Shown here: piece after piece, positions 1 to 64,000 of the stretch
How the letters are laid out: each line of letters starts with the position of its first letter
Position numbering within the stretch: the stretch's first letter is position 1
Assembly: GCA_903900335.1 (NCBI GenBank)
Contig: CAIUMP010000017.1
Span: 62,001 to 126,000 of the forward strand
Direction of reading: 5' to 3'
Length of the DNA stretch: 64,000 nt
DNA from: an uncultured Ignavibacteriota bacterium
GTDB lineage: Bacteria > Bacteroidota > Ignavibacteria > Palsa-1295
The notes under the pieces: model-generated
The model's input: the letters and a program-made list of their open reading frames with translations, nothing else
What the model was told of the DNA's origin: nothing
Databases searched by the model: none
Program-made: the position numbers and the translations under genes

Positions 1-317
1 ATTCAGTGGTTACGACGGATTCGGCGTACCACCGTGGACTATTTGGTGTTGAAGAGCCCATTCATGGCATCCCAGTGGATTTACATACGCTGGACATAGT
101 GATCGTACCACTCGCCGCCTTTGATCGCAAAGGGACCCGGCTTGGGTATGGCAAAGGTTTCTACGACCGATTTCTCAGCGCGTTACCGAGGACGATTCCT
201 CGGATAGGGCTTGCTTTTGCAATTCAAGAAACAGCAGAGATACCGCAGCTGACGCACGATGAGCCACTCAATCTTGTTATTACAGAAGATGAAGTCATTT
301 ACTGTGGATCATCTTAG
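1..317 (+). CDS. 5-formyltetrahydrofolate cyclo-ligase, 3' part
   Basis: This is the C-terminal part (about 104 residues) of a 5-formyl-THF cyclo-ligase, a cytosolic folate enzyme that converts 5-formyl-THF to 5,10-methenyl-THF using ATP. The reading frame is open to the left edge, so the N-terminal half of a family that is usually about 190 residues lies outside the window. A GTG at 6 is just an internal codon. The recognisable signature is GYGKGFYDRFL near residues 47-57 of the fragment, preceded by IVPLAAFDRKGTRLG, which is the conserved nucleotide/folate-site segment of the family. It ends in LVITEDEVIY. A 53-base gap separates it from the next gene on the same strand. Confidence 0.92.
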   Translation, partial: SVVTTDSAYHRGLFGVEEPIHGIPVDLHTLDIVIVPLAAFDRKGTRLGYGKGFYDRFLSALPRTIPRIGLAFAIQETAEIPQLTHDEPLNLVITEDEVIYCGSS

Positions 318-370
318 ATCTCTGCTATACAAAATAATACTCATTAATCACTCCGCTTGGTAGATCGACC

Positions 371-1657
371 GTGCTATCTCTCTATCGACCTCAAAATCAC
401 AGGGCTATTGCCGGCGTGGCACTCGGATTAGCAGAGTTCTATGAGGTTCCGGTCGTCGTAATTCGCCTTCTTTTCGTCACTGCATTTCTTGCGACACCAC
501 TTGCCTTATTAACGTACTTACTACTTGCCATATCAATCCAAGGCGAGGAGGCCATCGCTTCCGAGTTGAGTATGGCATACATTGGAAGTGCCTCCTCCAG
601 GTATGTCAGATTCGAGGCGTTCACGGAGTTGCTTCGACAGCGTCTCCGAGCAAGGGATGGAATACAGGCGGTAATCCATAAAGCGATCGCAATTCTACTA
701 GTGTTCTTCGGATTGGCGCTCGAACTACCGAAACTTGGTATCGCTGCTTATGCTTCCCCACACCTGCTTTCCTCTTCGCTACTGGAGCCAATCTCCCGTT
801 TTGGGACCGGCCTTTTCTATCTCACTGCTGGCGTTGCAGTGATCCTAATTCGACAACGTGTTTCTACTCGGGTGATCTACAAGGTCCCGATTGTATCACA
901 TTTTACCCCGGCACCAGCACCGGCGCGATTGATCGGAGGAATTGCTGCGGGTCTCTCCCGAATGCTTGAAGTGGATGTGGCCTTCTTACGGGTCTGCTTC
1001 ATCCTTCTCAATATCTTTACTTGTGGAATTTTCGGAATTGCTTATCTACTGGCTCTTCTCTTCATGAACCGCTCAGCTCGATTGCGGGAGGAGCCCAAAA
1101 TAATTCGCCGAGAGGCGGACGCCTACGATCGTCCAATGACTTCAAGAACCGCGCGATCCCGTGCGATCCTTGTAATTGGATGGCTGCTTTTGCTGCTTTC
1201 GGGTATGAGTTTGGCGAGCGAGTTAGGTGTTGTCTATCTGACTGAATCATTTATTGGTGGGCTGGCACTGGCATCGATAGGCTTTCTCATTTCGCTCGTT
1301 GGAGTGCGGGCGCAGACCAAGTATTCAGCAGTACTGATCCTCTCTGGTGTTGATTGCTTCCTGTTTGGAATTGGCGATCTTTGCCGGAGAGTGTTTCATG
1401 TTCAACTCTCCTCGGTTGAGCGAACCGAGGTGCTGTGCGTGATGGGATTTGTCAGTTTAGTATATTACAGTGTCGTTGTTTTGGGTGGAATTCCCAAAGT
1501 AGTGGGCATTCTATTCGGTGCCGCATGCCTTGGATCAGCGTTCCTCATGATCGGCGGAGTTGTGCCGGCGCAATACCTTGCTGCGCTCAATCAATTTTAC
1601 GAATTCTTCTACCCGATGATCTTTTTCGGATTTGGTGTTTGGATCTTAATGGACTAA
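371..1657 (+). CDS. Membrane protein with two PspC domains
   Basis: A 428-residue polytopic membrane protein. A PspC domain occupies about residues 5-57 (basic YRPQNHRAIAGVALGLAEF followed by a transmembrane hairpin). A second one is at about 185-233 (ARLIGGIAAGLSRMLEVDV, then two hydrophobic stretches). Between and after them lie further hydrophobic helices, roughly nine in total. PspC proteins act in envelope-stress signalling or membrane toxin-antitoxin-like roles in other bacteria. A two-PspC arrangement with a long polytopic tail is less usual, and its role is unknown here. The start is a GTG at 371 with no clear ribosome-binding site; it is chosen because the PspC motif begins at once. 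The 3' end overlaps the convergent nitrilase gene by 12 bases. Confidence 0.8.
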   Translation: MLSLYRPQNHRAIAGVALGLAEFYEVPVVVIRLLFVTAFLATPLALLTYLLLAISIQGEEAIASELSMAYIGSASSRYVRFEAFTELLRQRLRARDGIQAVIHKAIAILLVFFGLALELPKLGIAAYASPHLLSSSLLEPISRFGTGLFYLTAGVAVILIRQRVSTRVIYKVPIVSHFTPAPAPARLIGGIAAGLSRMLEVDVAFLRVCFILLNIFTCGIFGIAYLLALLFMNRSARLREEPKIIRREADAYDRPMTSRTARSRAILVIGWLLLLLSGMSLASELGVVYLTESFIGGLALASIGFLISLVGVRAQTKYSAVLILSGVDCFLFGIGDLCRRVFHVQLSSVERTEVLCVMGFVSLVYYSVVVLGGIPKVVGILFGAACLGSAFLMIGGVVPAQYLAALNQFYEFFYPMIFFGFGVWILMD

Positions 1658-2485
1658 TGAACGAAGTCCATCCTCCCCAGCGGAGGAGTAGCACTCCGGC
1701 CGTCTATCGGAGAAGACATCGTTGAACTGGTTTATGCGTTTGTCCCGTGTCTTAGCAAGGTCAAAATCTGCGATGATCGTCTCCGTTTCCTCAGCAGACG
1801 CCTTCCTAAGAATCTCGCCACTGTAGCTGATCAGAGCACTCTCGCCGCGAAAGGTCAAAGCCTCTCCACCGTTTACCTCCGAACCAGTTCGATCGCAAAA
1901 TGCAACCACCACTTTGTTCTCGAATGCACGCGTCTGAAGCGTAGCATGAAGCATACCTGTAGTAGTGACGATATTTGATGGTATGGCTATCAACTCTGCT
2001 CCTTGCAGCGCTAGAGATCGTGCTGCTTCAGGGAAACGCCAATCGTAACAGATCAGCATGCCAGTCATAACTTCGCCACTCCGTGTTAGCAGTTCGAATA
2101 CAGGAAATCCCAAATCTCCACTCTCAAAGACGCAGGTTTCAAAATAGAATCGATGTACTTTCCTGTAATGGCCAACGAGTTTGCCACCAGAGTCAAATGC
2201 GATTGCCGAGTTATAATACAAATCGCCTGACCGTTCGAGGAATCCGATGATTATTGCCTTAGACTCTGCTTTAGCAACCGCGGCTATTGCGTGGCATAGC
2301 TCTCCGTCTAGGCGTTGTGCCACTGGCGAGAGCTCGGATATTGTCTTAAAAAAGTAACCTGTCAGAGCTAGCTCGGGGAAAACACAGATATCAGCTTCCG
2401 CGGCATGAACCAGGGTTCGTACGGACTCAAAATTGCGAACAATGTTCCCATTTATAGGTGCGAACTGGCAGCATGCGATCTTCAT
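1646..2485 (-). CDS. Carbon-nitrogen hydrolase (nitrilase superfamily amidohydrolase)
   Basis: A 279-residue cytosolic nitrilase-superfamily enzyme that hydrolyses an amide or C-N bond; the substrate cannot be read from sequence. The Glu-Lys-Cys triad is visible: Glu38 in VFPELALTGYF, Lys109 in HYRKVHRFY and Cys146 in MLICYDWRFPEAAR. The length is normal for the single-domain branch (omega-amidase or predicted amidohydrolase type). It is the last gene of a leftward run, starting 20 bases after the stop of the DNA methyltransferase, so it is probably cotranscribed with it. The ATG at 2485 fits the conserved KIACCQFAP start of the fold. The stop codon lies inside the end of the convergent PspC gene. 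Confidence 0.88.
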   Translation of the reverse strand: MKIACCQFAPINGNIVRNFESVRTLVHAAEADICVFPELALTGYFFKTISELSPVAQRLDGELCHAIAAVAKAESKAIIIGFLERSGDLYYNSAIAFDSGGKLVGHYRKVHRFYFETCVFESGDLGFPVFELLTRSGEVMTGMLICYDWRFPEAARSLALQGAELIAIPSNIVTTTGMLHATLQTRAFENKVVVAFCDRTGSEVNGGEALTFRGESALISYSGEILRKASAEETETIIADFDLAKTRDKRINQFNDVFSDRRPECYSSAGEDGLRSLVH

Positions 2486-2505
2486 GTTTGATATTTAGAT
2501 TCAGG

Positions 2506-3357
2506 TTATTCTACACTTCCAAGCCGCTTCATTCCGAACCGCACATACTGCGGGTTCATCTCGATACCAACATACTCCCTTTGAAGCTTTTTCGCAACGA
2601 CCGACACAGTACCGGAGCCACTAAAGAGGTCAAGAACTCTATCCCCTGGATTCGACGAGGCAAGAATGATACGTTCGGCGAGAGCCTCCGGCTTCTGCGT
2701 GGGATGAGGCGTATTCTCTTGCATGGACCAGAATGGCACCGTCAGATCGATCCAGATATTGGAAGGATGAGTCATGCGGAAAGGCTGCCCAACCTGATCA
2801 ACCTGCCAGTCCTTTGGAATCCCATTCTCTCGATACGGGGCTATTACCTTCTTCTTCAGCTTTACTTGAGTGAGATTAAATGTATAGTTTTGAGAGTCAT
2901 TCACCGCGAACCAAATATCTTCCATATTCATCTTCCAATTCCGCTTCGCGCCACGACCTTTGTCGCGCTTCCAAGTGATTCTATTAACAATTCTCATTCC
3001 CGATTGTCGAAGTGCGCTCTGAAACAGACCGGAGTACTCCCATCCACAGGAGATGTAGAATGAAGCCGAGGATTTTGAGATGCGGGGTAAAAGAGCGATC
3101 CATGATTGTACCCACGTTGAATATTCAGCTTCTGATCGGCTGTCGCTGGAATTACCGAAGTCGACGCCGTAATTGTACGGGGGATCAGCGACGATCAGAT
3201 CGAAGTAGCCGTTTGGCAAGACGTTCAGAGCCTGTTCGATCTCACCAAGGTAAATGCCAGACGGGATTTCTGTAACTGGTCGCTCGGGCAAGGAGAGAAG
3301 GATGGTCGTTTCATCATCATCCGTTAGTTGTAGGGTTTTGTTGCGCACAGATCTCAT
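2506..3357 (-). CDS. Solitary beta-class DNA methyltransferase (N6-adenine or N4-cytosine)
   Basis: A 283-residue DNA amino-methyltransferase. The catalytic motif IV, DPPYNYG, comes first (residues 58-64). The SAM-binding motif I, DLFSGSGT, comes near the C-terminus (about 243-250), followed by GIEMNP. HPTQKPEALAERII lies between them. This permuted order defines the beta class, and DPPY favours adenine-N6. No restriction endonuclase or specificity subunit is nearby, so it looks like an orphan methyltransferase that could act in epigenetic control rather than restriction; that role is inference. I chose the ATG at 3357 over an upstream TTG at 3372: it leaves 4 bases after the stop of the upstream outer-membrane gene, where the TTG would overlap it by 11. 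Confidence 0.9.
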   Translation of the reverse strand: MRSVRNKTLQLTDDDETTILLSLPERPVTEIPSGIYLGEIEQALNVLPNGYFDLIVADPPYNYGVDFGNSSDSRSEAEYSTWVQSWIALLPRISKSSASFYISCGWEYSGLFQSALRQSGMRIVNRITWKRDKGRGAKRNWKMNMEDIWFAVNDSQNYTFNLTQVKLKKKVIAPYRENGIPKDWQVDQVGQPFRMTHPSNIWIDLTVPFWSMQENTPHPTQKPEALAERIILASSNPGDRVLDLFSGSGTVSVVAKKLQREYVGIEMNPQYVRFGMKRLGSVE

Positions 3358-3361
3358 CTTA

Positions 3362-5455
3362 TCAAAAACCAAGTGTTGCGGTTAGACCTACCACCGTTGC
3401 CTGATAACTGTAGAGCGATTGCGATGCACTGACGGAGGCAATTTCAACTTTGGCCTCCGTTGTTAGGCTATTGAAGACCCCAGCTATTCGATATTCAAAT
3501 GGAAAGAGTCTCGAAAGCGAGGCGTTAACGAACCATCCTGTTTCCGTTCGGCCTTCGCCGCCTGGCAACGGGTTGCCTTTCGGTCCCACGGCGCTGCCAT
3601 AGCTACGCTGTTCATAAGAGCAATCAACTCCAAAGTCTAGATCCCAAGGCAGTCGTGCGTTGGAAAATACGGAATACCGTGAGAGGTCATAGGTGTATTC
3701 ATCGTCAGCGACTTGCACCGCCGCTCTGACCGCTCGACCTTTCTTTCCAACAGTCTGTACTTGTGCCGTTGTCACATACGCTCTGAGATTTGGATTGTGA
3801 TTGCTGGCTAGCAGGCATCCGACCACCCACCGTTCTCCGACAAACTGGGAGAGTCCAATGCCATACGAGAATTGTGTAAATTTTGATGCAGCCGCTTTTG
3901 TGACCGAGGAGTCCTTCGTTTTATGAAACACGTGGCCTTTGGCGCCTATCGAATCATACTGAACAACCTGGCTCGTAGTTACTTGAAGCGGATTGAGATA
4001 CTCTCGAAATCCAATCGAAGCATCGCAAAACAATACGGTAGTTCTTCCCAATGCGATCCGGGGTGTCATCCCAAATCGGTGCTCGGAACTTGAATAGACG
4101 CTATCAAAGGGGTAGGCTGACTTTGTGAAGTCATAACTTCCTCGAAGGCTCGCTACACCGCTAAAATAACTCTCGATCGCCGCTCCAAGAGCGAGTGATC
4201 GGTAATCATTCGGACTACCTTCAAAAACTCCGCCGAAGAGGTTGCTGTCTGCCGTCGAAAAATTTGTCGCGGCATGTGAAGACCAGGAAATTGGCAATGT
4301 GAGGAGAGTCGCCAACGTGGTAGAATTCGAATCTTCAAGGTCCTCGAGGATCGACACCTCACCAGCGCCGAAGTCTCGAAGATCAGTCCCAGACTGTACC
4401 GAGGTGATGATCGGGGCGAGGGATTCCTCTTTCGACGGCTTCGCTACTTTTACCACTTGATGCGGTTGTGCTGGGCTTGGAGGCAGGTTCGGAGCAACCG
4501 GATTATCCGCGAGGATCGGACCAGCAGCGGAATGCGCCGGCGTATCCGCTGTTGCAAGATAGTCAGATTCGGGCCTGGCTGAAGTTAGAGCCTTCATGGC
4601 GGTATCCAAGAGGGAAGCATTAACCAAGGTCGATCGCAGGACCGGACTCAACGCACGAAACGGGGCCTGAAGCTTTTTCAATTCAGGAAGAATGATCTCG
4701 GCTACACTCTGACTGTAACCTGTGCTGTCGAGGAGATCAGCGGTCGTCGACAAGACATCGGAAATTGAATCCCGAAGATCTTCCAACTCTTGAATCCGTT
4801 TCTTTGAAAGCCCCTTCGTTGAAATCTCCGAAGAGTCCAACTGACCACTCAGAGTATAGAGAGCACCAACGGCTATTTCGACCAGCGAGTCGTCAACGTC
4901 TTGCGACGATGCTGTGACTACTCGAGGCGAGACGTGCCGTTCGGTGACGCGCCGTTCGGTATAGCCAAACTCGATCTGTGGTGGTTTGGCTGCGCTCGAC
5001 GCATCAAAGTCAGACATCCTATCATAGATCGGGAAGAGATGGTAGGACCCATACCGTGACTCTCGAAAATTGCTGCCTCCTCCATGCATCGCTTCGCCGG
5101 CCTCTTCGGCTATCGCCTCCAGATTCGATAGATACAAGCTCCCAGTTGCACCAACTGTGGTCAAATTGTAACTCAGCGGCGAATTCTTTGTGTAGATATT
5201 TGGGGAGTACCCGCCTGCAAAGGTCACTTTCGATGCCCCGCTCAGTTGCCAGCCGTAGCTCAATTCAAAGGCCGGAAGCAACGTGTTATCAGGGGCCGTT
5301 GTATCCAATTTCTGAACGTTATTCGTCGTCTCTCCCCCAAATCCGATCGTGCCCCCAAACTGCGCCTCTGCCAACGTTGGTAGCAGGAGCAGCAGAAGGA
5401 TAGCAGCGAACAGGATCCGGATGATGCCTTTGGCAGCTCTCTTCTGTCTTAACAT
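3362..5455 (-). CDS. Unrecognised outer-membrane protein with C-terminal beta-barrel character
   Basis: A 697-residue exported protein of no family I recognise. The ATG at 5455 gives a clean signal peptide (MLRQKRAAKGII, hydrophobic core, LAEAQ); an in-frame TTG 18 bases upstream is less likely. After a beta-like first section there is a helical stretch (about residues 195-300, containing KKRIQELEDLRD), then a Pro/Ser/Thr-rich linker. A long C-terminal half has alternating aromatic and polar strands and ends in a terminal Phe (TATLGF), as in outer-membrane barrels. It sits between a lipid-kinase-like gene (29-base gap) and a DNA methyltransferase (4-base gap). An envelope role is inferred; the function is unknown. 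Confidence 0.6.
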   Translation of the reverse strand: MLRQKRAAKGIIRILFAAILLLLLLPTLAEAQFGGTIGFGGETTNNVQKLDTTAPDNTLLPAFELSYGWQLSGASKVTFAGGYSPNIYTKNSPLSYNLTTVGATGSLYLSNLEAIAEEAGEAMHGGGSNFRESRYGSYHLFPIYDRMSDFDASSAAKPPQIEFGYTERRVTERHVSPRVVTASSQDVDDSLVEIAVGALYTLSGQLDSSEISTKGLSKKRIQELEDLRDSISDVLSTTADLLDSTGYSQSVAEIILPELKKLQAPFRALSPVLRSTLVNASLLDTAMKALTSARPESDYLATADTPAHSAAGPILADNPVAPNLPPSPAQPHQVVKVAKPSKEESLAPIITSVQSGTDLRDFGAGEVSILEDLEDSNSTTLATLLTLPISWSSHAATNFSTADSNLFGGVFEGSPNDYRSLALGAAIESYFSGVASLRGSYDFTKSAYPFDSVYSSSEHRFGMTPRIALGRTTVLFCDASIGFREYLNPLQVTTSQVVQYDSIGAKGHVFHKTKDSSVTKAAASKFTQFSYGIGLSQFVGERWVVGCLLASNHNPNLRAYVTTAQVQTVGKKGRAVRAAVQVADDEYTYDLSRYSVFSNARLPWDLDFGVDCSYEQRSYGSAVGPKGNPLPGGEGRTETGWFVNASLSRLFPFEYRIAGVFNSLTTEAKVEIASVSASQSLYSYQATVVGLTATLGF

Positions 5456-5484
5456 TACTCGATAAGAACTCAATTCTCGCGTCG

Positions 5485-6246
5485 CTAAGAATATTGAATC
5501 ATCCTCTCGTACAGCCCACCATACTGTGCCGGGTCAAGCAGCATCAAAACCCAGTAGAGCCCCCACGAAACAAGCCCGACCGAGACGGGAATCGAGAAAT
5601 TGTCATCTAGGTGAAGCGTCACGCTCCACGCCTCCGCTATGCCACCGACGACTGCGGCGAAGCCTGCGATGAAATACTCGACCGGAATCGGCCCAGCCTT
5701 TGGAGTGAGTAGAATGACTACCCATGCGCTTACTATAAAGGCAAGCGTCCCTTCCAGACTTTTATCCAGAAACTTGTGCTTTCCGAACGCCCTGCCAACC
5801 AAGGCACTCGAGGCATCAGAAACGATAAGGATCGAAAAGGCGGTAATGGTGATCAGCTTCGGGAAAACTACAACACAGAGCAGCGCACTGATAAGGACAT
5901 AGGACGCCCCACTCAAGAATCCGCTATGCCGCTCATGAGGTCGCAGTATTCGATCGAAGACCTTGCTGACTATCCGGCGGATGAAGGGAATATTGTGACG
6001 ACCAAGATCAATACCGATGGAGAAGAGGGTCAACGGGATCAGCGCCGCGAGTACCACGTTGCGACTCGCATAGAAGTATAGCACGGGAATTGACAGCGAC
6101 CCGAGGTGGATCGCCTTCCTAAAGATCTCGCTGGAAAAGCTGATCTGTGCGTCTTCGGCCTCCGATGCTCCGCGCGCCCCACTCGTTTCGTGACCCTCAG
6201 CAATCGGTTGGACCTTCCTCTTCTCTTCAGCGACTGGTAATGCCAT
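5485..6246 (-). CDS. Dolichol/phytol kinase-like (SEC59 family) membrane protein
   Basis: A 253-residue polytopic membrane protein of the CTP-dependent polyprenol/phytol/diacylglycerol kinase-like family. Conserved family blocks are visible: RKAIHLGS at 43-50 after a charged 40-residue N-terminus, SDASSALVGRAFGKHK at 143-158, KSLEGT at 162-167 and DDNFSIPV at 214-221. About six hydrophobic helices fill the rest. The known family phosphorylates a lipid alcohol on the cytoplasmic face; phytol, farnesol or diacylglycerol cannot be distinguished here. It is the first gene of the leftward run with the outer-membrane protein, methyltransferase and nitrilase-like enzyme, so a promoter should lie in 6247-6390. 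Confidence 0.8.
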   Translation of the reverse strand: MALPVAEEKRKVQPIAEGHETSGARGASEAEDAQISFSSEIFRKAIHLGSLSIPVLYFYASRNVVLAALIPLTLFSIGIDLGRHNIPFIRRIVSKVFDRILRPHERHSGFLSGASYVLISALLCVVVFPKLITITAFSILIVSDASSALVGRAFGKHKFLDKSLEGTLAFIVSAWVVILLTPKAGPIPVEYFIAGFAAVVGGIAEAWSVTLHLDDNFSIPVSVGLVSWGLYWVLMLLDPAQYGGLYERMIQYS

Positions 6247-6394
6247 GCGTAATGTTCTGGGTATGCTACGTCGTGCCTGTTCAACTATCGTGCCCTAACG
6301 GAATATCCCCAGTGCTAACTCTTTCGAGGCGGAATTCATTCTAACCACCGACCCGTTCCTGACCACACGTACGCTAAAAATGGGGTTCCACGGA

Positions 6395-6440
6395 GAAGTC
6401 TCCGTAGCCGCCGGCCAATGGCCGCTGCTGCGGAGACTTC
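6395..6440 (-). terminator. Hairpin, candidate terminator of the four-repeat protein gene
   Basis: Perfect 10-base arms GAAGTCTCCG (6395-6404) and CGGAGACTTC (6431-6440) enclose an inner CGGCC-AAT-GGCCG stem with an internal loop. On the minus strand, about 12 bases beyond the hairpin, there is a run of five T. It lies 72 bases downstream of the stop of the minus-strand gene ending at 6512. Confidence 0.6.
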
Positions 6441-6511
6441 AAACATGGATCAGCTTTTCTCGCCTGGGATGATTCGGCCCAGAACCGTTCATCCTCTCCA
6501 GACCCGCCGGC

Positions 6512-9274
6512 TCAATGCTTCACCACCACGCGACGGCAAATGACCACAGCGTTGCCTTCGGAATTGCGCCCGGTGACCCGTACAAAGTACGTCCCATCGG
6601 CTCCATCAACAGCCGGGGTCCACTGCCATAGCAAGGAGCCACTGTGTTCTGCTACCACATTCCCAAGTACGTCGAGTATCTCATAGCTGACTGGTGTCAA
6701 TCCGACGGGCAGGATGTTGGTCATTCCGCTGCTGGGATTCGGGAAGATCCGTAGATCTGTCGCGGTGGAACGGGTGATCGTCAATACATCGGACTTCGCC
6801 GGACGCGAGTAGCCATCGACATAGAAGTACATCGCCGCAAGGGCATTTTCCATCGTCACGACCAACGTGTCATGATAGACGGTGTGAGACGTGTCACCAT
6901 AGAAGTGAAGGATCACCGAATGCTTCGCGCCGTCAACCAGCGTATCGGGGAAATGCGAACGGATCTGCTGTGCGATGTAAATGTGGTTCGTATTCGTGAG
7001 GTACACCGTGTCGATCCGGATGCGAATTCCGATGTTATTGACAAGATCAATGCGATGTGCGTAGTAGTTGACGCTCGTATCACTGACCAGTGCGATGTGC
7101 TTTGTTGAGGTGTCCGTCATCGACACCGATGCTGTGTCGCGCGTTGCCTGAGCAGCCGTGCCCGTCACGCTAGCATACGCTGTGCGGCAATGCGACGTGT
7201 CGCTTGTGCTGAAGATCCCAGTCAGGGTAGCGGGGTAGCTGTTGGAGCTCTGCGAACGAGGGATGAACTGGAGCCACACGCTGTCGTAGGCATGGGCAGC
7301 GATCGTCCGAGGGAAGGTTGAGGAATCCACTCGGTACGAAGCGTCCGATGATCCGGAGAAGTGCAATGCCGTCAACGATGCAGAGGAGCCCAGTAGGTTG
7401 TGAATATAGACCCGGAACCGGCTCGTGTCGCCTACTTCTGTGAATGGGACAGACTGCGGATACAGGCTGTAGCAGTTGACGATGGTTGTGTCAGTCGCCT
7501 GCGCGGAGACGATGCGGGTGAACTCTCTCGTTTGGCTATAGGCATCATGATAGTGAACGAGCAACGTATCCCAGTGGCGTAACGTATCGTACGGCGCATG
7601 GAAGCAGAAGCCCACATACATCGTGTCATGAGAGTGCAGGATCACGGGTGTGCTAAAGGTGCTGTCATAAGTAAAGACGCCATGCGGATCGTGCGACCAC
7701 GCCCAGCCAACGATCGTGTCCACGTCAGCTCCGTTGTTGATGACACGGGCATAGGTGCAGTTTGTGCTGCCCTCCGGAATAGTCGCCGTCCAATACGGTC
7801 CGATCGCGATGAGCGCTACGTCCGGCGTCGTGGTGTCAATGGCACGGCCATAGACGAACCGCGTGAAGTACCGTGTATGACTATATGCGTCATTGTACCG
7901 CACCGTTAGGGTGTCCATGTGTATGGAGGTGTCATTCGGTGCGTGGAAGCAGAAGCTCCAGTTGATCGTGTCGTGGGAGTGCATTACGTGCGGGAAGGTC
8001 AGAGATGAATCCCACACGAACATCCCGCCCGTGCTATGCGACCAGGTTGCGCTAACGATCGTATCGACATCCGCACCGCTGTTGATCATCCGAAGGGGCT
8101 CGCAGCTGGTACCGTTCTTCGGCACGTTCGACCAATACGGCCCCGTAGCAGTGATGATGCCATCCGGGCTTGACGTGTCGTGTGCCTGTGCATAAACGAT
8201 CCGTGTAAATTCGCGATTGTGATTATAGGCATCGCTATAGTGGACGACCACTGTATCCATGTGGACCAGGGTATCCGTACCCGCGTGCCAGCAGATATTC
8301 AGATTCAGTGTGTCGTGGCTGTGCATCACTCGTGGGAAGGTCACGCTCGAATCCCAAATGAAGAGCCCGCCGTTGCTGTGCGACCACGCCACGCTGGTGA
8401 TCGTGTCATTGTCCGCGCCGGTGTTGATCATGCGCAGGTTCTGACAGTTCGTCCCACCGGGTGGAACGTTGCCCGGATAGTAGGGGCCGTAGCTTGAGAT
8501 GACGCCATCCGGACTTGTTGTGTCGTGGGCCTGTGCCGTGACTACACGCACGAGGTAGCGGCTGTGGCTCGACGAATCGCTGTAATAGACAGCCAGGGTA
8601 TCCGTGTGGATATTGGTGTCGGTGCCGGCATGGAAGCAAATGTTCAAGTTTAGCGTGTCATGCGAATGCAGAATGCGCGGGAAGGTCAGGCTGGAGTCCC
8701 AGATGAAGGTGCCGCCTGTGCTATGTGTCCAGGCTACGCTGGTGATCGTGTCGTTGTCGGAGCCCGTGTTGATCATCCGGAAGTTCTGGCAGTTTACCGC
8801 ACCCCGCGCGATGTTGGTTGGGTAGTACGGGCCGTATCCGGAGATCTCTCCATCCGGATAGGCATTGCCCTTCAGGATCACCGTCCGGGTAGTCGTGTCA
8901 TCCGTGAAGGTGATCGAACCCCACACCAGTGAAGACTGTGGAGTGAAGGTGATCGCCCAGTAGATGTAGGACTTCGTAAAGACCGTATCATGTCTGGTGC
9001 TGAAATAGGATGAACCCGAAGAAATCGTCGCGTGAATGTGGTCACCAGACATTGTTGTGTCCCCGAGATAGGATACGCGGACGTAACCAGTCATGGTGCC
9101 CTGACCAGTAGGCGTGAAGACCACCGTGTCCGGTGTCGTCGTATAGGCTGTGGCTCGGACAAGGCCGACGCTGCAACCCATGAGCAAAAGGACGAATAAG
9201 GCAACTCGTCGAATCATAGCATTTTGAAGCAAAGTATTCATAACTGAAGGCATATGTGGAGTTAGATTCCGCAT
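6512..9274 (-). CDS. T9SS-exported protein with four tandem ~115-residue Cys/His-patterned repeats
   Basis: A 920-residue secreted protein. A signal peptide (hydrophobic FVLLLMGCSVGLVRA) ends near residue 42; the true start may be Met12 or Met20. Residues 45-140 form a beta-rich domain. Four tandem repeats follow at about 141-255, 256-370, 371-484 and 485-597. Each has a conserved Cys near position 21, a GADxDTI segment, HSHDT near 63-67, FCFHA or ICFHA near 72-76, and YxDAYxHxR near 90-99. A further beta region leads to a classic type IX sorting domain (IFPNPSSGMTNI ... YFVRVTGRNSEG ... CRRVVVKH). The family was not recognised. The fold is presumably Ig-like, as in choice-of-anchor proteins, and the product is presumably cell-surface or released. 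It is monocistronic, with a hairpin downstream. Confidence 0.8.
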   Translation of the reverse strand: MRNLTPHMPSVMNTLLQNAMIRRVALFVLLLMGCSVGLVRATAYTTTPDTVVFTPTGQGTMTGYVRVSYLGDTTMSGDHIHATISSGSSYFSTRHDTVFTKSYIYWAITFTPQSSLVWGSITFTDDTTTRTVILKGNAYPDGEISGYGPYYPTNIARGAVNCQNFRMINTGSDNDTITSVAWTHSTGGTFIWDSSLTFPRILHSHDTLNLNICFHAGTDTNIHTDTLAVYYSDSSSHSRYLVRVVTAQAHDTTSPDGVISSYGPYYPGNVPPGGTNCQNLRMINTGADNDTITSVAWSHSNGGLFIWDSSVTFPRVMHSHDTLNLNICWHAGTDTLVHMDTVVVHYSDAYNHNREFTRIVYAQAHDTSSPDGIITATGPYWSNVPKNGTSCEPLRMINSGADVDTIVSATWSHSTGGMFVWDSSLTFPHVMHSHDTINWSFCFHAPNDTSIHMDTLTVRYNDAYSHTRYFTRFVYGRAIDTTTPDVALIAIGPYWTATIPEGSTNCTYARVINNGADVDTIVGWAWSHDPHGVFTYDSTFSTPVILHSHDTMYVGFCFHAPYDTLRHWDTLLVHYHDAYSQTREFTRIVSAQATDTTIVNCYSLYPQSVPFTEVGDTSRFRVYIHNLLGSSASLTALHFSGSSDASYRVDSSTFPRTIAAHAYDSVWLQFIPRSQSSNSYPATLTGIFSTSDTSHCRTAYASVTGTAAQATRDTASVSMTDTSTKHIALVSDTSVNYYAHRIDLVNNIGIRIRIDTVYLTNTNHIYIAQQIRSHFPDTLVDGAKHSVILHFYGDTSHTVYHDTLVVTMENALAAMYFYVDGYSRPAKSDVLTITRSTATDLRIFPNPSSGMTNILPVGLTPVSYEILDVLGNVVAEHSGSLLWQWTPAVDGADGTYFVRVTGRNSEGNAVVICRRVVVKH
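7484..8854 (-). repeat. Four tandem ~345-bp coding repeats
   Basis: These are the DNA-level units of the four protein repeats: roughly 8510-8854, 8165-8509, 7823-8164 and 7484-7822. Units 1 and 2 are the most alike (both carry GPYYP, then NCQN, RMINTG, NDTITSVAW and LNLNIC). Unit 4 is the most divergent. The gradient suggests stepwise duplication, with the newest copies nearest the N-terminus. Confidence 0.85.
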
Positions 9275-9360
9275 GAGAACACGACCCGCTCAGGATAGTC
9301 ACAGGGGTCTTGTAAATTGATAACCAACTCGTCCGTTGTCAATTAGACACTTTCAAATCC

Positions 9361-12300
9361 TCACTCCCGAGTGCCTTCTCGTGGCGTTCCCAAAGACAAC
9401 TGCCGCTTCTTGAGCATTAGAAATATGATAGGCGTTACGATGAGCACATGTATCGCGCTGGTGATCATTCCGCCAACCATCGGCGCGGCGATAGGACGCA
9501 TTACGTCTGCACCTGCACCGTTGGAATAGAAGATCGGTACCAGTCCCAGTGTTGCGGTCGCCACGGTCATCAGCTTCGGACGAAGCCGCAAGACGGCACC
9601 TTCGAGTGTGGCATCATACAAATCCTGTGCGGTGATAGCACCCCCGCCAACAGCTAACTTCTTGTTCAGCGCCTCGTGTAGATAGACGACCATCACCACA
9701 CCTGTCTCTGTCGCCACGCCATAGAGCGCGATAAATCCCACCCACACAGCAACAGAGAGATTCATCCCCATCAAGGCGACCAAGAACACTCCGCCCACCA
9801 GTGCGAACGGCACACTCAGCATCACGACACCCGCTTCCTTCGGATCGCGAAGCGTGATGCAAAGCAGGACATAAATGATTAGAAAAACCAGCGGAATAAG
9901 AATCCGCATCTGCGCCGCCGCGTGTTGTTGCTCTTCATACTCTCCGCTCCAAGCGAGTGTGTAGCCGGTTGGAAGACGCAGCGATTTCGCGAGCACCTGC
10001 TTCGCCTCATCGACAAAGCTGACGATATCCCTTCCGCGCACATTCAGTGTGACGATCGAGCGCAACTGTGCATTTTCACTCGCGATCATCGGCGGGCCAT
10101 TCACCAGCCCAATCGTCGCAATCGCACCCATCGGCACAAACTGCGCAGATGAAACCGGCTGCTGATTTAACAACGACCGAACACTGGAACTCTGCACAAC
10201 GGCAGCCCTCGTGCCTGAACTCGTCGAGCCAGAAGCAACCTGTGCTGCCTGCCCCATCCCTCCCATCCCATCGTTCGTCGGTGCAGCGCCCTCACTGGCA
10301 TTGGAGGAAGTTGTGCGTGTGCCAGACGAAGAGGGTGCAAAGCCCGCCACCGACCGAACAGAAATATCTATTGGCACTGGCAGCTCCCTAAGTGCTTCCA
10401 GAGATCCACGGTACTCCGCGCCATATCGCACCGTTATCGGAAAACGAGCGCGGCCATCTACCGCAGTGCCGCCACCGGTGCCCCCGATGGCACTGCTGAT
10501 CACATCGTTGATCGTCGCTTGATTGATGCCATATAACCTCGCCGCTTCCGGCTTTAGTGTAATGTCCAAGAACGAACCACCCTGTACCCGCTCTGCCGCG
10601 ACGCCCCAGGCTCCGTGCAGTGGCTTCAGTAGTTGCTCGGCATCCGTGGCGAGTTTCTCCAATGTGTCGAGATTGCTGCCGAAGAACTTCAGACCGAGAT
10701 CGGTTCGTATGCCGGTCGAAAGCATGTTGATGCGATTGATGATCGGCTGTGTCCAACCGTTGGCAACACCCGGCAATGCAAGCTCGTGATTCAGGTCATC
10801 CACGATCTTCGATTTCGTCATTCCCGGTCGCCACTCGCTGCGGGGCTTTAGCAGAATGATCGTTTCGATCATGGATTGTGGCGCTGGGTCGGTGGCTGTC
10901 TCTGCTTTCCCAGCCTTGCCAAGTACTTGCGCGACCTCCGGATACTGTTTAATAACGCCATCCTGCCACTCCATTATTCGCGTCGCCTCCGCCATAGAAA
11001 CACTCGGCACGAGGATGGGCATGAAAAGCAAACTGCCTTCATCCAGCGGCGGCATAAATTCATTGCCAAGACGAAGAGCGACTGGTATCGCAATAATGAG
11101 TACAATCCCGTTGAGCGCGAGCACGGTCTTCCCGTGATCGAGAGACCACCGCAGCACCGGCAGATACAACCTTCGGAAAAATCGCGAAACGGGATTATGC
11201 TCCTCGCTTCGCATCTTGCCTTTCATCAGAAGCGTCATCAGCACCGGCACGAGTGTGATGGAAACGATGGCGCTGCCGAGAAGAGAGAACGTCTTAGTAA
11301 ACGCCAGTGGATGAAACAGTTTGCCTTCCTGACCGGTCAGAAGAAACACTGGAAGAAAGCTGACGACGATAATAAAGATCGAGAAGAATATAGGACGCGC
11401 GACCTGCTGCGCACTCCTGACGACCACCGCACGATAATCATACGGAGCGCCATCCCTCTCTTTGAGCTCTTCCGCTTCCGACAAATGACGGTGGGCGTTC
11501 TCAAGCATGACTATGGAGGCGTCCACCAGAATGCCAATGCCAATCGCAATGCCGCCCAGCGACATGATGTTCGAAGAGATCCCTGCCCAGCGCATCAGCA
11601 AGAATGCGATGAGCACGGAGACTGGAATCTCGATGACAATTCGCAACGCGCTCGGGAAGTGAAAGAGGAAGATCAGAATTACGATGGTAACAATGACCGC
11701 CTCTTCGACAAGCGTGTGTTCCAGAGTCGCGACCGATGCTTCGATCAAGTCCGAGCGGTCGTACGCCGTCTTAATGCTTACACCTTTCGGAAGTCCCGGT
11801 GCTATCTCCGCGAGCTTCTCCTTCACATGCGCAATCACCCGGTCCGCATTCTCGCCATTGCGCATAACCACGATGCCGCCCGTAACTTCGCCTTCGCCAT
11901 TCTTATCCAGCGACCCGCGCCGTGGCGATGCACCGATCGTGACATCCGCCACGCGCTCTAGCGGAATGGGTACGCCAGCAGAGGAGCTTATAACGACCGT
12001 TCGGAAATCATCTATCGAGTGGAAGTATCCCTGCCCGCGCACATAATTCTCGCTTCCGTTCGTCTCGACGATGCGCCCGCCTACCACGTTGTTCGCGCGG
12101 ATAAGGGCGTTCGTCACATCGCCGATCGAGACGCCGCTGAGTTGCATCCTCCTTGGATCGAGATTCACCTGATACTCCCGCACGAATCCGCCAGCCGATG
12201 CCACCTCCGCGACGCCACTCACCGATTGAAGAGACGGCTTGATGAACCAGTCCTGCACGGCCCGCAGCGTGCCTAAGTCCAGTCCACCACCTTCGACCGT

Positions 12301-12726
12301 GTACCAGAAGATGTGCCCGACACCCGTGCCATCCGGCCCGAGCGAAGTCTTCGATCCTGGCGGAAGCATTGGCTCTATAGAGGTGAGCTTTTCCAACACG
12401 CGTGCACGCGCCCAGTAAAGATCAACGCCTTCCTCGAAGATGATATAAACGAAGCTCATCCCGAACATTGACTGCGCGCGAACCACCTTGACTTTCGCCA
12501 GCCCCTGCAATGCGCTGACCAGGGGGAAGGTGAGTTGATCCTCCACCACTTGCGGCGAGCGCCCCGCGAAATCGGAGAAGACGATCACCTGATTCTCCGA
12601 GAGATCGGGTATCGCATCGAGCGGTGTTGTCAGTAGTGCCCACACGCCGGCCCCCGAGATCGCAAGAAAGATCGAGAGCACCGTAATTCGGTGTCCGGCG
12701 CTCCATTCAACGATGCGTTCGATCAT
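9361..12726 (-). CDS. cusA: CusA/CzcA-family heavy-metal RND efflux pump, with Ser/Gly/Met-rich insertion
   Basis: A 1121-residue inner-membrane proton-driven RND transporter of the heavy-metal branch. The start MIERIVEWSAGHR, the motif PLDAIPDLSENQVIVF near residue 37 and the TM4 segment GILVDASIVMLENAHR are typical of CusA/CzcA. Copper or silver as substrate is inferred from the two CusF-like domains encoded just upstream. The protein is about 70 residues longer than usual. The excess lies at about residues 792-858, where a low-complexity segment (SSSGTRTTSSN ... NDGMGGMGQ ... SSVRSLLNQQ) interrupts the usual junction between ELPVP and FVPMGAIATI in the periplasmic part. It is last in a leftward operon (TolC, CusB-CusF, CusF, CusA), 92 bases after CusF, with a palindromic repeat in the gap. 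Confidence 0.93.
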   Translation of the reverse strand: MIERIVEWSAGHRITVLSIFLAISGAGVWALLTTPLDAIPDLSENQVIVFSDFAGRSPQVVEDQLTFPLVSALQGLAKVKVVRAQSMFGMSFVYIIFEEGVDLYWARARVLEKLTSIEPMLPPGSKTSLGPDGTGVGHIFWYTVEGGGLDLGTLRAVQDWFIKPSLQSVSGVAEVASAGGFVREYQVNLDPRRMQLSGVSIGDVTNALIRANNVVGGRIVETNGSENYVRGQGYFHSIDDFRTVVISSSAGVPIPLERVADVTIGASPRRGSLDKNGEGEVTGGIVVMRNGENADRVIAHVKEKLAEIAPGLPKGVSIKTAYDRSDLIEASVATLEHTLVEEAVIVTIVILIFLFHFPSALRIVIEIPVSVLIAFLLMRWAGISSNIMSLGGIAIGIGILVDASIVMLENAHRHLSEAEELKERDGAPYDYRAVVVRSAQQVARPIFFSIFIIVVSFLPVFLLTGQEGKLFHPLAFTKTFSLLGSAIVSITLVPVLMTLLMKGKMRSEEHNPVSRFFRRLYLPVLRWSLDHGKTVLALNGIVLIIAIPVALRLGNEFMPPLDEGSLLFMPILVPSVSMAEATRIMEWQDGVIKQYPEVAQVLGKAGKAETATDPAPQSMIETIILLKPRSEWRPGMTKSKIVDDLNHELALPGVANGWTQPIINRINMLSTGIRTDLGLKFFGSNLDTLEKLATDAEQLLKPLHGAWGVAAERVQGGSFLDITLKPEAARLYGINQATINDVISSAIGGTGGGTAVDGRARFPITVRYGAEYRGSLEALRELPVPIDISVRSVAGFAPSSSGTRTTSSNASEGAAPTNDGMGGMGQAAQVASGSTSSGTRAAVVQSSSVRSLLNQQPVSSAQFVPMGAIATIGLVNGPPMIASENAQLRSIVTLNVRGRDIVSFVDEAKQVLAKSLRLPTGYTLAWSGEYEEQQHAAAQMRILIPLVFLIIYVLLCITLRDPKEAGVVMLSVPFALVGGVFLVALMGMNLSVAVWVGFIALYGVATETGVVMVVYLHEALNKKLAVGGGAITAQDLYDATLEGAVLRLRPKLMTVATATLGLVPIFYSNGAGADVMRPIAAPMVGGMITSAIHVLIVTPIIFLMLKKRQLSLGTPREGTRE

Positions 12727-12770
12727 GATGTCGTATGGATGATGACTACTCTCTTCACGCTGATCCGACT

Positions 12771-12797
12771 GTCATTCCCACGTTCGCGGGAATGACA
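12771..12797. repeat. dRS3-like palindrome between cusF-like and cusA genes
   Basis: GTCATTCCC and GGGAATGAC form perfect 9-base arms around 9 central bases. It is a solo half of the element found in pairs at 23065, 27028 and 44989, and it lies inside the operon between two coding regions. Confidence 0.8.
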
Positions 12798-12818
12798 GGA
12801 TGAACGTCAGCAATCAAT

Positions 12819-13187
12819 TTACTTCTTCGGAATTACCGCTATAGCGGTCACCGAAAATTCGCCCGGCTGTGGCTCTGACAGTGTGAAGTTCACGGAATCC
12901 CCGACAGCGACGTGATCCAGCAGCGATGCTTTCTCTACATGATAATCCATCGCCATCGCTTCCATAATGCCGGGAATATCATTGTGCGATAGGTTCACGT
13001 TCGTGCGCGAGGAGTCGATGGAGATGACGATGCCTTTGCCCGTGCCGGATTTCACCGCCGCTGGTGCCGCCGCAGCAGCAGTCGAATCGGTGGCCACTTT
13101 GTCGTCGCTCTTCTTATCACAGGATGTGATGGCAAGAGTGCTTGCAACGAGTGCGATTGTAAGAACGGATGTACGTGTCTTGTGCAT
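12819..13187 (-). CDS. CusF-like periplasmic copper/silver-binding lipoprotein
   Basis: A 122-residue lipoprotein. The lipobox LAITSC puts the lipidated Cys at residue 23, followed by a Thr/Ala-rich tether. Residues 48-122 are a CusF-like OB-fold. The metal-site segment SHNDIPGIMEAMAM supplies His68, Met78 and Met80, matching the His and two Met ligands known from E. coli CusF. The position of the capping Trp of E. coli CusF (Trp44) appears to be Met75. Its likely job is to carry Cu(I)/Ag(I) in the periplasm to the CusB/CusA pump encoded on either side (27 bases after the CusB-CusF fusion, 92 before CusA). The family assignment is strong; the metal identity is inferred from family. Confidence 0.85.
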   Translation of the reverse strand: MHKTRTSVLTIALVASTLAITSCDKKSDDKVATDSTAAAAAPAAVKSGTGKGIVISIDSSRTNVNLSHNDIPGIMEAMAMDYHVEKASLLDHVAVGDSVNFTLSEPQPGEFSVTAIAVIPKK

Positions 13188-13213
13188 GATGAATTGATGT
13201 GTTTGTGAATTTC

Positions 13214-14626
13214 TTATTGTGCTTCGATGTCCGTGATCTCATACTGTCCATCGGATACCCTGGTTAGCGTAAACCGAACAGACGCATTTACTTTTACTTT
13301 CTCCAGCATCGCCGCGCTGCTCGCCCTGTAGGCCATCGTCATCGCGGCCATTACACCTGGGATGTTACCATGGTCGAGCGTGATCGTTTGCTTCTGCTTG
13401 TCGATGCCGCGCACCAATCCGGTGGATTCTCCGGACGATTTGCCGGACTCGCTGCCTTTCGACATATCCATCCCGGCCATCGGATTGTTCTCCGAGATCT
13501 GATGCTCCGCGTCCAGCATAAATGCTCCTTGAACCGCAACCGCCTCGCCGCCCTTTAGGCCACTGCGTATCAGGGTGAATCCATCTCCCGACGATGGGCC
13601 TAGTGTTACCTGATGGCTTAAGAATACATTATCACCATCGTGAACCCATACGAAATCACCAGTGCCGGAGCGAACAACCGCGCTCGTCGGTACAGCTAAC
13701 GCGCTCTCACTGCCGCTGTTGATCTGAGCGGTGAACGTCATGCCGGGACGCAGTTTGTATCCAGTGTTGTTGAAGGATGCGCGAACTCGCACGGTCCGCG
13801 ATGCCTGGTCCTCCATCGGTGAAATGAAAATGATCGGGCCAGAGAAATGTAGGTTTGGATAGGCGTTGGATTGAATGGTAACTGTCTGTCCGAGCTTCAC
13901 GCTGCTAATGTCCGTTTCCTGAACATCCACCTCGGCCCACACAGTTGAAAGATCGACGAGTTGAAAGATGGTAGTCCCTTCATCGACATACGCACCCTCC
14001 TGCGTTTGCTTTTGTACGACAAGCCCACTCGCCGGCGAGGTAACTCTCACAACATTCGTCAGTTCACCGTTCGTCTCCAGCGCGCGAATGTGTTCGCTAG
14101 TCAGCCCGTACAATGCAAGCCGCTTCCTTCCAACTTCGATCAACCCTGTGTTGGGATGCCCGTGGTGCATAGCGGGGGAGGCCATGATCTCGTTGTCGCG
14201 CTTCTCGCGTTCGGCGATGAGCAGCTCTTGCTCTGCGTTCAGAATCTCGGGGCTATAGAAATCGAAGAGTGGCTCGCCCTGCTTGACATAGGTACCGGTC
14301 GCGTTGACGAACAATTTCTCAATGCGCCCTCGTGCGCGGGCCGCGATCGTTCGCTCACCCGTTTCCGGAGCCACGATGAGCCCAATGGCAGAGATCGTGT
14401 TCTCGACGCTCCGCTTTTCCACCGTGGCCACGGCAATGTTGGCACGAACGACCGAGAGATTCGAAAGCTGGACCGTCGCCACCTTCTGCGCCTCTAAGGA
14501 TGTGGCCGTTGGAGTAGACACGCTCCAGGTCGTCTTTTGCGTCGATGGACGAAAGTACAAGAGGGCCGCAACCCCAACCACCGCGATGCCCAGAAGCGCG
14601 AAAAGCCATTTGACCTGTTTGTTCAT
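13214..14626 (-). CDS. cusB: CusB-type membrane fusion protein with C-terminal CusF-like domain
   Basis: A 470-residue periplasmic adaptor of the heavy-metal RND system. An N-terminal anchor (LFALLGIAVVGVAALLYF) is followed by barrel-sandwich and hairpin regions (SAIGLIVAPETGERTIAARARGR near 79-101, VTSPASGLVVQKQ near 195-207) and the beta-barrel region (RVRASFNNTGYKLRPGMTF). A Met-rich linker (NPMAGMDMSKGSESG, about 381-395) joins it to a complete CusF-like domain at 403-470 whose site LDHGNIPGVMAAMTM gives His419, Met429 and Met431, with Met426 at the Trp44 position. The fusion would tether the metallochaperone to the adaptor. It lies 9 bases after the TolC gene and 26 bases before a second, free CusF lipoprotein gene. 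Confidence 0.92.
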   Translation of the reverse strand: MNKQVKWLFALLGIAVVGVAALLYFRPSTQKTTWSVSTPTATSLEAQKVATVQLSNLSVVRANIAVATVEKRSVENTISAIGLIVAPETGERTIAARARGRIEKLFVNATGTYVKQGEPLFDFYSPEILNAEQELLIAEREKRDNEIMASPAMHHGHPNTGLIEVGRKRLALYGLTSEHIRALETNGELTNVVRVTSPASGLVVQKQTQEGAYVDEGTTIFQLVDLSTVWAEVDVQETDISSVKLGQTVTIQSNAYPNLHFSGPIIFISPMEDQASRTVRVRASFNNTGYKLRPGMTFTAQINSGSESALAVPTSAVVRSGTGDFVWVHDGDNVFLSHQVTLGPSSGDGFTLIRSGLKGGEAVAVQGAFMLDAEHQISENNPMAGMDMSKGSESGKSSGESTGLVRGIDKQKQTITLDHGNIPGVMAAMTMAYRASSAAMLEKVKVNASVRFTLTRVSDGQYEITDIEAQ

Positions 14627-14635
14627 AGCGTTGTC

Positions 14636-16012
14636 TTAATATTCTGTATAGCGCACCAGATCCATCCCGGTCTCATACTCTATCTCCGCGAGTGCTTTGT
14701 TATATTCTGCCTCGATCTGAAACTCGTCATGCTCCCGATGCAGCATGGCAAGTTCGTTGCGCAGCACATCATTCGCGCTGGCTTTGTTGTAGGTGTAATT
14801 CGCGTTTGTCGTCGCAAGGCTTGTGGACGCCGCCGGCAGAACTTCATCCTTAAGCAGTTCGTACTCCTTGCGAAGTCCCTCCAGTCGCGCAAGCTGGGTT
14901 TCGATCATTGTATGTATATCCAGCTTCTCTGCTCGCTCTTGGGAGAGTTTCATCGTGCGCATCGCATCGGCCTCCCCGGTTGCTTCTTCGCGCCGATTGG
15001 TGTGGAGGAACGGCAGATCAAAGCTCACGCTCGCCGAGAGCAGATCGTTCTGTGCCATTGCGGTCGGCATCGGATTCAGCGGTGTGTTCGGCGCAAGGCG
15101 GTCGCGCTGCATGTAACTGAGTGAGACCTGAAAGTCGGGGTACTTATCGAGATCATTGCGCGCGGACATCCGCCGATACGTCTCGACCTGCGAACGAATG
15201 CCCGCTAGCTTCGCCCGATGTATCGCGGCAATGGAGTCCAGCTCGGGAAGCGTGAACCCCAACTGCGGGAGGCCGAGATGCGGCACGATGTTAAATTCGG
15301 AAGCGGGCAGCCCACTGGCGCGCTCCAATTCACTTCGCTTCATCGCCACCATCATCTGGTCCTCGATGATCTGCTTCTTGATGTCGCTGCGTTCGAGCTG
15401 CAAATTGAGCACATCCTGCTGCGTTGCCGTGGCGGTTGTGAGTCGCTGTTCAGTAGAGGCGATCAGATTATCCACCGCGTCTGCATGGCTGTGGTTCGTG
15501 GTTATTGCACGGTCCAAGTGATACAGATCGAAGTACGCCAGTTTCACATCACGCCGCAGCGCATTGCGCTCTTCTGCAAGATCGAAGGTGGATTTCACCG
15601 TATCCTGCGCCGCGATGTTTCGCTCTGCACCAAGCTTGCCGGGATAGGGGAACATCTGGCTAATGCCGATCATCCTGCCGGTCATCATCTCCTGCGAGAA
15701 GCTGAAACTTGTAACCGGAACACCTTGCACTCCGAGCATCAGCATTGGGTTTGCCAGTGACGACTTGTCCGCGATGCGATGTCCTGCCGCAGAAATTGCA
15801 GCGCGTTGCTCGGCTAGCATCGGATGCTGTTCGATCGCGTTGAGCAGATGGTAAAGCCCAATCATGCTCGTATCAGAAGCGTTGTTGCTGATTCCGCCTT
15901 CAGAAACGCGGCTCAGATTCGCCTGCTTGCGTGCCGGTTGTGACACGGCTACGCTCGCCGCGAGCAGCAGCAACATAGAACATCCGAATTGTGTAAGGTA
16001 CCGTTTAAGCAT
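14636..16012 (-). CDS. TolC-family outer-membrane channel of the heavy-metal efflux operon
   Basis: A 458-residue outer-membrane efflux protein of the CusC/CzcC type. A signal peptide (MLKRYLTQFGCSMLLLLAASVAVSQ) precedes the usual duplicated half-repeats of coiled-coil alpha-barrel, for example HRIADKSSLANPMLMLGVQG near residue 77 and the RREEATGEADAMRTMKLSQ region in the second half. It would form the outer-membrane duct for the CusB/CusA pump encoded immediately downstream (9-base gap). It is the first large gene of the operon; the Cys-rich small secreted protein lies 104 bases upstream in the same orientation. Confidence 0.9.
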   Translation of the reverse strand: MLKRYLTQFGCSMLLLLAASVAVSQPARKQANLSRVSEGGISNNASDTSMIGLYHLLNAIEQHPMLAEQRAAISAAGHRIADKSSLANPMLMLGVQGVPVTSFSFSQEMMTGRMIGISQMFPYPGKLGAERNIAAQDTVKSTFDLAEERNALRRDVKLAYFDLYHLDRAITTNHSHADAVDNLIASTEQRLTTATATQQDVLNLQLERSDIKKQIIEDQMMVAMKRSELERASGLPASEFNIVPHLGLPQLGFTLPELDSIAAIHRAKLAGIRSQVETYRRMSARNDLDKYPDFQVSLSYMQRDRLAPNTPLNPMPTAMAQNDLLSASVSFDLPFLHTNRREEATGEADAMRTMKLSQERAEKLDIHTMIETQLARLEGLRKEYELLKDEVLPAASTSLATTNANYTYNKASANDVLRNELAMLHREHDEFQIEAEYNKALAEIEYETGMDLVRYTEY

Positions 16013-16116
16013 GAATAGTCATTCCACATTCTCACGATTCTGCACCCATTGGTGCGAAATCAACGCAAGCCCGCTCCACTAAGTGAAGCTTGCAATTTAA
16101 GAGAAACGCGGATGCA

Positions 16117-16494
16117 CTAAATGCGGAAGGTCGAGAGGAGGGCTTGCCTATCCCCTGATAAGGGAGGGGGATGGGAAGTTGCTTCCGTCAGGATCGGTGA
16201 ATCCTGCAGGATAGCGAGGAGAGATGAATTTGACGCAACCAGAACGCCGGTTTGCGAGAGCGACTGGTCAGAAGGCGCAGGCTTTGCGTAGGATGCCTTC
16301 AACACCAGGTACTTCGCACCATACACGCAGCAGGATTTTTTAGCCCTACCGCCCTTGGCCAATGTATTCCGACACGCCGCGCAAGTCATGGATTTCCCAG
16401 CGCTCCGTTTGGTGCACGTCATGGTTGCAACAGTAACTCCCGTTGAGGAGAGCAGCATCATAACGGCCAGAAAGATCCGGAGAAGCGAGGTCAT
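16117..16494 (-). CDS. Small Cys-rich secreted protein, HYC_CC_PP-like
   Basis: A 125-residue exported protein from the ATG at 16494, which starts a good signal peptide (MTSLLRIFLAVMMLLSSTGVTV); in-frame ATGs at 16518 and 16551 are alternatives. The mature part begins with a basic Cys cluster (MTCTKRSAGKSMTCAAC, then KKSCC) and has a late HPPPL motif. The signal peptide ending SSTGVTV, a following Cys, a CC pair and a C-terminal PP pair recall the HYC_CC_PP family of Bacteroidota, often found near metal-efflux genes; the His-Tyr of that name is missing. A metal-related periplasmic role is inferred from the Cys pattern and from its place just ahead of the Cus-type operon. Confidence 0.55.
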   Translation of the reverse strand: MTSLLRIFLAVMMLLSSTGVTVATMTCTKRSAGKSMTCAACRNTLAKGGRAKKSCCVYGAKYLVLKASYAKPAPSDQSLSQTGVLVASNSSLLAILQDSPILTEATSHPPPLSGDRQALLSTFRI

Positions 16495-16762
16495 GTCTAG
16501 ATGCTTAAACGAACCCATTCCGAAATGATTCACACATGGCTTAGCACGCACTCTAATACACGGTTCCTAGCGGAGTCATCCATCCGCCAAAACTGTTTCC
16601 TGCGCCGCTGACTCATCGGGGATTATCGAATAATGAGTTTGGCTTAATTCATGGTTTTCACTGTAACAAATTCGCCCGTTTCCGTCTAAACATTCCAACT
16701 GTCCCTGGGCCAAGGTCCGGGGTGGGTGATTTTCATCCATTTGGGCTGTATTTCTCCTACCG

Positions 16763-18277
16763 ATGAACGCTCGATCAATTTCTTACTCCGCCCCTGCGCG
16801 TGCCCTCCGCATTGCTGGACTTCGCGGTTTTGCAACCTGCACATTCCTTGTCGCAACTTCCTTTCTGGCGACTGCCGATGTGGCTCAAGCTCAAATCACT
16901 GGCCCCGCCTACGATGGTTCACAGGCTCCCGGCCCGATTCCCAGCCAGACCACACCGCCGGCATCTTCACTCTCGAAAGAAGTAACGCTTGAGGCAGCCA
17001 TCAAGGCCGCGCTCGAACGAAATTACTCGACGCGAACCGCCGATAATAAATATCGCAGTGCCGAGATCGAAGCGCGCCGCTCCGATGCAAATCTCCTGCC
17101 GAGCGCATCTGCCAACGGATCCTATCAGTACTCTTATTCACTCTCCTCGGCAGCCGCCCGAACGTTGACCGTGAATAATCCCGTCACCGGGCTTCCGATC
17201 ACAACGGTCACCAAGGACGCCGGAAATCACTCGCTCAGTTATGGTGCCAGTGCGGACTTCAATATCTATCACGGCGGAGCGGATGCGGCAAGAATACGCA
17301 GTGCCAACCAATCCCTCGATAACGCGCGATGGACGAAGACCTACACCCGGCAGCAGATTGCCTTCTCGGTAACAAACAACTACCTCACTGCGCTGAGAAC
17401 CAGCGAGCTTGTTGATGCGGCCCGCAAGACACTCGAAGAGGCCGTCTCGCAAATGGGACTTGTCAAAGGAAAGTATGATGCGGGTGTGATTCCCATCGGA
17501 CAAGTCTATCAGCAACAAGCAGTGGTGGGGCAGGATTCGCTTGGGCTGATCGAGGCCATCAATAATTACGAGAACGCGAAGGCCGATGTGCTCTTCCTTC
17601 TGAATGTTTCGCCGAACCAATACGATACCTACAGCTTCTCCTTAGCCGGAATTGATACATCGACATCGCCAGCATCCCGCGCGGCCGTCGAAGCGACGAT
17701 CAGTGACGCCGCTCTGGACAAGGCGATCGACAATCGCCCCGATGTCATCGCCGCTCGTCATGCGTTGCAGGCGAGCATGGAGGCGATCACGGAGACGCGC
17801 GCAGGACTTTACCCGAGTCTGGATGCTACGGCGGGAATCGGTGGAAACGGATCTGACCCGAACCTTGCGAAGGTCAGCCTTGATCATCACCTTAGCGCCG
17901 GGCTTACACTCTCGATCCCGCTATTCGACAAGATGCAGAACCGACTGGCGATTGACGAGCAGGAGATCGGCGTGGAGAACGAGCGCATCGCGCTTGAACA
18001 ACTTGTGCAGCAGATCCGCAGCGACGCCGCGAAGGCACTGAACAACCTACATTCCTCCGATGAAGCAATTGGCGTCAGTGAGTTAGCTCTCGCAAGTGCA
18101 GAGGAAAGTCAGCGGTTGGCTCAGGAGCGGCAGCGCGTTGGCGCGGGAACGCAGGTTGATGTCGTAATTGCTGAGGCGGCAGTCGAGCAGGCGCGCGCAA
18201 ATTACGTCAATGCAAAATTTAATTACATCCTCGCGCAGCACCAGCTTGCTTATACGCTTGGACAGACGAAATACTAA
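16763..18277 (+). CDS. TolC-family outer-membrane efflux protein
   Basis: A 504-residue TolC-type channel with a long basic N-region and signal peptide ending ADVAQAQ near residue 45. The conserved first helix is LEAAIKAALERNY, with SASANGSYQYSYS strand residues and a second repeat (DKAIDNRPDVIAARHAL ... PSLDATAGIGGNGSDP ... LSIPLFD). It heads a rightward operon with a periplasmic adaptor, an ABC ATPase and two permeases, so it is the outer-membrane exit for a MacAB-like pump rather than for the Cus system, which has its own TolC and diverges from the other side of a 268-base intergenic region. The ATG at 16763 is preceded by no strong ribosome-binding site. Confidence 0.9.
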   Translation: MNARSISYSAPARALRIAGLRGFATCTFLVATSFLATADVAQAQITGPAYDGSQAPGPIPSQTTPPASSLSKEVTLEAAIKAALERNYSTRTADNKYRSAEIEARRSDANLLPSASANGSYQYSYSLSSAAARTLTVNNPVTGLPITTVTKDAGNHSLSYGASADFNIYHGGADAARIRSANQSLDNARWTKTYTRQQIAFSVTNNYLTALRTSELVDAARKTLEEAVSQMGLVKGKYDAGVIPIGQVYQQQAVVGQDSLGLIEAINNYENAKADVLFLLNVSPNQYDTYSFSLAGIDTSTSPASRAAVEATISDAALDKAIDNRPDVIAARHALQASMEAITETRAGLYPSLDATAGIGGNGSDPNLAKVSLDHHLSAGLTLSIPLFDKMQNRLAIDEQEIGVENERIALEQLVQQIRSDAAKALNNLHSSDEAIGVSELALASAEESQRLAQERQRVGAGTQVDVVIAEAAVEQARANYVNAKFNYILAQHQLAYTLGQTKY

Positions 18278-18387
18278 AATAGAAAGTGCCAAGTCCTAAA
18301 GTAGAATACGAGTAGCGTCGAAAAGAGTAACGAAACAGGTATCCTTGTGATGACGCAGAACTCAGGACTTTCCTTATCCCCCGAATA

Positions 18388-19755
18388 ATGGCGATCACCA
18401 AACCACAGAGTACGATGTCCAATACTACCGCGAGCCCTAGTGGGGCTACGCTAACGCCGCTGGAGGCGTCGCTTGCAAAACGTAAGAATAAGAGGAAGCG
18501 CAGCCGCAACATCGCTCTGATCGTTGGCGGCATTCTTGCGCTGGTCATTATCATCGCCATCGCTACCGGGGGCAAAGAAAAGCCGATCAGTGTGCAGACC
18601 GAGAAAGTCGCGCGGCATACGATAACCGAAGTAGTGCAGGCCACGGGCAAGATCCAGCCGGAAGTGCAGGTGAAGGTATCACCAGAAGTACCCGGTGAAA
18701 TTATTTCGCTACCGTTCAAGGAAGGTGACCATGTGAAGAAGGGTCAGCTCATCGCGAAGATCAAGCCGACAACGTTTCAGGAGCAATATGCCGCCGCGCA
18801 AGCACAGTTAAGCTCCTCGAAGGCGCAGGCCGAACAGCAGAAGGCGTCCATGATAAATGCGAAGCAGGACCTGGTGCGTGCCGAGAAGCTCAAGGCAACG
18901 CATCTGCTCTCTGAGCAGGATTTCGATGCGATCAAGGCAAAGTACGATGCAACGGTCGCAGGGCTCAACTCCTCGAACTTTCAGGCGGAGGCAGCCGAAA
19001 GCCAGATGCGGCAGTACAGCGAGTCACTCAGCAAGACGAGCGTCCTCGCTCCGATGGATGGCGTCATCACTTCACTCATCTCACAGCTTGGCGAGAAGGT
19101 CGTTGGCACAAGCTCCTTCGCTGGTACGGACATGATGACCGTGAGCGATCTGACCGTAATGAACGCGATGGTGGATGTGGACGAGAACGATGTCGTCAAT
19201 ATTAAGATCGGCAATCACGTTCGCGTTTCCATCGATGCGTATCCAACGCAGACGTTCACTGGTACCGTCATCGAAGTTGCCAACAGCGCGAAGCTCGCGG
19301 GCACCGGCACGCAGGATCAGTCCACGAATTTCACGGTCAAGGTGAGACTTGATTCACTTCAGAAGGCGGATCTTCGTCCCGGCATGAGTTGCACGGCACG
19401 TATAGAGACAAGCACGAAGCAGGACGTTATCGCCGCACCTCTCATGGCTGTCACGCGCCGCGATAACGAAGACGATAAGGCAGCGGACTCGATGAAGAAA
19501 GTTCGCCAGGCGAACAAGGGTGACTTCCACGAAGGTGAAGAGACATCGACGATCGTTTTCATTGTGTCGAAGGGTGTAGCAAAGAAGGTCGCCGTGAAGA
19601 CGGGCATTTCGGATAATGCTTACGTAGAAATTCTCTCAGGACTGAAGGGCGATGAAGAGGTCATCAAGGGTAACTTCCGCGCCGTCTCGAAAGAACTAGA
19701 TGACGGCAAAAAGGTCACCGTAGATAACTCCGGAAAATCCGGTGATGGAAAATAG
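18388..19755 (+). CDS. MacA-like periplasmic adaptor (HlyD/membrane fusion family)
   Basis: A 455-residue membrane fusion protein. Residues 1-40 are cytosolic and basic (KRKNKRKRSRN), followed by one anchor helix (IALIVGGILALVIIIAIA). The lipoyl/barrel-sandwich half is seen in VVQATGKIQPEVQVKVSPEVPGE and its partner SVLAPMDGVITSLISQLGEKV. Between them is a coiled-coil hairpin rich in Gln/Ala/Lys (about 130-220), and a beta-barrel follows (VRVSIDAYPTQTFTGTVIEVA). A charged insertion (NEDDKAADSMKKVRQANKG) lies near residue 375. It links the TolC protein encoded upstream to the ABC permeases downstream (110 and 37-base gaps). Substrate unknown. Confidence 0.9.
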   Translation: MAITKPQSTMSNTTASPSGATLTPLEASLAKRKNKRKRSRNIALIVGGILALVIIIAIATGGKEKPISVQTEKVARHTITEVVQATGKIQPEVQVKVSPEVPGEIISLPFKEGDHVKKGQLIAKIKPTTFQEQYAAAQAQLSSSKAQAEQQKASMINAKQDLVRAEKLKATHLLSEQDFDAIKAKYDATVAGLNSSNFQAEAAESQMRQYSESLSKTSVLAPMDGVITSLISQLGEKVVGTSSFAGTDMMTVSDLTVMNAMVDVDENDVVNIKIGNHVRVSIDAYPTQTFTGTVIEVANSAKLAGTGTQDQSTNFTVKVRLDSLQKADLRPGMSCTARIETSTKQDVIAAPLMAVTRRDNEDDKAADSMKKVRQANKGDFHEGEETSTIVFIVSKGVAKKVAVKTGISDNAYVEILSGLKGDEEVIKGNFRAVSKELDDGKKVTVDNSGKSGDGK

Positions 19756-19792
19756 TACGGTTCGAACCTAGTACGAAGAAACAGTCGCACAC

Positions 19793-20533
19793 ATGGCAAC
19801 GGATAAACATACTGCCGAGAACTCGGTCATCTTCTTAGAGCAGGTTCAGAAGATCTATAAGATGGGTGAAGAGTACGTCTATGCTCTTCGCGGATTGACC
19901 GTTGGTGTGCAGAAGAACGAGTACGTGGCCATCATGGGGCCGTCGGGTTCGGGTAAATCCACGCTCATGAACATCATAGGCTGTTTGGATACGCCGACGA
20001 CAGGCAACTACTTTTTCAACGGCGTGAACGTCGCAGGATTAGACGACAACGATCTCGCTGGGATTCGCAACAAAGAGATCGGCTTCGTCTTCCAAACATT
20101 CAATTTGTTGCCACGCAGCGATTCCTTACATAACGTCGAACTGCCGCTCATTTACGCTGGTGTCGGCAAAGACGAACGCCGCCAGCGTGCTATCGATGCG
20201 CTCACACATGTCGGCCTTGCCGACCGTGCTGGGCACAAGCCGAACGAACTCTCGGGCGGCCAGCGGCAGCGCGTTGCCATCGCACGTGCGCTCGTCACGC
20301 GGCCTTCGATCATCCTTGCTGATGAACCAACGGGTAATCTCGATTCGAAGACCGGCGAGGACATCATGCGTTTGTTCAACGAACTTCGCGAACAGGGAAA
20401 TACGATCATCGTTGTTACGCACGAAGAGGATATTGCGCGACACGCCGAGCGCATCGTTCGCATTAAGGATGGACTTGTCGAGAAGGACGAAGTTATCCCC
20501 GTCTCGGAGCGCATCGTGCCGGTAGCACGATAG
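19793..20533 (+). CDS. MacB/LolD-type ABC transporter ATP-binding subunit
   Basis: A 246-residue ABC ATPase of the MacB/LolD/FtsE group. Walker A is GPSGSGKST at 49-57, the Q-loop is [10 protein letters not shown] at 98-107, the signature is [15 protein letters not shown] at 153-167 and Walker B is [13 protein letters not shown] at 173-185, with catalytic Glu178. The H-loop is VVTHEED. It powers the two FtsX-type permeases encoded next in the operon. Mechanotransmission without transport through the membrane core is the family's known mode. Confidence 0.95.
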
Positions 20534-20548
20534 AACATCACTTTAGCC

Positions 20549-21796
20549 GTGGCTAGACTACTTCAGGATACCTTCGAGGGAATGAGCATGGCGCGCACCG
20601 CGCTCCGTGCCAATCCCCTGCGTTCGGCGCTCACGATGCTGGGTATAATCATCGGCATTGTGACGGTGACTCTTATGAGTGCGTTCATCACCGGGCTGGA
20701 CAACATGTTCCATGCGACCACAAGCTTCATGGGCACGGATGTCTACTACATAGACAAAAATAGTTGGGGTGGAGACTCCTGGGCGAGAGAACGCAATCGC
20801 CAGAACATCAGCATGGAGGAAGCCGACCGGCTGCGCACTCGCATGACGACTGCCAAAGCAATTAGCGTGAACGCGAGCGAATGGAACGTCGTCGTTCGCA
20901 CCACACAAAACGAAGTCGATGGTATCAGGATCATGGGTGTCGATGCAGATGCGGAAAAGACCAGTTCCCTCACCATCGACAAGGGGCGCCTCTTCGCAAC
21001 TCAGGAGTTGCTCGGCGCACGGCCGGTTGCTGTCATTGGGTATGATATTTGGGATCAGCTCTTTCACAAAGGGGACGCTATAGGCAAGACGATCCGGCTC
21101 AACGGCCATAGCTACGAGGTCATCGGAATTGCGAAGAAAGTTGGAGGCATGTTTGGCTTCTTCTCGATCGACCACGAAGTGGTCGTGCCCATCCGCACTT
21201 TTATGAACACGTTCGGTCGGCCCGATCGCTCACTAACGATCTCCGTAAAGGCGGCAAATGTACTGACGAAAGAAGACACGAAGGCCGAAGCGGAGTACAT
21301 GATGCGCATCGTCCGAGGCCTCAAACCCGGTGAGCCGAGCGATTTCTCGATCAATAGCGAGGATCAGTTCAATCAGATCTTCGATAAACTCACCGGTGTT
21401 CTGAACTTGATCGGGCTCGTCATAACGAGTCTGTCTCTGCTTGTCGGTGGTATCGGGATCATGAATATCATGTTTGTGACCGTTAAGGAGCGGACGCGAG
21501 AGATAGGGATACGCAAGGCGATCGGTGCGCGCCGCAGAATGATCCTCTCTCAATTCCTCACCGAGGCGTCGATCCTCTGTATCGTGGCTGGTACAACGGG
21601 ATTGGTGATCGCCTATACGGTGTCTTCCGTTATTAACCGCAGCATGCTAAAAGAGTCCGATATTAAGATCGACTTTAGTCCGCTGCTCATCGTAAGCGGA
21701 CTGGGCATTTCACTTTTTATCGGTATCATCAGTGGGCTTCTTCCGGCCTGGCGTGCCAGCCGGCTCGATCCAGTCGAGGCGTTACGCTACGAATAA
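20549..21796 (+). CDS. MacB-like ABC permease, first copy
   Basis: A 415-residue FtsX/MacB-family permease. One helix near residues 25-45 ([20 protein letters not shown]) is followed by a large periplasmic domain (MacB_PCD) and three C-terminal helices ([44 protein letters not shown] is the conserved join with its coupling helix). It ends with [18 protein letters not shown], the standard family tail. A GTG start at 20549 lies 15 bases after the ATPase stop. It lacks its own ATPase domain, unlike E. coli MacB. The stop codon is directly followed by the ATG of the second permease. Confidence 0.9.
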
Positions 21797-23032
21797 ATGC
21801 AAACGAGCGAAAATATCAAGCAGGCGTTTCACTCTATCCGAGGTAACAAACTTCGGAGCGGGCTGACCCTGCTCGGGATCGTCGTGGGTGTATTCTCGAT
21901 CATCGGTGTGATGACCGCGCTTGGGGCATTAACGAACTCGATCGACCAGTCGCTCTCCCAACTTGGCTCCACCACCTTCACTCTGAAGAAGTGGCCGAGC
22001 ATGCATATGGGTGGAAATGACTGGATGAAATACCGCCGCCGCAAGCCGATCCTGTATGAACAGATCCGAACGGTTCGAGCCAACACGCGGCTGCCTGAAA
22101 CGGTCAGTGCGGAGAATACCTACACTCCGGTCATCGCCTCCTTCGGCAGCGAAAAGAGCGATCCATCCTACTCGATCATTGGCTCGGATGAAAGCTTCGC
22201 GATCAATCACAGCTTCGATATCGCACGAGGCCGCATGCTCAACGCGGACGATGTTCAGTACGGTCGTGACGTTGCTGTGCTTGGTCAGGATATCGTAAGT
22301 CGCATCTTCACACACAACGAAGAGCCGATCGGGCAGGCTATCCGGCTGAACAATCACGAGTATACGGTCATCGGCGTCTTCGAACACAAGGGCGGTGGCA
22401 TGGGGCAATCGCAGGATGGCTTTGCCCTCGTGCCCATCACCAACGAGCTTCGCACATTCACCGTACAAGACAACACTTCGCTAGACATCCTCGTCCGCGC
22501 CCGCAACAAGCAGACCTTTGATGAAACGCAGGACGAAGTGATCGGCGCTTTACGCGCTGCGCGGGGTGTGAAGCCCGGCGTGGAGAATGATTTCGAAGTG
22601 GAGAATAACGACAGCCTCACAACGCAGTTTGATTCCTTCTCCATGTACCTGAAGTATGCTGGGTTTGGTATCAGCGCAATCGCTTTACTTGCCGCGAGCA
22701 TAGGAATCATGAACATCATGCTCGTCAGCGTGACGGAGCGAACGAAAGAGATCGGCATTCGCAAAGCGATGGGCGCAACGAAGATGGACATCGCCGGACA
22801 ATTCGTCACCGAAGCCATCGTGCTTTGCGAAGTCGGTGGCGTTATCGGAATTGCCATCGGAATCGGACTAGGCAACATCATTGCCATCTTCATTCATGCG
22901 ACGGTGTATGTACCGATGGTATGGGTGGGTATCGGCCTTGCGGTGTGTTCGCTTGTCGGTATCGTCTTCGGCCTCTATCCCGCGATGAAGGCGGCGAATA
23001 TGCATCCGATCGATGCGTTGCGGTTTGAGTAG
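21797..23032 (+). CDS. MacB-like ABC permease, second copy
   Basis: A 411-residue paralogue of the preceding permease with the same plan: N-terminal helix (GNKLRSGLTLLGIVVGVFSII), periplasmic MacB_PCD domain, then three helices with IMNIMLVSVTERTKEIGIRKAMGATK and the tail YPAMKAANMHPIDALRFE. Its ATG directly abuts the previous stop, so the two are translationally linked. The pair probably forms a heterodimer served by the single ATPase, the adaptor and the TolC protein of the operon. It could export an antimicrobial, lipid or peptide; the substrate cannot be read from sequence. A palindromic repeat element follows the stop. Confidence 0.9.
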   Translation: MQTSENIKQAFHSIRGNKLRSGLTLLGIVVGVFSIIGVMTALGALTNSIDQSLSQLGSTTFTLKKWPSMHMGGNDWMKYRRRKPILYEQIRTVRANTRLPETVSAENTYTPVIASFGSEKSDPSYSIIGSDESFAINHSFDIARGRMLNADDVQYGRDVAVLGQDIVSRIFTHNEEPIGQAIRLNNHEYTVIGVFEHKGGGMGQSQDGFALVPITNELRTFTVQDNTSLDILVRARNKQTFDETQDEVIGALRAARGVKPGVENDFEVENNDSLTTQFDSFSMYLKYAGFGISAIALLAASIGIMNIMLVSVTERTKEIGIRKAMGATKMDIAGQFVTEAIVLCEVGGVIGIAIGIGLGNIIAIFIHATVYVPMVWVGIGLAVCSLVGIVFGLYPAMKAANMHPIDALRFE

Positions 23033-23064
23033 GATGTCGTCGATTAAGTAACAAGTGTGATCCT

Positions 23065-23146
23065 GTCATTCCCGCGAATGCGGGAATCCATCACCTTCAA
23101 TGTCGTTCATAGGCCGCCTGGATTCCCCCGTTCGCGGGAATGACAA
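23065..23146. repeat. dRS3-like element with paired palindromic ends
   Basis: Two palindromes, ATTCCCGCGAATGCGGGAAT (23068-23087) and ATTCCCCCGTTCGCGGGAAT (23122-23141), lie about 34 bases apart. Counting the flanking GTC and GAC, the whole element has roughly 25-base inverted ends with two mismatches, like a short miniature element. It lies between the permease operon and lnt. Confidence 0.85.
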
Positions 23147-23225
23147 CGATGGAAGTTGAAGCACTTACTTGATTAGTACGTGTGGGACGAAATGGTATTT
23201 CGCTCCCGGTGGTTCACAGTAGCAC

Positions 23226-24992
23226 ATGAACTTCACCACTCTCTCTCGCCGCGCCCGCTTCGGGCTCGCCACGCTGTCCGGCATTCTGCTTGGCCTCGCA
23301 TTCCCGCCAACGGGCCTCGCCGGAGGACTGCTCGCCTTTGTTGCTATCGTTCCGCTGCTCATTGCGCTCGAATCAGCAGACTCACTTCGCAAAACATTCT
23401 ACACCACGTTTGTTGCGATGTTCTTTCTCGGCATCGTTTCGAATTACTGGGTAGGCGGATGGAGCAGCAGCGGAGAGGGTGATAAGTTCTTGATGCTTGG
23501 TGGAGTACTTCTCGCGCTCGTTCATCCCTTCTGGCTCGTCGTTCCGTTCTTGTTGTACGATATGGTTCGCCGCCGATTTGGGCGAACTGCGGCCCTCTAC
23601 TTACTTCCATTATTCCAAGCCGGATTCGAATACGCGCATTCTTTCGGCGATCTTTCCTACCCGTGGCTCAATCTGTACGACACGCAAACGTACAATCTCT
23701 CCTTCATCCAATTCATCGAATTCACGGGACCATACGCGCTTTCGATGGTGATCGTGCTGGGGAATGTTCAGATATTCCAACTCATTCGATCCGCCGCCAC
23801 AAAGGATCGCCTGCGATATGCCATTCCATTGCTGCTTCTCATAGCCATTCCATACATCTATGGAATGACCGCGATGAGCAGGCACGAAAAGTCCGCTGCT
23901 TCTCTTCGCGTTACCGTGGTTCAGCCCAACATTGACCCCTGGGCGAAGTGGAACACGGACGACCAGCGCATTCTGGACACCAACTTTGCTGCGACGCGAA
24001 CGGCACTGGCTGCGTGTCACGATTCCACCGATCTCATCGTCTGGCCGGAGACAGCGATCACGTTTTTCATAACCTCCCCAGCGAAACAGGATGCGTATCG
24101 CCAGTTGAACGACTTTCTGCATGAGATCAAGCATCCACTACTGACGGGCTTCCCGGATCGCGAGGAACTGCAAGCTGGACGCGACTCGATTCCCGAAGAT
24201 GCACATTATACTGGCGTTGGGGATTTCTATTATCGCAGTTGGAATGCGGCGATGCTCATTCAGCCGACCTGGGATCTGCCGCGCGATCATACGGATGTTA
24301 TTATGTCGGGCGATTACAATGTCCCAACGCTTCGCAAGGCCGTTTATCATAAGCAAAAGCTTGTGCCGCTTGGTGAGCATGTGCCGTTCGTCGAGATATT
24401 CCCGGCGCTTGGAAGAGTGTTCCAGTGGGGTGTTGGGCTGGGGAGTTGGAATGTTGGGAAAGGTTATGAGCCGCTGAGTATGAATCTTGCCGATGCCCAC
24501 AATCAGATGGCGCAAAATCCGACGCTGCGTGTTAACCCAGAGATTTGTTACGAGTCGGTCTATCCCAGTTTCATCCGGCATTTTGTGGATCACGGTGCGA
24601 ACCTGCTCGCGGTGATAACGAACGACGGCTGGTATGGCGAAAGCTCTGGGCCGTATCAGCACGAGCAGTTCGCGGTGCTGCGCGCCATCGAGAACCGGCG
24701 CTATTTGGTGCGCTCGGCGAACACTGGCATCTCCGTGATCATCGACGACCGCGGCCGCTTCGTGAAACAACTGCCGCTCTTCCGCTCCGGCTCGATCACC
24801 GAGCGCGTCCCGCTCATCGAACGCAGAACGCTCTACACCCGCTTCGGAGATTTCGTCGCGATCCCGTCTATGTTGTTTTCGATTCTTATGTTCGTGTATT
24901 CTCTCGCCACTTGGTTCATCGCACGAAGCCGACGAAAGCCGGCCGCATCTATGCAATCACCCGAAGCGCATTCCGATGCATTGCCACTGTGA
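23226..24992 (+). CDS. lnt: Apolipoprotein N-acyltransferase
   Basis: A 588-residue inner-membrane enzyme that N-acylates the lipidated Cys of lipoproteins, the last step of lipoprotein maturation. Six or so N-terminal helices carry the conserved FPPTGLAGG and FGDLSYPWLNLYDTQ segments. The periplasmic nitrilase-like domain begins near residue 228 (VTVVQPNIDPWAKW) and has the triad Glu275 (IVWPETAITF), Lys378 (KQKLVPLGEHVPF) and Cys441 (NPEICYES). A final helix is near 555-575. It is somewhat longer than the E. coli enzyme (about 510). The 3' end overlaps a convergent lipid-kinase gene by 44 bases. Confidence 0.95.
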   Translation: MNFTTLSRRARFGLATLSGILLGLAFPPTGLAGGLLAFVAIVPLLIALESADSLRKTFYTTFVAMFFLGIVSNYWVGGWSSSGEGDKFLMLGGVLLALVHPFWLVVPFLLYDMVRRRFGRTAALYLLPLFQAGFEYAHSFGDLSYPWLNLYDTQTYNLSFIQFIEFTGPYALSMVIVLGNVQIFQLIRSAATKDRLRYAIPLLLLIAIPYIYGMTAMSRHEKSAASLRVTVVQPNIDPWAKWNTDDQRILDTNFAATRTALAACHDSTDLIVWPETAITFFITSPAKQDAYRQLNDFLHEIKHPLLTGFPDREELQAGRDSIPEDAHYTGVGDFYYRSWNAAMLIQPTWDLPRDHTDVIMSGDYNVPTLRKAVYHKQKLVPLGEHVPFVEIFPALGRVFQWGVGLGSWNVGKGYEPLSMNLADAHNQMAQNPTLRVNPEICYESVYPSFIRHFVDHGANLLAVITNDGWYGESSGPYQHEQFAVLRAIENRRYLVRSANTGISVIIDDRGRFVKQLPLFRSGSITERVPLIERRTLYTRFGDFVAIPSMLFSILMFVYSLATWFIARSRRKPAASMQSPEAHSDALPL

Positions 24993-25863
24993 GCCTGTGT
25001 ACGTTGTCGCCGGGCACGGCGAGTATCTCCCCATCGGCATGAAGGACGAGCGGCTGCTTGGATGTGAGAGAAAGGCTTGTAAACGAATGGTGAAATACAG
25101 CCGGTGAGCCCATGTGCGTACCCTTCAACACTTTCGGTAAAAGCATGAGCATTTGCGCTCGTGACAGCGGTTTAACGAATAACATTTCAAATGTCCCATC
25201 GTCGATCTCAGACTTGGGCGTGGTATAGAAGCCGCCACCCTCGCGCGGGCCATTCGCAAGCGTCATCATCAACGCGGGCTCAGCGAAGCGGTTGCCATCG
25301 AAGGCGAGTTCGACATCGAACTGATGATGATCTCGCAAGAGTGTCATCACTGTTGCGGTGAGGTACATAGGCACACCCTTGAGCATGTTATAACGCCTGC
25401 TCCGAACAGTCACCCGAGCGTCGAAGCCAATACCGATCGTGTTATTCCAATACTCCATTCTCCCGTGATCATCCTCAAGCGAGCCGATATCAACAAAGCG
25501 GTTCTTCCCGGCGAATAGTATTTCAACACCCTTATCGAAATCGCGGGGAATGCCAGCAGCGAAAGCAAAGTCATCGCCAGAGCCGGCGGGAAGAACGCCG
25601 AGCTTGGGCCGAACATCCGCAGGTACAGCCATCAATCCGTTTATCACCTCGTGGACGGTGCCATCCCCACCAACAGCGACGACGGTCTCTGCGCCATCCA
25701 AAGCGGCCTGAAGTGCGAAGCGCGTCGCGTCACGAGGCGCAGTGGTTTCGGCCCAATCATACTGTGCCCCTTTGGATTTACGGAATTCGCGAACCTTCGC
25801 AGACGATACGCCGCGGCCGGAGTGTGGATTATAGATAAAGCAATGAGAAGACAGAAGCGACAT
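24949..25863 (-). CDS. Diacylglycerol/sphingosine kinase-family lipid kinase
   Basis: A 304-residue soluble lipid kinase of the DagK/YegS type. The ATG at 25863 is preferred to a TTG two codons upstream. The nucleotide-binding loop VAVGGDGTVHEVINGL (GGDGT at 65-69) and the second motif LPAGSGDDFAFAAGIP (about 91-106) are diagnostic. The C-terminal beta-sandwich ends in VLHADGEILAVPGD, also conserved. The family phosphorylates diacylglycerol or a related lipid at the membrane; the substrate is not resolved. The stop codon lies within the 3' end of lnt on the other strand, and a 17-base gap separates its 5' end from dihydrouridine synthase on the same strand only if that gene's promoter is ignored (25864-25914 lies between them). 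Confidence 0.9.
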   Translation of the reverse strand: MSLLSSHCFIYNPHSGRGVSSAKVREFRKSKGAQYDWAETTAPRDATRFALQAALDGAETVVAVGGDGTVHEVINGLMAVPADVRPKLGVLPAGSGDDFAFAAGIPRDFDKGVEILFAGKNRFVDIGSLEDDHGRMEYWNNTIGIGFDARVTVRSRRYNMLKGVPMYLTATVMTLLRDHHQFDVELAFDGNRFAEPALMMTLANGPREGGGFYTTPKSEIDDGTFEMLFVKPLSRAQMLMLLPKVLKGTHMGSPAVFHHSFTSLSLTSKQPLVLHADGEILAVPGDNVHRLTVAMHRNALRVIA

Positions 25864-25914
25864 GCACAAAACTAACGATAAAAATCTGCTTAGAAAAGAA
25901 AAACGCGAGCGGAC

Positions 25915-26934
25915 CTATGCGGCCATGATGGCTTCTTCTTCAGCGCCCACCCCAAGCTCACTCATCATCTGATACTCGCGCAGGAACAGTTCGAGCCGAT
26001 CCACACACTCTTGCACCGTCGGTGTTTGCATCAGGTCGCGGCGCACCTGAGAGCCGCCGCGCAATTCGCGTAAATATCCGGCATAATGCTTTCGGAAAGA
26101 GAAGACTCCGCGCGGCTCCCCGCGAACCTCGCACGAGTCGCGGAGATGACGGATGCACATGTGGATGCGCTCTTCTACAGTGGGCTGTCGGTAGCTACCG
26201 GTCGCCCGCAGCTCTTTGATCTGCCGAAAAATGAACGGGTTCGTGATCGCCGCGCGCGCGACCATGACGCCGTCGGCGCCCGTTTCGGCGAATGCGCGTT
26301 CCGCGTCCTCGGCCGTCTTTACATCGCCATTGAGGAAGACAGGGATCGAAACGACCTTCTTGATCTTTGGTATCCAATCCCAATCCGCCGTGCCCGAGTG
26401 CCCCTGCGAGCGGGTACGGCAATGGATCGTCAGTGCTGCGGCACCCGCTTGCTCCAGCATTGGCGCGATCTCTAGGATATTTATGGACTCCTGATCCCAC
26501 CCAAGACGTGTCTTGACGGTGACAGGCAGCCTGACCGCATCCACTGTGGCTCTGACCATGCGTTCCATGCGCGGCGGGTCTTTGAGGAGCCCCGCCCCAG
26601 CACCCTTTCCAGCTACATTCTTGACCCAACAGCCGCAGTTGATATCCAGAAAATCGGGACCGGCGGCCTCAGAAATGATGGCAGCCTCCTTCATCACGTC
26701 CGGATCGCCGCCATATATTTGTATTGCGACTGGCCGTTCGGCTTCAAGCGTCACCAACTTCTTCTTGGATTTCGCGACGGAGCGGATCAGCGCCTCGCTG
26801 GAGATAAACTCGGTATACACGGCGTCAGCGCCCATTTCGCGCGCGATGAGGCGGAAGGATACGTCGGTGACGTCCTCCATCGGTGCCAAAAGTACCAGCT
26901 GATCCCTGAGTTCAAGATTTCCAATTCGTACCAT
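25915..26934 (-). CDS. tRNA-dihydrouridine synthase (Dus family)
   Basis: A 339-residue flavoenzyme that reduces uridines in the tRNA D-loop. The TIM barrel starts with LAPMEDVTDVSFRL (FMN site). It continues with IQIYGGDPDVM, the catalytic-loop Cys102 in INCGCWVKNVAGKG, VKTRLGWD, LTIHCRTRSQGHSG and ends with GADGVMVARAAITNPFIF. The helical C-terminal domain follows. The catalytic loop reads GCWVKN where many family members have GCPxxK, a variant rather than a loss since the Cys is kept. Expressed leftward toward the lipid kinase gene, 51 bases apart. Confidence 0.93.
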   Translation of the reverse strand: MVRIGNLELRDQLVLLAPMEDVTDVSFRLIAREMGADAVYTEFISSEALIRSVAKSKKKLVTLEAERPVAIQIYGGDPDVMKEAAIISEAAGPDFLDINCGCWVKNVAGKGAGAGLLKDPPRMERMVRATVDAVRLPVTVKTRLGWDQESINILEIAPMLEQAGAAALTIHCRTRSQGHSGTADWDWIPKIKKVVSIPVFLNGDVKTAEDAERAFAETGADGVMVARAAITNPFIFRQIKELRATGSYRQPTVEERIHMCIRHLRDSCEVRGEPRGVFSFRKHYAGYLRELRGGSQVRRDLMQTPTVQECVDRLELFLREYQMMSELGVGAEEEAIMAA

Positions 26935-27027
26935 GAACTGGCCTAAACACCGAAAGAGGATTGGAGTTCAATACGATTTCTTCACGGGTTGGCAGGAAGT
27001 CCCCTCCGCTCCGTCCCGAATTGGTAT

Positions 27028-27117
27028 GTCATTCCCGTGAACACGGAAACCCAAGCATTGGGTGTGCCGCAGAGTACGGTCTCCGTGGATCCGGTTGTCG
27101 CGTTCAAGGGAATGACA
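27028..27117. repeat. Degenerate dRS3-like element
   Basis: GTCATTCCCGTGAACACGG at the left and AAGGGAATGAC at the right are decayed versions of the ends seen at 23065-23146. The element spans about 90 bases between dus and the acetyltransferase gene. An open frame running through it falsely lengthens the acetyltransferase ORF by 52 codons. Confidence 0.7.
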
Positions 27118-27144
27118 GGTAGCGCGTTGGGGGTTACAAGTATT

Positions 27145-27624
27145 ATGTCACCGATCACTATCCGTCCTGCCACCGCTGAAGACGCGCCACTCATATCCGA
27201 TCTCATCCATGCTCTCGCCGAATACGAGCGCATGTCCGATCTCTGCACAATCGCACCCGAGCAAATCCGCGAGCAGCTCTTTGGCCCGCATCCCGCTGCC
27301 GAAGCTATCATTGCCGAGTATGAGGGAAAGCCGCAAGGCTTCGCTATCTACTTCACAACGTTCTCTACATTCATAGGAAGGCCTGGTATCTATCTGGAAG
27401 ATCTATTCGTCCGGCCAGAGCATCGCGGATCGGGGTTAGGCAAAGCGCTGCTCCTTCAGCTGGTTGAGATCGCGAAGCAGCGAAACTATGGTCGCGTGGA
27501 GTGGGCGGTCCTGCATTGGAATGAAGACGCCATCGGCTTCTACAAAAAGCTCGGCGCGAAGCCAATGGATACGTGGCACATCTATCGGTTGGATGAGGAG
27601 GCAATCGACAATCTCGCCAAATAG
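27145..27624 (+). CDS. GNAT-family N-acetyltransferase
   Basis: A 159-residue GNAT acetyltransferase. The start ITIRPATAEDAPLISDLIHALA and the acetyl-CoA motif YLEDLFVRPEHRGSGLGKALL (Q/RxxGxG/A-type pyrophosphate loop RGSGLG, about residues 100-105) are classical. The RVEWAVLHWNEDAIGFYKKLGAKPMD tail is shared with the diamine acetyltransferase-like subgroup, so a polyamine or small amine could be the substrate; this is not certain. The ATG at 27145 is preferred over an upstream GTG-type extension at 26989, because the extra 52 codons translate the repeat element and match no GNAT sequence. Confidence 0.9.
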   Translation: MSPITIRPATAEDAPLISDLIHALAEYERMSDLCTIAPEQIREQLFGPHPAAEAIIAEYEGKPQGFAIYFTTFSTFIGRPGIYLEDLFVRPEHRGSGLGKALLLQLVEIAKQRNYGRVEWAVLHWNEDAIGFYKKLGAKPMDTWHIYRLDEEAIDNLAK

Positions 27625-27658
27625 AAACAGCCCCGAACTGTGAGGTTCGGGGCTGTTT
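27625..27658. terminator. Strong bidirectional terminator
   Basis: A perfect 14-base stem AAACAGCCCCGAAC / GTTCGGGGCTGTTT with a six-base loop TGTGAG starts directly after the acetyltransferase stop. It lies 22 bases from the stop of the convergent DUF3494 gene and can serve both strands. Confidence 0.9.
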
Positions 27659-27680
27659 GAGGCCTGGACGAATCCAGAAA

Positions 27681-30677
27681 TTATCTGACGATATTCATCT
27701 TGCCGACGAGCATCGCGCTGCCCGCGATCAAGCGGTAGGAGTATACTCCGCTCGCTAAGTTCGAGGCATCGAAATTAACGGAATGTGTACCGGCCGACAT
27801 GTTCTTGTTGTCGAGAACCATCATCTCGCGTCCAACGGCATCGTTCACAACAAGCGTTACATCACCGCCAACAGGCAGGGTGAAGTCGATCGTTGTCTCG
27901 CTGCTTGCTGGGTTTGGATAGTTCGAGATCGAATATCCATTATGCGCCGCACCGGCATAGACCGAAGCGCTCGAGCCGATCGAGAACGGTGCAGACGTCA
28001 AGGTCATACCCTTGGTGCTCGTCACTCGTATGAACGCTGGGTTGGTGTTGCCCGTCATCGGTGTCGTCCATGTGAGGCTGGGAACATCCGTTATCTGCAC
28101 GGTCGCGATGTGCGTCCATGTCAGCGTGTAGTCAAGCGAATACTCGACGTTGACCGACGTGCCGATGTCCGGCGTGAATGTCCACGCAATACCAAGCGGC
28201 TTGTTGTTGCCAATGTTGCGCTTTGTATCCAAGTTGCTGAGGGTGAGCGAATTGAGTGTGCCGATCCCCGCAATTACCTTGATCGTAAAGAGTCCACTTA
28301 CGCCGCGAACACCATTGCCATCCGTGATTCGAACAAGAGCTGACGTGGTTGCAACATTTGGAATGCTAGCCCATGTGTAGAACTGCACATCCGAGTTGAT
28401 GAAACCTATCAGATTCCAGATGATACCACCATCGAGCGAATACTCCAGCGTTTTGTTCGTTGTCGTATTCGTTGCGTTGAATTGGATCTGGAAGTTCGGC
28501 AATCCGCCATCGAGCACTTCACCCGCAATGGGATGCATGATGACGATGCTGCCAGGAGTAACCTTGCTGCTCTTGATCGTGAAGATCCCGCTCTTGCCGG
28601 TAAGACCGTTGCCATCAACGATCCGGATCATTGCAGTCGTTGAGGATGAATCCGGAACATTCCAGCTATAGTTGAACACATCGGCATTAAGACTACCGAT
28701 GAGCGTCCACGTCAGGCCATTGTTTAGCGAATAGGAGAACGTCTTCATGGAGGCGATGCCGTTGCCAGTCCAGGCGATTCGGTATCCCTGCGTGCCACCG
28801 GTGATGATCTCGCTCGGAGCTGGCAGCGAAACAATGATCGCTGGAATCTTGCTGGTGACGATCTTAAAGATGCTGCTCTTGCCGACAAAGCCGTTGCTGT
28901 CGGTGATACGCACTTGCGCGTTGGGTGACGTCGTGTCTGGAACGTTAAGCCATGCGTATGCGAAAACGTCCGCACTGATCGTACCGATCAGCGTCCAGGT
29001 CTGTCCACCATCGAGCGAATAGTCAAACGTCTTCTTGGACGTAAGACCAAAGCCTGTCCAGGTGATCTGGTAATTCGGCGTACCACCGAGGATCGTCTCT
29101 CCCGCTGCCGGTCGAACGATCACCAATGAGCGTGCCTTGATCGAGAACATGCCGCTCATCCCCGTTATACCAGTTGTATCCGTGATGCGCACGAATGCAC
29201 GTGTCGAAGTTGTGTCCGGCGCATTCCATCCGTAGGCGAACAGATCAGAATTTAGGATGCCGATCGTGCGCCACGTTGCACCGCTATCGAGTGAATACTC
29301 GAAGGTCTTCTTTGTGGTTAGTCCTGCGCCGCTCCAGGTGATCTGGTAGTTCGTTGTGCCACCGGTAAGCTGCTCCGCTAACGCCGGGTGCAATACCGTG
29401 ATCCTACCTGACTTGATCGTGAAGAGACCACTCTTACCCGTGATGCCAAGGGAATCAGTAATACGAATATACACCTTCTTTGAAACGGTGTCAGGAATAT
29501 TCCATCCGTATGCGAATACTTCCCCGTTCACGATGGCGATCGTTCTCCATGTCAGTCCACTATCAAGCGAATACTCAATGGTCTTCTTTGGGGTAAGCCC
29601 GACGCCGGTCCAGGTGATCTGGTAGTTCAGCGCGCCGCCTGTCAGTATCGCTGCTGGCAGCGGATGTGTGAGGATGATTTTGCTCGATGTGATGACAAAG
29701 GCTCCGCTTACGCCACGCAGATTTGCCGTGTCGGTAACGCGAACCATCGCTTTTGTCGAGAAGGTATCCGGCACGCTCCATTTGTAGAAGAGCGAATCGG
29801 TCGTGATTGTCGCGATCGTCGTCCAGGTCAGCCCGCTGTCGAGTGAGTACTGTAGAGTCTTCACGCGTGCAATGCCAGTGCCCGTCCATCGGATGGTATC
29901 GTTCGCGAAGCCGCCGCGAATCGAATCACGTGTCGTCGGCCGGGTGACCGTTATGTTAGGCGCTGCACCGGAGTCCGTCGAGATCGCCATGTTGTTGCCA
30001 GAGAGCGTAATGGCACCCAATGGCGCCACCAGTGCCCTTCCATCAAGCGATGATCCGCCCGCGAACGAGATCGCACCGCGTGCGAAGATCGTACCCTTGA
30101 AAGTGGAGTTATTCGCAACGTTCACAGCACCATCAACGAACCAATAGATGTTCGCTGCACGTGCGTTGTTCGCAAGCAGAATATGCGTGCCGGAGTTGGC
30201 GTCCAACTGTCCGCCGATCTTCACAATGAAGATCGCGTTCGCATTGCCGTGCGCGTTGAAGGTAATGTTGCCGCTCGTCGTCGTTGCCGCACCCGAGCAA
30301 TAGACCGCGGGGTCGAACGATTGTCCATCGACAATTCCGACGCCGAGTACATAGCCGCACGTGACTGCCGCTTCGGTCGTCCATGCAGTAAGTAGATCTG
30401 CTTTCGCAAGTGCCGATGCACCATTCGCGCGATTAAGCGCACCGGTGTATGTTCCAGGCGGGAACCCATTGAAGGAATACGCGCCATCCTGGCCAACATC
30501 GCCAGTAAGGACGGTTAGCCCGGTGTTGTTGATAGCTCCGCCACCCGTGAAGATAGCGTAAGTTGAAGCCGTGCCAAGGTTTGGACGTAACTGCCCAAAC
30601 GTCACGTTGGACGTGAGCTCTAGGGTCAGGATGACGAGCACACTGCTCAGCCATGATGATTGTAGAAGTCTGTTCAT
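27681..30677 (-). CDS. DUF3494 ice-binding-type protein with seven beta-repeats and T9SS sorting domain
   Basis: A 998-residue secreted protein. A signal peptide (residues 1-28, ending TFGQ) precedes a full DUF3494 (ice-binding-like) domain at about 32-235. Its hallmarks are LGTASTYAIFTGGGAINN, TVLTGDVG, FPPGTYTGAL and IYWFVDGAVNVANNSTFKGTIFARG with LDGRAL. Seven ~92-97-residue repeats follow (about 242-895), each with ITWTG, EYSLDSGLTW and VRITDxxGxxGxSGxFxI; the seventh is degenerate. The C-terminal ~80 residues are a type IX sorting domain (YPNPASSETTIDFTL ... ASGVYSYRLIAGSAMLVGKMNIV). DUF3494 domains bind ice in several organisms, but many serve in adhesion or have unknown roles, so ice binding is not proven. 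Confidence 0.9.
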   Translation of the reverse strand: MNRLLQSSWLSSVLVILTLELTSNVTFGQLRPNLGTASTYAIFTGGGAINNTGLTVLTGDVGQDGAYSFNGFPPGTYTGALNRANGASALAKADLLTAWTTEAAVTCGYVLGVGIVDGQSFDPAVYCSGAATTTSGNITFNAHGNANAIFIVKIGGQLDANSGTHILLANNARAANIYWFVDGAVNVANNSTFKGTIFARGAISFAGGSSLDGRALVAPLGAITLSGNNMAISTDSGAAPNITVTRPTTRDSIRGGFANDTIRWTGTGIARVKTLQYSLDSGLTWTTIATITTDSLFYKWSVPDTFSTKAMVRVTDTANLRGVSGAFVITSSKIILTHPLPAAILTGGALNYQITWTGVGLTPKKTIEYSLDSGLTWRTIAIVNGEVFAYGWNIPDTVSKKVYIRITDSLGITGKSGLFTIKSGRITVLHPALAEQLTGGTTNYQITWSGAGLTTKKTFEYSLDSGATWRTIGILNSDLFAYGWNAPDTTSTRAFVRITDTTGITGMSGMFSIKARSLVIVRPAAGETILGGTPNYQITWTGFGLTSKKTFDYSLDGGQTWTLIGTISADVFAYAWLNVPDTTSPNAQVRITDSNGFVGKSSIFKIVTSKIPAIIVSLPAPSEIITGGTQGYRIAWTGNGIASMKTFSYSLNNGLTWTLIGSLNADVFNYSWNVPDSSSTTAMIRIVDGNGLTGKSGIFTIKSSKVTPGSIVIMHPIAGEVLDGGLPNFQIQFNATNTTTNKTLEYSLDGGIIWNLIGFINSDVQFYTWASIPNVATTSALVRITDGNGVRGVSGLFTIKVIAGIGTLNSLTLSNLDTKRNIGNNKPLGIAWTFTPDIGTSVNVEYSLDYTLTWTHIATVQITDVPSLTWTTPMTGNTNPAFIRVTSTKGMTLTSAPFSIGSSASVYAGAAHNGYSISNYPNPASSETTIDFTLPVGGDVTLVVNDAVGREMMVLDNKNMSAGTHSVNFDASNLASGVYSYRLIAGSAMLVGKMNIVR
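27978..29954 (-). repeat. Seven tandem ~280-bp coding repeats of the DUF3494 protein
   Basis: DNA corresponding to protein residues about 242-900. Each unit encodes a Ser-Leu-Asp-Ser-Gly-Leu-Thr-Trp core. Units 2-5 are closest to one another, unit 7 is most diverged, and units 4-6 have slightly longer joins. Confidence 0.8.
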
Positions 30678-31028
30678 ATAGTAGTCGATTGTAGGTAGCT
30701 ACGCCGATAGGAAATGCTCTCCGTGGGGTGGGCATGGGAAACTGGCGGAATCCTCAATCGGGATAGAGGGCAATAACCTGTCCAACTCCTGTTAGGAGAC
30801 CAACCAAAGGAGCACGCTAAACTTTCACGACTCGCGTTAGCGGTACGCGATCCCATGTTGGATCACTCAAATCCGGCCAAAATGGCGACTCATACGTCGG
30901 GCAGTGCACAGAGGCAAGCGTTTCTTGAATCGAGATATGGCGGCACATCGATCACGATGCGGCGAGATGCAATGCTCCCCTAAACTAATCACATACTCGC
31001 GATACCCCTATTTGCACTAGATCGCACG
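30678..31028. other. 351-base intergenic region, nothing recognised
   Basis: It lies between the start of the DUF3494 protein gene (left, minus) and the stop of a small minus-strand gene. It must hold the promoter of the DUF3494 gene. I see no tRNA, repeat element or riboswitch motif. A short CTCC-TGTTA-GGAG hairpin near 30785 is too small to interpret. Confidence 0.4.
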
Positions 31029-31304
31029 TTAGGCAACAGCAGCGTCCTGCGCTTGTACTGTTTTACCCAACTCGAGTGAAATCATCTTCACAACATCCTC
31101 TTGCGGAAGGCCGCGCGGTCTGAACCGCGCGCGTGCCAACTTCACTGCCTCTTCCAGCGTCTCTACCTCACCACGCAGATACAGCCATACATGATAGCCC
31201 AGGCGGTTGCGGTCGTTCTCCTCCACCGTTGGCACATCCACGACGGATGCATAGGCCTTTTGAGCGAGTTCGGTATCGTGTGGTTTCGAAATATGTAGGG
31301 ACAT
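31029..31304 (-). CDS. Small conserved-looking protein of unknown function, coupled to the M1 peptidase gene
   Basis: A 91-residue soluble acidic/basic protein, unrecognised. The ATG at 31304 overlaps the peptidase stop in the arrangement TAATG, a usual sign of translational coupling; the ORF extends 19 codons further upstream, but only inside the peptidase gene. The sequence is helical (KPHDTELAQKAYASVVDVP, then ETLEEAVKLARARFRPRGLP) with no signal peptide or transmembrane segment. The internal EEAVKLARARFRP segment suggests a small helical domain. No function is proposed. Confidence 0.6.
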   Translation of the reverse strand: MSLHISKPHDTELAQKAYASVVDVPTVEENDRNRLGYHVWLYLRGEVETLEEAVKLARARFRPRGLPQEDVVKMISLELGKTVQAQDAAVA

Positions 31305-33274
31305 TAGTCTTCCACGGTGAATGGGCAGTTGACAAAATAGCCGTTCTCGCTCGTCAGGCATAGGCGGTATGAACCGCTGGATAGGCCAGACATGCTGACC
31401 GATCCGTGAAGCGTCCTGCCGACACTATCATAGGAGATATGTCGGGTGATACGGCCTTGCATATCATAGATAAGTAGTTCGCAGCGGCCGGACCCGCTGG
31501 GAAGTCCGGCTGTAAACTCGAGCTGGCGATTGCGATTCGGGTTGGGATATACGCGGAATGGATACGCGGACTCCCCGCCATCCGGCGACGCAACCGAAAG
31601 TGTCGCATGTGCGATCTTCATCACGAGCAATCCGTCCGGATCGAACACGAGGGTGTCGGGTGAAAATCCAAAGTTGGCGAAGTCGCTGCTGAGATAGGTA
31701 GAGTCCATCCACACATTCACGGTCTTTGAAAGCCCGCTGTTTGTGGTGCCACGCACAGGGATGCACATCCTGAAGTGGGGTGTACTGGCGCTATTCGTCG
31801 CTTGATGGAACGTGATCTTCGCACCTGTTGCCGAACGCGACCAAACGATCGTGTCCTTCGGATATCCCGTTCCAAAGACCCATGGCTTGAAGAACCAGCC
31901 AAGGTCTTGCCCAGAAACATCTTCGAACGCACGCTCAAGATCCCAACTCGTCGCGGTTGAATAGGCATGAACATTCCCAAAGTGCCGGACGCATTCGAAG
32001 AAGACCGAATCACCCAAGTATTGTCGCAGCATACCAAGCACCGCCGCCCCCTTCTGATAAATGGTCGTATAGGGATAATTATCCGTGTGCTTGTCCACTG
32101 TCGAAGCGCCGAAGAGTGGCAGCGTGCTCGTTTTCGCGTTCGCGATGTTTCCATGCTGCCGAGTGAGGTAGGTGGAGCGGTGGAAGAGATGCTCCAGCAC
32201 GAGGGATTCGCAAAAAGTAGCAAACCCTTCGTTGAGCCATGCGTCGTCGAAAGTCTGGCACGTAACCCTATCACCCCACCACATGTGTGCTAGCTCATGG
32301 ATCGCGGTGGTGCCACTGCCCCCGCTGTCGGCCACCATCGAGGCCGAGTCGCCGACGAGCACACGCTTATCGAGCGAGATCATCGTCTGATGCTCCATCG
32401 AGCCGAACGGCGTAACGACATAACCAACTTTTTCGAATGGATACGGCGCGAACAGCGAATCATAGAATGCAAGCACCTGCCGCACGCGCACATTCATGTG
32501 GATCCCCGCCAACGCGCTGTCGCGTTTCAATGCATACACTTCGAAGGGGATTCCCAGTGAGTTTGTGATGTTCTGTTCCGTGTATGGCCCTGTTGCGAAG
32601 GTGAGCAAGTAGGTCGCGATCGGATGGCCAACATGCCAGTGCATCTTCCTCCAGCCGTCCTGCAACGAGTTTCCGACGAGCAACCCGTTAGAGGCCGTGA
32701 CTTCACCATCGCGGCAGAGGAAAGTGAGATCGACGGAATCGGGCTTGTCGTCCGGCAGATCATAACAAGGAAGCCAATGCCGTGTGCATCCGACGTAAGG
32801 TGCCTGGAAACCCACGCCCATCGCGAACATCATCGTGTCCTGGTCGGTGACTCCGCCCCACGTCATGCTTCCCGCTTGCTCTGGCCTGCCGCGGCCATGA
32901 AAAAAAGTGTGAACCGTGAAGATCTCGCCTGGCGAGATCCCCTTCGGTGGCGCGATCAGATAGGCACCGGAAACGGTGTCGGTCGTCTGGGTGGAGGCTC
33001 GAGCACTGTTGACATCCACACTATCGACGAGGATGTACTTCACATGTTGGAGAATACCGCTAAGCGCGGTGTCCGCGCGCCCGATCATCGTCACTTCCCC
33101 AAAGAGCGAATCCTGCATTCGATCCAACCGTACAGTCGCCGTGTAGGAGACAACTTTATAGCCTTTGTTCGTTTGGCCCGGAGACGCGGAAATTAGCGCA
33201 AGACAGAGCATCACCGTAAGCGCCACGGTGCCCGCCGCCCGATGCCCGAAACCTGAAGTTCGATTCCTCGTCAT
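31304..33274 (-). CDS. Secreted M1-family metallopeptidase with T9SS sorting domain
   Basis: A 656-residue exported aminopeptidase-type zinc protease. The ATG at 33274 has GGAGG six bases upstream (minus-strand complement of 33280-33284), which decides the start over an ATG 11 codons earlier. A signal peptide (TVALTVMLCLALISASPGQ) is followed by the N-terminal beta-saddle and then GSMEHQTM (291-298), the M1 substrate-binding motif in the form often seen in T9SS-secreted members. The zinc site is HELAHMWWGD (His326, Glu327, His330) with Glu349 in WLNEGFATFCES. A C-terminal type IX sorting domain (VYPNPNRNRQLEFT ... YFVNCPFTVED) ends it. It probably degrades peptides outside the cell. Confidence 0.93.
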   Translation of the reverse strand: MTRNRTSGFGHRAAGTVALTVMLCLALISASPGQTNKGYKVVSYTATVRLDRMQDSLFGEVTMIGRADTALSGILQHVKYILVDSVDVNSARASTQTTDTVSGAYLIAPPKGISPGEIFTVHTFFHGRGRPEQAGSMTWGGVTDQDTMMFAMGVGFQAPYVGCTRHWLPCYDLPDDKPDSVDLTFLCRDGEVTASNGLLVGNSLQDGWRKMHWHVGHPIATYLLTFATGPYTEQNITNSLGIPFEVYALKRDSALAGIHMNVRVRQVLAFYDSLFAPYPFEKVGYVVTPFGSMEHQTMISLDKRVLVGDSASMVADSGGSGTTAIHELAHMWWGDRVTCQTFDDAWLNEGFATFCESLVLEHLFHRSTYLTRQHGNIANAKTSTLPLFGASTVDKHTDNYPYTTIYQKGAAVLGMLRQYLGDSVFFECVRHFGNVHAYSTATSWDLERAFEDVSGQDLGWFFKPWVFGTGYPKDTIVWSRSATGAKITFHQATNSASTPHFRMCIPVRGTTNSGLSKTVNVWMDSTYLSSDFANFGFSPDTLVFDPDGLLVMKIAHATLSVASPDGGESAYPFRVYPNPNRNRQLEFTAGLPSGSGRCELLIYDMQGRITRHISYDSVGRTLHGSVSMSGLSSGSYRLCLTSENGYFVNCPFTVED

Positions 33275-33279
33275 AGAAT

Positions 33280-33284
33280 CCTCC
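33280..33284 (-). promoter_or_regulatory. Ribosome-binding site of the M1 peptidase gene
   Basis: Plus-strand CCTCC reads GGAGG on the minus strand, five bases before the ATG at 33274. It is one of the few clear Shine-Dalgarno sequences in the window and fixes the start codon. Confidence 0.8.
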
Positions 33285-33323
33285 GAACTGATAAGCTGAC
33301 CAAACAAGTTCTGTTACCCGAGA

Positions 33324-34595
33324 ATGTCTGAGATCATCCATAGCCCAACACGTGCATTGCAACTGCGGGAGCACGAGGTATCGTTGCCTCGGAGCCAAAG
33401 CGCACCGTTGCCCGAGCACATCATCGCCGCCAGCGAGGAGATGCGTGAGCTGGTCTCCGTAGTACGTACAATTTCGCCCACGGCGATCACCGTGCTTCTC
33501 ATCGGCGAAAGCGGCACTGGCAAAGAGGTTTTCGCCGAGCTCATTCACGATTTCAGCGAACGGAAGGGGCCCTTTGTAACCGTCAATTGCGGTGCTATTC
33601 CCGAGGGGCTTATCGAGTCCGAATTGTTCGGTCACGAGAAGGGCTCGTTCACTGGAGCCACGGGGCAGCGCAAAGGCTTCTTCGAAGCCGCACAGGGTGG
33701 TACGCTCTTCTTGGACGAGATCGGGGAGATGCCCCTACAGTTACAAGTGAAATTGCTCCGCGTCCTCGAAACAGGGAAATTCACTCGCGTTGGCTCGACG
33801 TCCTCGCTTACGACTGACGCCCGCATTATCGCAGCAACCAACCGCGATCTGGATCTTGATGTGCGCTCCGGCACATTCCGATCTGATCTCTACTATCGCT
33901 TGCGTGCCGTAATGCTACGCATTCCGCCGCTTCGCAACCGCAGGGAAGATATTCCCTTCCTGATCGAAACAATGCTCGAAGAGTTTGTTCGGCGGCATAA
34001 GATCACAGGCCCGGACGGCCGCCCGCAGATGCCACAATTGCGCGGTGACGCAACGGAACTCCTTATCAACCACGAGTGGCGCGGCAACATCCGCGAGTTA
34101 CGCAATACGCTGGAGCAGCTTGTCGTACTTGCATGCTCTCCCAGCCGCATGGATGATCGTGCCATCATCACACGTCGCGATGTCGAGCGCGCACTCAGCG
34201 CCGACGTTGCAAGCATCTGGGATGGCGAGCGTGCCTATCAGCGCCCGCTGCCCGCCCCACCGCAAGGGTTACCGAAAGAACAAAGCGAGCGAGAATTGAT
34301 CTACCGCGCGCTGCTCGAACTCCGCAGCGAGATCGCGGAAATAAAGACGATGCTCTCATACGAACGGCAGCAACCGGCCACACCCGGACCGCTCGCGCTG
34401 CCGCCATCGAGTGTTCTGCCAACCGCCCACACCGCGTCGGCCAACGGAGGAATTAGACCATTGGATGAGCTCGAAACGGAAGCATTGGAGGGCGCGCTTC
34501 GTTATTATCACGGCAACCGCCGACACGCTGCCAACGCGCTCGGTATCAGTGAACGAACGCTCTATCGAAAGATGAAGGAGAAGGGACTTGAATAA
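33324..34595 (+). CDS. Sigma-54-dependent transcriptional activator without a receiver domain
   Basis: A 423-residue bacterial enhancer-binding protein. After a short N-region (about 30 residues, no receiver or PAS domain) comes the AAA+ domain: Walker A GESGTGKE (61-68), the sigma-54 contact loop GSFTGA (107-112, Ala to Ser at the second position of GAFTGA) and Walker B GGTLFLDEIGEMP (125-137). The C-terminus is a Fis-type helix-turn-helix (LEGALRYYHGNRRHAANALGISERTLYRKM). Lacking a sensory domain, it may be controlled by partner proteins or by level. It diverges from the M1 peptidase gene across only 49 bases and overlaps lptE by 8 bases. The pairing of this regulator with LptE is a familiar Bacteroidota arrangement. 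Confidence 0.92.
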   Translation: MSEIIHSPTRALQLREHEVSLPRSQSAPLPEHIIAASEEMRELVSVVRTISPTAITVLLIGESGTGKEVFAELIHDFSERKGPFVTVNCGAIPEGLIESELFGHEKGSFTGATGQRKGFFEAAQGGTLFLDEIGEMPLQLQVKLLRVLETGKFTRVGSTSSLTTDARIIAATNRDLDLDVRSGTFRSDLYYRLRAVMLRIPPLRNRREDIPFLIETMLEEFVRRHKITGPDGRPQMPQLRGDATELLINHEWRGNIRELRNTLEQLVVLACSPSRMDDRAIITRRDVERALSADVASIWDGERAYQRPLPAPPQGLPKEQSERELIYRALLELRSEIAEIKTMLSYERQQPATPGPLALPPSSVLPTAHTASANGGIRPLDELETEALEGALRYYHGNRRHAANALGISERTLYRKMKEKGLE

Positions 34596-35172
34596 GGGAT
34601 ATGAGGTGTGGGGTATGGGGTATAGGTTCAGAGGACTTCTCACCAGATTTCTTCGCTTGCTTCATACCCCATACCCCATACTCCGTAGCCTGTACCCAAT
34701 ACCCTTGCTCCTCCTCGTAGGCTGCTACTCCTTTACCGGCTCGAGCATTCCGCCACACATTCATACTATCGGTATTCCGCTTGTCGAAGATAATTCGGGC
34801 TTCGGGCAGTCGGTGGTGCGGCAGGACCTTACCAACTTACTCATCCTGAAATTCACGAGCGAGGGGTCGCTCCGCGTGGCAGGCCGTGCGAACGCCGATG
34901 CTTTGCTCGAAACCTCCATTCTTGCCGGTGGAATTACCGATGAGCCCGTCAGCGTAAAGGCGGGAGAAGTGGTTACGACAAAGCGCATCACGCTTCGCAT
35001 CCACGCGATCTACCGCGACCAAAAGAAGCAAAAGGATTTTTGGGAGCGCGACTTCACACAAACTGCCGACTACCAGGTTGCCCAAAACCTCGCGGGCCTC
35101 AAAGACGCCTTGGCTAAGGCCGAGGACAAGATTGGAGAAGATCTGTTGATCGCAGTGATTTCGAATTGGTGA
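34588..35172 (+). CDS. lptE: LptE-family LPS-assembly lipoprotein
   Basis: A 194-residue lipoprotein read from a TTG at 34588 (an ATG at 34615 gives 185). The lipobox LLVGC (Cys46 in the long form, Cys37 in the short) starts the mature part CYSFTGSSIPPHIHTIGIP, which matches the start of LptE-like proteins of Bacteroidota (SIPPHIxTIxIP). It then has VVRQDLTNLLILKF and ends with DALAKAEDKIGEDLLIAVIS. LptE plugs LptD to deliver lipopolysaccharide to the outer surface. The region before the lipobox is unusual: it translates an inverted repeat of TGGGGTATGGGGTAT and makes the signal sequence long and odd. It overlaps the sigma-54 activator gene. Confidence 0.85.
   Translation: MNKGYEVWGMGYRFRGLLTRFLRLLHTPYPILRSLYPIPLLLLVGCYSFTGSSIPPHIHTIGIPLVEDNSGFGQSVVRQDLTNLLILKFTSEGSLRVAGRANADALLETSILAGGITDEPVSVKAGEVVTTKRITLRIHAIYRDQKKQKDFWERDFTQTADYQVAQNLAGLKDALAKAEDKIGEDLLIAVISNW
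34609..34678. repeat. Inverted repeat of TGGGGTATGGGGTAT inside the lptE start region
   Basis: The arms TGGGGTATGGGGTAT (34609-34623) and ATACCCCATACCCCA (34664-34678) are perfect over 15 bases and separated by 40. Both arms are themselves built of a seven-base unit GGGGTAT. A weaker echo (TGTACCCAATACCC) follows at about 34691-34704. Confidence 0.85.
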
Positions 35173-35193
35173 GGAAAGGGCAGGAGGTGCTTG

Positions 35194-35976
35194 CTACTTC
35201 GACTGCACCGAATCACCCAGAACTTGATGTGTGTCCTGCTTAAAGTGAGAGTCCACCGATTTCCAATTCGTTCCGAATACGATCGCATAGCCGAAGTATC
35301 CGGCAAATGCAAACATGGCGATTGTGGTGCCCATATTTATTCGTTTGAGTGTCGCTGGTTTGAATCCGCTCTGGCTTTTTGAGATCAATCGGATCAGAAC
35401 AAGAAACCACGACGCTGTTCCAACACCCGCGCCAAGCGCAAAGACTATGTTGATACTCAATCCGGAGCCAAGCAGCCCCCAACTTCTCCACAAACCCGAT
35501 ATGATGATCCATTCTGGAACAGCCATCACATTCGTCGCATAGAGCAGGGCACCCACGACGAACGGTCCGGCCAGTCCTTTCTTCTTTATGTGCATACGCC
35601 TTATCGCTAGGGCCGCTGCTCGATCGCCAACACTTCCGTCGGCGATGGCTGATTCACCGATGGTGTGTTTCACATGTTCCGGTGTTGCCGGTTGCTCTGG
35701 CTTTGTCCGTAATTGATGAACGCCCAGCCAGATCAGCGCGATAAATCCTGCGACTTCGAAGAGCAGATTCACGATCGGTGAGGCAACAAGAAATTGGTTG
35801 ATCTGCGCCGAGCCCCCGCAATAGATCACGTCCATCACCGCTCCGCCGACCCCGACAGCAAGCCCGTAGCGGAAGCCATCCTTGAGCGTTCGCGAAATAG
35901 CAGCAGCATTCACCGGACCGATCGGCATGGAGAGGAGCCAGCCAGTGATGGCACCGATGAGCAGAGCAATGAGCAT
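35194..35976 (-). CDS. LysE-family amino-acid/metabolite exporter
   Basis: A 260-residue inner-membrane protein of the LysE/RhtB superfamily. It opens with LIGAITGWLLSMPIGPVNAAAISRTLKDGF, where the MPIGPVNAA segment is the family hallmark, and GLAVGVGGAVMDVIYCGG. About six helices follow, with a charged loop (HQLRTKPEQPATPEHVKH) between the third and fourth and ATNVMAVPEWIIISGL in the fifth. The exported substrate is unknown. It is on the same strand as dnaX, 102 bases downstream; a shared transcript is possible but not shown. Confidence 0.85.
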   Translation of the reverse strand: MLIALLIGAITGWLLSMPIGPVNAAAISRTLKDGFRYGLAVGVGGAVMDVIYCGGSAQINQFLVASPIVNLLFEVAGFIALIWLGVHQLRTKPEQPATPEHVKHTIGESAIADGSVGDRAAALAIRRMHIKKKGLAGPFVVGALLYATNVMAVPEWIIISGLWRSWGLLGSGLSINIVFALGAGVGTASWFLVLIRLISKSQSGFKPATLKRINMGTTIAMFAFAGYFGYAIVFGTNWKSVDSHFKQDTHQVLGDSVQSK

Positions 35977-35977
35977 G

Positions 35978-36016
35978 GAGAAATTATGAAGGATGAATTA
36001 TGAATGATGAACGGGG
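35978..36016. repeat. Low-complexity ATGAATGATGAA-type tract
   Basis: A short run built from AATTATGAA/GGATGAA units lies between lysE-like and dnaX genes. It resembles slipped-strand simple sequence; no coding role was seen. Confidence 0.4.
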
Positions 36017-36078
36017 AGGAGACGAGGGGATGAGCCGCAGAAGTTGGCGTCGTCTTCAACCTTCATCGTACACCACTT

Positions 36079-37806
36079 TCAGACTTCCCGAGCATCCAGT
36101 TGCTCTATGATGGCAACCTCCAACGCAGATTTCTCCTGCGTTGGTTTTGCTTGCTTGATCACCTGCGCGACGATCTCGGGATTATTCACCACTGGCGAGC
36201 CCGCCTTTGCGTGCATGTCGGCCCGAGTGCCTGCTTCAAATGCAAGCCGTGTGCCGAAAAACTCGCTGAGTGCCTGCGTCATCTCATCCTTCAACGATTG
36301 TAGCAAGTCCCGTTCGATCTTTCCTGGAACGGCCAGATACACCATGGACTTTCGCACGCCGCAAAACTCCAACTCAGGAAAAATCGTAAACAGCCCCCGC
36401 GATTTTGTACGCACGAAATCACCAAAAGCGAGCCATCGCTGCGAGATGGTATCATTCTCTACTGCAACAGCCTCTGAAGCTTGTGGCGCGACAGGTTGTC
36501 GAACTGTCGGCGTAACTTCATGCGGCGGCTGCACCCGCGGTGAGCTTGAAGCGCGGCTAACGGTCGAAGAAGGCGTTGGTGGCGATGCTGGACGTGCTTC
36601 CGCAGTCGGCCTGGGAGCTGGAGCAGGCGGTGGTGGTGCGTATCCCGACGGTACGGCTGCTCCGCGCAGTGCGCGAACTTCAGCAATCAATTGAGAGATC
36701 TCCAGTGCTCGTTCAAGGAGCATCATCTCCACCAACGTGATCTCCAGCACGATGCGTGGTTGTTGGGATGAGTGAAGCTTCTCAAGCGCCTGCTGCCCGA
36801 GCCGAACGAGCCGAATGAGATCGCTCTCTGGAAAATCCTTTGTGATCTGCGAGTACCGCTCAGCGTGTGAACGGGATACTTCGATAAGCTTGGTCTCGCC
36901 AGTAATAGCAACGGTCAGGATATTCCGGAAGTGTTCCAGTAGCCCTGCGAAGAACTCCTCTACATCGTAGCCTCGCGCAACAACCTCTCCGCTTAACTCA
37001 AAGGCTCGTTTTGGCTCGCGCGCGGTAATGGCCGAAGTGACTTCGAAGTAGAAATCGAGATCGATCAGATTGAGCGCTTCGCGCAAGCGGGCCGTCTCGA
37101 CGGTCATGCCGCAATACGCGATCGTCTGATCGAAGATAGACTCTGCATCGCGCGCCGAGCCATCGGCCTTCTTCGCGATCATCAGCAGCGCATCGTCGTC
37201 GATCGTGATGCCATCGGCATCCGCGATCTTGCGAAGCAGCGATGTTATTTCTTCGATCTGAATTCGGCGAAAGTCATAGCGCTGCGTACGCGAGAGAATC
37301 GTCGGAAGCACCTTCTGAACCTCCGTCGTCGCGAAGATGAAGACGAGATATTTCGGAGGCTCTTCCAGCGTCTTAAGCAGCGCATTGAACGCGCTGTTCG
37401 AGAGCATGTGCACTTCATCAATGATGATGACCTTGTATTGCCCTTGCAGCGGTGGGTACTTTACATTTTCGCGCAATCCTCGGACATCTTCGACGCCGTT
37501 GTTCGAGGCACCGTCGATCTCCGCGACATCCATCGAGCGGCCTTCTGTGATCGAAAGGCACACATCACAGTTGTTGCAAGGCTCGTAGTCGTTTTTCGCG
37601 GCGTTCGGACAATTGATCGCCTTGGCGAGCAAGCGCGCAACGGTCGTCTTGCCGCAGCCACGCTGACCTGTAAATAGGTAGGCATGCGCGAGCCGGTTCT
37701 CGCGGATCGCGTTCTTGAGTGTGCGGGTCACATGGTCTTGGCCAATAACGCTGTCAAAGCGCATCGGCCTCCATTTTCGGGCGGTTACCTGGAAAGTCTC
37801 AGACAT
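36079..37806 (-). CDS. dnaX: DNA polymerase III subunit gamma/tau
   Basis: A 575-residue clamp-loader ATPase. Walker A is GQRGCGKTT (47-55), the zinc-binding Cys set is Cys66, Cys77, Cys80 and Cys83 (NCPNAAKNDYEPCNNCDVC), Walker B is IIIDEVHMLS (127-136), sensor 1 is FATTE (158-162) and the arginine-finger motif is SRTQRYDF (172-179). A Pro-rich linker (about residues 375-435) precedes the C-terminal tau-like domain. I saw no A-rich slippery sequence of the kind E. coli uses to make gamma, so a separate gamma form is not predicted. It lies 51 bases downstream of the DUF4199 gene. Confidence 0.95.
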   Translation of the reverse strand: MSETFQVTARKWRPMRFDSVIGQDHVTRTLKNAIRENRLAHAYLFTGQRGCGKTTVARLLAKAINCPNAAKNDYEPCNNCDVCLSITEGRSMDVAEIDGASNNGVEDVRGLRENVKYPPLQGQYKVIIIDEVHMLSNSAFNALLKTLEEPPKYLVFIFATTEVQKVLPTILSRTQRYDFRRIQIEEITSLLRKIADADGITIDDDALLMIAKKADGSARDAESIFDQTIAYCGMTVETARLREALNLIDLDFYFEVTSAITAREPKRAFELSGEVVARGYDVEEFFAGLLEHFRNILTVAITGETKLIEVSRSHAERYSQITKDFPESDLIRLVRLGQQALEKLHSSQQPRIVLEITLVEMMLLERALEISQLIAEVRALRGAAVPSGYAPPPPAPAPRPTAEARPASPPTPSSTVSRASSSPRVQPPHEVTPTVRQPVAPQASEAVAVENDTISQRWLAFGDFVRTKSRGLFTIFPELEFCGVRKSMVYLAVPGKIERDLLQSLKDEMTQALSEFFGTRLAFEAGTRADMHAKAGSPVVNNPEIVAQVIKQAKPTQEKSALEVAIIEQLDAREV

Positions 37807-37857
37807 AGAACGGGTACAACGACGAGGGACGGGGTAGCCGTTCTCCCTGTCTATTTG

Positions 37858-38376
37858 TTACCCCGCCTTCACCACCCCGTCATCCTCCTTCGTGCGGACA
37901 AAGATGGAGGTGATAAGCGCGAAGATCGTGGCAAAGAAGGTATTGCCGATGACAGAGAAGATGACCGTCATCGGTAGTGCCCAGGTTCGAACGTAGCCAA
38001 GGGAGTTCTTGATGTCAGAGGGCGTCATCTTTCCGGAAGCCTTGAACGCCTCTTCCTGCTTCTGGACGATCATGTCAATGAAGCCGGAATTGATGAACTG
38101 GATGTAGATCACCATGAAGACCGCCATGACCGCACCAGAAAAAAGACCGATCATTGCGCCCGTGCCGACGCCCTGACCATAGGTCATCGTGCCATCAAAT
38201 TCATCTTCCTTGCGCTCTTTGCTGGCCATGAAGATGAACCACGCCAGAAATGGCAGCGAGAGATAGCCGAGCATTTGGCCGCTGGTGGTCTTGTCGAGGC
38301 CAGTAAAATACTCCAGCAGCGTGATCGCGATAGAGACTCCTGCCGCGTAGAGTCCGTAAGTTAATGCTGTCATCAT
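37858..38376 (-). CDS. DUF4199 family membrane protein
   Basis: A 172-residue protein with four predicted helices (ALTYGLYAAGVSIAITLLEYF, the LGYLSLPFLAWFIFMA segment, IGLFSGAVMAVFMVIYIQF and the final ALPMTVIFSVIGNTFFATIFALITSIFV). The second helix is followed by ERKEDEFDGTMTYGQGVGTGAMIG and the third by a short soluble stretch that includes MIVQKQEEAFKASGKMTPSDI; both fit DUF4199, common in Bacteroidota and of unknown function. The tandem ATGs at 38376/38373 are taken as the start: the ORF extends to 38565, but its upstream part is unlike the family and overlaps the protease gene. Confidence 0.82.
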   Translation of the reverse strand: MMTALTYGLYAAGVSIAITLLEYFTGLDKTTSGQMLGYLSLPFLAWFIFMASKERKEDEFDGTMTYGQGVGTGAMIGLFSGAVMAVFMVIYIQFINSGFIDMIVQKQEEAFKASGKMTPSDIKNSLGYVRTWALPMTVIFSVIGNTFFATIFALITSIFVRTKEDDGVVKAG

Positions 38377-38518
38377 AACGTCTGATCGATTTGTTTGTCG
38401 TTCAACTCGTTCGGCATTGCGCCGGGAAGAGATTCTATTGCTCAAAAATAAGCCAAAAACGGGGCCGCCAGTTGAAATACGAAATCCCAACGAGAGCACA
38501 TGTGAACTAGGCTCGCCA

Positions 38519-40594
38519 CTACTGCTTCTCGAAGGCGGAGCTTCTGAGCTTGCCAGCGGTTTCACTGACCATCCAATAGGTCCCGGGACTTAGACGGGCA
38601 AGTTCGAACTCTACCTTGTGTGGCATCTCCCCATGGATCAAGGATGGTACTTCTATCCTGCGGCCCAGCATGTCCTCGATCCAGCAGCGCGTTGGAGTGG
38701 CAGGAAAGATAACGGTGAGCCGGTCAGCGGCGGGATTCGGGAACATTCGGAATGCGGTCGGCTCAATTTCAGAAACTCCGCGAGAAAGTGAGGAGGCCGG
38801 AACGAGGACGGTGTCCTGGGCAGAGCATCCGCCCGAGCTTGCAGCGCGAACTGCATATTGCACAGCAACCGACCTAGCGATAATGATCGAGCTGCCTGTA
38901 CCGGCGGTGCTATGGAGCGGATTTGGCAATCTGTACCAGGTGAATGCCACACCTGTCGTATCGGCCATGTTTGCGATTAGGAGTGCCGAGTCTGCCGGTA
39001 CGTTCGTAGTGTCGATGCGGATCTGCACCTGGTAGCCCGGGATTGGGAGGAATATGATCGAGTCATACGCGCGAACCGAAGAGCTGTCCGTCACGCGGAC
39101 GTAGAATTTCTGTGCCTTTGATGGATTCAGCACCAGTGTGCAGTTACTGCCAGCTGATAAAATGGAGTCCGCGGGCGGATTGGATTCGAACGTATAGGGT
39201 CCAGTACTGCCGGAGGCCGTCAGCGTAAATCGAAATGAGCCGCCCATACACTCGTGGACAACTCGTTGCGGAGAGACCGCCAGCTGCGGCTGGGAAACGG
39301 TAGTTCCGCAGGTGTAGGAGCTTACCATCTGGTCGATCAGTTCAGAACAGCGAGGATGAAATCGAAGGATCGCGCCGGCGGTCGTGGTGTGGCAGTAACT
39401 CATGATCGTCCCGCGGCTCGGAACGGGCGGGTCAAAACAGGGTGGATCGCCCCAGTTGATAGGTTCGGCGGCAACGCACGAGTCCAGAGGCGGATCCCAA
39501 TAGCAACTGTGCGTATGCGGACACGCGACGACATGCCCCGTTTCGTGGGACACAACCATCAGATCCCAGACCCAGATGTGATATGGATAGTCCCAGCCAT
39601 TCTTTTTTGCCGAGTTTGTTATGCCACACACGCACTTGGAGTACATGGTATTACACAAGGTGCCAATACCCGCGGCCTTACCGCCGCAGACATCCATCGA
39701 TCGCCCGCTTAGCAGCACGTTGATGTTGGCTGGATCTCCCGGCAGATTGGATCCATCGAAGACATCGAGCAGATCGCACACGTTCACGTCTGGATAGCCG
39801 TCATTCGAGGTCCATTCCAGATGCGTTGCACAGGCGAGTGTGATTCCGGCGTCACGCAAATACAGGTCACTTGCGGCTGCAAGAATAGCCAGCCCATATT
39901 TAAAGGCGGATACTGCATTCCCACCGCTCTTTTTTACGAACGGGGAGTCCATTTCCAACCCAATGCTGAACTGGGGGATGGATGAAGCAAACACCCGATT
40001 CTGTTGGGGAGACTCTTGGTGCGCCAAAAGCTTTTGAACCAATGGGGAGAGAGCCGACTTCTTGAAATCTTCTACGCCGCAGACGAAGTTCGCCGCCGTT
40101 GTGCTGTCAGCAATAACGCCAAGGATCAGGTTGCCCGCTTCACTGCGGCCCGCGCTTGAAAGTGCGTAGGTTCGCTCACCGGCGACGATGTAGCCCCAGG
40201 CGCAATCTTCGTACATGGCAAGGCAGACATGCGACCCTGCAATTCCATCCACGCTGCCACGAAAAAACACGTGGGCAGGAACAGGGAAGCGGCCCTTAAT
40301 ATTTTTGGTAACGACATCAAACTGCTCGACACGAAGATCGTAGTTGCCGTCAGAGGCAAGCGGGAAATTCTGGATCAGGCAGGTGAATTCTTTCCTTGAT
40401 GCGAGCCCTTCAAACCGACCGCGATCCATTTCCAGAAATTGGGCACCGCCTCGCTCGGCAATTGGGACATGAATATCAGACTCGTTGGCAGCCTTGAACA
40501 AAGAGGAGTTCAGCCCTTCCGTTGACCACCCGGACACCGGCAGCAAGAAAAGACACAGGAACAGGAACGTCAACAATTTCCGCGAAATGACCAT
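38519..40594 (-). CDS. Secreted metzincin-like zinc protease with T9SS sorting domain
   Basis: A 691-residue exported protease. The ATG at 40594 starts a signal peptide (MVISRKLLTFLFLCLFLLPVSG); an upstream ATG at 40669 gives a poor one. The zinc site is HETGHVVACPHTH (His350, Glu351, His354, His360), matching HExxHxxGxxH with Ala at the Gly position. A Met-turn GTIMSYCH follows, so it belongs near the reprolysin/M12B-like group often found in T9SS cargo. Many Cys flank the site (for example KCVCG, DSCVAA, PCFDPP), suggesting disulfides. An Ig-like region (about 450-600) precedes a sorting domain (MFPNPAADRLTVIFPAT ... ETAGKLRSSAFEKQ). Monocistronic by spacing. Confidence 0.85.
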   Translation of the reverse strand: MVISRKLLTFLFLCLFLLPVSGWSTEGLNSSLFKAANESDIHVPIAERGGAQFLEMDRGRFEGLASRKEFTCLIQNFPLASDGNYDLRVEQFDVVTKNIKGRFPVPAHVFFRGSVDGIAGSHVCLAMYEDCAWGYIVAGERTYALSSAGRSEAGNLILGVIADSTTAANFVCGVEDFKKSALSPLVQKLLAHQESPQQNRVFASSIPQFSIGLEMDSPFVKKSGGNAVSAFKYGLAILAAASDLYLRDAGITLACATHLEWTSNDGYPDVNVCDLLDVFDGSNLPGDPANINVLLSGRSMDVCGGKAAGIGTLCNTMYSKCVCGITNSAKKNGWDYPYHIWVWDLMVVSHETGHVVACPHTHSCYWDPPLDSCVAAEPINWGDPPCFDPPVPSRGTIMSYCHTTTAGAILRFHPRCSELIDQMVSSYTCGTTVSQPQLAVSPQRVVHECMGGSFRFTLTASGSTGPYTFESNPPADSILSAGSNCTLVLNPSKAQKFYVRVTDSSSVRAYDSIIFLPIPGYQVQIRIDTTNVPADSALLIANMADTTGVAFTWYRLPNPLHSTAGTGSSIIIARSVAVQYAVRAASSGGCSAQDTVLVPASSLSRGVSEIEPTAFRMFPNPAADRLTVIFPATPTRCWIEDMLGRRIEVPSLIHGEMPHKVEFELARLSPGTYWMVSETAGKLRSSAFEKQ

Positions 40595-40649
40595 ACAACT
40601 CAAATGCTTCGCAATCCGTAAAGATTCACCTCGAAACGCACTACCCAAA

Positions 40650-40689
40650 AACAAGAGAGCTGGCACCATAGTGGTCCAGCTCTCTTGTT
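40650..40689 (-). terminator. Rho-independent terminator of pckA
   Basis: Perfect 14-base arms AACAAGAGAGCTGG (40650-40663) and CCAGCTCTCTTGTT (40676-40689) with an inner ACCA/TGGT extension. On the minus strand it is followed by a T-run (complement of 40646-40650) and lies 19 bases after the pckA stop. Confidence 0.9.
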
Positions 40690-40707
40690 CACGAAATTCG
40701 CAAGTTC

Positions 40708-42312
40708 TTAGGCCTTTGGTCCGGCCTGCTTGATCGCCTCGCTGGTCCCTTCCGAGTACTTCTTGAAGTTCTCCACGAAGCGCTTGGCCAGATCAGCGGC
40801 CTGCTTGTCATATGCGGCTTTGTCGGACCACGTGTCGCGTGGGTTCAGAACCTCGGCCGGAACGCCAGGTACATGCTGAGGGATCTTTAGGCCGAACGTC
40901 GGGTCGGTGACGGTCTCGACAGAGTCCAACTCACCGGCAAGGGCGGCGTTCACCATGGCGCGGGTATAGGGCAGGTGCATACGCTTGCCGACTCCGTATG
41001 GGCCGCCGGTCCAACCTGTATTCACCAGCCAACAGCGGACGTTGTGCTCCTCGATCTTCTTACCGAGCAGACCGGCATAGACATTCGGATGATGCACCAT
41101 GAACGGCGCGCCAAAGCAGGTCGAGAAATTTGGCTCTGGCTCGGTGACGCCACGCTCGGTGCCAGCCACCTTTGCGGTGTAACCGGAGATAAAGTGATAC
41201 ATCGCCTGGTCTGTCGTCAAACGGGAGATCGGGGGAAGCACGCCGAAGGCGTCCGCTGTGAGGAAAATGATATTCTTCGGATGCGGACCGACCGACGGCT
41301 CCACAGCGCCTTCTATGAAGTGCAGTGGATAGGCGGTGCGGGTGTTTTCAGTCTTGGAAGTATTGTTGTAGTCCGGTACGCCATTCGCATCGAGCACCAC
41401 GTTCTCGAGGACTGCACCGCGGCGGATGGCATTCCAGATCTGTGGCTCGTGCTCTTGCGAAAGCTTGATCACCTTGGCATAGCATCCGCCTTCAAAGTTG
41501 AAGACCCCATTATCGGACCAGCCGTGCTCGTCATCACCGATCAGGTTGCGCTTCGGGTCGGCGGAGAGCGTCGTCTTGCCAGTGCCGGATAGCCCAAAGA
41601 AGAGAGCTGTGTCATTATGCTCGCCGATATTAGCAGAGCAGTGCATGGACATCACGCCCTTCAGCGGCAGGAGATAGTTGAGCGTTGTGAAGATAGACTT
41701 CTTGATCTCGCCCGCATATTCCGTACCTCCGATAAGCAAAAGGCCACGCTCCAAATTCAAGAGGATGAACGTTTCGGAAGCAGTGCCGTCCGTCGCCGGG
41801 TCGGCCTTGACTGATGGCAGATCGATGACAGTGAACTGCGGGCGATGCTCCGCCAGCTCGGCCTGCGTCGGGCGAATGAACAGATCGTGGCAGAACAGGT
41901 TGTGCCAGGCGTATTCGTTGATCACGCGGATCGGGAGCTGGTACTCCTTCTCGGCACCGGCGAAGAGGTCGGCAACGAAGAGCTCTTTCTCGTTCATCGC
42001 GGCGACCATCTTCTGATAGAGCTTTTCGAAATTCTCCTCGGAAATCTCGCGGTTTACCGAGCCCCACCACACGTGCCCGTGGCTCGCCGGATTCGAGACG
42101 ATAAACTTATCTTTTGGCGAGCGACCCGTGAACTTGCCCGTCGAAACCACGAGTGCCTCGTTGGCGGCTAATTGACCCTCACCGCGTGAGAGCGCCTCGG
42201 CATAAAGCTCCTCCGGTGAGAGATTGAAATTTATCTGGCTGTGAGAGATACCGTGATCGGCAAGCGTGCGTTCGAGGATGCCCTGTGCGGTGTTCATTGC
42301 TTCGTTGCTCAT
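40708..42312 (-). CDS. pckA: ATP-dependent phosphoenolpyruvate carboxykinase
   Basis: A 534-residue cytosolic enzyme interconverting oxaloacetate + ATP and PEP + CO2 + ADP. The GRSPKDKF segment (63-70), MHCSANIG (223-230), kinase-1a loop GLSGTGKTT (240-248) and kinase-2 loop LIGDDEHGW (257-265) define the ATP family (not the GTP one). [18 protein letters not shown] and [14 protein letters not shown], including the catalytic-site lysine, are intact. The length is standard. It stands alone with a strong terminator downstream. It can serve gluconeogenesis or, in anaerobes, CO2 fixation to succinate; the direction cannot be inferred here. Confidence 0.97.
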
Positions 42313-42526
42313 AATGTTCTTATTCCAAAATTTTGGCCTCCAAAGCCCTGAGCGAAAGAACCCGATTTCGGGAGGAAAGGGCTTGGGTATGAATTCTATG
42401 GCCTTTATCCGAATTTCCTAATCTTTAATTCCGGGATATTCCTGCCCCGTCATCCGACGAGCGTATTACTTTACTTTCAGAATTGCTTCGAGCACCGCGT
42501 GTGTTGCTTTTCTCTTCGCACCGTTG

Positions 42527-42562
42527 TCGTACTCACCTTCATCGTACTCACCTTCATCGTAC
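42527..42562. repeat. 15-base tandem duplication upstream of the DUF5686 gene
   Basis: TCGTACTCACCTTCA occurs twice in tandem (42527-42541, 42542-42556), followed by a third partial TCGTAC. It ends five bases before the preferred ATG at 42568 and would vary the spacing upstream of the start, or encode a repeated LTFIV if an upstream start were used. Confidence 0.8.
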
Positions 42563-42567
42563 AGTCC

Positions 42568-44970
42568 ATGTTTGAGCGCCGTGTAGCTTCTCTGATCTTC
42601 GCCGTAGTTCTAATCGCCTCGACCGTTTCCCTACCCGAACTTGGCCGCTCGCAGAACATTCACCTCACCGGTACCGTCCACGAGCGTGGCTCCACCGAGG
42701 TTATACCGGGCGCATCACTCGCTATTATCGGTACCTCTCGTGGTGCGAAAGCAAATAGGGAGGGAAGATTTGATCTGAAGCTGGATGCAGGCGCTTCCTA
42801 TCGCATCCGAGTCACCTCCATTGGTTTCCGGCCCGATACGCTCCGCTTTATGCTTACGAAGGATTCAACCACTGAGATCGCCCTCAGCCCGGCACCGGTG
42901 GGCGGCGCGATGATAACCGTCTCCGCTGACGCAAGCCGACGGGAAGCTCACCGCATTATCCAGAAAGTGATTGATTCGAAAGATGCATGGCAGTCGGCAA
43001 TCAAGGATTACAAATTCCAGGTGTACGCACGTCTGAATGTGCGCACCCAGAAGGACACATCGAGCAAAGTCATTGCTATTCTCGAATCTGTTGCCGATGG
43101 ATATTGGAAGAAGGACAAGGGATATGCCGAGCGCATCACCGCGCGTAAGCAGACTGCGAATCTCCCCGCCGAGGCCAACCGCGCCGCGCTGTTCGATGTC
43201 GATAATTTTTACAACGAGCGAATTGACTTCGACGAGTACAGCGTCATCAGCCCCGTCGCGCACGATGCATTCGATAGGTATGATTATGATCTGATCGGCG
43301 AGGGAGAACTCAATGGCACTTCAGTCTATAAGATTTCCGTCGAGCCTCGCAGCGCACTGTATCCATCCTTCCAGGGTATACTCTGGATCGACAAGACAGA
43401 CTACACCATCGCGTATCTCCGACTTTCTTCGAACGAGGCGATAAAGATCGGACCCGTGAAGGATATTTCTGTATCGCAAACTTTCTCACTTGTCGATAAC
43501 AAGTATTGGATGCCGTCACAATTGGATTTTGGCTTCTCGATCAAAGTTGATTTCCCGTTCATCCCTGTCTTTCACATGGAGCAAAGCGCGGTTCTACAGG
43601 ATTATGTTATCAATGGCGGAGTGCAGGACTCGTTATTCGGTGAACGCCGTCACAGCGTTGCACCAACAGCCGACAGCGTGGACTCGGTGCACTGGGTCGC
43701 GATGCGGATGATGCCACTCGCAACGGACGAAGCCGCTGCGTATCACTCATTCGATAGTCTTGGCAAGATCCCCATCCCGCCGCCGTCGTTCTCGCCGCTT
43801 GGGCTGCTGTTCCAGATTGTCCCGATACCGGACGTCTATAGCTTCAATCGTGTCGAAGGCTCTCGCTTCACGCTTGCAAGTTCGTTCAAGCCTTCGGATG
43901 CGTGGCCGCTTACGATTGGCGGATCAGTCGGCTATGGCGTTGGCGATAACCGATGGAAGTACTCTATCTCGGCCACGCAAGGATTAACCTGGACGAAAAA
44001 CCGCCGCATGAGCGCAAGCATGTCGCTCTCCGGCGATGTGGACTTTGGTGGGATGAAGACAACGACTTCGGTCACCTCATCAATCGGTGGTCGAGTCTAT
44101 GATACGTATATCATGCGAGGGCAGGAGTATGACCGCTCTGTCAATACTCTCACGGCTCTCTTCCTCCATAATGATTATCCGGATTATTATCGGGCGAAGG
44201 GATTCACAATCGATTACTCACTCGACCCGAATTCTAAATTCTCTTCTGGACTGCATTTCAAGAACGAGGATCAAACCAGCTTGAAGAATGTGACAAACTA
44301 CAGCCTACTGTTGGCCAGCGATACCTTCAGAACAAATTCCGCGATCAACGACGGGCGGCTTCACGAGATCGGCGCCTTCGCTACTGAGAGTTTCTCCTCT
44401 GGAAATTGGCAGGGATCGGGGAGTCTTCAATTCGCATACTCAAGTGCTGGTATCGGCAGTCAGTTTGACTATTTGACCGGAGCGATCGAAGCCTCTCTCG
44501 AAGGAAAAACTGGCGGCTGGGGCAGAACGTGGTTACACGGAAAGTTCGATTACACCCTGAACGGATCGCTTCCCAATCAGTCGCTATTCCATTTCGAATC
44601 ACGCAATGTAGTGCTTGCACCTCGCGAAACCTTCCGAACCATGTCGCCGCTGGAGTTCCGGGGCGATCGCGCTTCTTCGCTCATGTTCGAGCAAAACTTT
44701 TACGATCTTCCGACAAGAGCCCTCGGAATTAAGCTGCCGATCGATCTCCATTGGTTCGGATTTGCCAATGCCGCCACTATGGATATTACGGCGAAGAGCC
44801 AGAATGCTCTCGCCACCCCTGTTGAACCAATTGGCCTAACGCCGTACCTCGAAGCTGGCTTCGGCATCGGCAATATTCTCAACATCTTCCGCTTCGATGC
44901 TACATGGCGCCTGACACACAAAGTCGATCGCAATTTCTTCGTGACGGGGACGCTGGCGTTTAGTTTTTGA
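42568..44970 (+). CDS. DUF5686-family outer-membrane protein with carboxypeptidase-like regulatory domain
   Basis: An 800-residue exported protein. The ATG at 42568 begins a proper signal peptide (MFERRVASLIFAVVLIASTVSLP); an ATG at 42499 runs through a tandem duplication. A CarboxypepD_reg-like beta domain is at about 30-115 (TGTVHERGSTEVIPGASLAI ... FRPDTLRFML). The DUF5686 core follows (EAHRIIQKVIDSK, then EYSVISPVAHDAFDRYDYDL, LWIDKTDYTIAYLRL and KYWMPSQLDFGF). The second half alternates aromatic strands as a barrel and ends in FVTGTLAFSF with a terminal Phe. DUF5686 proteins are common in Bacteroidota and their function is unsettled. Divergent from pckA. Confidence 0.85.
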   Translation: MFERRVASLIFAVVLIASTVSLPELGRSQNIHLTGTVHERGSTEVIPGASLAIIGTSRGAKANREGRFDLKLDAGASYRIRVTSIGFRPDTLRFMLTKDSTTEIALSPAPVGGAMITVSADASRREAHRIIQKVIDSKDAWQSAIKDYKFQVYARLNVRTQKDTSSKVIAILESVADGYWKKDKGYAERITARKQTANLPAEANRAALFDVDNFYNERIDFDEYSVISPVAHDAFDRYDYDLIGEGELNGTSVYKISVEPRSALYPSFQGILWIDKTDYTIAYLRLSSNEAIKIGPVKDISVSQTFSLVDNKYWMPSQLDFGFSIKVDFPFIPVFHMEQSAVLQDYVINGGVQDSLFGERRHSVAPTADSVDSVHWVAMRMMPLATDEAAAYHSFDSLGKIPIPPPSFSPLGLLFQIVPIPDVYSFNRVEGSRFTLASSFKPSDAWPLTIGGSVGYGVGDNRWKYSISATQGLTWTKNRRMSASMSLSGDVDFGGMKTTTSVTSSIGGRVYDTYIMRGQEYDRSVNTLTALFLHNDYPDYYRAKGFTIDYSLDPNSKFSSGLHFKNEDQTSLKNVTNYSLLLASDTFRTNSAINDGRLHEIGAFATESFSSGNWQGSGSLQFAYSSAGIGSQFDYLTGAIEASLEGKTGGWGRTWLHGKFDYTLNGSLPNQSLFHFESRNVVLAPRETFRTMSPLEFRGDRASSLMFEQNFYDLPTRALGIKLPIDLHWFGFANAATMDITAKSQNALATPVEPIGLTPYLEAGFGIGNILNIFRFDATWRLTHKVDRNFFVTGTLAFSF

Positions 44971-44988
44971 AGATGCTGGCGCACACTT

Positions 44989-45089
44989 GTCATTCCCGCG
45001 AAAGAGGGAATCCACAACGTTGTCGATAGTGGGACTCTGGATTCCCGCCCCCGATCAGGTTGAGGGCAAGCGATTCGCGGGAATGAGAC
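44989..45089. repeat. dRS3-like element with one interrupted end
   Basis: The left end GTCATTCCCGCGAAAGAGGG is a near-consensus palindrome. The right end GGATTCCC ... GATTCGCGGGAATGAGAC is split by about 25 extra bases (around 45048-45072). It lies just after the DUF5686 gene. Confidence 0.75.
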
Positions 45090-45120
45090 GGTGACGGACA
45101 CCAGCTCTTAGCTGTGGCCT

Positions 45121-45315
45121 TTAGGATCCGGCTCCCGCTGCCGCATTTATGCCTTTACCAGTACTCCCGCCATCGAATGGCCAGTCATCTCGCTTCCCAT
45201 CGCGATAATTAGTCTCAAAACTATCGTCGGGCAAGCGCTTATACCTCCTCACGGTGAAGAGCACAAGCCCCAAAAACGCTGCAAGTACACCAACTTCAAT
45301 TATTGTTAAGACCAT
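45121..45315 (-). CDS. Small single-helix membrane protein of unknown function
   Basis: A 64-residue protein from the ATG at 45315 (an ATG eight codons upstream is also in frame). One helix (MVLTIIEVGVLAAFLGLVLFTV) is followed by a basic RRYKRL and an acidic, polar tail ending in KGINAAAGAGS. Unrecognised. It is supported by its clear membrane segment and by occupying a gap between two convergent-free genes, but small size makes it uncertain. Confidence 0.45.
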   Translation of the reverse strand: MVLTIIEVGVLAAFLGLVLFTVRRYKRLPDDSFETNYRDGKRDDWPFDGGSTGKGINAAAGAGS

Positions 45316-45450
45316 AGCGCAAAAGCAACACACAGACATCTGGAGTCATTGCACTTCCGATGATGCCGGGAATGTCAATAAAGCTCAAAAAGGTTTCGAT
45401 TCGCCAATACCCGAACTCCCTCCCCCCACCCGCCTGTTCACACCCCGCTT

Positions 45451-46371
45451 ATGACACAATTCCAACCGTCCGATTTCGAGTCTCTGCCGTGCGATTTTTG
45501 CGGGGCAGATGAGCCGCAGCTAAAATATACGAAGCGCGGGTTTTCTATCGTCGAGTGCAAGAAGTGCGGAATGGTCTATACCAATCCGCGGCTCAATGGC
45601 GCGAAGATCGGGGAGTTGTACGACGCCGATTATTTTCAGGGGCATGGCTTTGACACAAGCGTTAACTACGTCAAAGAGGTTGATGAGTACGGCGCGGAAA
45701 AGGCTACCTACACGCTGAACGATTGGGATTCCGACACGATCCTCTCGATGCTCTCAGGGAGCAAGGGTACCGGGGGCGGTGCCCGCCACGCGTTGTTGGA
45801 GATTGGCTGTGGCACAGGTGTCTTCCTTGCCAAAGCCCGCGAGCATGGCTTCGATTGTCAGGGATTAGAGCTGAGCAGCTATGCCGCAGATTTCGTCCGC
45901 AACATGGGCATTCCCGTGCAGACCAAATCCATTGAGGATGCTGAACATGCGGAAAACTCTTTCGATGCGATCGTCATGCGCGAGGTCATCGAGCACTTGC
46001 CGCATCCGATGGAGTCTCTCAAGACTATCCATCGCTGGCTGAAACCGGGCGGCGTGCTCTTCATGGCTACAGGGAACTACGATTGCCCCGAGCGCAAGCT
46101 CCGCGGCAGTGACTGGTTCTACTTCATGCCGGAGGGTCATCTCTACTACTTTTCGAACCGCACGATGTCGAAATATCTTAAGAAATCGGGATTCCGAGTC
46201 GTGCGAGTAACGAATCAGGGCGACATGCTTATGGAAATGCTCCGCAAGTATGGAATATTAGAAAAAGGTCATGCTGCGCCGCGCAACCTATTGAAGCGTG
46301 TCGTGTTCCATTCAGTGCGTGCCGTTAATCATTTCGTTTCCAGCGGCATGAGAATTTACGCCGTGAAATAG
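45451..46371 (+). CDS. Class I SAM-dependent methyltransferase with N-terminal zinc-ribbon motif
   Basis: A 306-residue methyltransferase. The N-terminus has two CxxC pairs (Cys14/Cys17 in LPCDFCGAD and Cys36/Cys39 in VECKKCGMVYTNPRL), a zinc-ribbon-like arrangement seen in sugar- or lipid-modifying members of the group. The SAM site is ALLEIGCGTGVFL (EIGCGTG at 117-123), followed by FDAIVMREVIEHLPHP and RWLKPGGVLFMATGN. The substrate is unknown; this subgroup is often found near polysaccharide or O-antigen genes, but none are here. It is on the same strand as the two subtilases, 31 bases upstream. Confidence 0.88.
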   Translation: MTQFQPSDFESLPCDFCGADEPQLKYTKRGFSIVECKKCGMVYTNPRLNGAKIGELYDADYFQGHGFDTSVNYVKEVDEYGAEKATYTLNDWDSDTILSMLSGSKGTGGGARHALLEIGCGTGVFLAKAREHGFDCQGLELSSYAADFVRNMGIPVQTKSIEDAEHAENSFDAIVMREVIEHLPHPMESLKTIHRWLKPGGVLFMATGNYDCPERKLRGSDWFYFMPEGHLYYFSNRTMSKYLKKSGFRVVRVTNQGDMLMEMLRKYGILEKGHAAPRNLLKRVVFHSVRAVNHFVSSGMRIYAVK

Positions 46372-46402
46372 CGGTGGATGACCCACCATCCCAAGGCCCG
46401 AA

Positions 46403-49400
46403 ATGCGCTCGCTTCTCGTTCTCGTACTCCTCACATGCTCCGCTCAGGGATTCGCCCAGACACGGTCTGATGAGATACCGCGCTCGCTGTTGATCCGGGT
46501 CGCACCCGAACGAGTAGCCGAGCTTGCGCGGGCCTTCGAAACCGTTCGACCAGCGTCCGATCCGACATTCTCACACAACAGTATTTATTCCGCTTCTCTC
46601 GAAGACGATTCGCTCATCTGGCGGATACTCGGCTTACCGACGGCCTTTCACGGACTTCGACTCAGGCCGTATCTTCCAACGCACAGCATCGCATTCGAAG
46701 ACATTCGCGAACGGTCTAATCCGCAGCTCTTTCCTAAGCCATCGTTCACGATTGCGCAGCCTACACAAGGCCTGAATCAACTTCGCGGAGCCGAGGAAAG
46801 GCTTTCTCGCTGTTTTCTCCTTTTCTACTCGGATTCCCTTTCTCCGGAAGCAGCGGCTCGACTTTCATGCAAATCATCGGTGATCGAGCTTGCCGAAGCA
46901 AGACACTATCGTCATCCGCTTGCCTTCGTGCCGAACGATCCGCTGCTCTCGCAACAGTACGGCATTCAGCTCATTCACGCCGAGCAAGCGTGGGATGTCG
47001 TACGCTGCGACTCGTCAATGCTCCTTGCCGATGCTGACAACGGCACGGACTGGACACACGAAGATCTCGCCTCAGCAATCTACTTGAATCAAGGTGAGAT
47101 CGGAATTGACTCGAACGGAGTGGATAAGCGCGCCAACGGCGTTGATGACGACCACAACGGCATGATCGACGATTGGCATGGATGGGATTTCGATGGCCCG
47201 CAGGGCGACACTCCGGACAACGACACCCGCGGAGACGCGCCGCATGGTACGCACACTGCCGGACTTATGGCTGCCACCGGAAACAATGGCAAAGGAATCG
47301 TCGGCGTTGCATTCGGCGCACGCATCCTGGCGATAAAGATCTCACCGGATGAAGGGTCCAATTTGGATTTTGGATTTCAGGGTATCATCTACGCCGCCGA
47401 CATGCACGCGAAGGCGGTCAATTGCTCGTGGGGCGGTTCTGCGTATTCCGTGGCAGAGCAGGACGTGGTGGATTACGCCTACGCTAAAGACTGTGCCGTT
47501 ATCGCGGCGGCGGGAAATTATGGCCTCGCCGATAACAACGATCTCTACCCAGCAAGCTACAAGCACGTGCTGAGCGTCGCGATGGTCGGCAGTGGAGGTG
47601 TGATCGATACTCGGTCAAATTTCAATACGCACGTTTCTGTTTCCGCCCCGGGTGCCGGTGTTCTCAGCACCATACCGCCGAATACCTACGGTACAGAGGA
47701 CGGCACCAGCATGGCATGTCCGAATACCGTCGGCGTCGTGGCCCTTGTTCGACAGCGCTTCCCCTGGATGACCGCCGGTCAAGCGATGCAGCAGGTTCGA
47801 GCGACTTCCGGGTCAGCGATCATGGATTCCAACCGCCGTGATCTTCAGGGCCACGGTCTCATTCGTGCCGATAGCGCCGTCACGGATACTAATAGCCACT
47901 CGGCTCGTATTGAGGCGGTGACGATCGCGGATGATTTCGGGCAGGGATCGTTCTCGCCAGGAGAGAGCGGTGGTGTAGTATTGGATGTACTGAATTATCT
48001 CAAGCCAGTTCAGCAGCTACGCGGGTATGTGGAAGTGTACAAAGGTGGAAGCGCGATCAGCTTTCAACCCAAAGTCGTATCCTTTGGACAAGCGGGTACA
48101 TTGCAAAGCGTTTCGAATTTGCAGGCAGACTTACATCTGAAGGTCAACGACACGGTTGCGCCGAACACGACAGTCGTCTTCAAGGTAACTTTTTTCGATT
48201 CGCTTGTCCACTACGGTCCGGATGTGGATTTCTTTAGCTTCGTTATCAACCCGACCTATCTGGATCTAAATAGGAATAACATCACAACGACGATCAGTTC
48301 GAAGGGCTCGATCGGGTATAACGATGTTACACACAATCAATTTGGGTCAGGGTTTGAGTGGAAGAACGCACCTTCGACTATTCAGCCGTTCGGCAAAGCG
48401 CTGATGTTCCAGGGCGGATTGATGATCGGTACAGATGCAAGCCATGTCGTTGATGTGGTGCAGTCACAAGATGCCAGTTCTGCCGACGAGGACTTCAATC
48501 CAAATATTCCGGCGCGGTATGTTACCCCGCCGGACAACGCGAATGCGGTGCAGGAGATAGCCTGCGCCTATTCGGATTCTGTAGCGGACCTTGCCTTGCA
48601 AGTCGGGGTAAATGTACACCAGCGCGCCTATGAATTCACGACGGGGTCTGCCGCGAACGCGCTCGTCCTGGATTACACACTCTTCAAAGCTCCGACTGCA
48701 TCGAGCGCACCACCAACCGACAGTACCGCGGTCGCGCTGTTCTTTGACTGGGATATTGGCCTTTCCGGTGCGTTGAATATGACGCACTTCGATTCTGCGA
48801 CATCAACGGCTATCTCCAACTCGGTTGTGCCGGGTTACCCCTTCGTAGGAATGAAGATCATTTCCGCGATCCCGCACGGCGCGGAGGTGCAGTATCACGC
48901 GATCCGAAATGATGGAACCCAGGGGGACGTCAGCAGCTACCATGATTACACGAAGGAAGCCAAATGGCGTTCGATGATCGAGTGGTATCAGCAAACCGGA
49001 CCTGGCGACATTTCGCATACCTTTGGGCTCAAGAACATGCCTATGAAGTCAGAGGACTCCGTTCAAATGACCGTCGTCATCGCACTCGGGGAGAATGCCG
49101 ATCAGCTCCGCCACACCATTGATGTAGCGACAGTCTTGTGGTATGCGAAGCTTGGAGTCCGCCCGGAAACAACACCCGGTGCGTTCGCAATCGAAGCATA
49201 TCCGAACCCATTTCAATCATCGCTCCATGTTTGCTGGCCCTTCGCCGCAGGTGATGGCGCGGCACACGTTGCCATTCGTGATATGATTGGTAGGGTCGTG
49301 GCGTCTGGGGACTACCAGGGAACTTCCTGCGATATTTCATCGCTTCGTCTTCCGCCGGGAGTGTACGTCGCGGAGGTTCGAATTGGGGGCCTGCGTCTGA

Positions 49401-49426
49401 CAAAAGAACTCGTCTCCATCCGGTGA
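46403..49426 (+). CDS. Secreted subtilisin-like serine protease (S8) with T9SS sorting domain, copy 1
   Basis: A 1007-residue exported protease. A signal peptide (MRSLLVLVLLTCSAQGFAQ) is followed by a ~170-residue propeptide-like region (RLRPYLPTHSIAFEDIRERS). The S8 domain carries Asp212 (ADADNGTDWTHEDL), His281 (DAPHGTHTAGLM) and Ser436 (EDGTSMACPNTVG), with oxyanion-region Asn340 (AVNCSWGG). An Asp/Asn-rich insert (NGVDDDHNGMIDDW) may bind calcium. Beta domains follow, and then a type IX sorting domain (AYPNPFQSSLHVCW ... GLRLTKELVSI). It is 38 bases upstream of its paralogue. Confidence 0.92.
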   Translation: MRSLLVLVLLTCSAQGFAQTRSDEIPRSLLIRVAPERVAELARAFETVRPASDPTFSHNSIYSASLEDDSLIWRILGLPTAFHGLRLRPYLPTHSIAFEDIRERSNPQLFPKPSFTIAQPTQGLNQLRGAEERLSRCFLLFYSDSLSPEAAARLSCKSSVIELAEARHYRHPLAFVPNDPLLSQQYGIQLIHAEQAWDVVRCDSSMLLADADNGTDWTHEDLASAIYLNQGEIGIDSNGVDKRANGVDDDHNGMIDDWHGWDFDGPQGDTPDNDTRGDAPHGTHTAGLMAATGNNGKGIVGVAFGARILAIKISPDEGSNLDFGFQGIIYAADMHAKAVNCSWGGSAYSVAEQDVVDYAYAKDCAVIAAAGNYGLADNNDLYPASYKHVLSVAMVGSGGVIDTRSNFNTHVSVSAPGAGVLSTIPPNTYGTEDGTSMACPNTVGVVALVRQRFPWMTAGQAMQQVRATSGSAIMDSNRRDLQGHGLIRADSAVTDTNSHSARIEAVTIADDFGQGSFSPGESGGVVLDVLNYLKPVQQLRGYVEVYKGGSAISFQPKVVSFGQAGTLQSVSNLQADLHLKVNDTVAPNTTVVFKVTFFDSLVHYGPDVDFFSFVINPTYLDLNRNNITTTISSKGSIGYNDVTHNQFGSGFEWKNAPSTIQPFGKALMFQGGLMIGTDASHVVDVVQSQDASSADEDFNPNIPARYVTPPDNANAVQEIACAYSDSVADLALQVGVNVHQRAYEFTTGSAANALVLDYTLFKAPTASSAPPTDSTAVALFFDWDIGLSGALNMTHFDSATSTAISNSVVPGYPFVGMKIISAIPHGAEVQYHAIRNDGTQGDVSSYHDYTKEAKWRSMIEWYQQTGPGDISHTFGLKNMPMKSEDSVQMTVVIALGENADQLRHTIDVATVLWYAKLGVRPETTPGAFAIEAYPNPFQSSLHVCWPFAAGDGAAHVAIRDMIGRVVASGDYQGTSCDISSLRLPPGVYVAEVRIGGLRLTKELVSIR

Positions 49427-49464
49427 CTTATCACTTGGGATTTGCCATCGCTACTGATTGACCG

Positions 49465-52400
49465 ATGTTCACTCGCATACTGTTTCTTTTTCTTTTCCTT
49501 TCGTTCGCGGCCTTCTTGCCCTCTGGTTCGTTGGCCGTCACTCCAAAGTCGGAGGCCGTGCCGCACCTTGTCCGCCTGCTTCTGAGGGCTGACGCTGCCG
49601 CAAAGTTGCATCCTGCATTCGCTGCAAAGCGAGCAACATGTTTCGACATCCAGCGCATCTCGCTTGATTCAACGGACAACCTCTCGCAATTCCTTGGTCT
49701 TTCGGCGCGCATTCACCCGTCGCGTCTTCGTCCATTCCTTCCGGAGCACAGCCTCGTTTTTGAAGACGTTCGTGAGCACCTGAATCCTTCACTCTTCGCG
49801 CCGAAGATTTCGTTACAGAGCGTACGCGTTGGTGAGAACGCACTACTACGTAGCAGCGAGGAAAGACTCTCTCGTTGGTTCACCCTCCAATTCTCCGACA
49901 ACATCAGCCCGGAGCAAGTTGCACGCTGGTGCTCGACGTCGGCATCTGTAGAGTTCGCCGAACCGGTCTTTGCGCGCATGCTGTGTGATTCCATGCGCTA
50001 CACTACAAATGATCCCTTGTCGGACTCCCAATATGCGCTCAAAATGATGCATGTGCTGGGAGCATGGAAGATCGTCCGTTGTGACTCCGCCATTCCAAAC
50101 AATGACACCATGGTACTGGCGGATGTGGATGAAGGAGCCGATCTGTATCATGAAGATTTGCAGCTGGCCGTTTGGCGCAATCCCGGTGAAACTGGTCCTG
50201 CAGTGACGGGTGGCGAAAGGGACACGAACCACATCGACGACGACAGCGACGGCTATATCGACGATTGGGAGGGTTGGGATTTTGCTGGTTACTTCGGAGA
50301 TGGGTTGCAGCATAACAGTCCCTACTCTATGCGCGAGCATGGCAGCCACACTGCAGGAATCATGGGTGCCGTCGGCAACAACGGCGTTGGCATTGCGGGT
50401 GTGGCGTTCGGCTCAAAGATCATGGTGCTAAAAGCCTCTTCCAGTTTCGATAACTTCATCGTCGCTGGCGACGAAGCCATTGCCTATGCGGCAGATCACA
50501 AGGCGAAGGTGGTCAATTGCAGTTGGGGAGGATACAACCGATCTATTTCCGAACAAGACATCATAGACTACGCGTACGCTAAGGGATCCATCGTTGTCGT
50601 CTCCGGAGGTAACCTCGGCAACCGTAATTCCAAATTGACGGAGTTCTACCCGGCTTCCTGTCGGCACGCCGTGTCCGTTACGTCTGTCAATGATGCGCGT
50701 GTACTTCAGGACTATCCCACGTACAACACCCACGTTGCCTTCGCAGCGCCCGGAGAACGCATATTGAGCACCGTTCACAAGGATGGATCCAACCCCACAG
50801 GATACTTGGAAGACTATGGCACAAGCATGGCAGCGCCGAACGCCAGCGGTGCGCTCGGGCTTGTCTGGCAGCATTTTCCTTCCTATACCAACCGGCAAAC
50901 CACTGAGCGACTCCGCGTGACCTGCGACACGATCTCCGGCTCTCATCCAGGATTTCGTGGTAAAGGGCTGATCAATGTCTATCGCGCAGTCACCGATCCG
51001 CACAGCTACTCGCTGCGTCTTGATTCCGCCTCGGTCGCGCGGCATAGCGGGAAGGGCGTCCTTCGTGCAGGCGATCTAGCCGACGTACAATTGAACTTCA
51101 CGAATGTACTTGACCCACTCTCGCACGCGAAGGTCCGGTTGGAATTTTTGAATGATATGGGTGATTCGTTGCAGTCGGGATATGTGACGGCTTCGAAGAC
51201 CGCTTTCGATCTTGGAGCAATGGGCACCCTTGCCTCTTCGCCAGTCCAGAATTTCGCAATTCAGACCGACAGCAAAGTACCTGCTCTCACCAAGGTCTTC
51301 TGTCGGCTATGGATCAGCGATAGTTCGGTTGGCTATGTTGGGGACTACGACTACTTTGATTTTACTATCAACCCCGGATACGAAACGTTGGATGCCAACA
51401 ATGTCACCGTTTCCTTCGACGACAAAGGGTGCATCGGATTCCGCGATCAGCAGTATGACGTACAGGGTGATGGCCTGGTCTGGACAAAAGCGCCGGGATC
51501 CATCCTGCTTGATGGCCGTTCAGTTCTGCTCGATGGCGGTCTTGTCGTTGCAAGTGACGCGCTACACTCTGCCAATGGATTTGGTGGACTAGGGTTCGAT
51601 CCCGAAAGGCATCTTGATTTTGCCTCGCTTGCGCCTATCGTGCGTACGGAAACCACCCCGTATGGTCCTGGCCAGATGCTGGAGATCCACTTCTCCGATA
51701 CAAGCGCACCCATCGCCGGACATGTGGGAGTACGTGTCGCTGAAACGGCCTATGAGCTAAAGGCCGCTGCAGCCGCTAATACGTTCATTACACACTACGC
51801 ATTCCTCCCTGGAACAGTACCTGCCCGGTTCGACGCCGGACTCTTCATGGATTGGGATATCGGACAGACTGGACTACAGGACACTGCATATTTTAATGCC
51901 GTTGACAGCATCTTCTATATCTTCCGCAAGGATCCCTCGTATCCTTACGTGGGGATGAAGCTGGTTCATCCAGGAATTGGTGTCACCGCTACCCACTACG
52001 CGTTGAGGCTCGACACCGACGATGGAGGGATCACCTTTACAGACCCGCTCCACTTTACCTCCACCTACGAACACGGTGCTGACACGGCAACGGACAGTAT
52101 CACATGGGCGTTGTTCCAAAGCAACAAGCGCTCCGCTGGCGCAGGAGATGTGGCCGTACTTTTCGGCGATAAGGATCTTTCGTTGGCAAGCGGCTCGTCA
52201 GAGATGACGATGATACTCGGCTTCGGAGTCTCTCAAGCTGACGTACGATTGTCCCTCATCAATACGCAAGCTATCATGGAGGGACGCTCGGAAGTGGCAT
52301 CGCGTGAGAAACTGACGCAACCTGAACTCGAGGTTTGGCCCGACCCTGTTACCAATGGTACCAGGATCGAAGTACTTGGCAGTGCAGCAGAAACTACTCT

Positions 52401-52581
52401 GGACGTGAGCCTGTGGGATGCCATCGGTCGCTGTGTACGGCCAGAGCAAAGCTTGGAAAATGGCGGGAGAGAGGATCTATCCTGGCTGCCCGCCGGCATC
52501 TACACGGTGCAGGTTGTCGTAAGGGACCGCAGTTCGGCTCAGGAAGGGAAGCGTTTGTTCAGGACGATCGTCAAAGAGTAG
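49465..52581 (+). CDS. Secreted subtilisin-like serine protease (S8) with T9SS sorting domain, copy 2
   Basis: A 1038-residue paralogue of the previous gene. A signal peptide (MFTRILFLFLFLSFAAFLPS) precedes a propeptide with the same motif (RLRPFLPEHSLVFEDVREHL). The triad is Asp222 (ADVDEGADLYHEDL), His292 (REHGSHTAGIM) and Ser454 (DYGTSMAAPNASG), with Asn351 (VVNCSWGGYN). The Asp-rich insert reads NHIDDDSDGYIDDW. The C-terminal sorting domain is VWPDPVTNGTRIEVL ... GKRLFRTIVKE. The HGSH motif replaces HGTH, a conservative change. The two genes look like a tandem duplication that has diverged widely. Confidence 0.92.
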   Translation: MFTRILFLFLFLSFAAFLPSGSLAVTPKSEAVPHLVRLLLRADAAAKLHPAFAAKRATCFDIQRISLDSTDNLSQFLGLSARIHPSRLRPFLPEHSLVFEDVREHLNPSLFAPKISLQSVRVGENALLRSSEERLSRWFTLQFSDNISPEQVARWCSTSASVEFAEPVFARMLCDSMRYTTNDPLSDSQYALKMMHVLGAWKIVRCDSAIPNNDTMVLADVDEGADLYHEDLQLAVWRNPGETGPAVTGGERDTNHIDDDSDGYIDDWEGWDFAGYFGDGLQHNSPYSMREHGSHTAGIMGAVGNNGVGIAGVAFGSKIMVLKASSSFDNFIVAGDEAIAYAADHKAKVVNCSWGGYNRSISEQDIIDYAYAKGSIVVVSGGNLGNRNSKLTEFYPASCRHAVSVTSVNDARVLQDYPTYNTHVAFAAPGERILSTVHKDGSNPTGYLEDYGTSMAAPNASGALGLVWQHFPSYTNRQTTERLRVTCDTISGSHPGFRGKGLINVYRAVTDPHSYSLRLDSASVARHSGKGVLRAGDLADVQLNFTNVLDPLSHAKVRLEFLNDMGDSLQSGYVTASKTAFDLGAMGTLASSPVQNFAIQTDSKVPALTKVFCRLWISDSSVGYVGDYDYFDFTINPGYETLDANNVTVSFDDKGCIGFRDQQYDVQGDGLVWTKAPGSILLDGRSVLLDGGLVVASDALHSANGFGGLGFDPERHLDFASLAPIVRTETTPYGPGQMLEIHFSDTSAPIAGHVGVRVAETAYELKAAAAANTFITHYAFLPGTVPARFDAGLFMDWDIGQTGLQDTAYFNAVDSIFYIFRKDPSYPYVGMKLVHPGIGVTATHYALRLDTDDGGITFTDPLHFTSTYEHGADTATDSITWALFQSNKRSAGAGDVAVLFGDKDLSLASGSSEMTMILGFGVSQADVRLSLINTQAIMEGRSEVASREKLTQPELEVWPDPVTNGTRIEVLGSAAETTLDVSLWDAIGRCVRPEQSLENGGREDLSWLPAGIYTVQVVVRDRSSAQEGKRLFRTIVKE

Positions 52582-52741
52582 CGACCGACCAGCGAATTCC
52601 CCAACTTTCTTTCCGGGTAGCGGGTTGCAAGCTTTTCTACGGCATCCAATTTCTTCGTATATTGGATGCGTGTATGATGGGCACCTCCGCGATGCCGCAC
52701 ATCACAAGAAGTATTTTTATCGCATTCAAAGATCAAGCATT

Positions 52742-53251
52742 ATGGCAAAAAGTATGAACCGGGCCACGTTGATTGGCCACGCTGGCAAAGATGCAGAAGT
52801 CCGTTACACAGGTAATGGCCGCGGGGTCGCGAGTTTCTCCTTAGCGACAAACGAGTCCTGGCAGGACAAGGCAACCGGTCAATGGCAAGAGAAGACCGAT
52901 TGGCATAATATTACCGCGTGGGGTAAGCTTGCTGAGTATTGCGGTGAGCACGTTCGGAAAGGGAAGCGTTTGTTCGTTGAAGGGCCAATCCAAACACGAA
53001 GCTATGACGGGAAGGATGGCCAGAAGAAGTACTTTACCGAGATCGTTGCAAACGAGGTTTCCGTAATGGAACCGGTAAGTTCTGCCGGTGGGCAAGGTGG
53101 TGCTCCTTATGAGGGTGGCGGCGGCCGCTCTTCCGATGGTGGCAACCAGGGTGGCTACCGTGCTTCAGCTCCTGCGCCGGCATCTGGTGGCTACGCCCCG
53201 CAGCCGGACTACGAGCCGCAGTCCGCGCCAATCGACGATCTGCCGTTCTAA
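52742..53251 (+). CDS. ssb: Single-stranded DNA-binding protein
   Basis: A 169-residue SSB. The OB-fold (residues 1-110) starts MAKSMNRATLIGHAGKDAEVR and carries VASFSLATNESW, KTDWHNITAWGKLAEYCGEHVRKGKRLFVEG and YFTEIVANEVSVM, all standard. A Gly/Ala/Pro-rich linker leads to the protein-interaction tip IDDLPF (the usual form is DDIPF). The ATG at 52742 is chosen because an ORF start 39 codons upstream adds sequence unlike any SSB. A terminator follows at 53272. Confidence 0.96.
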   Translation: MAKSMNRATLIGHAGKDAEVRYTGNGRGVASFSLATNESWQDKATGQWQEKTDWHNITAWGKLAEYCGEHVRKGKRLFVEGPIQTRSYDGKDGQKKYFTEIVANEVSVMEPVSSAGGQGGAPYEGGGGRSSDGGNQGGYRASAPAPASGGYAPQPDYEPQSAPIDDLPF

Positions 53252-53271
53252 ATATTGATCAGCTAATTTTC

Positions 53272-53302
53272 AAAAGGCATCCGTACCAAACGGATGCCTT
53301 TT
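53272..53302. terminator. Terminator after ssb
   Basis: A 12-base perfect stem AAAAGGCATCCG (53272-53283) / CGGATGCCTTTT (53291-53302) with a seven-base loop TACCAAA. It serves ssb and, from the other side, the convergent DUF2127 gene. Confidence 0.92.
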
Positions 53303-53325
53303 CTGTAATTGGCAGGTAACCTTCG

Positions 53326-53820
53326 TCAGGATGCGCCTGCAGCGCGTCTCGCTCCGCGTCGGATCATTACGATCAGATAGACCACAATTACGATGTTGAC
53401 AACGATCACTCCAGCTTTTAGTAAGCTGGCGTGCTCTGCGAGTTCATAGAACTCCAGGGGTAGGAATGATCCAGTGAGGATCGCCGTGAAATACTCTGCC
53501 CAACGCTTCCGCAGCCACAGTCCTACTCCTTCGATCGAGAAGAGCAGCGCATAAAAGAACGAACCTGCGGAAACAAGCTCCAACTCTCCGGGGCTTTCGC
53601 GGCCAGCCAACGCGATCAGTTTGTGAAAGTAATAGTTGTGCGGATCAACCCCGAGCTGGGCCGTCCAGCCTGTTAGCGCACTCTCAACGTCTTTGTGCAG
53701 CACTGAAAGCGCACCGAAGGTAACAAGCACGAGGAGCAGGGCCTTTACCAACTTGAAGATCGCAATGATCCGCAGCCAGACGCGGTGTTGTTCGCTCTGC
53801 ATCGTCTTCGTTTCGATCAC
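53326..53820 (-). CDS. DUF2127 family membrane protein
   Basis: A 164-residue membrane protein with about four helices (FKLVKALLLVLVTFGALSVL, then AGSFFYALLFSIEGVGLWL, and a last pair near 110-155 ending VVYLIVMIRRGARR). The LRIIAIFKLVKALLL start, HKLIALAG loop and GLWLRKRWAEYFTAI segment match DUF2127, whose function is unknown. A GTG start lies two bases after the pfkA stop; an ATG six codons in is an alternative. Last gene of a tight leftward operon. Confidence 0.85.
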   Translation of the reverse strand: MIETKTMQSEQHRVWLRIIAIFKLVKALLLVLVTFGALSVLHKDVESALTGWTAQLGVDPHNYYFHKLIALAGRESPGELELVSAGSFFYALLFSIEGVGLWLRKRWAEYFTAILTGSFLPLEFYELAEHASLLKAGVIVVNIVIVVYLIVMIRRGARRAAGAS

Positions 53821-53822
53821 GC

Positions 53823-54794
53823 CTATGTCGCTAGAATGCGCGACATTTGAAAAAGCCCAAGGTCCAACTCTTTCTTCCTCGAAGCGACATGCTCAAGCGG
53901 TGTTTCGATGATCTCTCCCTTTCCAATGCCAATGAGAACACCTTGACGTCCCTGTGCAATTGCCTCAATAGCAGCAACCCCCAGCCGCGCTGCGAGGATG
54001 CGGTCGGAGGCGCTCGGCACTCCGCCGCGCTGCACGTGGCCTAAGATCGTGGTGCGGATACTGAATCCCAACAGGTCCTTATGTTGCTCCAGGTACTTCG
54101 AAAGCTCTGTTGCGTTGAGTGTCGCCCCTTCCGCAACCACGACCAGTGCATGATTCTTTCCACGGCGATATGCATCGAGAATGTCGTTAGCGATGCCTTC
54201 TGCGGAGGACTCCACTTCCGGGATCACCACGTTTTCCGCCCCACCGGCAATAGCGCTCATGAGCGCCAGATAGCCGCACTTGCGGCCCATGACTTCCACC
54301 AGGATCGCTCGGTGGTGCGAAGAGGCAGTGACCTTCAGTCGGTCGATCGCTTCAAGCGCGATGTTCAGCGCCGTATCAACACCGAGCGTGATATCCGAAC
54401 CATAGAGATCATTGTCGATCGTCGAAGCGATGCCAACAACGGGAAACCCCATTTTGCCCAGTTCGAACGCACCGGTCTGCGAACCATTACCGCCGATGAC
54501 GACGAGTGCCTCGATCTTGTACTCGCGCAAATTGCGCAAGGCCTTTGCACGGCCTTCGGGTGACCGGAAGTCCTCGGAGCGTGCGCTGCCTAAGAAAGTC
54601 CCCCCGTGCTGAATGATGCCGCCGACGTCGCGCGCGCGAAGCCGGATCACGTCACCGGCGATCAGTCCTTGAAAGCCTTCGCGCACCCCGAACATTTTCA
54701 TCTCCTTGTCGCAACCGGCGCGGACAACGGCTCGGATCGCGGCATTCATGCCTGGGGCATCACCACCGCTTGTTAGTACTGCAATTCTGTTCAT
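53823..54794 (-). CDS. pfkA: 6-phosphofructokinase with Asn103 and Ser124 at donor-site positions
   Basis: A 323-residue phosphofructokinase, collinear with E. coli PfkA over the active site. The start is TSGGDAPGMNAAIRAVVR. The fructose-6-phosphate site STIDNDLYGSD keeps the catalytic Asp127 and Asp129, and MGRKCGYLAL is intact. At the nucleotide site, E. coli GGDGS is GGNGS here (101-105), so the Mg/ATP-contact Asp103 is Asn; Gly104 (typical of ATP-users) is kept, while residue 124, Gly in ATP and Lys in PPi enzymes, is Ser. The enzyme likely still phosphorylates fructose 6-phosphate, but the donor is not certain. The start overlaps the release-factor gene by 4 bases (ATGA). Confidence 0.93.
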   Translation of the reverse strand: MNRIAVLTSGGDAPGMNAAIRAVVRAGCDKEMKMFGVREGFQGLIAGDVIRLRARDVGGIIQHGGTFLGSARSEDFRSPEGRAKALRNLREYKIEALVVIGGNGSQTGAFELGKMGFPVVGIASTIDNDLYGSDITLGVDTALNIALEAIDRLKVTASSHHRAILVEVMGRKCGYLALMSAIAGGAENVVIPEVESSAEGIANDILDAYRRGKNHALVVVAEGATLNATELSKYLEQHKDLLGFSIRTTILGHVQRGGVPSASDRILAARLGVAAIEAIAQGRQGVLIGIGKGEIIETPLEHVASRKKELDLGLFQMSRILAT

Positions 54795-55225
54795 TCGCCT
54801 TTGTAGGTTCGCATTTTCTTCTTTTCGCTTTCCTTCTTTTTACCCGCGAGCCGCTTTTCCACTGCCGAGCGTGAAGGTTTCGTCTTTTTCCGCTTCTTGG
54901 GTCGGTGCATCGCGGCCGCGAGCATCGCTTGCAATTTGTCTAATGCCGCATTCTTGTTCCTAAGCTGACTCCGGAATTCCTGCGAGGTCACTCGCAACAC
55001 TCCGCTTGAATCAAGCTTCGTGCCCAGTCGACTGATGAGCCATGCGCGATCGAGCTCCGAAACACTCGGGGAATGCGCTAGGTCAAAGGTCAGCTCCGCC
55101 TGCGTAGAAGTCTTGTTTACATGCTGACCGCCAGGTCCGCTGGAGCGCACGAAGTCGATGGCGATCTCTGCCAACGGTATTCGAAGCGACTCTGTAATGA
55201 TGAGTTGATTCTCGGAGTGATCCAT
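54791..55225 (-). CDS. arfB: ArfB-type peptidyl-tRNA hydrolase (ribosome rescue)
   Basis: A 144-residue class-I-release-factor-like protein lacking codon-recognition domains. The catalytic loop is SSGPGGQHVNKTSTQ (GGQ near residues 32-34). The basic C-terminal tail (RPKKRKKTKPSRSAVEKR ... KKKESEKKK) matches the part of ArfB that enters the mRNA channel of stalled ribosomes. It hydrolyses peptidyl-tRNA on ribosomes stalled without a stop codon. The start overlaps the upstream gene in TGATG and the stop overlaps pfkA in ATGA, so these three are translationally coupled. Confidence 0.92.
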   Translation of the reverse strand: MDHSENQLIITESLRIPLAEIAIDFVRSSGPGGQHVNKTSTQAELTFDLAHSPSVSELDRAWLISRLGTKLDSSGVLRVTSQEFRSQLRNKNAALDKLQAMLAAAMHRPKKRKKTKPSRSAVEKRLAGKKKESEKKKMRTYKGE

Positions 55226-55593
55226 CAGTGTGCGCTTGGAAAGAACACACGGACATAGCCCGCATATATCAGAAAGAAGATCACGAGGTGCAAACCCAGT
55301 CGCATCATCGCTCCACCGGCCTTGTCCAGTTTCGAAACTGCATGCAGCGATTTCCTAATCACCGGCTCGAGGATCCGGATGGCAAGCGCAAACACTCCCA
55401 GAACTCCAACCATCAGCAGGAGTGCTTTCAGATAGGGTGAGAGATCAAGATGAGTGATGATATCCTCCATGATCCCCTCCGCCAAGCCGAGCAGTAACCC
55501 GGACTCCAATAGGACCAATGTGCGCCGCGTAGGTACGGCCTTCATCGCTGAACTGGCTGTGCGGGATTGATTCGATTTCTTAGGGTGCGGCAT
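55225..55593 (-). CDS. Small membrane protein of unknown function, first gene of the arfB-pfkA operon
   Basis: A 122-residue protein from the ATG at 55593 (an ORF extends 39 codons more, but the extension is Arg-rich and unlike a real N-terminus). A charged start (MPHPKKSNQSRTA) is followed by three hydrophobic stretches (about 28-45, 57-75 including LLLMVGVLGVFALAIRIL, and 95-118 with HLVIFFLIYAGYVRVFF). Unrecognised. Its stop overlaps the arfB start (TGATG), so it is the first member of the operon that runs through arfB, pfkA and DUF2127. Confidence 0.6.
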   Translation of the reverse strand: MPHPKKSNQSRTASSAMKAVPTRRTLVLLESGLLLGLAEGIMEDIITHLDLSPYLKALLLMVGVLGVFALAIRILEPVIRKSLHAVSKLDKAGGAMMRLGLHLVIFFLIYAGYVRVFFPSAH

Positions 55594-55909
55594 AGTGGCT
55601 TCCGACGATCGTTGGGTAATCGAAAACGAATTGCGCAGTAGAACGCGAGAATACACTAAAATGACCCGCTGAAATTTTTGCCGGAGAGGGCGATGCTGAT
55701 GCCGCTCCAAAGGGGATGCGCATGCTCGGCTGAACTCGTTCCGATAGGGCTTGTTCCAAAGCGTTGGAAACTAAATCAACAGCAAAGCAATTCTTTATCA
55801 TGAAAAGCGTCTCCATTTTATTGTGGTGGGGCGGAGGGTCATAGCACAGCGTACGCTGACCGTCTGACCATTGCCTGAGTGTGCGTGTTCCTTAACCTGA
55901 AGTTAGAAT
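55594..55909. other. 316-base divergent intergenic region
   Basis: It lies between the arfB-operon start (minus) and the choice-of-anchor protein gene (plus), so it must hold both promoters. No repeat element, tRNA or riboswitch motif was recognised. A 78-codon minus ORF crosses it, but it is not convincing. Confidence 0.4.
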
Positions 55910-58687
55910 ATGATTTCCCCTTCAAAGACCATTGTGACTCGTATCCGCTATTTCCTCTCGCACATCAGAGTTGCCTCTGTGCTCGTGCTCGCTTCACTTT
56001 TAGGACTAGGCTCCTACGCTATCAATGAAATCAATGCTCACCAAACAGGAATTTCCGGTCAAACGGAGAAAACCTCTTCCGGTCCCTCAGCTGGTTGTTG
56101 GTGTCATTGCCCGAATCCTAGTTCTGCAACCACTGTGACGCTAACCACTTCCGGCGGATCGTCCCCGCTGACCGTTGGACCCAATAGCACGGTGCATTTC
56201 ACTGTAACGGTGGCAAACAGCAACGGTACGGACAACTACGGCGGAGTGGACATCGCCACCTACAGCGGTACCGGACTCCTGCCTTCGGCCGGATTGCTTT
56301 CGCTGAATACGGAGCTAACACACGATTCACCGAAAGCTTTTTCGGGTGGTTCGGCTAGCTGGGATTTCGCCTACAGCACAGGTGCCGTCTCCGGCTGGGA
56401 TACGATCTATGCTACCGGCAATGCGACCAACGGCAATGGTAATAATGGTAATGGCGATTGCTCCGACAACTGGAATAATTCGCAAAAGTTTGTTATTCAC
56501 ATCATCGGTCCGGCGAAGAGAATGGCCCTGCGCGGAGCAGTATCTTTGGGTTCTGTAAGGGTTGGACAGCGTAAGGCGGACAGTCTGGCCATCAAGTCCG
56601 TTGGAGATCAGCCGATCACTATCGCATCAAGCGCGATGAAGAGCGGTACACAATTCTCTTCTTACCCATCCAGTACCAATCGGGTGCTGGCTGTAGGTAC
56701 GACCGAGATGGACAGCGTCTCCTTCGCTCCGACAGGCCGGGGTGCCTTCTCAGATTCTGTGATCTATACCACCAATTCCGACTCCCCATTGCAGCAGCGT
56801 TTTGCTGTGTATGTTTCGGGACAGGGAATTCAGGGAATCTTCAATTCCGGTGGAGTAAATTCAATGCCATTCGGGAATGTTCGTGTCAATATACCCACCA
56901 GATCCACACTGCATTATTCTAACAGTGGTGATGACACCTTGACCCTTGCAGCGATTCCGACCGTCACCGGTTCTTGCTTTACACTCGCACAGCAGCCGCA
57001 TGTTCTTCGTCTCGCACCGGGGCAGGTGGACTCGGTGATTGTGCAGTTTAATCCGACATCTAAGATCGCGTACAGTGGCACGCTGACATTTACGGCAAGC
57101 GAGGGCGTGACAATTCCAGCGATATCGCTTTCAGGCACAGGGATCGGACCAACGTTTGCATCAGCCTCACTTCTCAGTGTTGGTGCTATCCGCGTCGGCA
57201 AGACCTTGCAAAGCAGCCTCCAATTCCGAAATGCCGGTACAGACACGCTGCACATTTCGGGAGTGACCATTTCTCAATCCGGTACGAAATTCACCGTTGT
57301 CTCCTTCGATCCCGTATTACCGCCAAATTCCCTGGGCGCGCTTCATGTATCCTATACTCCGAATCTGGAGATGAATGATACGGCGCAGATACATTTCGCA
57401 ACTGACGATGCCTCAAACTTGTCAGCGGTGGTTACGGCAGTTGGGTACGGAACGCTGCCACACATTGCTATGGCCGACAAGGACACGGTCGATATGGGGT
57501 CCATTCGTGTCTATGATATCCAGACACGACCGTTCATCATTCTGAATAATGGTTCGGATGTGCTCCACATCACGAGCGCCACGGCGGGGCCAACTCCGTT
57601 CTCCCTGGCGGCCGGTGTTGACAGTGTAAAGGCAGGCGGATCCGATTTCGTGATGGTGAAATTCTCCCCCGCTGCGGCCGGTACATTCAAAGGGTCTCTG
57701 ACGATCAATGGCGATGATCCGAAAATACCCTCAACGACCGTGTATATCAAGGGCACAGCAATTAGCAGTGCGTTGAGAGTCCAGCCATCGACGATAGATT
57801 TCGGCACGATCCGAGTGCTCTCTACACTTGTCGATACCGTAACCGTTACAAATACGTCAGCTAGCCCGATCAAGATTCTGCACTACGACCAGTCAGGCTT
57901 CACGAGTATTTTCAAGATCGTTGATTCGTCAGCGCATACGGTTCCGGCGAATGGCTCCGTTAAGGTGCTCGTCAGCTTTACACCACCAGGGCAGATCTGC
58001 TATGCCGGGACGATCACCCTTTCGACGGATGAGTCCGGGGCAGCAAGCCGCACCATAGGAGTGACAGGCTGCGGAGACGAAGGAGTGCTTGCAATGTCGC
58101 CATCGGCCTTGGATTTTGGAGTGGTTGATTCGGGAAAGAGCATTTTGCAAAGCGCCGAATTCCGCAACACGGGAAATTTGTCGCTTACAATTAAGTCAAT
58201 TACGTTCTCCGGCTCTTCCGATTTTAGCTACAGCGGAGCGCAAATGCCGGTGACGATCAAGCCCGGCGGTTCGCTGCCACTGGATGTGATCTTCTCACCA
58301 ACTTCGATCGGAGAGCATACAGGTGTGCTGGTCTCAACGCTTGATGACGAGACGACGATCGCCTTGCAACTCAGCGGCTACGGCGCTTCGCCGCTCAAAG
58401 CGGGTGTGGCCGGAGGAACCAGGACAATACTGAGTCTCATGCTTGCCCCAAATCCTGCTCAGGACGTCGTCAATCTCCATTTCTCGCTTCCGCTGGCCCC
58501 CACTCTGGAGCTTCACGTCTTCGACCGGGCTGGTCGGGAGGTGCATACTTCCAACCTGGGTAAGCTTGGCTCCGGTGAACACTCGGCATCACTTGCAACG
58601 CAAGAGCTTCCCTCCGGCACCTACTTCGTCCGAGTTCTGGGCTCCAACGGGGAGCAGGTAACGTCAAGACTGGTGATCGAGAGATAG
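55910..58687 (+). CDS. T9SS-exported choice-of-anchor protein (V-type then several D-type domains)
   Basis: A 925-residue secreted protein. An N-terminal helix (VLVLASLLGLGSYAI) is followed by a Cys-rich motif SGPSAGCWCHCPNPSS (about 58-73) and a beta domain ending near residue 200, which resembles the choice-of-anchor V group with its GCxCH motif. From about 205 to 830 come roughly six ~100-residue HYDIN-like choice-of-anchor D domains, each with a GxIRVG or GTIRV turn, NxGTDTL and VQFNPT or VSFTPP segments. It ends in a type IX sorting domain (LAPNPAQDVVNLHFS ... SGTYFVRVLGSNGEQVTSRLVIE). Presumably surface or matrix; no enzyme motif seen. A hairpin follows the stop. Confidence 0.85.
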   Translation: MISPSKTIVTRIRYFLSHIRVASVLVLASLLGLGSYAINEINAHQTGISGQTEKTSSGPSAGCWCHCPNPSSATTVTLTTSGGSSPLTVGPNSTVHFTVTVANSNGTDNYGGVDIATYSGTGLLPSAGLLSLNTELTHDSPKAFSGGSASWDFAYSTGAVSGWDTIYATGNATNGNGNNGNGDCSDNWNNSQKFVIHIIGPAKRMALRGAVSLGSVRVGQRKADSLAIKSVGDQPITIASSAMKSGTQFSSYPSSTNRVLAVGTTEMDSVSFAPTGRGAFSDSVIYTTNSDSPLQQRFAVYVSGQGIQGIFNSGGVNSMPFGNVRVNIPTRSTLHYSNSGDDTLTLAAIPTVTGSCFTLAQQPHVLRLAPGQVDSVIVQFNPTSKIAYSGTLTFTASEGVTIPAISLSGTGIGPTFASASLLSVGAIRVGKTLQSSLQFRNAGTDTLHISGVTISQSGTKFTVVSFDPVLPPNSLGALHVSYTPNLEMNDTAQIHFATDDASNLSAVVTAVGYGTLPHIAMADKDTVDMGSIRVYDIQTRPFIILNNGSDVLHITSATAGPTPFSLAAGVDSVKAGGSDFVMVKFSPAAAGTFKGSLTINGDDPKIPSTTVYIKGTAISSALRVQPSTIDFGTIRVLSTLVDTVTVTNTSASPIKILHYDQSGFTSIFKIVDSSAHTVPANGSVKVLVSFTPPGQICYAGTITLSTDESGAASRTIGVTGCGDEGVLAMSPSALDFGVVDSGKSILQSAEFRNTGNLSLTIKSITFSGSSDFSYSGAQMPVTIKPGGSLPLDVIFSPTSIGEHTGVLVSTLDDETTIALQLSGYGASPLKAGVAGGTRTILSLMLAPNPAQDVVNLHFSLPLAPTLELHVFDRAGREVHTSNLGKLGSGEHSASLATQELPSGTYFVRVLGSNGEQVTSRLVIER

Positions 58688-58709
58688 GACATCCCGACCG
58701 AACTTTTCA

Positions 58710-58749
58710 CAAATCGCCGCCGTAACCAGTAGGTTTCGGCGGCGATTTG
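58710..58749 (+). terminator. Hairpin after the choice-of-anchor protein gene
   Basis: A 12-base perfect stem CAAATCGCCGCC (58710-58721) / GGCGGCGATTTG (58738-58749) is followed by AACTTTT. It lies 22 bases after the stop. Confidence 0.8.
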
Positions 58750-58910
58750 AACTTTTACCAGCGAGCTATGCATGGCTTGGGGCACGTGTCGCACCGTCGG
58801 TCGTGGGTTGGGAGGGCTAAATTGGCGCACAATTCGCGAGGCGAGCCCAGTACACCCTGGTCTCTTTCAGAAAAATGGAACTCCTGGGGCCGAAAAACCA
58901 TTATTCGCTC

Positions 58911-58986
58911 GCTTCCTTAGCTCAGTTGGTAGAGCAAATGACTCTTAATCATTGGGTCGCCGGTTCGAGCCCGGCAGGAAGCACCA
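58911..58986 (+). tRNA. tRNA-Lys (anticodon CTT), CCA encoded
   Basis: Acceptor stem GCTTCCT/AGGAAGC (58911-58917, 58976-58982), D-arm GCTC-AGTTGGTA-GAGC, anticodon stem AATGA/TCATT with loop CTCTTAA (anticodon CTT at 58944-58946), and T-arm GGTTCGAGCCC. A73 is followed by a genomic CCA (58984-58986). A strong hairpin with a T-run lies just downstream. Confidence 0.98.
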
Positions 58987-59017
58987 GCGGATGAGCGATC
59001 ATCCCGGATTCTACGCC

Positions 59018-59065
59018 AAAGGCGCAGTTGGAATGTTTTGCATTCTGGCTGCGCCTTTTTATTTC
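59018..59065 (+). terminator. Rho-independent terminator of the tRNA-Lys gene
   Basis: The stem AAAGGCGCAG / CTGCGCCTTT encloses an inner GAATG-TTTTG-CATTC stem, and the downstream arm runs straight into a T-run (GCGCCTTTTTATTT). It is 32 bases after the tRNA. Confidence 0.9.
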
Positions 59066-59136
59066 TGACGGATGTGGGGACCGATTTCTATCGAGAATAG
59101 GTACATCACACTCGATAGCCGCTTCTCTCGCGGCGG

Positions 59137-60597
59137 CTACTTCACCACGAACTTCGTCTGAATCGCCGAGGAAGCGGTCCGGACGACGGCAACATAGATG
59201 CCTTCGGTAACCTGGCTTCCGTCGTTGGTCGTGCCATTCCAACTGGTAACGAGTGCCCCGCCTGCAATGTGATGTGAGTAGATCTCCTGCCCGATCGCAT
59301 TGTATATCGCGATCGAGTTTGCATCTGCGGAGGGTAGTGTAAATGTTGCCAAGCCACCAGATGGCAAGGGATTTGGGTTAACTGTTAGCTCGGACTGCGA
59401 ACCCACGGAACCAGCAACCCCAGCAGGGGGGATGCTCGCATCATAGGCGGCTTTGACACCCTTCATATCCGTGAAGAGTCCCCAAAGCTCGCTCGACTGT
59501 CCCGACTTCGTGGCCTCGCCAACCATCACGAGTTGGTTGTTGTGTTGGAACACGTCGTTGCCATTCGAATTCGCCGCCGGCGCAAAGGTCTTCGTCCATT
59601 CCACATTGCCAACGCTGTCCGTTTTCACGGCATAAATTTCCGATGCCGCCGTTCCGATGCCGCCGATCTCTACGAATCCACCATCAGAGCACTGAATGCC
59701 GGAGTATCCCCAGCCACTGCCGAGCCCGTAATGCTTGTCGAGAACCGTGTGGCCCGTAGCATCCAGAACCAAGAGCCACATGGAGCTTGATCCGTTTGTA
59801 GCAGCGGATCCGCCGAAGATCGCAAAGCCACCCGAGCGTGTGGCGCAAAGCCCATATGGCTCATCGTCATTGGCGAGCGTGCTCATATAGATACCGGACC
59901 ACAGAACGTTACCATTCGAGTCCAGTCGAATCGCACAATCATGGGTCGGTTGGATCGAATCTGTATGTCCGACAATGAGCATTCCACCATCGCTGGTGGC
60001 AAGGCCGCAGTGCGCATGCGCGAAGTTTCCCATGGGGAATCGCTTCTGCCAGATCGGCTCGAAATTCTCGTTGAGTCTTCCGGCAACGATCTTGCCGTAG
60101 TTTGTGCTCGGATCAACAGTGTGGCCGGTCCACATGTATCCGCCCTGCGGGCGCTCGCCAACGAAGTGCGAGTGGATCCCTCGCACTGAATCGACACAGT
60201 TATAACGAGCGACCGTATGACCCGTGGAGTCGAGTTTCAACATGAGTGCAGTCTCTGCCCCAGACCATTGAATGCCGGTATATCCTGCGAGCAACACGCC
60301 ACCATCCGCGCTCGGCTGGATGGACCAGAGGAAATCCGTTGCGTCACCTCCATAGGTGGAGTCCCAGAGCAGCGTACCCTTTGAAGAGAATCGCGCGACC
60401 CAATATTGCATGGACTGCGCCGTCGAGTCCTCACCCTCTCCACCGACCCAAAAGCCGCCATCTGTAGCAGGAATCACCCGATAGCCGTAATCTGTTAAGC
60501 CTGCGTGGCCGAAGAGAATGCTTGACTGGGCTCGCGTACTAATTGCGCTACCCAAGAGGACTAATATGCAGAGGAGAATACGAGACAGACGTTTCAT
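59137..60597 (-). CDS. T9SS-exported protein with delta-60/PQQ-like beta-propeller repeats
   Basis: A 486-residue secreted protein. The ATG at 60597 gives a proper signal peptide (MKRLSRILLCILVLLGSAISTRAQ). An ORF extends 89 codons upstream, but it translates a repeat element (60721-60798) and is not real. The mature part has about six ~48-residue units of the type DGGxxVGGxT ... SKGTLLWDSTYGG, as in beta-propeller-like T9SS cargo of unknown function. The sorting domain is VNPNPLPSGGLATFTLP ... YVAVVRTASSAIQTKFVVK, with a FlgD-like SWNGTTNDGSQV loop. Confidence 0.85.
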   Translation of the reverse strand: MKRLSRILLCILVLLGSAISTRAQSSILFGHAGLTDYGYRVIPATDGGFWVGGEGEDSTAQSMQYWVARFSSKGTLLWDSTYGGDATDFLWSIQPSADGGVLLAGYTGIQWSGAETALMLKLDSTGHTVARYNCVDSVRGIHSHFVGERPQGGYMWTGHTVDPSTNYGKIVAGRLNENFEPIWQKRFPMGNFAHAHCGLATSDGGMLIVGHTDSIQPTHDCAIRLDSNGNVLWSGIYMSTLANDDEPYGLCATRSGGFAIFGGSAATNGSSSMWLLVLDATGHTVLDKHYGLGSGWGYSGIQCSDGGFVEIGGIGTAASEIYAVKTDSVGNVEWTKTFAPAANSNGNDVFQHNNQLVMVGEATKSGQSSELWGLFTDMKGVKAAYDASIPPAGVAGSVGSQSELTVNPNPLPSGGLATFTLPSADANSIAIYNAIGQEIYSHHIAGGALVTSWNGTTNDGSQVTEGIYVAVVRTASSAIQTKFVVK

Positions 60598-60720
60598 GCT
60601 TTTGCGACAGTAGTATAGAAAGACGACTATCCAAAGACATGGCGAAGGAGAGAGGCGTTCCTTCGGATGAGGCGGAAAGGGTATGGCGCGGTGGCTCCAG
60701 GCCCATCCACCCCCCCAAAC

Positions 60721-60798
60721 GTCATTCCGAGCGAAGCGAGGAATCCCTTTGTGATGGGCAGACACCCTTATCAGATTCCTCGCTTCGCTCGGAATGAC
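60721..60798. repeat. Palindrome-ended element of a second family, perfect 25-base inverted ends
   Basis: The left end GTCATTCCGAGCGAAGCGAG (plus GAATC; 60721-60745) and the right end GATTCCTCGCTTCGCTCGGA (plus ATGAC; 60774-60798) are exact reverse complements over 25 bases around a 28-base centre. This GAGCGAAGCGAG core differs from the dRS3-like copies elsewhere in the window. Confidence 0.95.
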
Positions 60799-60868
60799 AA
60801 TATTGATGCGCTCGCCGCGATAGAGCGAAATGGTGGAAAACGCGATCGTCCCACCATTCTGCAAGCGA

Positions 60869-62260
<1,392 letters not shown>

Positions 62261-62294
62261 CTATGTGTAATGGTAAATTCTGTTTCGGAGAGCA

Positions 62295-64000
62295 TCACCG
62301 CTTCGTGCTTACGAACATCGCCGGACGTGGCAGCTCATCTTCGGACATCGTTGCCGGATGAAGGAGCACACGTGCATCGAGCGCAATGCAGCCATCCGGC
62401 GAGGCCAGAAGGGGATTGATGTCAAGCTCAGCGATCCATGGTTGATCGACAATGAGCTGACTGAACTTTACGAGGAATGTCTCCAGCGCTGCAGCATCCA
62501 CGGGCTTGTTGCCACGTGTGCCTTTGAGTGCCTGCCAAATGCGCATTTGCTCCATCATGCGCCGGGAAAGCGTAGGAGTGAGTGGTGGAAGTTCGAGCAC
62601 CGTATCCTTCATCACCTCAGCGAACACGCCGCCCGCACCGAGCAAGATCACCGGACCAAACTGCGAATCCACACTACTGCCGACGATCAATTCGTAGCCA
62701 CCGTCGAACCTCACCATCTTTTGCACCGAGACGCCATCGCAGTCGAACAAGCGTCCGCGCGCGATCGCCGCGTTACGGATCTCGTGATACGCTCGGCGGA
62801 CATCATCCTCGTTCTGAAGATTCAGCTTCACGCCACCCAGATCGGACTTGTGTGTGACGGTCTTCGAAAGCAGCTTCACGACTACCGGGAAGCCAAGCTG
62901 CTTCGCTGCAGCGACGGCCTCATCGGATGTGGTAGCGGAGAGGGTTTGGACAGTTGGAATGCCATATTCCGCGAGCAGAAGTTTCGATTCTACTTCTGTG
63001 AGGAGTGTGCGTCCCTCGCTCTTGACCTTTTCGATTATGGGAGATACTTTCCGATTCTTCGCTGACTTAAGGAGCGCTCCACCATTAGCGGACTCGTCAT
63101 CTGCCTCATGCTCCAGTGTATTCAGGCTTTCGCCGAACTTCCACATGTAATTGAATACACGTGCGGCGTCATCGGGGAAGGCAAATGTTGGAATGCCACC
63201 GCGGCTCATAATGCCATCCGCGTCGGAGACGTCGTTGCCACCCATGAATGAAGCGATCAGCGGCTTGCCGAGTTTCGCATATTTTGCAATGTTCTTTGCC
63301 ATCGTGACGGGCCGTGCCGCGACCAGAGGTGCCGTGATGGCGAGTACACCATCCACACCCTTGTCATTGAGTGCAAGCTCGATCGCACGTTCAAATGTAG
63401 CTTCTGTTGCGTCTGCCAGTATATCGATCGGGTTGCCGTGACTCCAGTGTGCCGGCAGAATGCTTTCGAGCGCTTCCATAGTCTCGCTCGATAACTGTGC
63501 AAGTTCGCCACCACCCGTCATCAGGGCGTCGGCCGCGAGTACGCCGGGACCGCCCGCATTGGTAACGATCGCAAGCCGTCGTCCTTTCGGGCGCGGCTGC
63601 TTTGCAAGGCTTTCTGCAATGTGGAAAAGATCGCCGATCCAATCAATCCGAAGCACACCCGCGCGGCGGAATGCGGCGTCGAGCACGGCATCGCTGCCCG
63701 TCATCGTGCCCGTGTGCGAGGCAGCGGCCTTGGCAGCCGCCTCCGTACGACCGGCCTTAATGACGATGATCGGCTTGCGGGTGGCTACTTCCCGAGCGGC
63801 CTCTAAGAATTTGGAGGCGTCACCGATGGACTCCATGTAGATCACGATGGACTCTGTGTTCGGATCTGTCCCGAGATAATCGATCAGATCACCCCAGCCG
63901 ACGTCAAGCATTGAACCAACGGAAGCGAAGACGCTAAAGCCGAGCACTTCGCTCAAGCTCCAGTCAAGAATGGCAGTGCAGAGCGCGCCGCTCTGACTAA
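62295..64000 (-). CDS. NDP-forming acyl-CoA (acetate-CoA) synthetase, 3' part
   Basis: A fused alpha-beta acyl-CoA synthetase of the ADP-forming (ACD) type, cut at the right edge. The frame remains open past 63956, reading [14 protein letters not shown], the conserved alpha-domain motif, so codons continue beyond 64000. Then come succinyl-CoA-ligase-like domains ([43 protein letters not shown]) and a C-terminal ATP-grasp part ([62 protein letters not shown]). The reaction conserves acyl-CoA energy as ATP. No acetyltransferase domain like that of PatZ follows. Likely cotranscribed with the tyrosine phenol-lyase gene. Confidence 0.9.

Follow-up and report, generated by a model that had tools for sequence, protein, structure and literature searches.

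The window, meaning the whole stretch of 64,000 nucleotides that was analysed, contains a pump gene cluster whose periplasmic adaptor ends in a CusF-like domain, and the question raised by this locus is which part of the arrangement departs from known systems. Whether the transfer of metal via CusF and CusB into CusA works as a switch or as a funnel is debated. An earlier note on this DNA drew attention to a Met at the place of the metal-capping Trp of CusF and to the fusion of chaperone and adaptor. The residue (M426 in the fused domain, M75 in the free protein) and the fusion are both real but ordinary, and the point of interest is that the adaptor has lost its N-terminal metal acceptor. Most of the mechanism proposed for it below is what we infer.

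The genes of the cluster follow the order small Cys-rich protein, outer membrane factor (OMF), adaptor, free CusF and RND pump (Table 1). This order is kept in relatives except at L058, where about 3 kb separates the adaptor from the free CusF, and at L057, which ends early. The small Cys-rich protein matches the NCBIfam model HYC_CC_PP weakly (20.3 bits, below the cut-off of 28). A promoter scan returned 3 promoter-like sites against 4.5 expected and is uninformative.

Table 1. Features of the efflux gene cluster, in window coordinates.
Feature	Coordinates	Strand	Evidence
CusA-type RND pump, 1121 aa	9361..12726	-	TIGR00914 (CusA/CzcA heavy-metal RND) 1073.6 bits, cut-off 701.45
Free CusF-like lipoprotein, 122 aa: C23, H68, M75, M78, M80	12819..13187	-	CusF_Ec aa 49-116, 53.8 bits, cut-off 27
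Periplasmic adaptor (CusB/CzcB-like MFP) with C-terminal CusF domain	13214..14626	-	470 aa; Pfam HlyD_D23 + CusF_Ec
Fused CusF domain, aa 400-468: H419, M426, M429, M431	13223..13429	-	Pfam + structure model
Flexible linker, aa 374-394, M383-x2-M386-x-M388 (NPMAGMDM)	13445..13507	-	pLDDT <50
Met/His cluster at alpha-hairpin tip: M148, M153, H154, H155, H157	14156..14185	-	residue positions + model helices
Expected place of N-terminal CusB metal site (HMBD), aa 25-60, absent	14447..14554	-	profile search + alignment
Outer membrane factor (OEP/TolC-like)	14636..16012	-	PF02321 117.4 bits
Small exported protein rich in Cys, at head of cluster	16117..16551	-	homologue 5' of OMF in 5/5 loci L055-L059

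Pfam divides the adaptor into HlyD_D23 (PF16576, CusB/HlyD barrel-sandwich) at aa 74-296, with 210.7 bits, and CusF_Ec (PF11604) at the C-terminus, with 67.8 bits and an E-value of 7e-19 (cut-off 27). The protein passes TIGR01730 RND_mfp (164.9 bits, cut-off 94.9) and scores below the cut-off of the NCBIfam CusB model PRK09783.1 (108.9 bits versus 390). The fused domain is modelled with a pLDDT of 93.1, and the top nine rows of a fold search with it are all CusF, SilF or SilB-C (Z 10.0-11.1), which share the small beta-barrel CusF fold. Profile and fold matches together thus confirm the complete CusF-like domain that the earlier note had recognized. In the model of the full adaptor, an N-terminal membrane-type helix (aa 3-24) and the alpha-hairpin helices (aa 126-148 and 158-172) are followed by the unstructured linker with its three Met residues and by the CusF domain (aa 398-469); with a pTM of 0.45, the relative positions of the domains in this model are unreliable. 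The low pLDDT of the linker agrees with the earlier proposal that the chaperone is tethered to the pump. The linker motif NPMAGM[ND]M occurs in all seven fused adaptors of the family. A similar tail, PMPGMDH, ends the unfused family adaptor of G004 (L194), so the Met linker is not exclusive to fused adaptors and, judging from that tail, may be inherited rather than tied to the fusion. The Met/His cluster at the hairpin tip (aa 148-157) is missing from E. coli CusB by alignment, and Met/His-bearing loops also occur in the remaining aligned family adaptors.

The free protein beside the adaptor was likewise correctly identified as a CusF-like lipoprotein: it matches CusF_Ec with an E-value of 2e-14, and C23 fits a lipobox. 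The E. coli CusF ligands H36, M47 and M49 correspond to H419, M429 and M431 in the fused domain and to H68, M78 and M80 in the free protein, and the first ligand Met is preceded at -3 by M426 and M75, respectively. Both window domains have the spacing H-x9-M from the His to the first Met, whereas E. coli CusF has H-x10-M with Trp; in the alignment to E. coli CusF, the window loops are one residue shorter and have Met, with no Trp in the ligand loop of either domain. The one-residue gap falls before or after the Met depending on the alignment, so the Met lies close to the Trp44 position without demonstrably occupying it. What stands of the claimed exchange of Met for Trp44 is therefore the Met at -3, but not a clean substitution. 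Loftin (2009) reportedly prepared E. coli CusF with the W44M exchange.

The frequency of Met at this place was surveyed in PF11604 domains drawn from 13 genomes of the family, 148 of the phylum and 100 of the class, from 200 genomes of the phylum to which the Rhodoferax locus L068 belongs, and from some plasmid loci. Identical domain sequences were counted once, leaving 149 distinct domains. The 20 domains without a complete H...MxM site are kept in n, five H-x11 domains with Met at -4 are not scored as Met, and one Trp domain listed as H-x11 through an HH artefact is included among the Trp domains of the Pseudomonadota survey. Met stands at -3 in 66/149 distinct PF11604-type domains. Within the window's phylum, 42 of the 50 distinct domains are of the form H-x9-MxM with Met, one has Leu (H-x8), seven are without a complete site and none has Trp. 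The Pseudomonadota survey (n=87) contains 46 domains with Trp, 21 with Met, 7 with other residues and 13 without a complete site, and the plasmid and other domains (n=12) contain 9 with Trp and 3 with Met. Met tracks the short loop: it is present in 43/43 H-x9 domains and in 23 of 79 H-x10 domains, where the others have Trp (54), Leu (1) or Gln (1). This amounts to 43 to 0 versus 23 to 56, with a Fisher p of 2e-16 that is overstated by the relatedness of the sequences. The residue occurs across fused, free and SCO-fused CusF proteins, including 11/11 SCO-fused domains of the phylum.

These counts rule out the Met cap as a rare change, and they remove it as the distinguishing mark that the earlier note had made of it, since Met is the rule in the phylum and common in Pseudomonadota. 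The Trp cap characterizes E. coli CusF and SilF but does not define CusF proteins, and the short-loop Met class is the standard CusF form across a whole phylum; no study of this class as a natural one was found in the open literature searched. The suggestion that a Met in the Trp place makes the site Met-rich and alters its Cu(I)/Ag(I) balance, and that the system stands apart for this reason, builds on the position of M426 and M75 and on the capping of the metal by Trp in CusF and SilF, which is described in the accessible part of PMC10656224. It is nevertheless quite improbable, because the residue follows the loop rather than a special pump and recurs in all three kinds of protein. The genus also contains a CusF paralogue with a broken site (L003, at G000:C61:32339-32542, L021, L024 and L028), which forms a clade of its own (100/100); the copy at L024 reads LLHPMTYAY, with Leu at -3 and Tyr for the second Met.

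The fusion, presented earlier as special, had already been published. SilB of Cupriavidus metallidurans is described as an adaptor with a CusF-like C-terminal domain in the part of PMC4446572 that is accessible, and the accessible part of PMC3548706 counts CusB-CusF fusions in 22 gamma-proteobacteria. The present sample contains 32 fused adaptor ORFs, some with two or four tandem CusF domains. Four are present in the Pseudomonadota adaptors L147 and L150, where some are without the full ligand set.

Comparison with these systems locates the difference elsewhere. E. coli CusB/CusF/CusA (L162) shares with the window the barrel-sandwich adaptor, the CusF fold and the CusA Met triad, but its chaperone is only a separate protein, whereas the window also has a fused one. 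SilB (PDB 2L55) resembles the window adaptor in carrying the CusF fold at the C-terminus (Z 10.0, rmsd 2.1 over 73 residues). The gamma-proteobacterial fusions likewise join adaptor and CusF in a single gene; they belong to another group, and the accessible part of PMC3548706 mentions no lost N-terminal site. Class adaptors such as L170 and L173 have the core of the window adaptor and likewise carry an extra metal-type domain at the C-terminus, but they keep HMBD, and the added domain is a cupredoxin or YHS rather than CusF. The C-termini of ten class adaptors comprise, by Pfam, five with HMBD and Cupredoxin_1, three with HMBD and YHS, one with HMBD and DUF3347 and one with HMBD and no other metal-type domain, and by these domain assignments the class adaptors seem modular at the C-terminus. 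The combination of HMBD with a C-terminal Cupredoxin_1 or YHS is found in L170, L171, L173, L175, L178, L183, L184 and L187.

The N-terminal site of E. coli CusB (M49/M64/M66) lies, by alignment, in the motif YDPM...PGKSPFMDM, and Pfam HMBD overlaps a motif of this type in the scanned plasmid adaptors L050 and L051. This site is absent from the window adaptor, which gives no HMBD row at E-values up to 5, is gapped at M49/M64/M66 when aligned to CusB, and lacks Met, His and Cys throughout aa 2-147. A wrong start hiding part of the N-terminus is ruled out by the ORF, which opens only three codons ahead of the ATG, and by the gap of 9 bases between the adaptor and OMF genes. According to the accessible part of PMC6715271, CusB without its N-terminus renders E. 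coli Cu(I)-sensitive, and the M64I exchange abolishes the conformational response of CusB.

The absence is a property of the genus. Among the best 30 of 82 class matches, namely those with loci, the N-terminal site is absent in 6/6 adaptors of the genus, and HMBD is present in the 24 other class adaptors. The motif is kept in 25/25 fused adaptors outside the family, all from Pseudomonadota, and in this the Pseudomonadota fusions differ from the window adaptor. In a genome-contig scan of unfused adaptors, the motif is found in 16 of 19 and is missing in L067, L079 and L072 (the contig ends at L072). No HMBD was found anywhere in the window's genome (G000). The same holds for six of the seven genus genomes, and the sole match, in G009, is a long permease-like ORF with a YHS-like part that is not an adaptor. 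Another genus member, G007, has no adaptor-core match at an E-value of 1e-25, though CusF proteins are present. The lost N-terminal acceptor is the unusual trait of the window adaptor and went unremarked in the earlier note. No account of a swap of this acceptor for a fused CusF was found in the open literature searched on CusF, CusB-CusF fusions, HMBD adaptors and Kapabacteria copper efflux.

The order of events was read from a tree of 62 adaptor cores, among which SilB is not included. All seven fused family adaptors fall into one clade (100/100). Within it, the adaptor of G012, from a sister genus, combines HMBD with CusF and is the sister of the six HMBD-less adaptors of the genus (98/94). 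The nearest adaptors outside this clade bear HMBD and are without CusF. Judged by the core sequences, the tree shows a single gain of CusF followed by a single loss of HMBD, because the adaptor with both parts is sister to the HMBD-less six and the outside adaptors are unfused and HMBD-bearing; the six thus count as one loss event. The fused family clade nests within unfused class adaptors, with starred branches between it and the Pseudomonadota fusions, most of which are separated from it by a branch supported at 100/99. The fusion of SilB and that of the window adaptor are probably separate in origin, as judged from these other Pseudomonadota fused adaptors. In a domain tree of 70 columns, weakly resolved elsewhere, the fused CusF domains group together (100/94), and they are joined by the CusF part from a G006 protein that combines cupredoxin and CusF. 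Inheritance of the fusion from Pseudomonadota is not favoured by the adaptor tree or by the domain tree, with its few columns. Copying of the fused domain from the neighbouring free CusF is not favoured either, the fused domains standing apart from the co-operonic free ones, G006 excepted. At L056:7205-8122, a protein that appears by eye to be cupredoxin-like is joined to a CusF domain; this domain sits with those fused to adaptors, as though it had been transferred from an adaptor to a chaperone.

The pump argues against a change of function. It retains M573, M623, M672 and E625, the residues of CusA that mark a monovalent-metal pump, and each of the 12 distinct RND sequences compared with CusA by alignment keeps them; their conservation points to a substrate class that is probably monovalent, that is, Cu(I)/Ag(I). 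At M403 and M486, presumably the relay pair of CusA, the window pump has Leu and Leu. This pair and the missing HMBD could be taken to mean that the pump has changed its substrate or is decaying, with the loss of the N-terminal site as one symptom. Such an account is very improbable, since the triad and E625 are intact, the frames are open, gene order is largely conserved in relatives, and the relay positions vary likewise in class relatives that retain HMBD. Some 75 aa of low complexity are also inserted in the pump (aa ~786-860), with GMGGMG at CusA position ~797; this Met/Gly loop has unalignable counterparts in class relatives and none in either CusA or the Asticcacaulis pump. It is ruled out as a partner of the fusion by the presence of a Met-bearing loop in 6/7 class relatives outside the family for which the downstream DNA was analysed (the seventh, L202, has no RND match).

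It is fairly probable that the locus, from a Kapaibacterium-like bacterium, encodes an operon for Cu(I)/Ag(I) efflux of the CusCBA type in which the acceptor of the adaptor has been replaced by a tethered short-loop Met CusF on a Met-rich linker. The swap of parts, HMBD out and CusF in, is shown by sequence and tree, and we infer that the tethered CusF fills the role of the lost acceptor. The domain would swing on its flexible linker and load Cu(I)/Ag(I), either directly in the periplasm or by transfer from the free CusF lipoprotein. It would then hand the metal to the pump, perhaps via M383/M386/M388, in place of the lost acceptor, and M426 may help to cap or shield the metal site instead of Trp. 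The complete site (H/M/M with Met) of the fused domain in 7/7 fused adaptors of the family would be needless in a pure spacer. Replacement is also backed by the cost of losing the N-terminal site in E. coli CusB, as reported in the accessible part of PMC6715271. The 3 of 19 unfused adaptors that are also without a recognizable N-terminal motif show that absence alone needs no replacement.

A different role for the fused domain, that of a buffer or regulator only, is unlikely. Metal binding by the adaptor would then signal pump assembly, in line with the proposal of CusB as a switch in the accessible part of PMC6715271, and the free CusF would deliver straight to CusA. Free CusF is indeed still encoded between the adaptor and pump genes, in the window as well as in 4/5 relatives (at L056 as cupredoxin-CusF; L057 ends before the region), and from next door it could feed CusA directly, the tether then being dispensable. 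The full ligand set in all seven fused domains counts against a mere spacer, though it does not separate buffer from donor. Replacement of the acceptor, as the preferred reading, extends to a broader proposal for the genus, offered tentatively and with chances slightly short of even: the CusB-type acceptor was swapped for a tethered CusF and Met linker, chaperone and acceptor form a single mobile unit, and CusA is supplied without an N-terminal adaptor site. If this is true, the genus is a natural test of the purpose of the CusB N-terminal site. A pump that keeps the CusA triad, has gained a tethered CusF and has lost the CusB N-terminal site makes the choice between switch and funnel testable by one domain deletion.

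Small proteins joining CusF to the HMBD motif are encoded at L195 (G002) and L197 (G012), both in family genomes, and this pairing suggests joint action of the two modules. Next to the cluster, a divergent operon at 16763-23032 encodes, by Pfam, an OEP channel and a HlyD-type adaptor, followed by an ABC ATPase-like ORF and two MacB-like permease ORFs recognized by eye.
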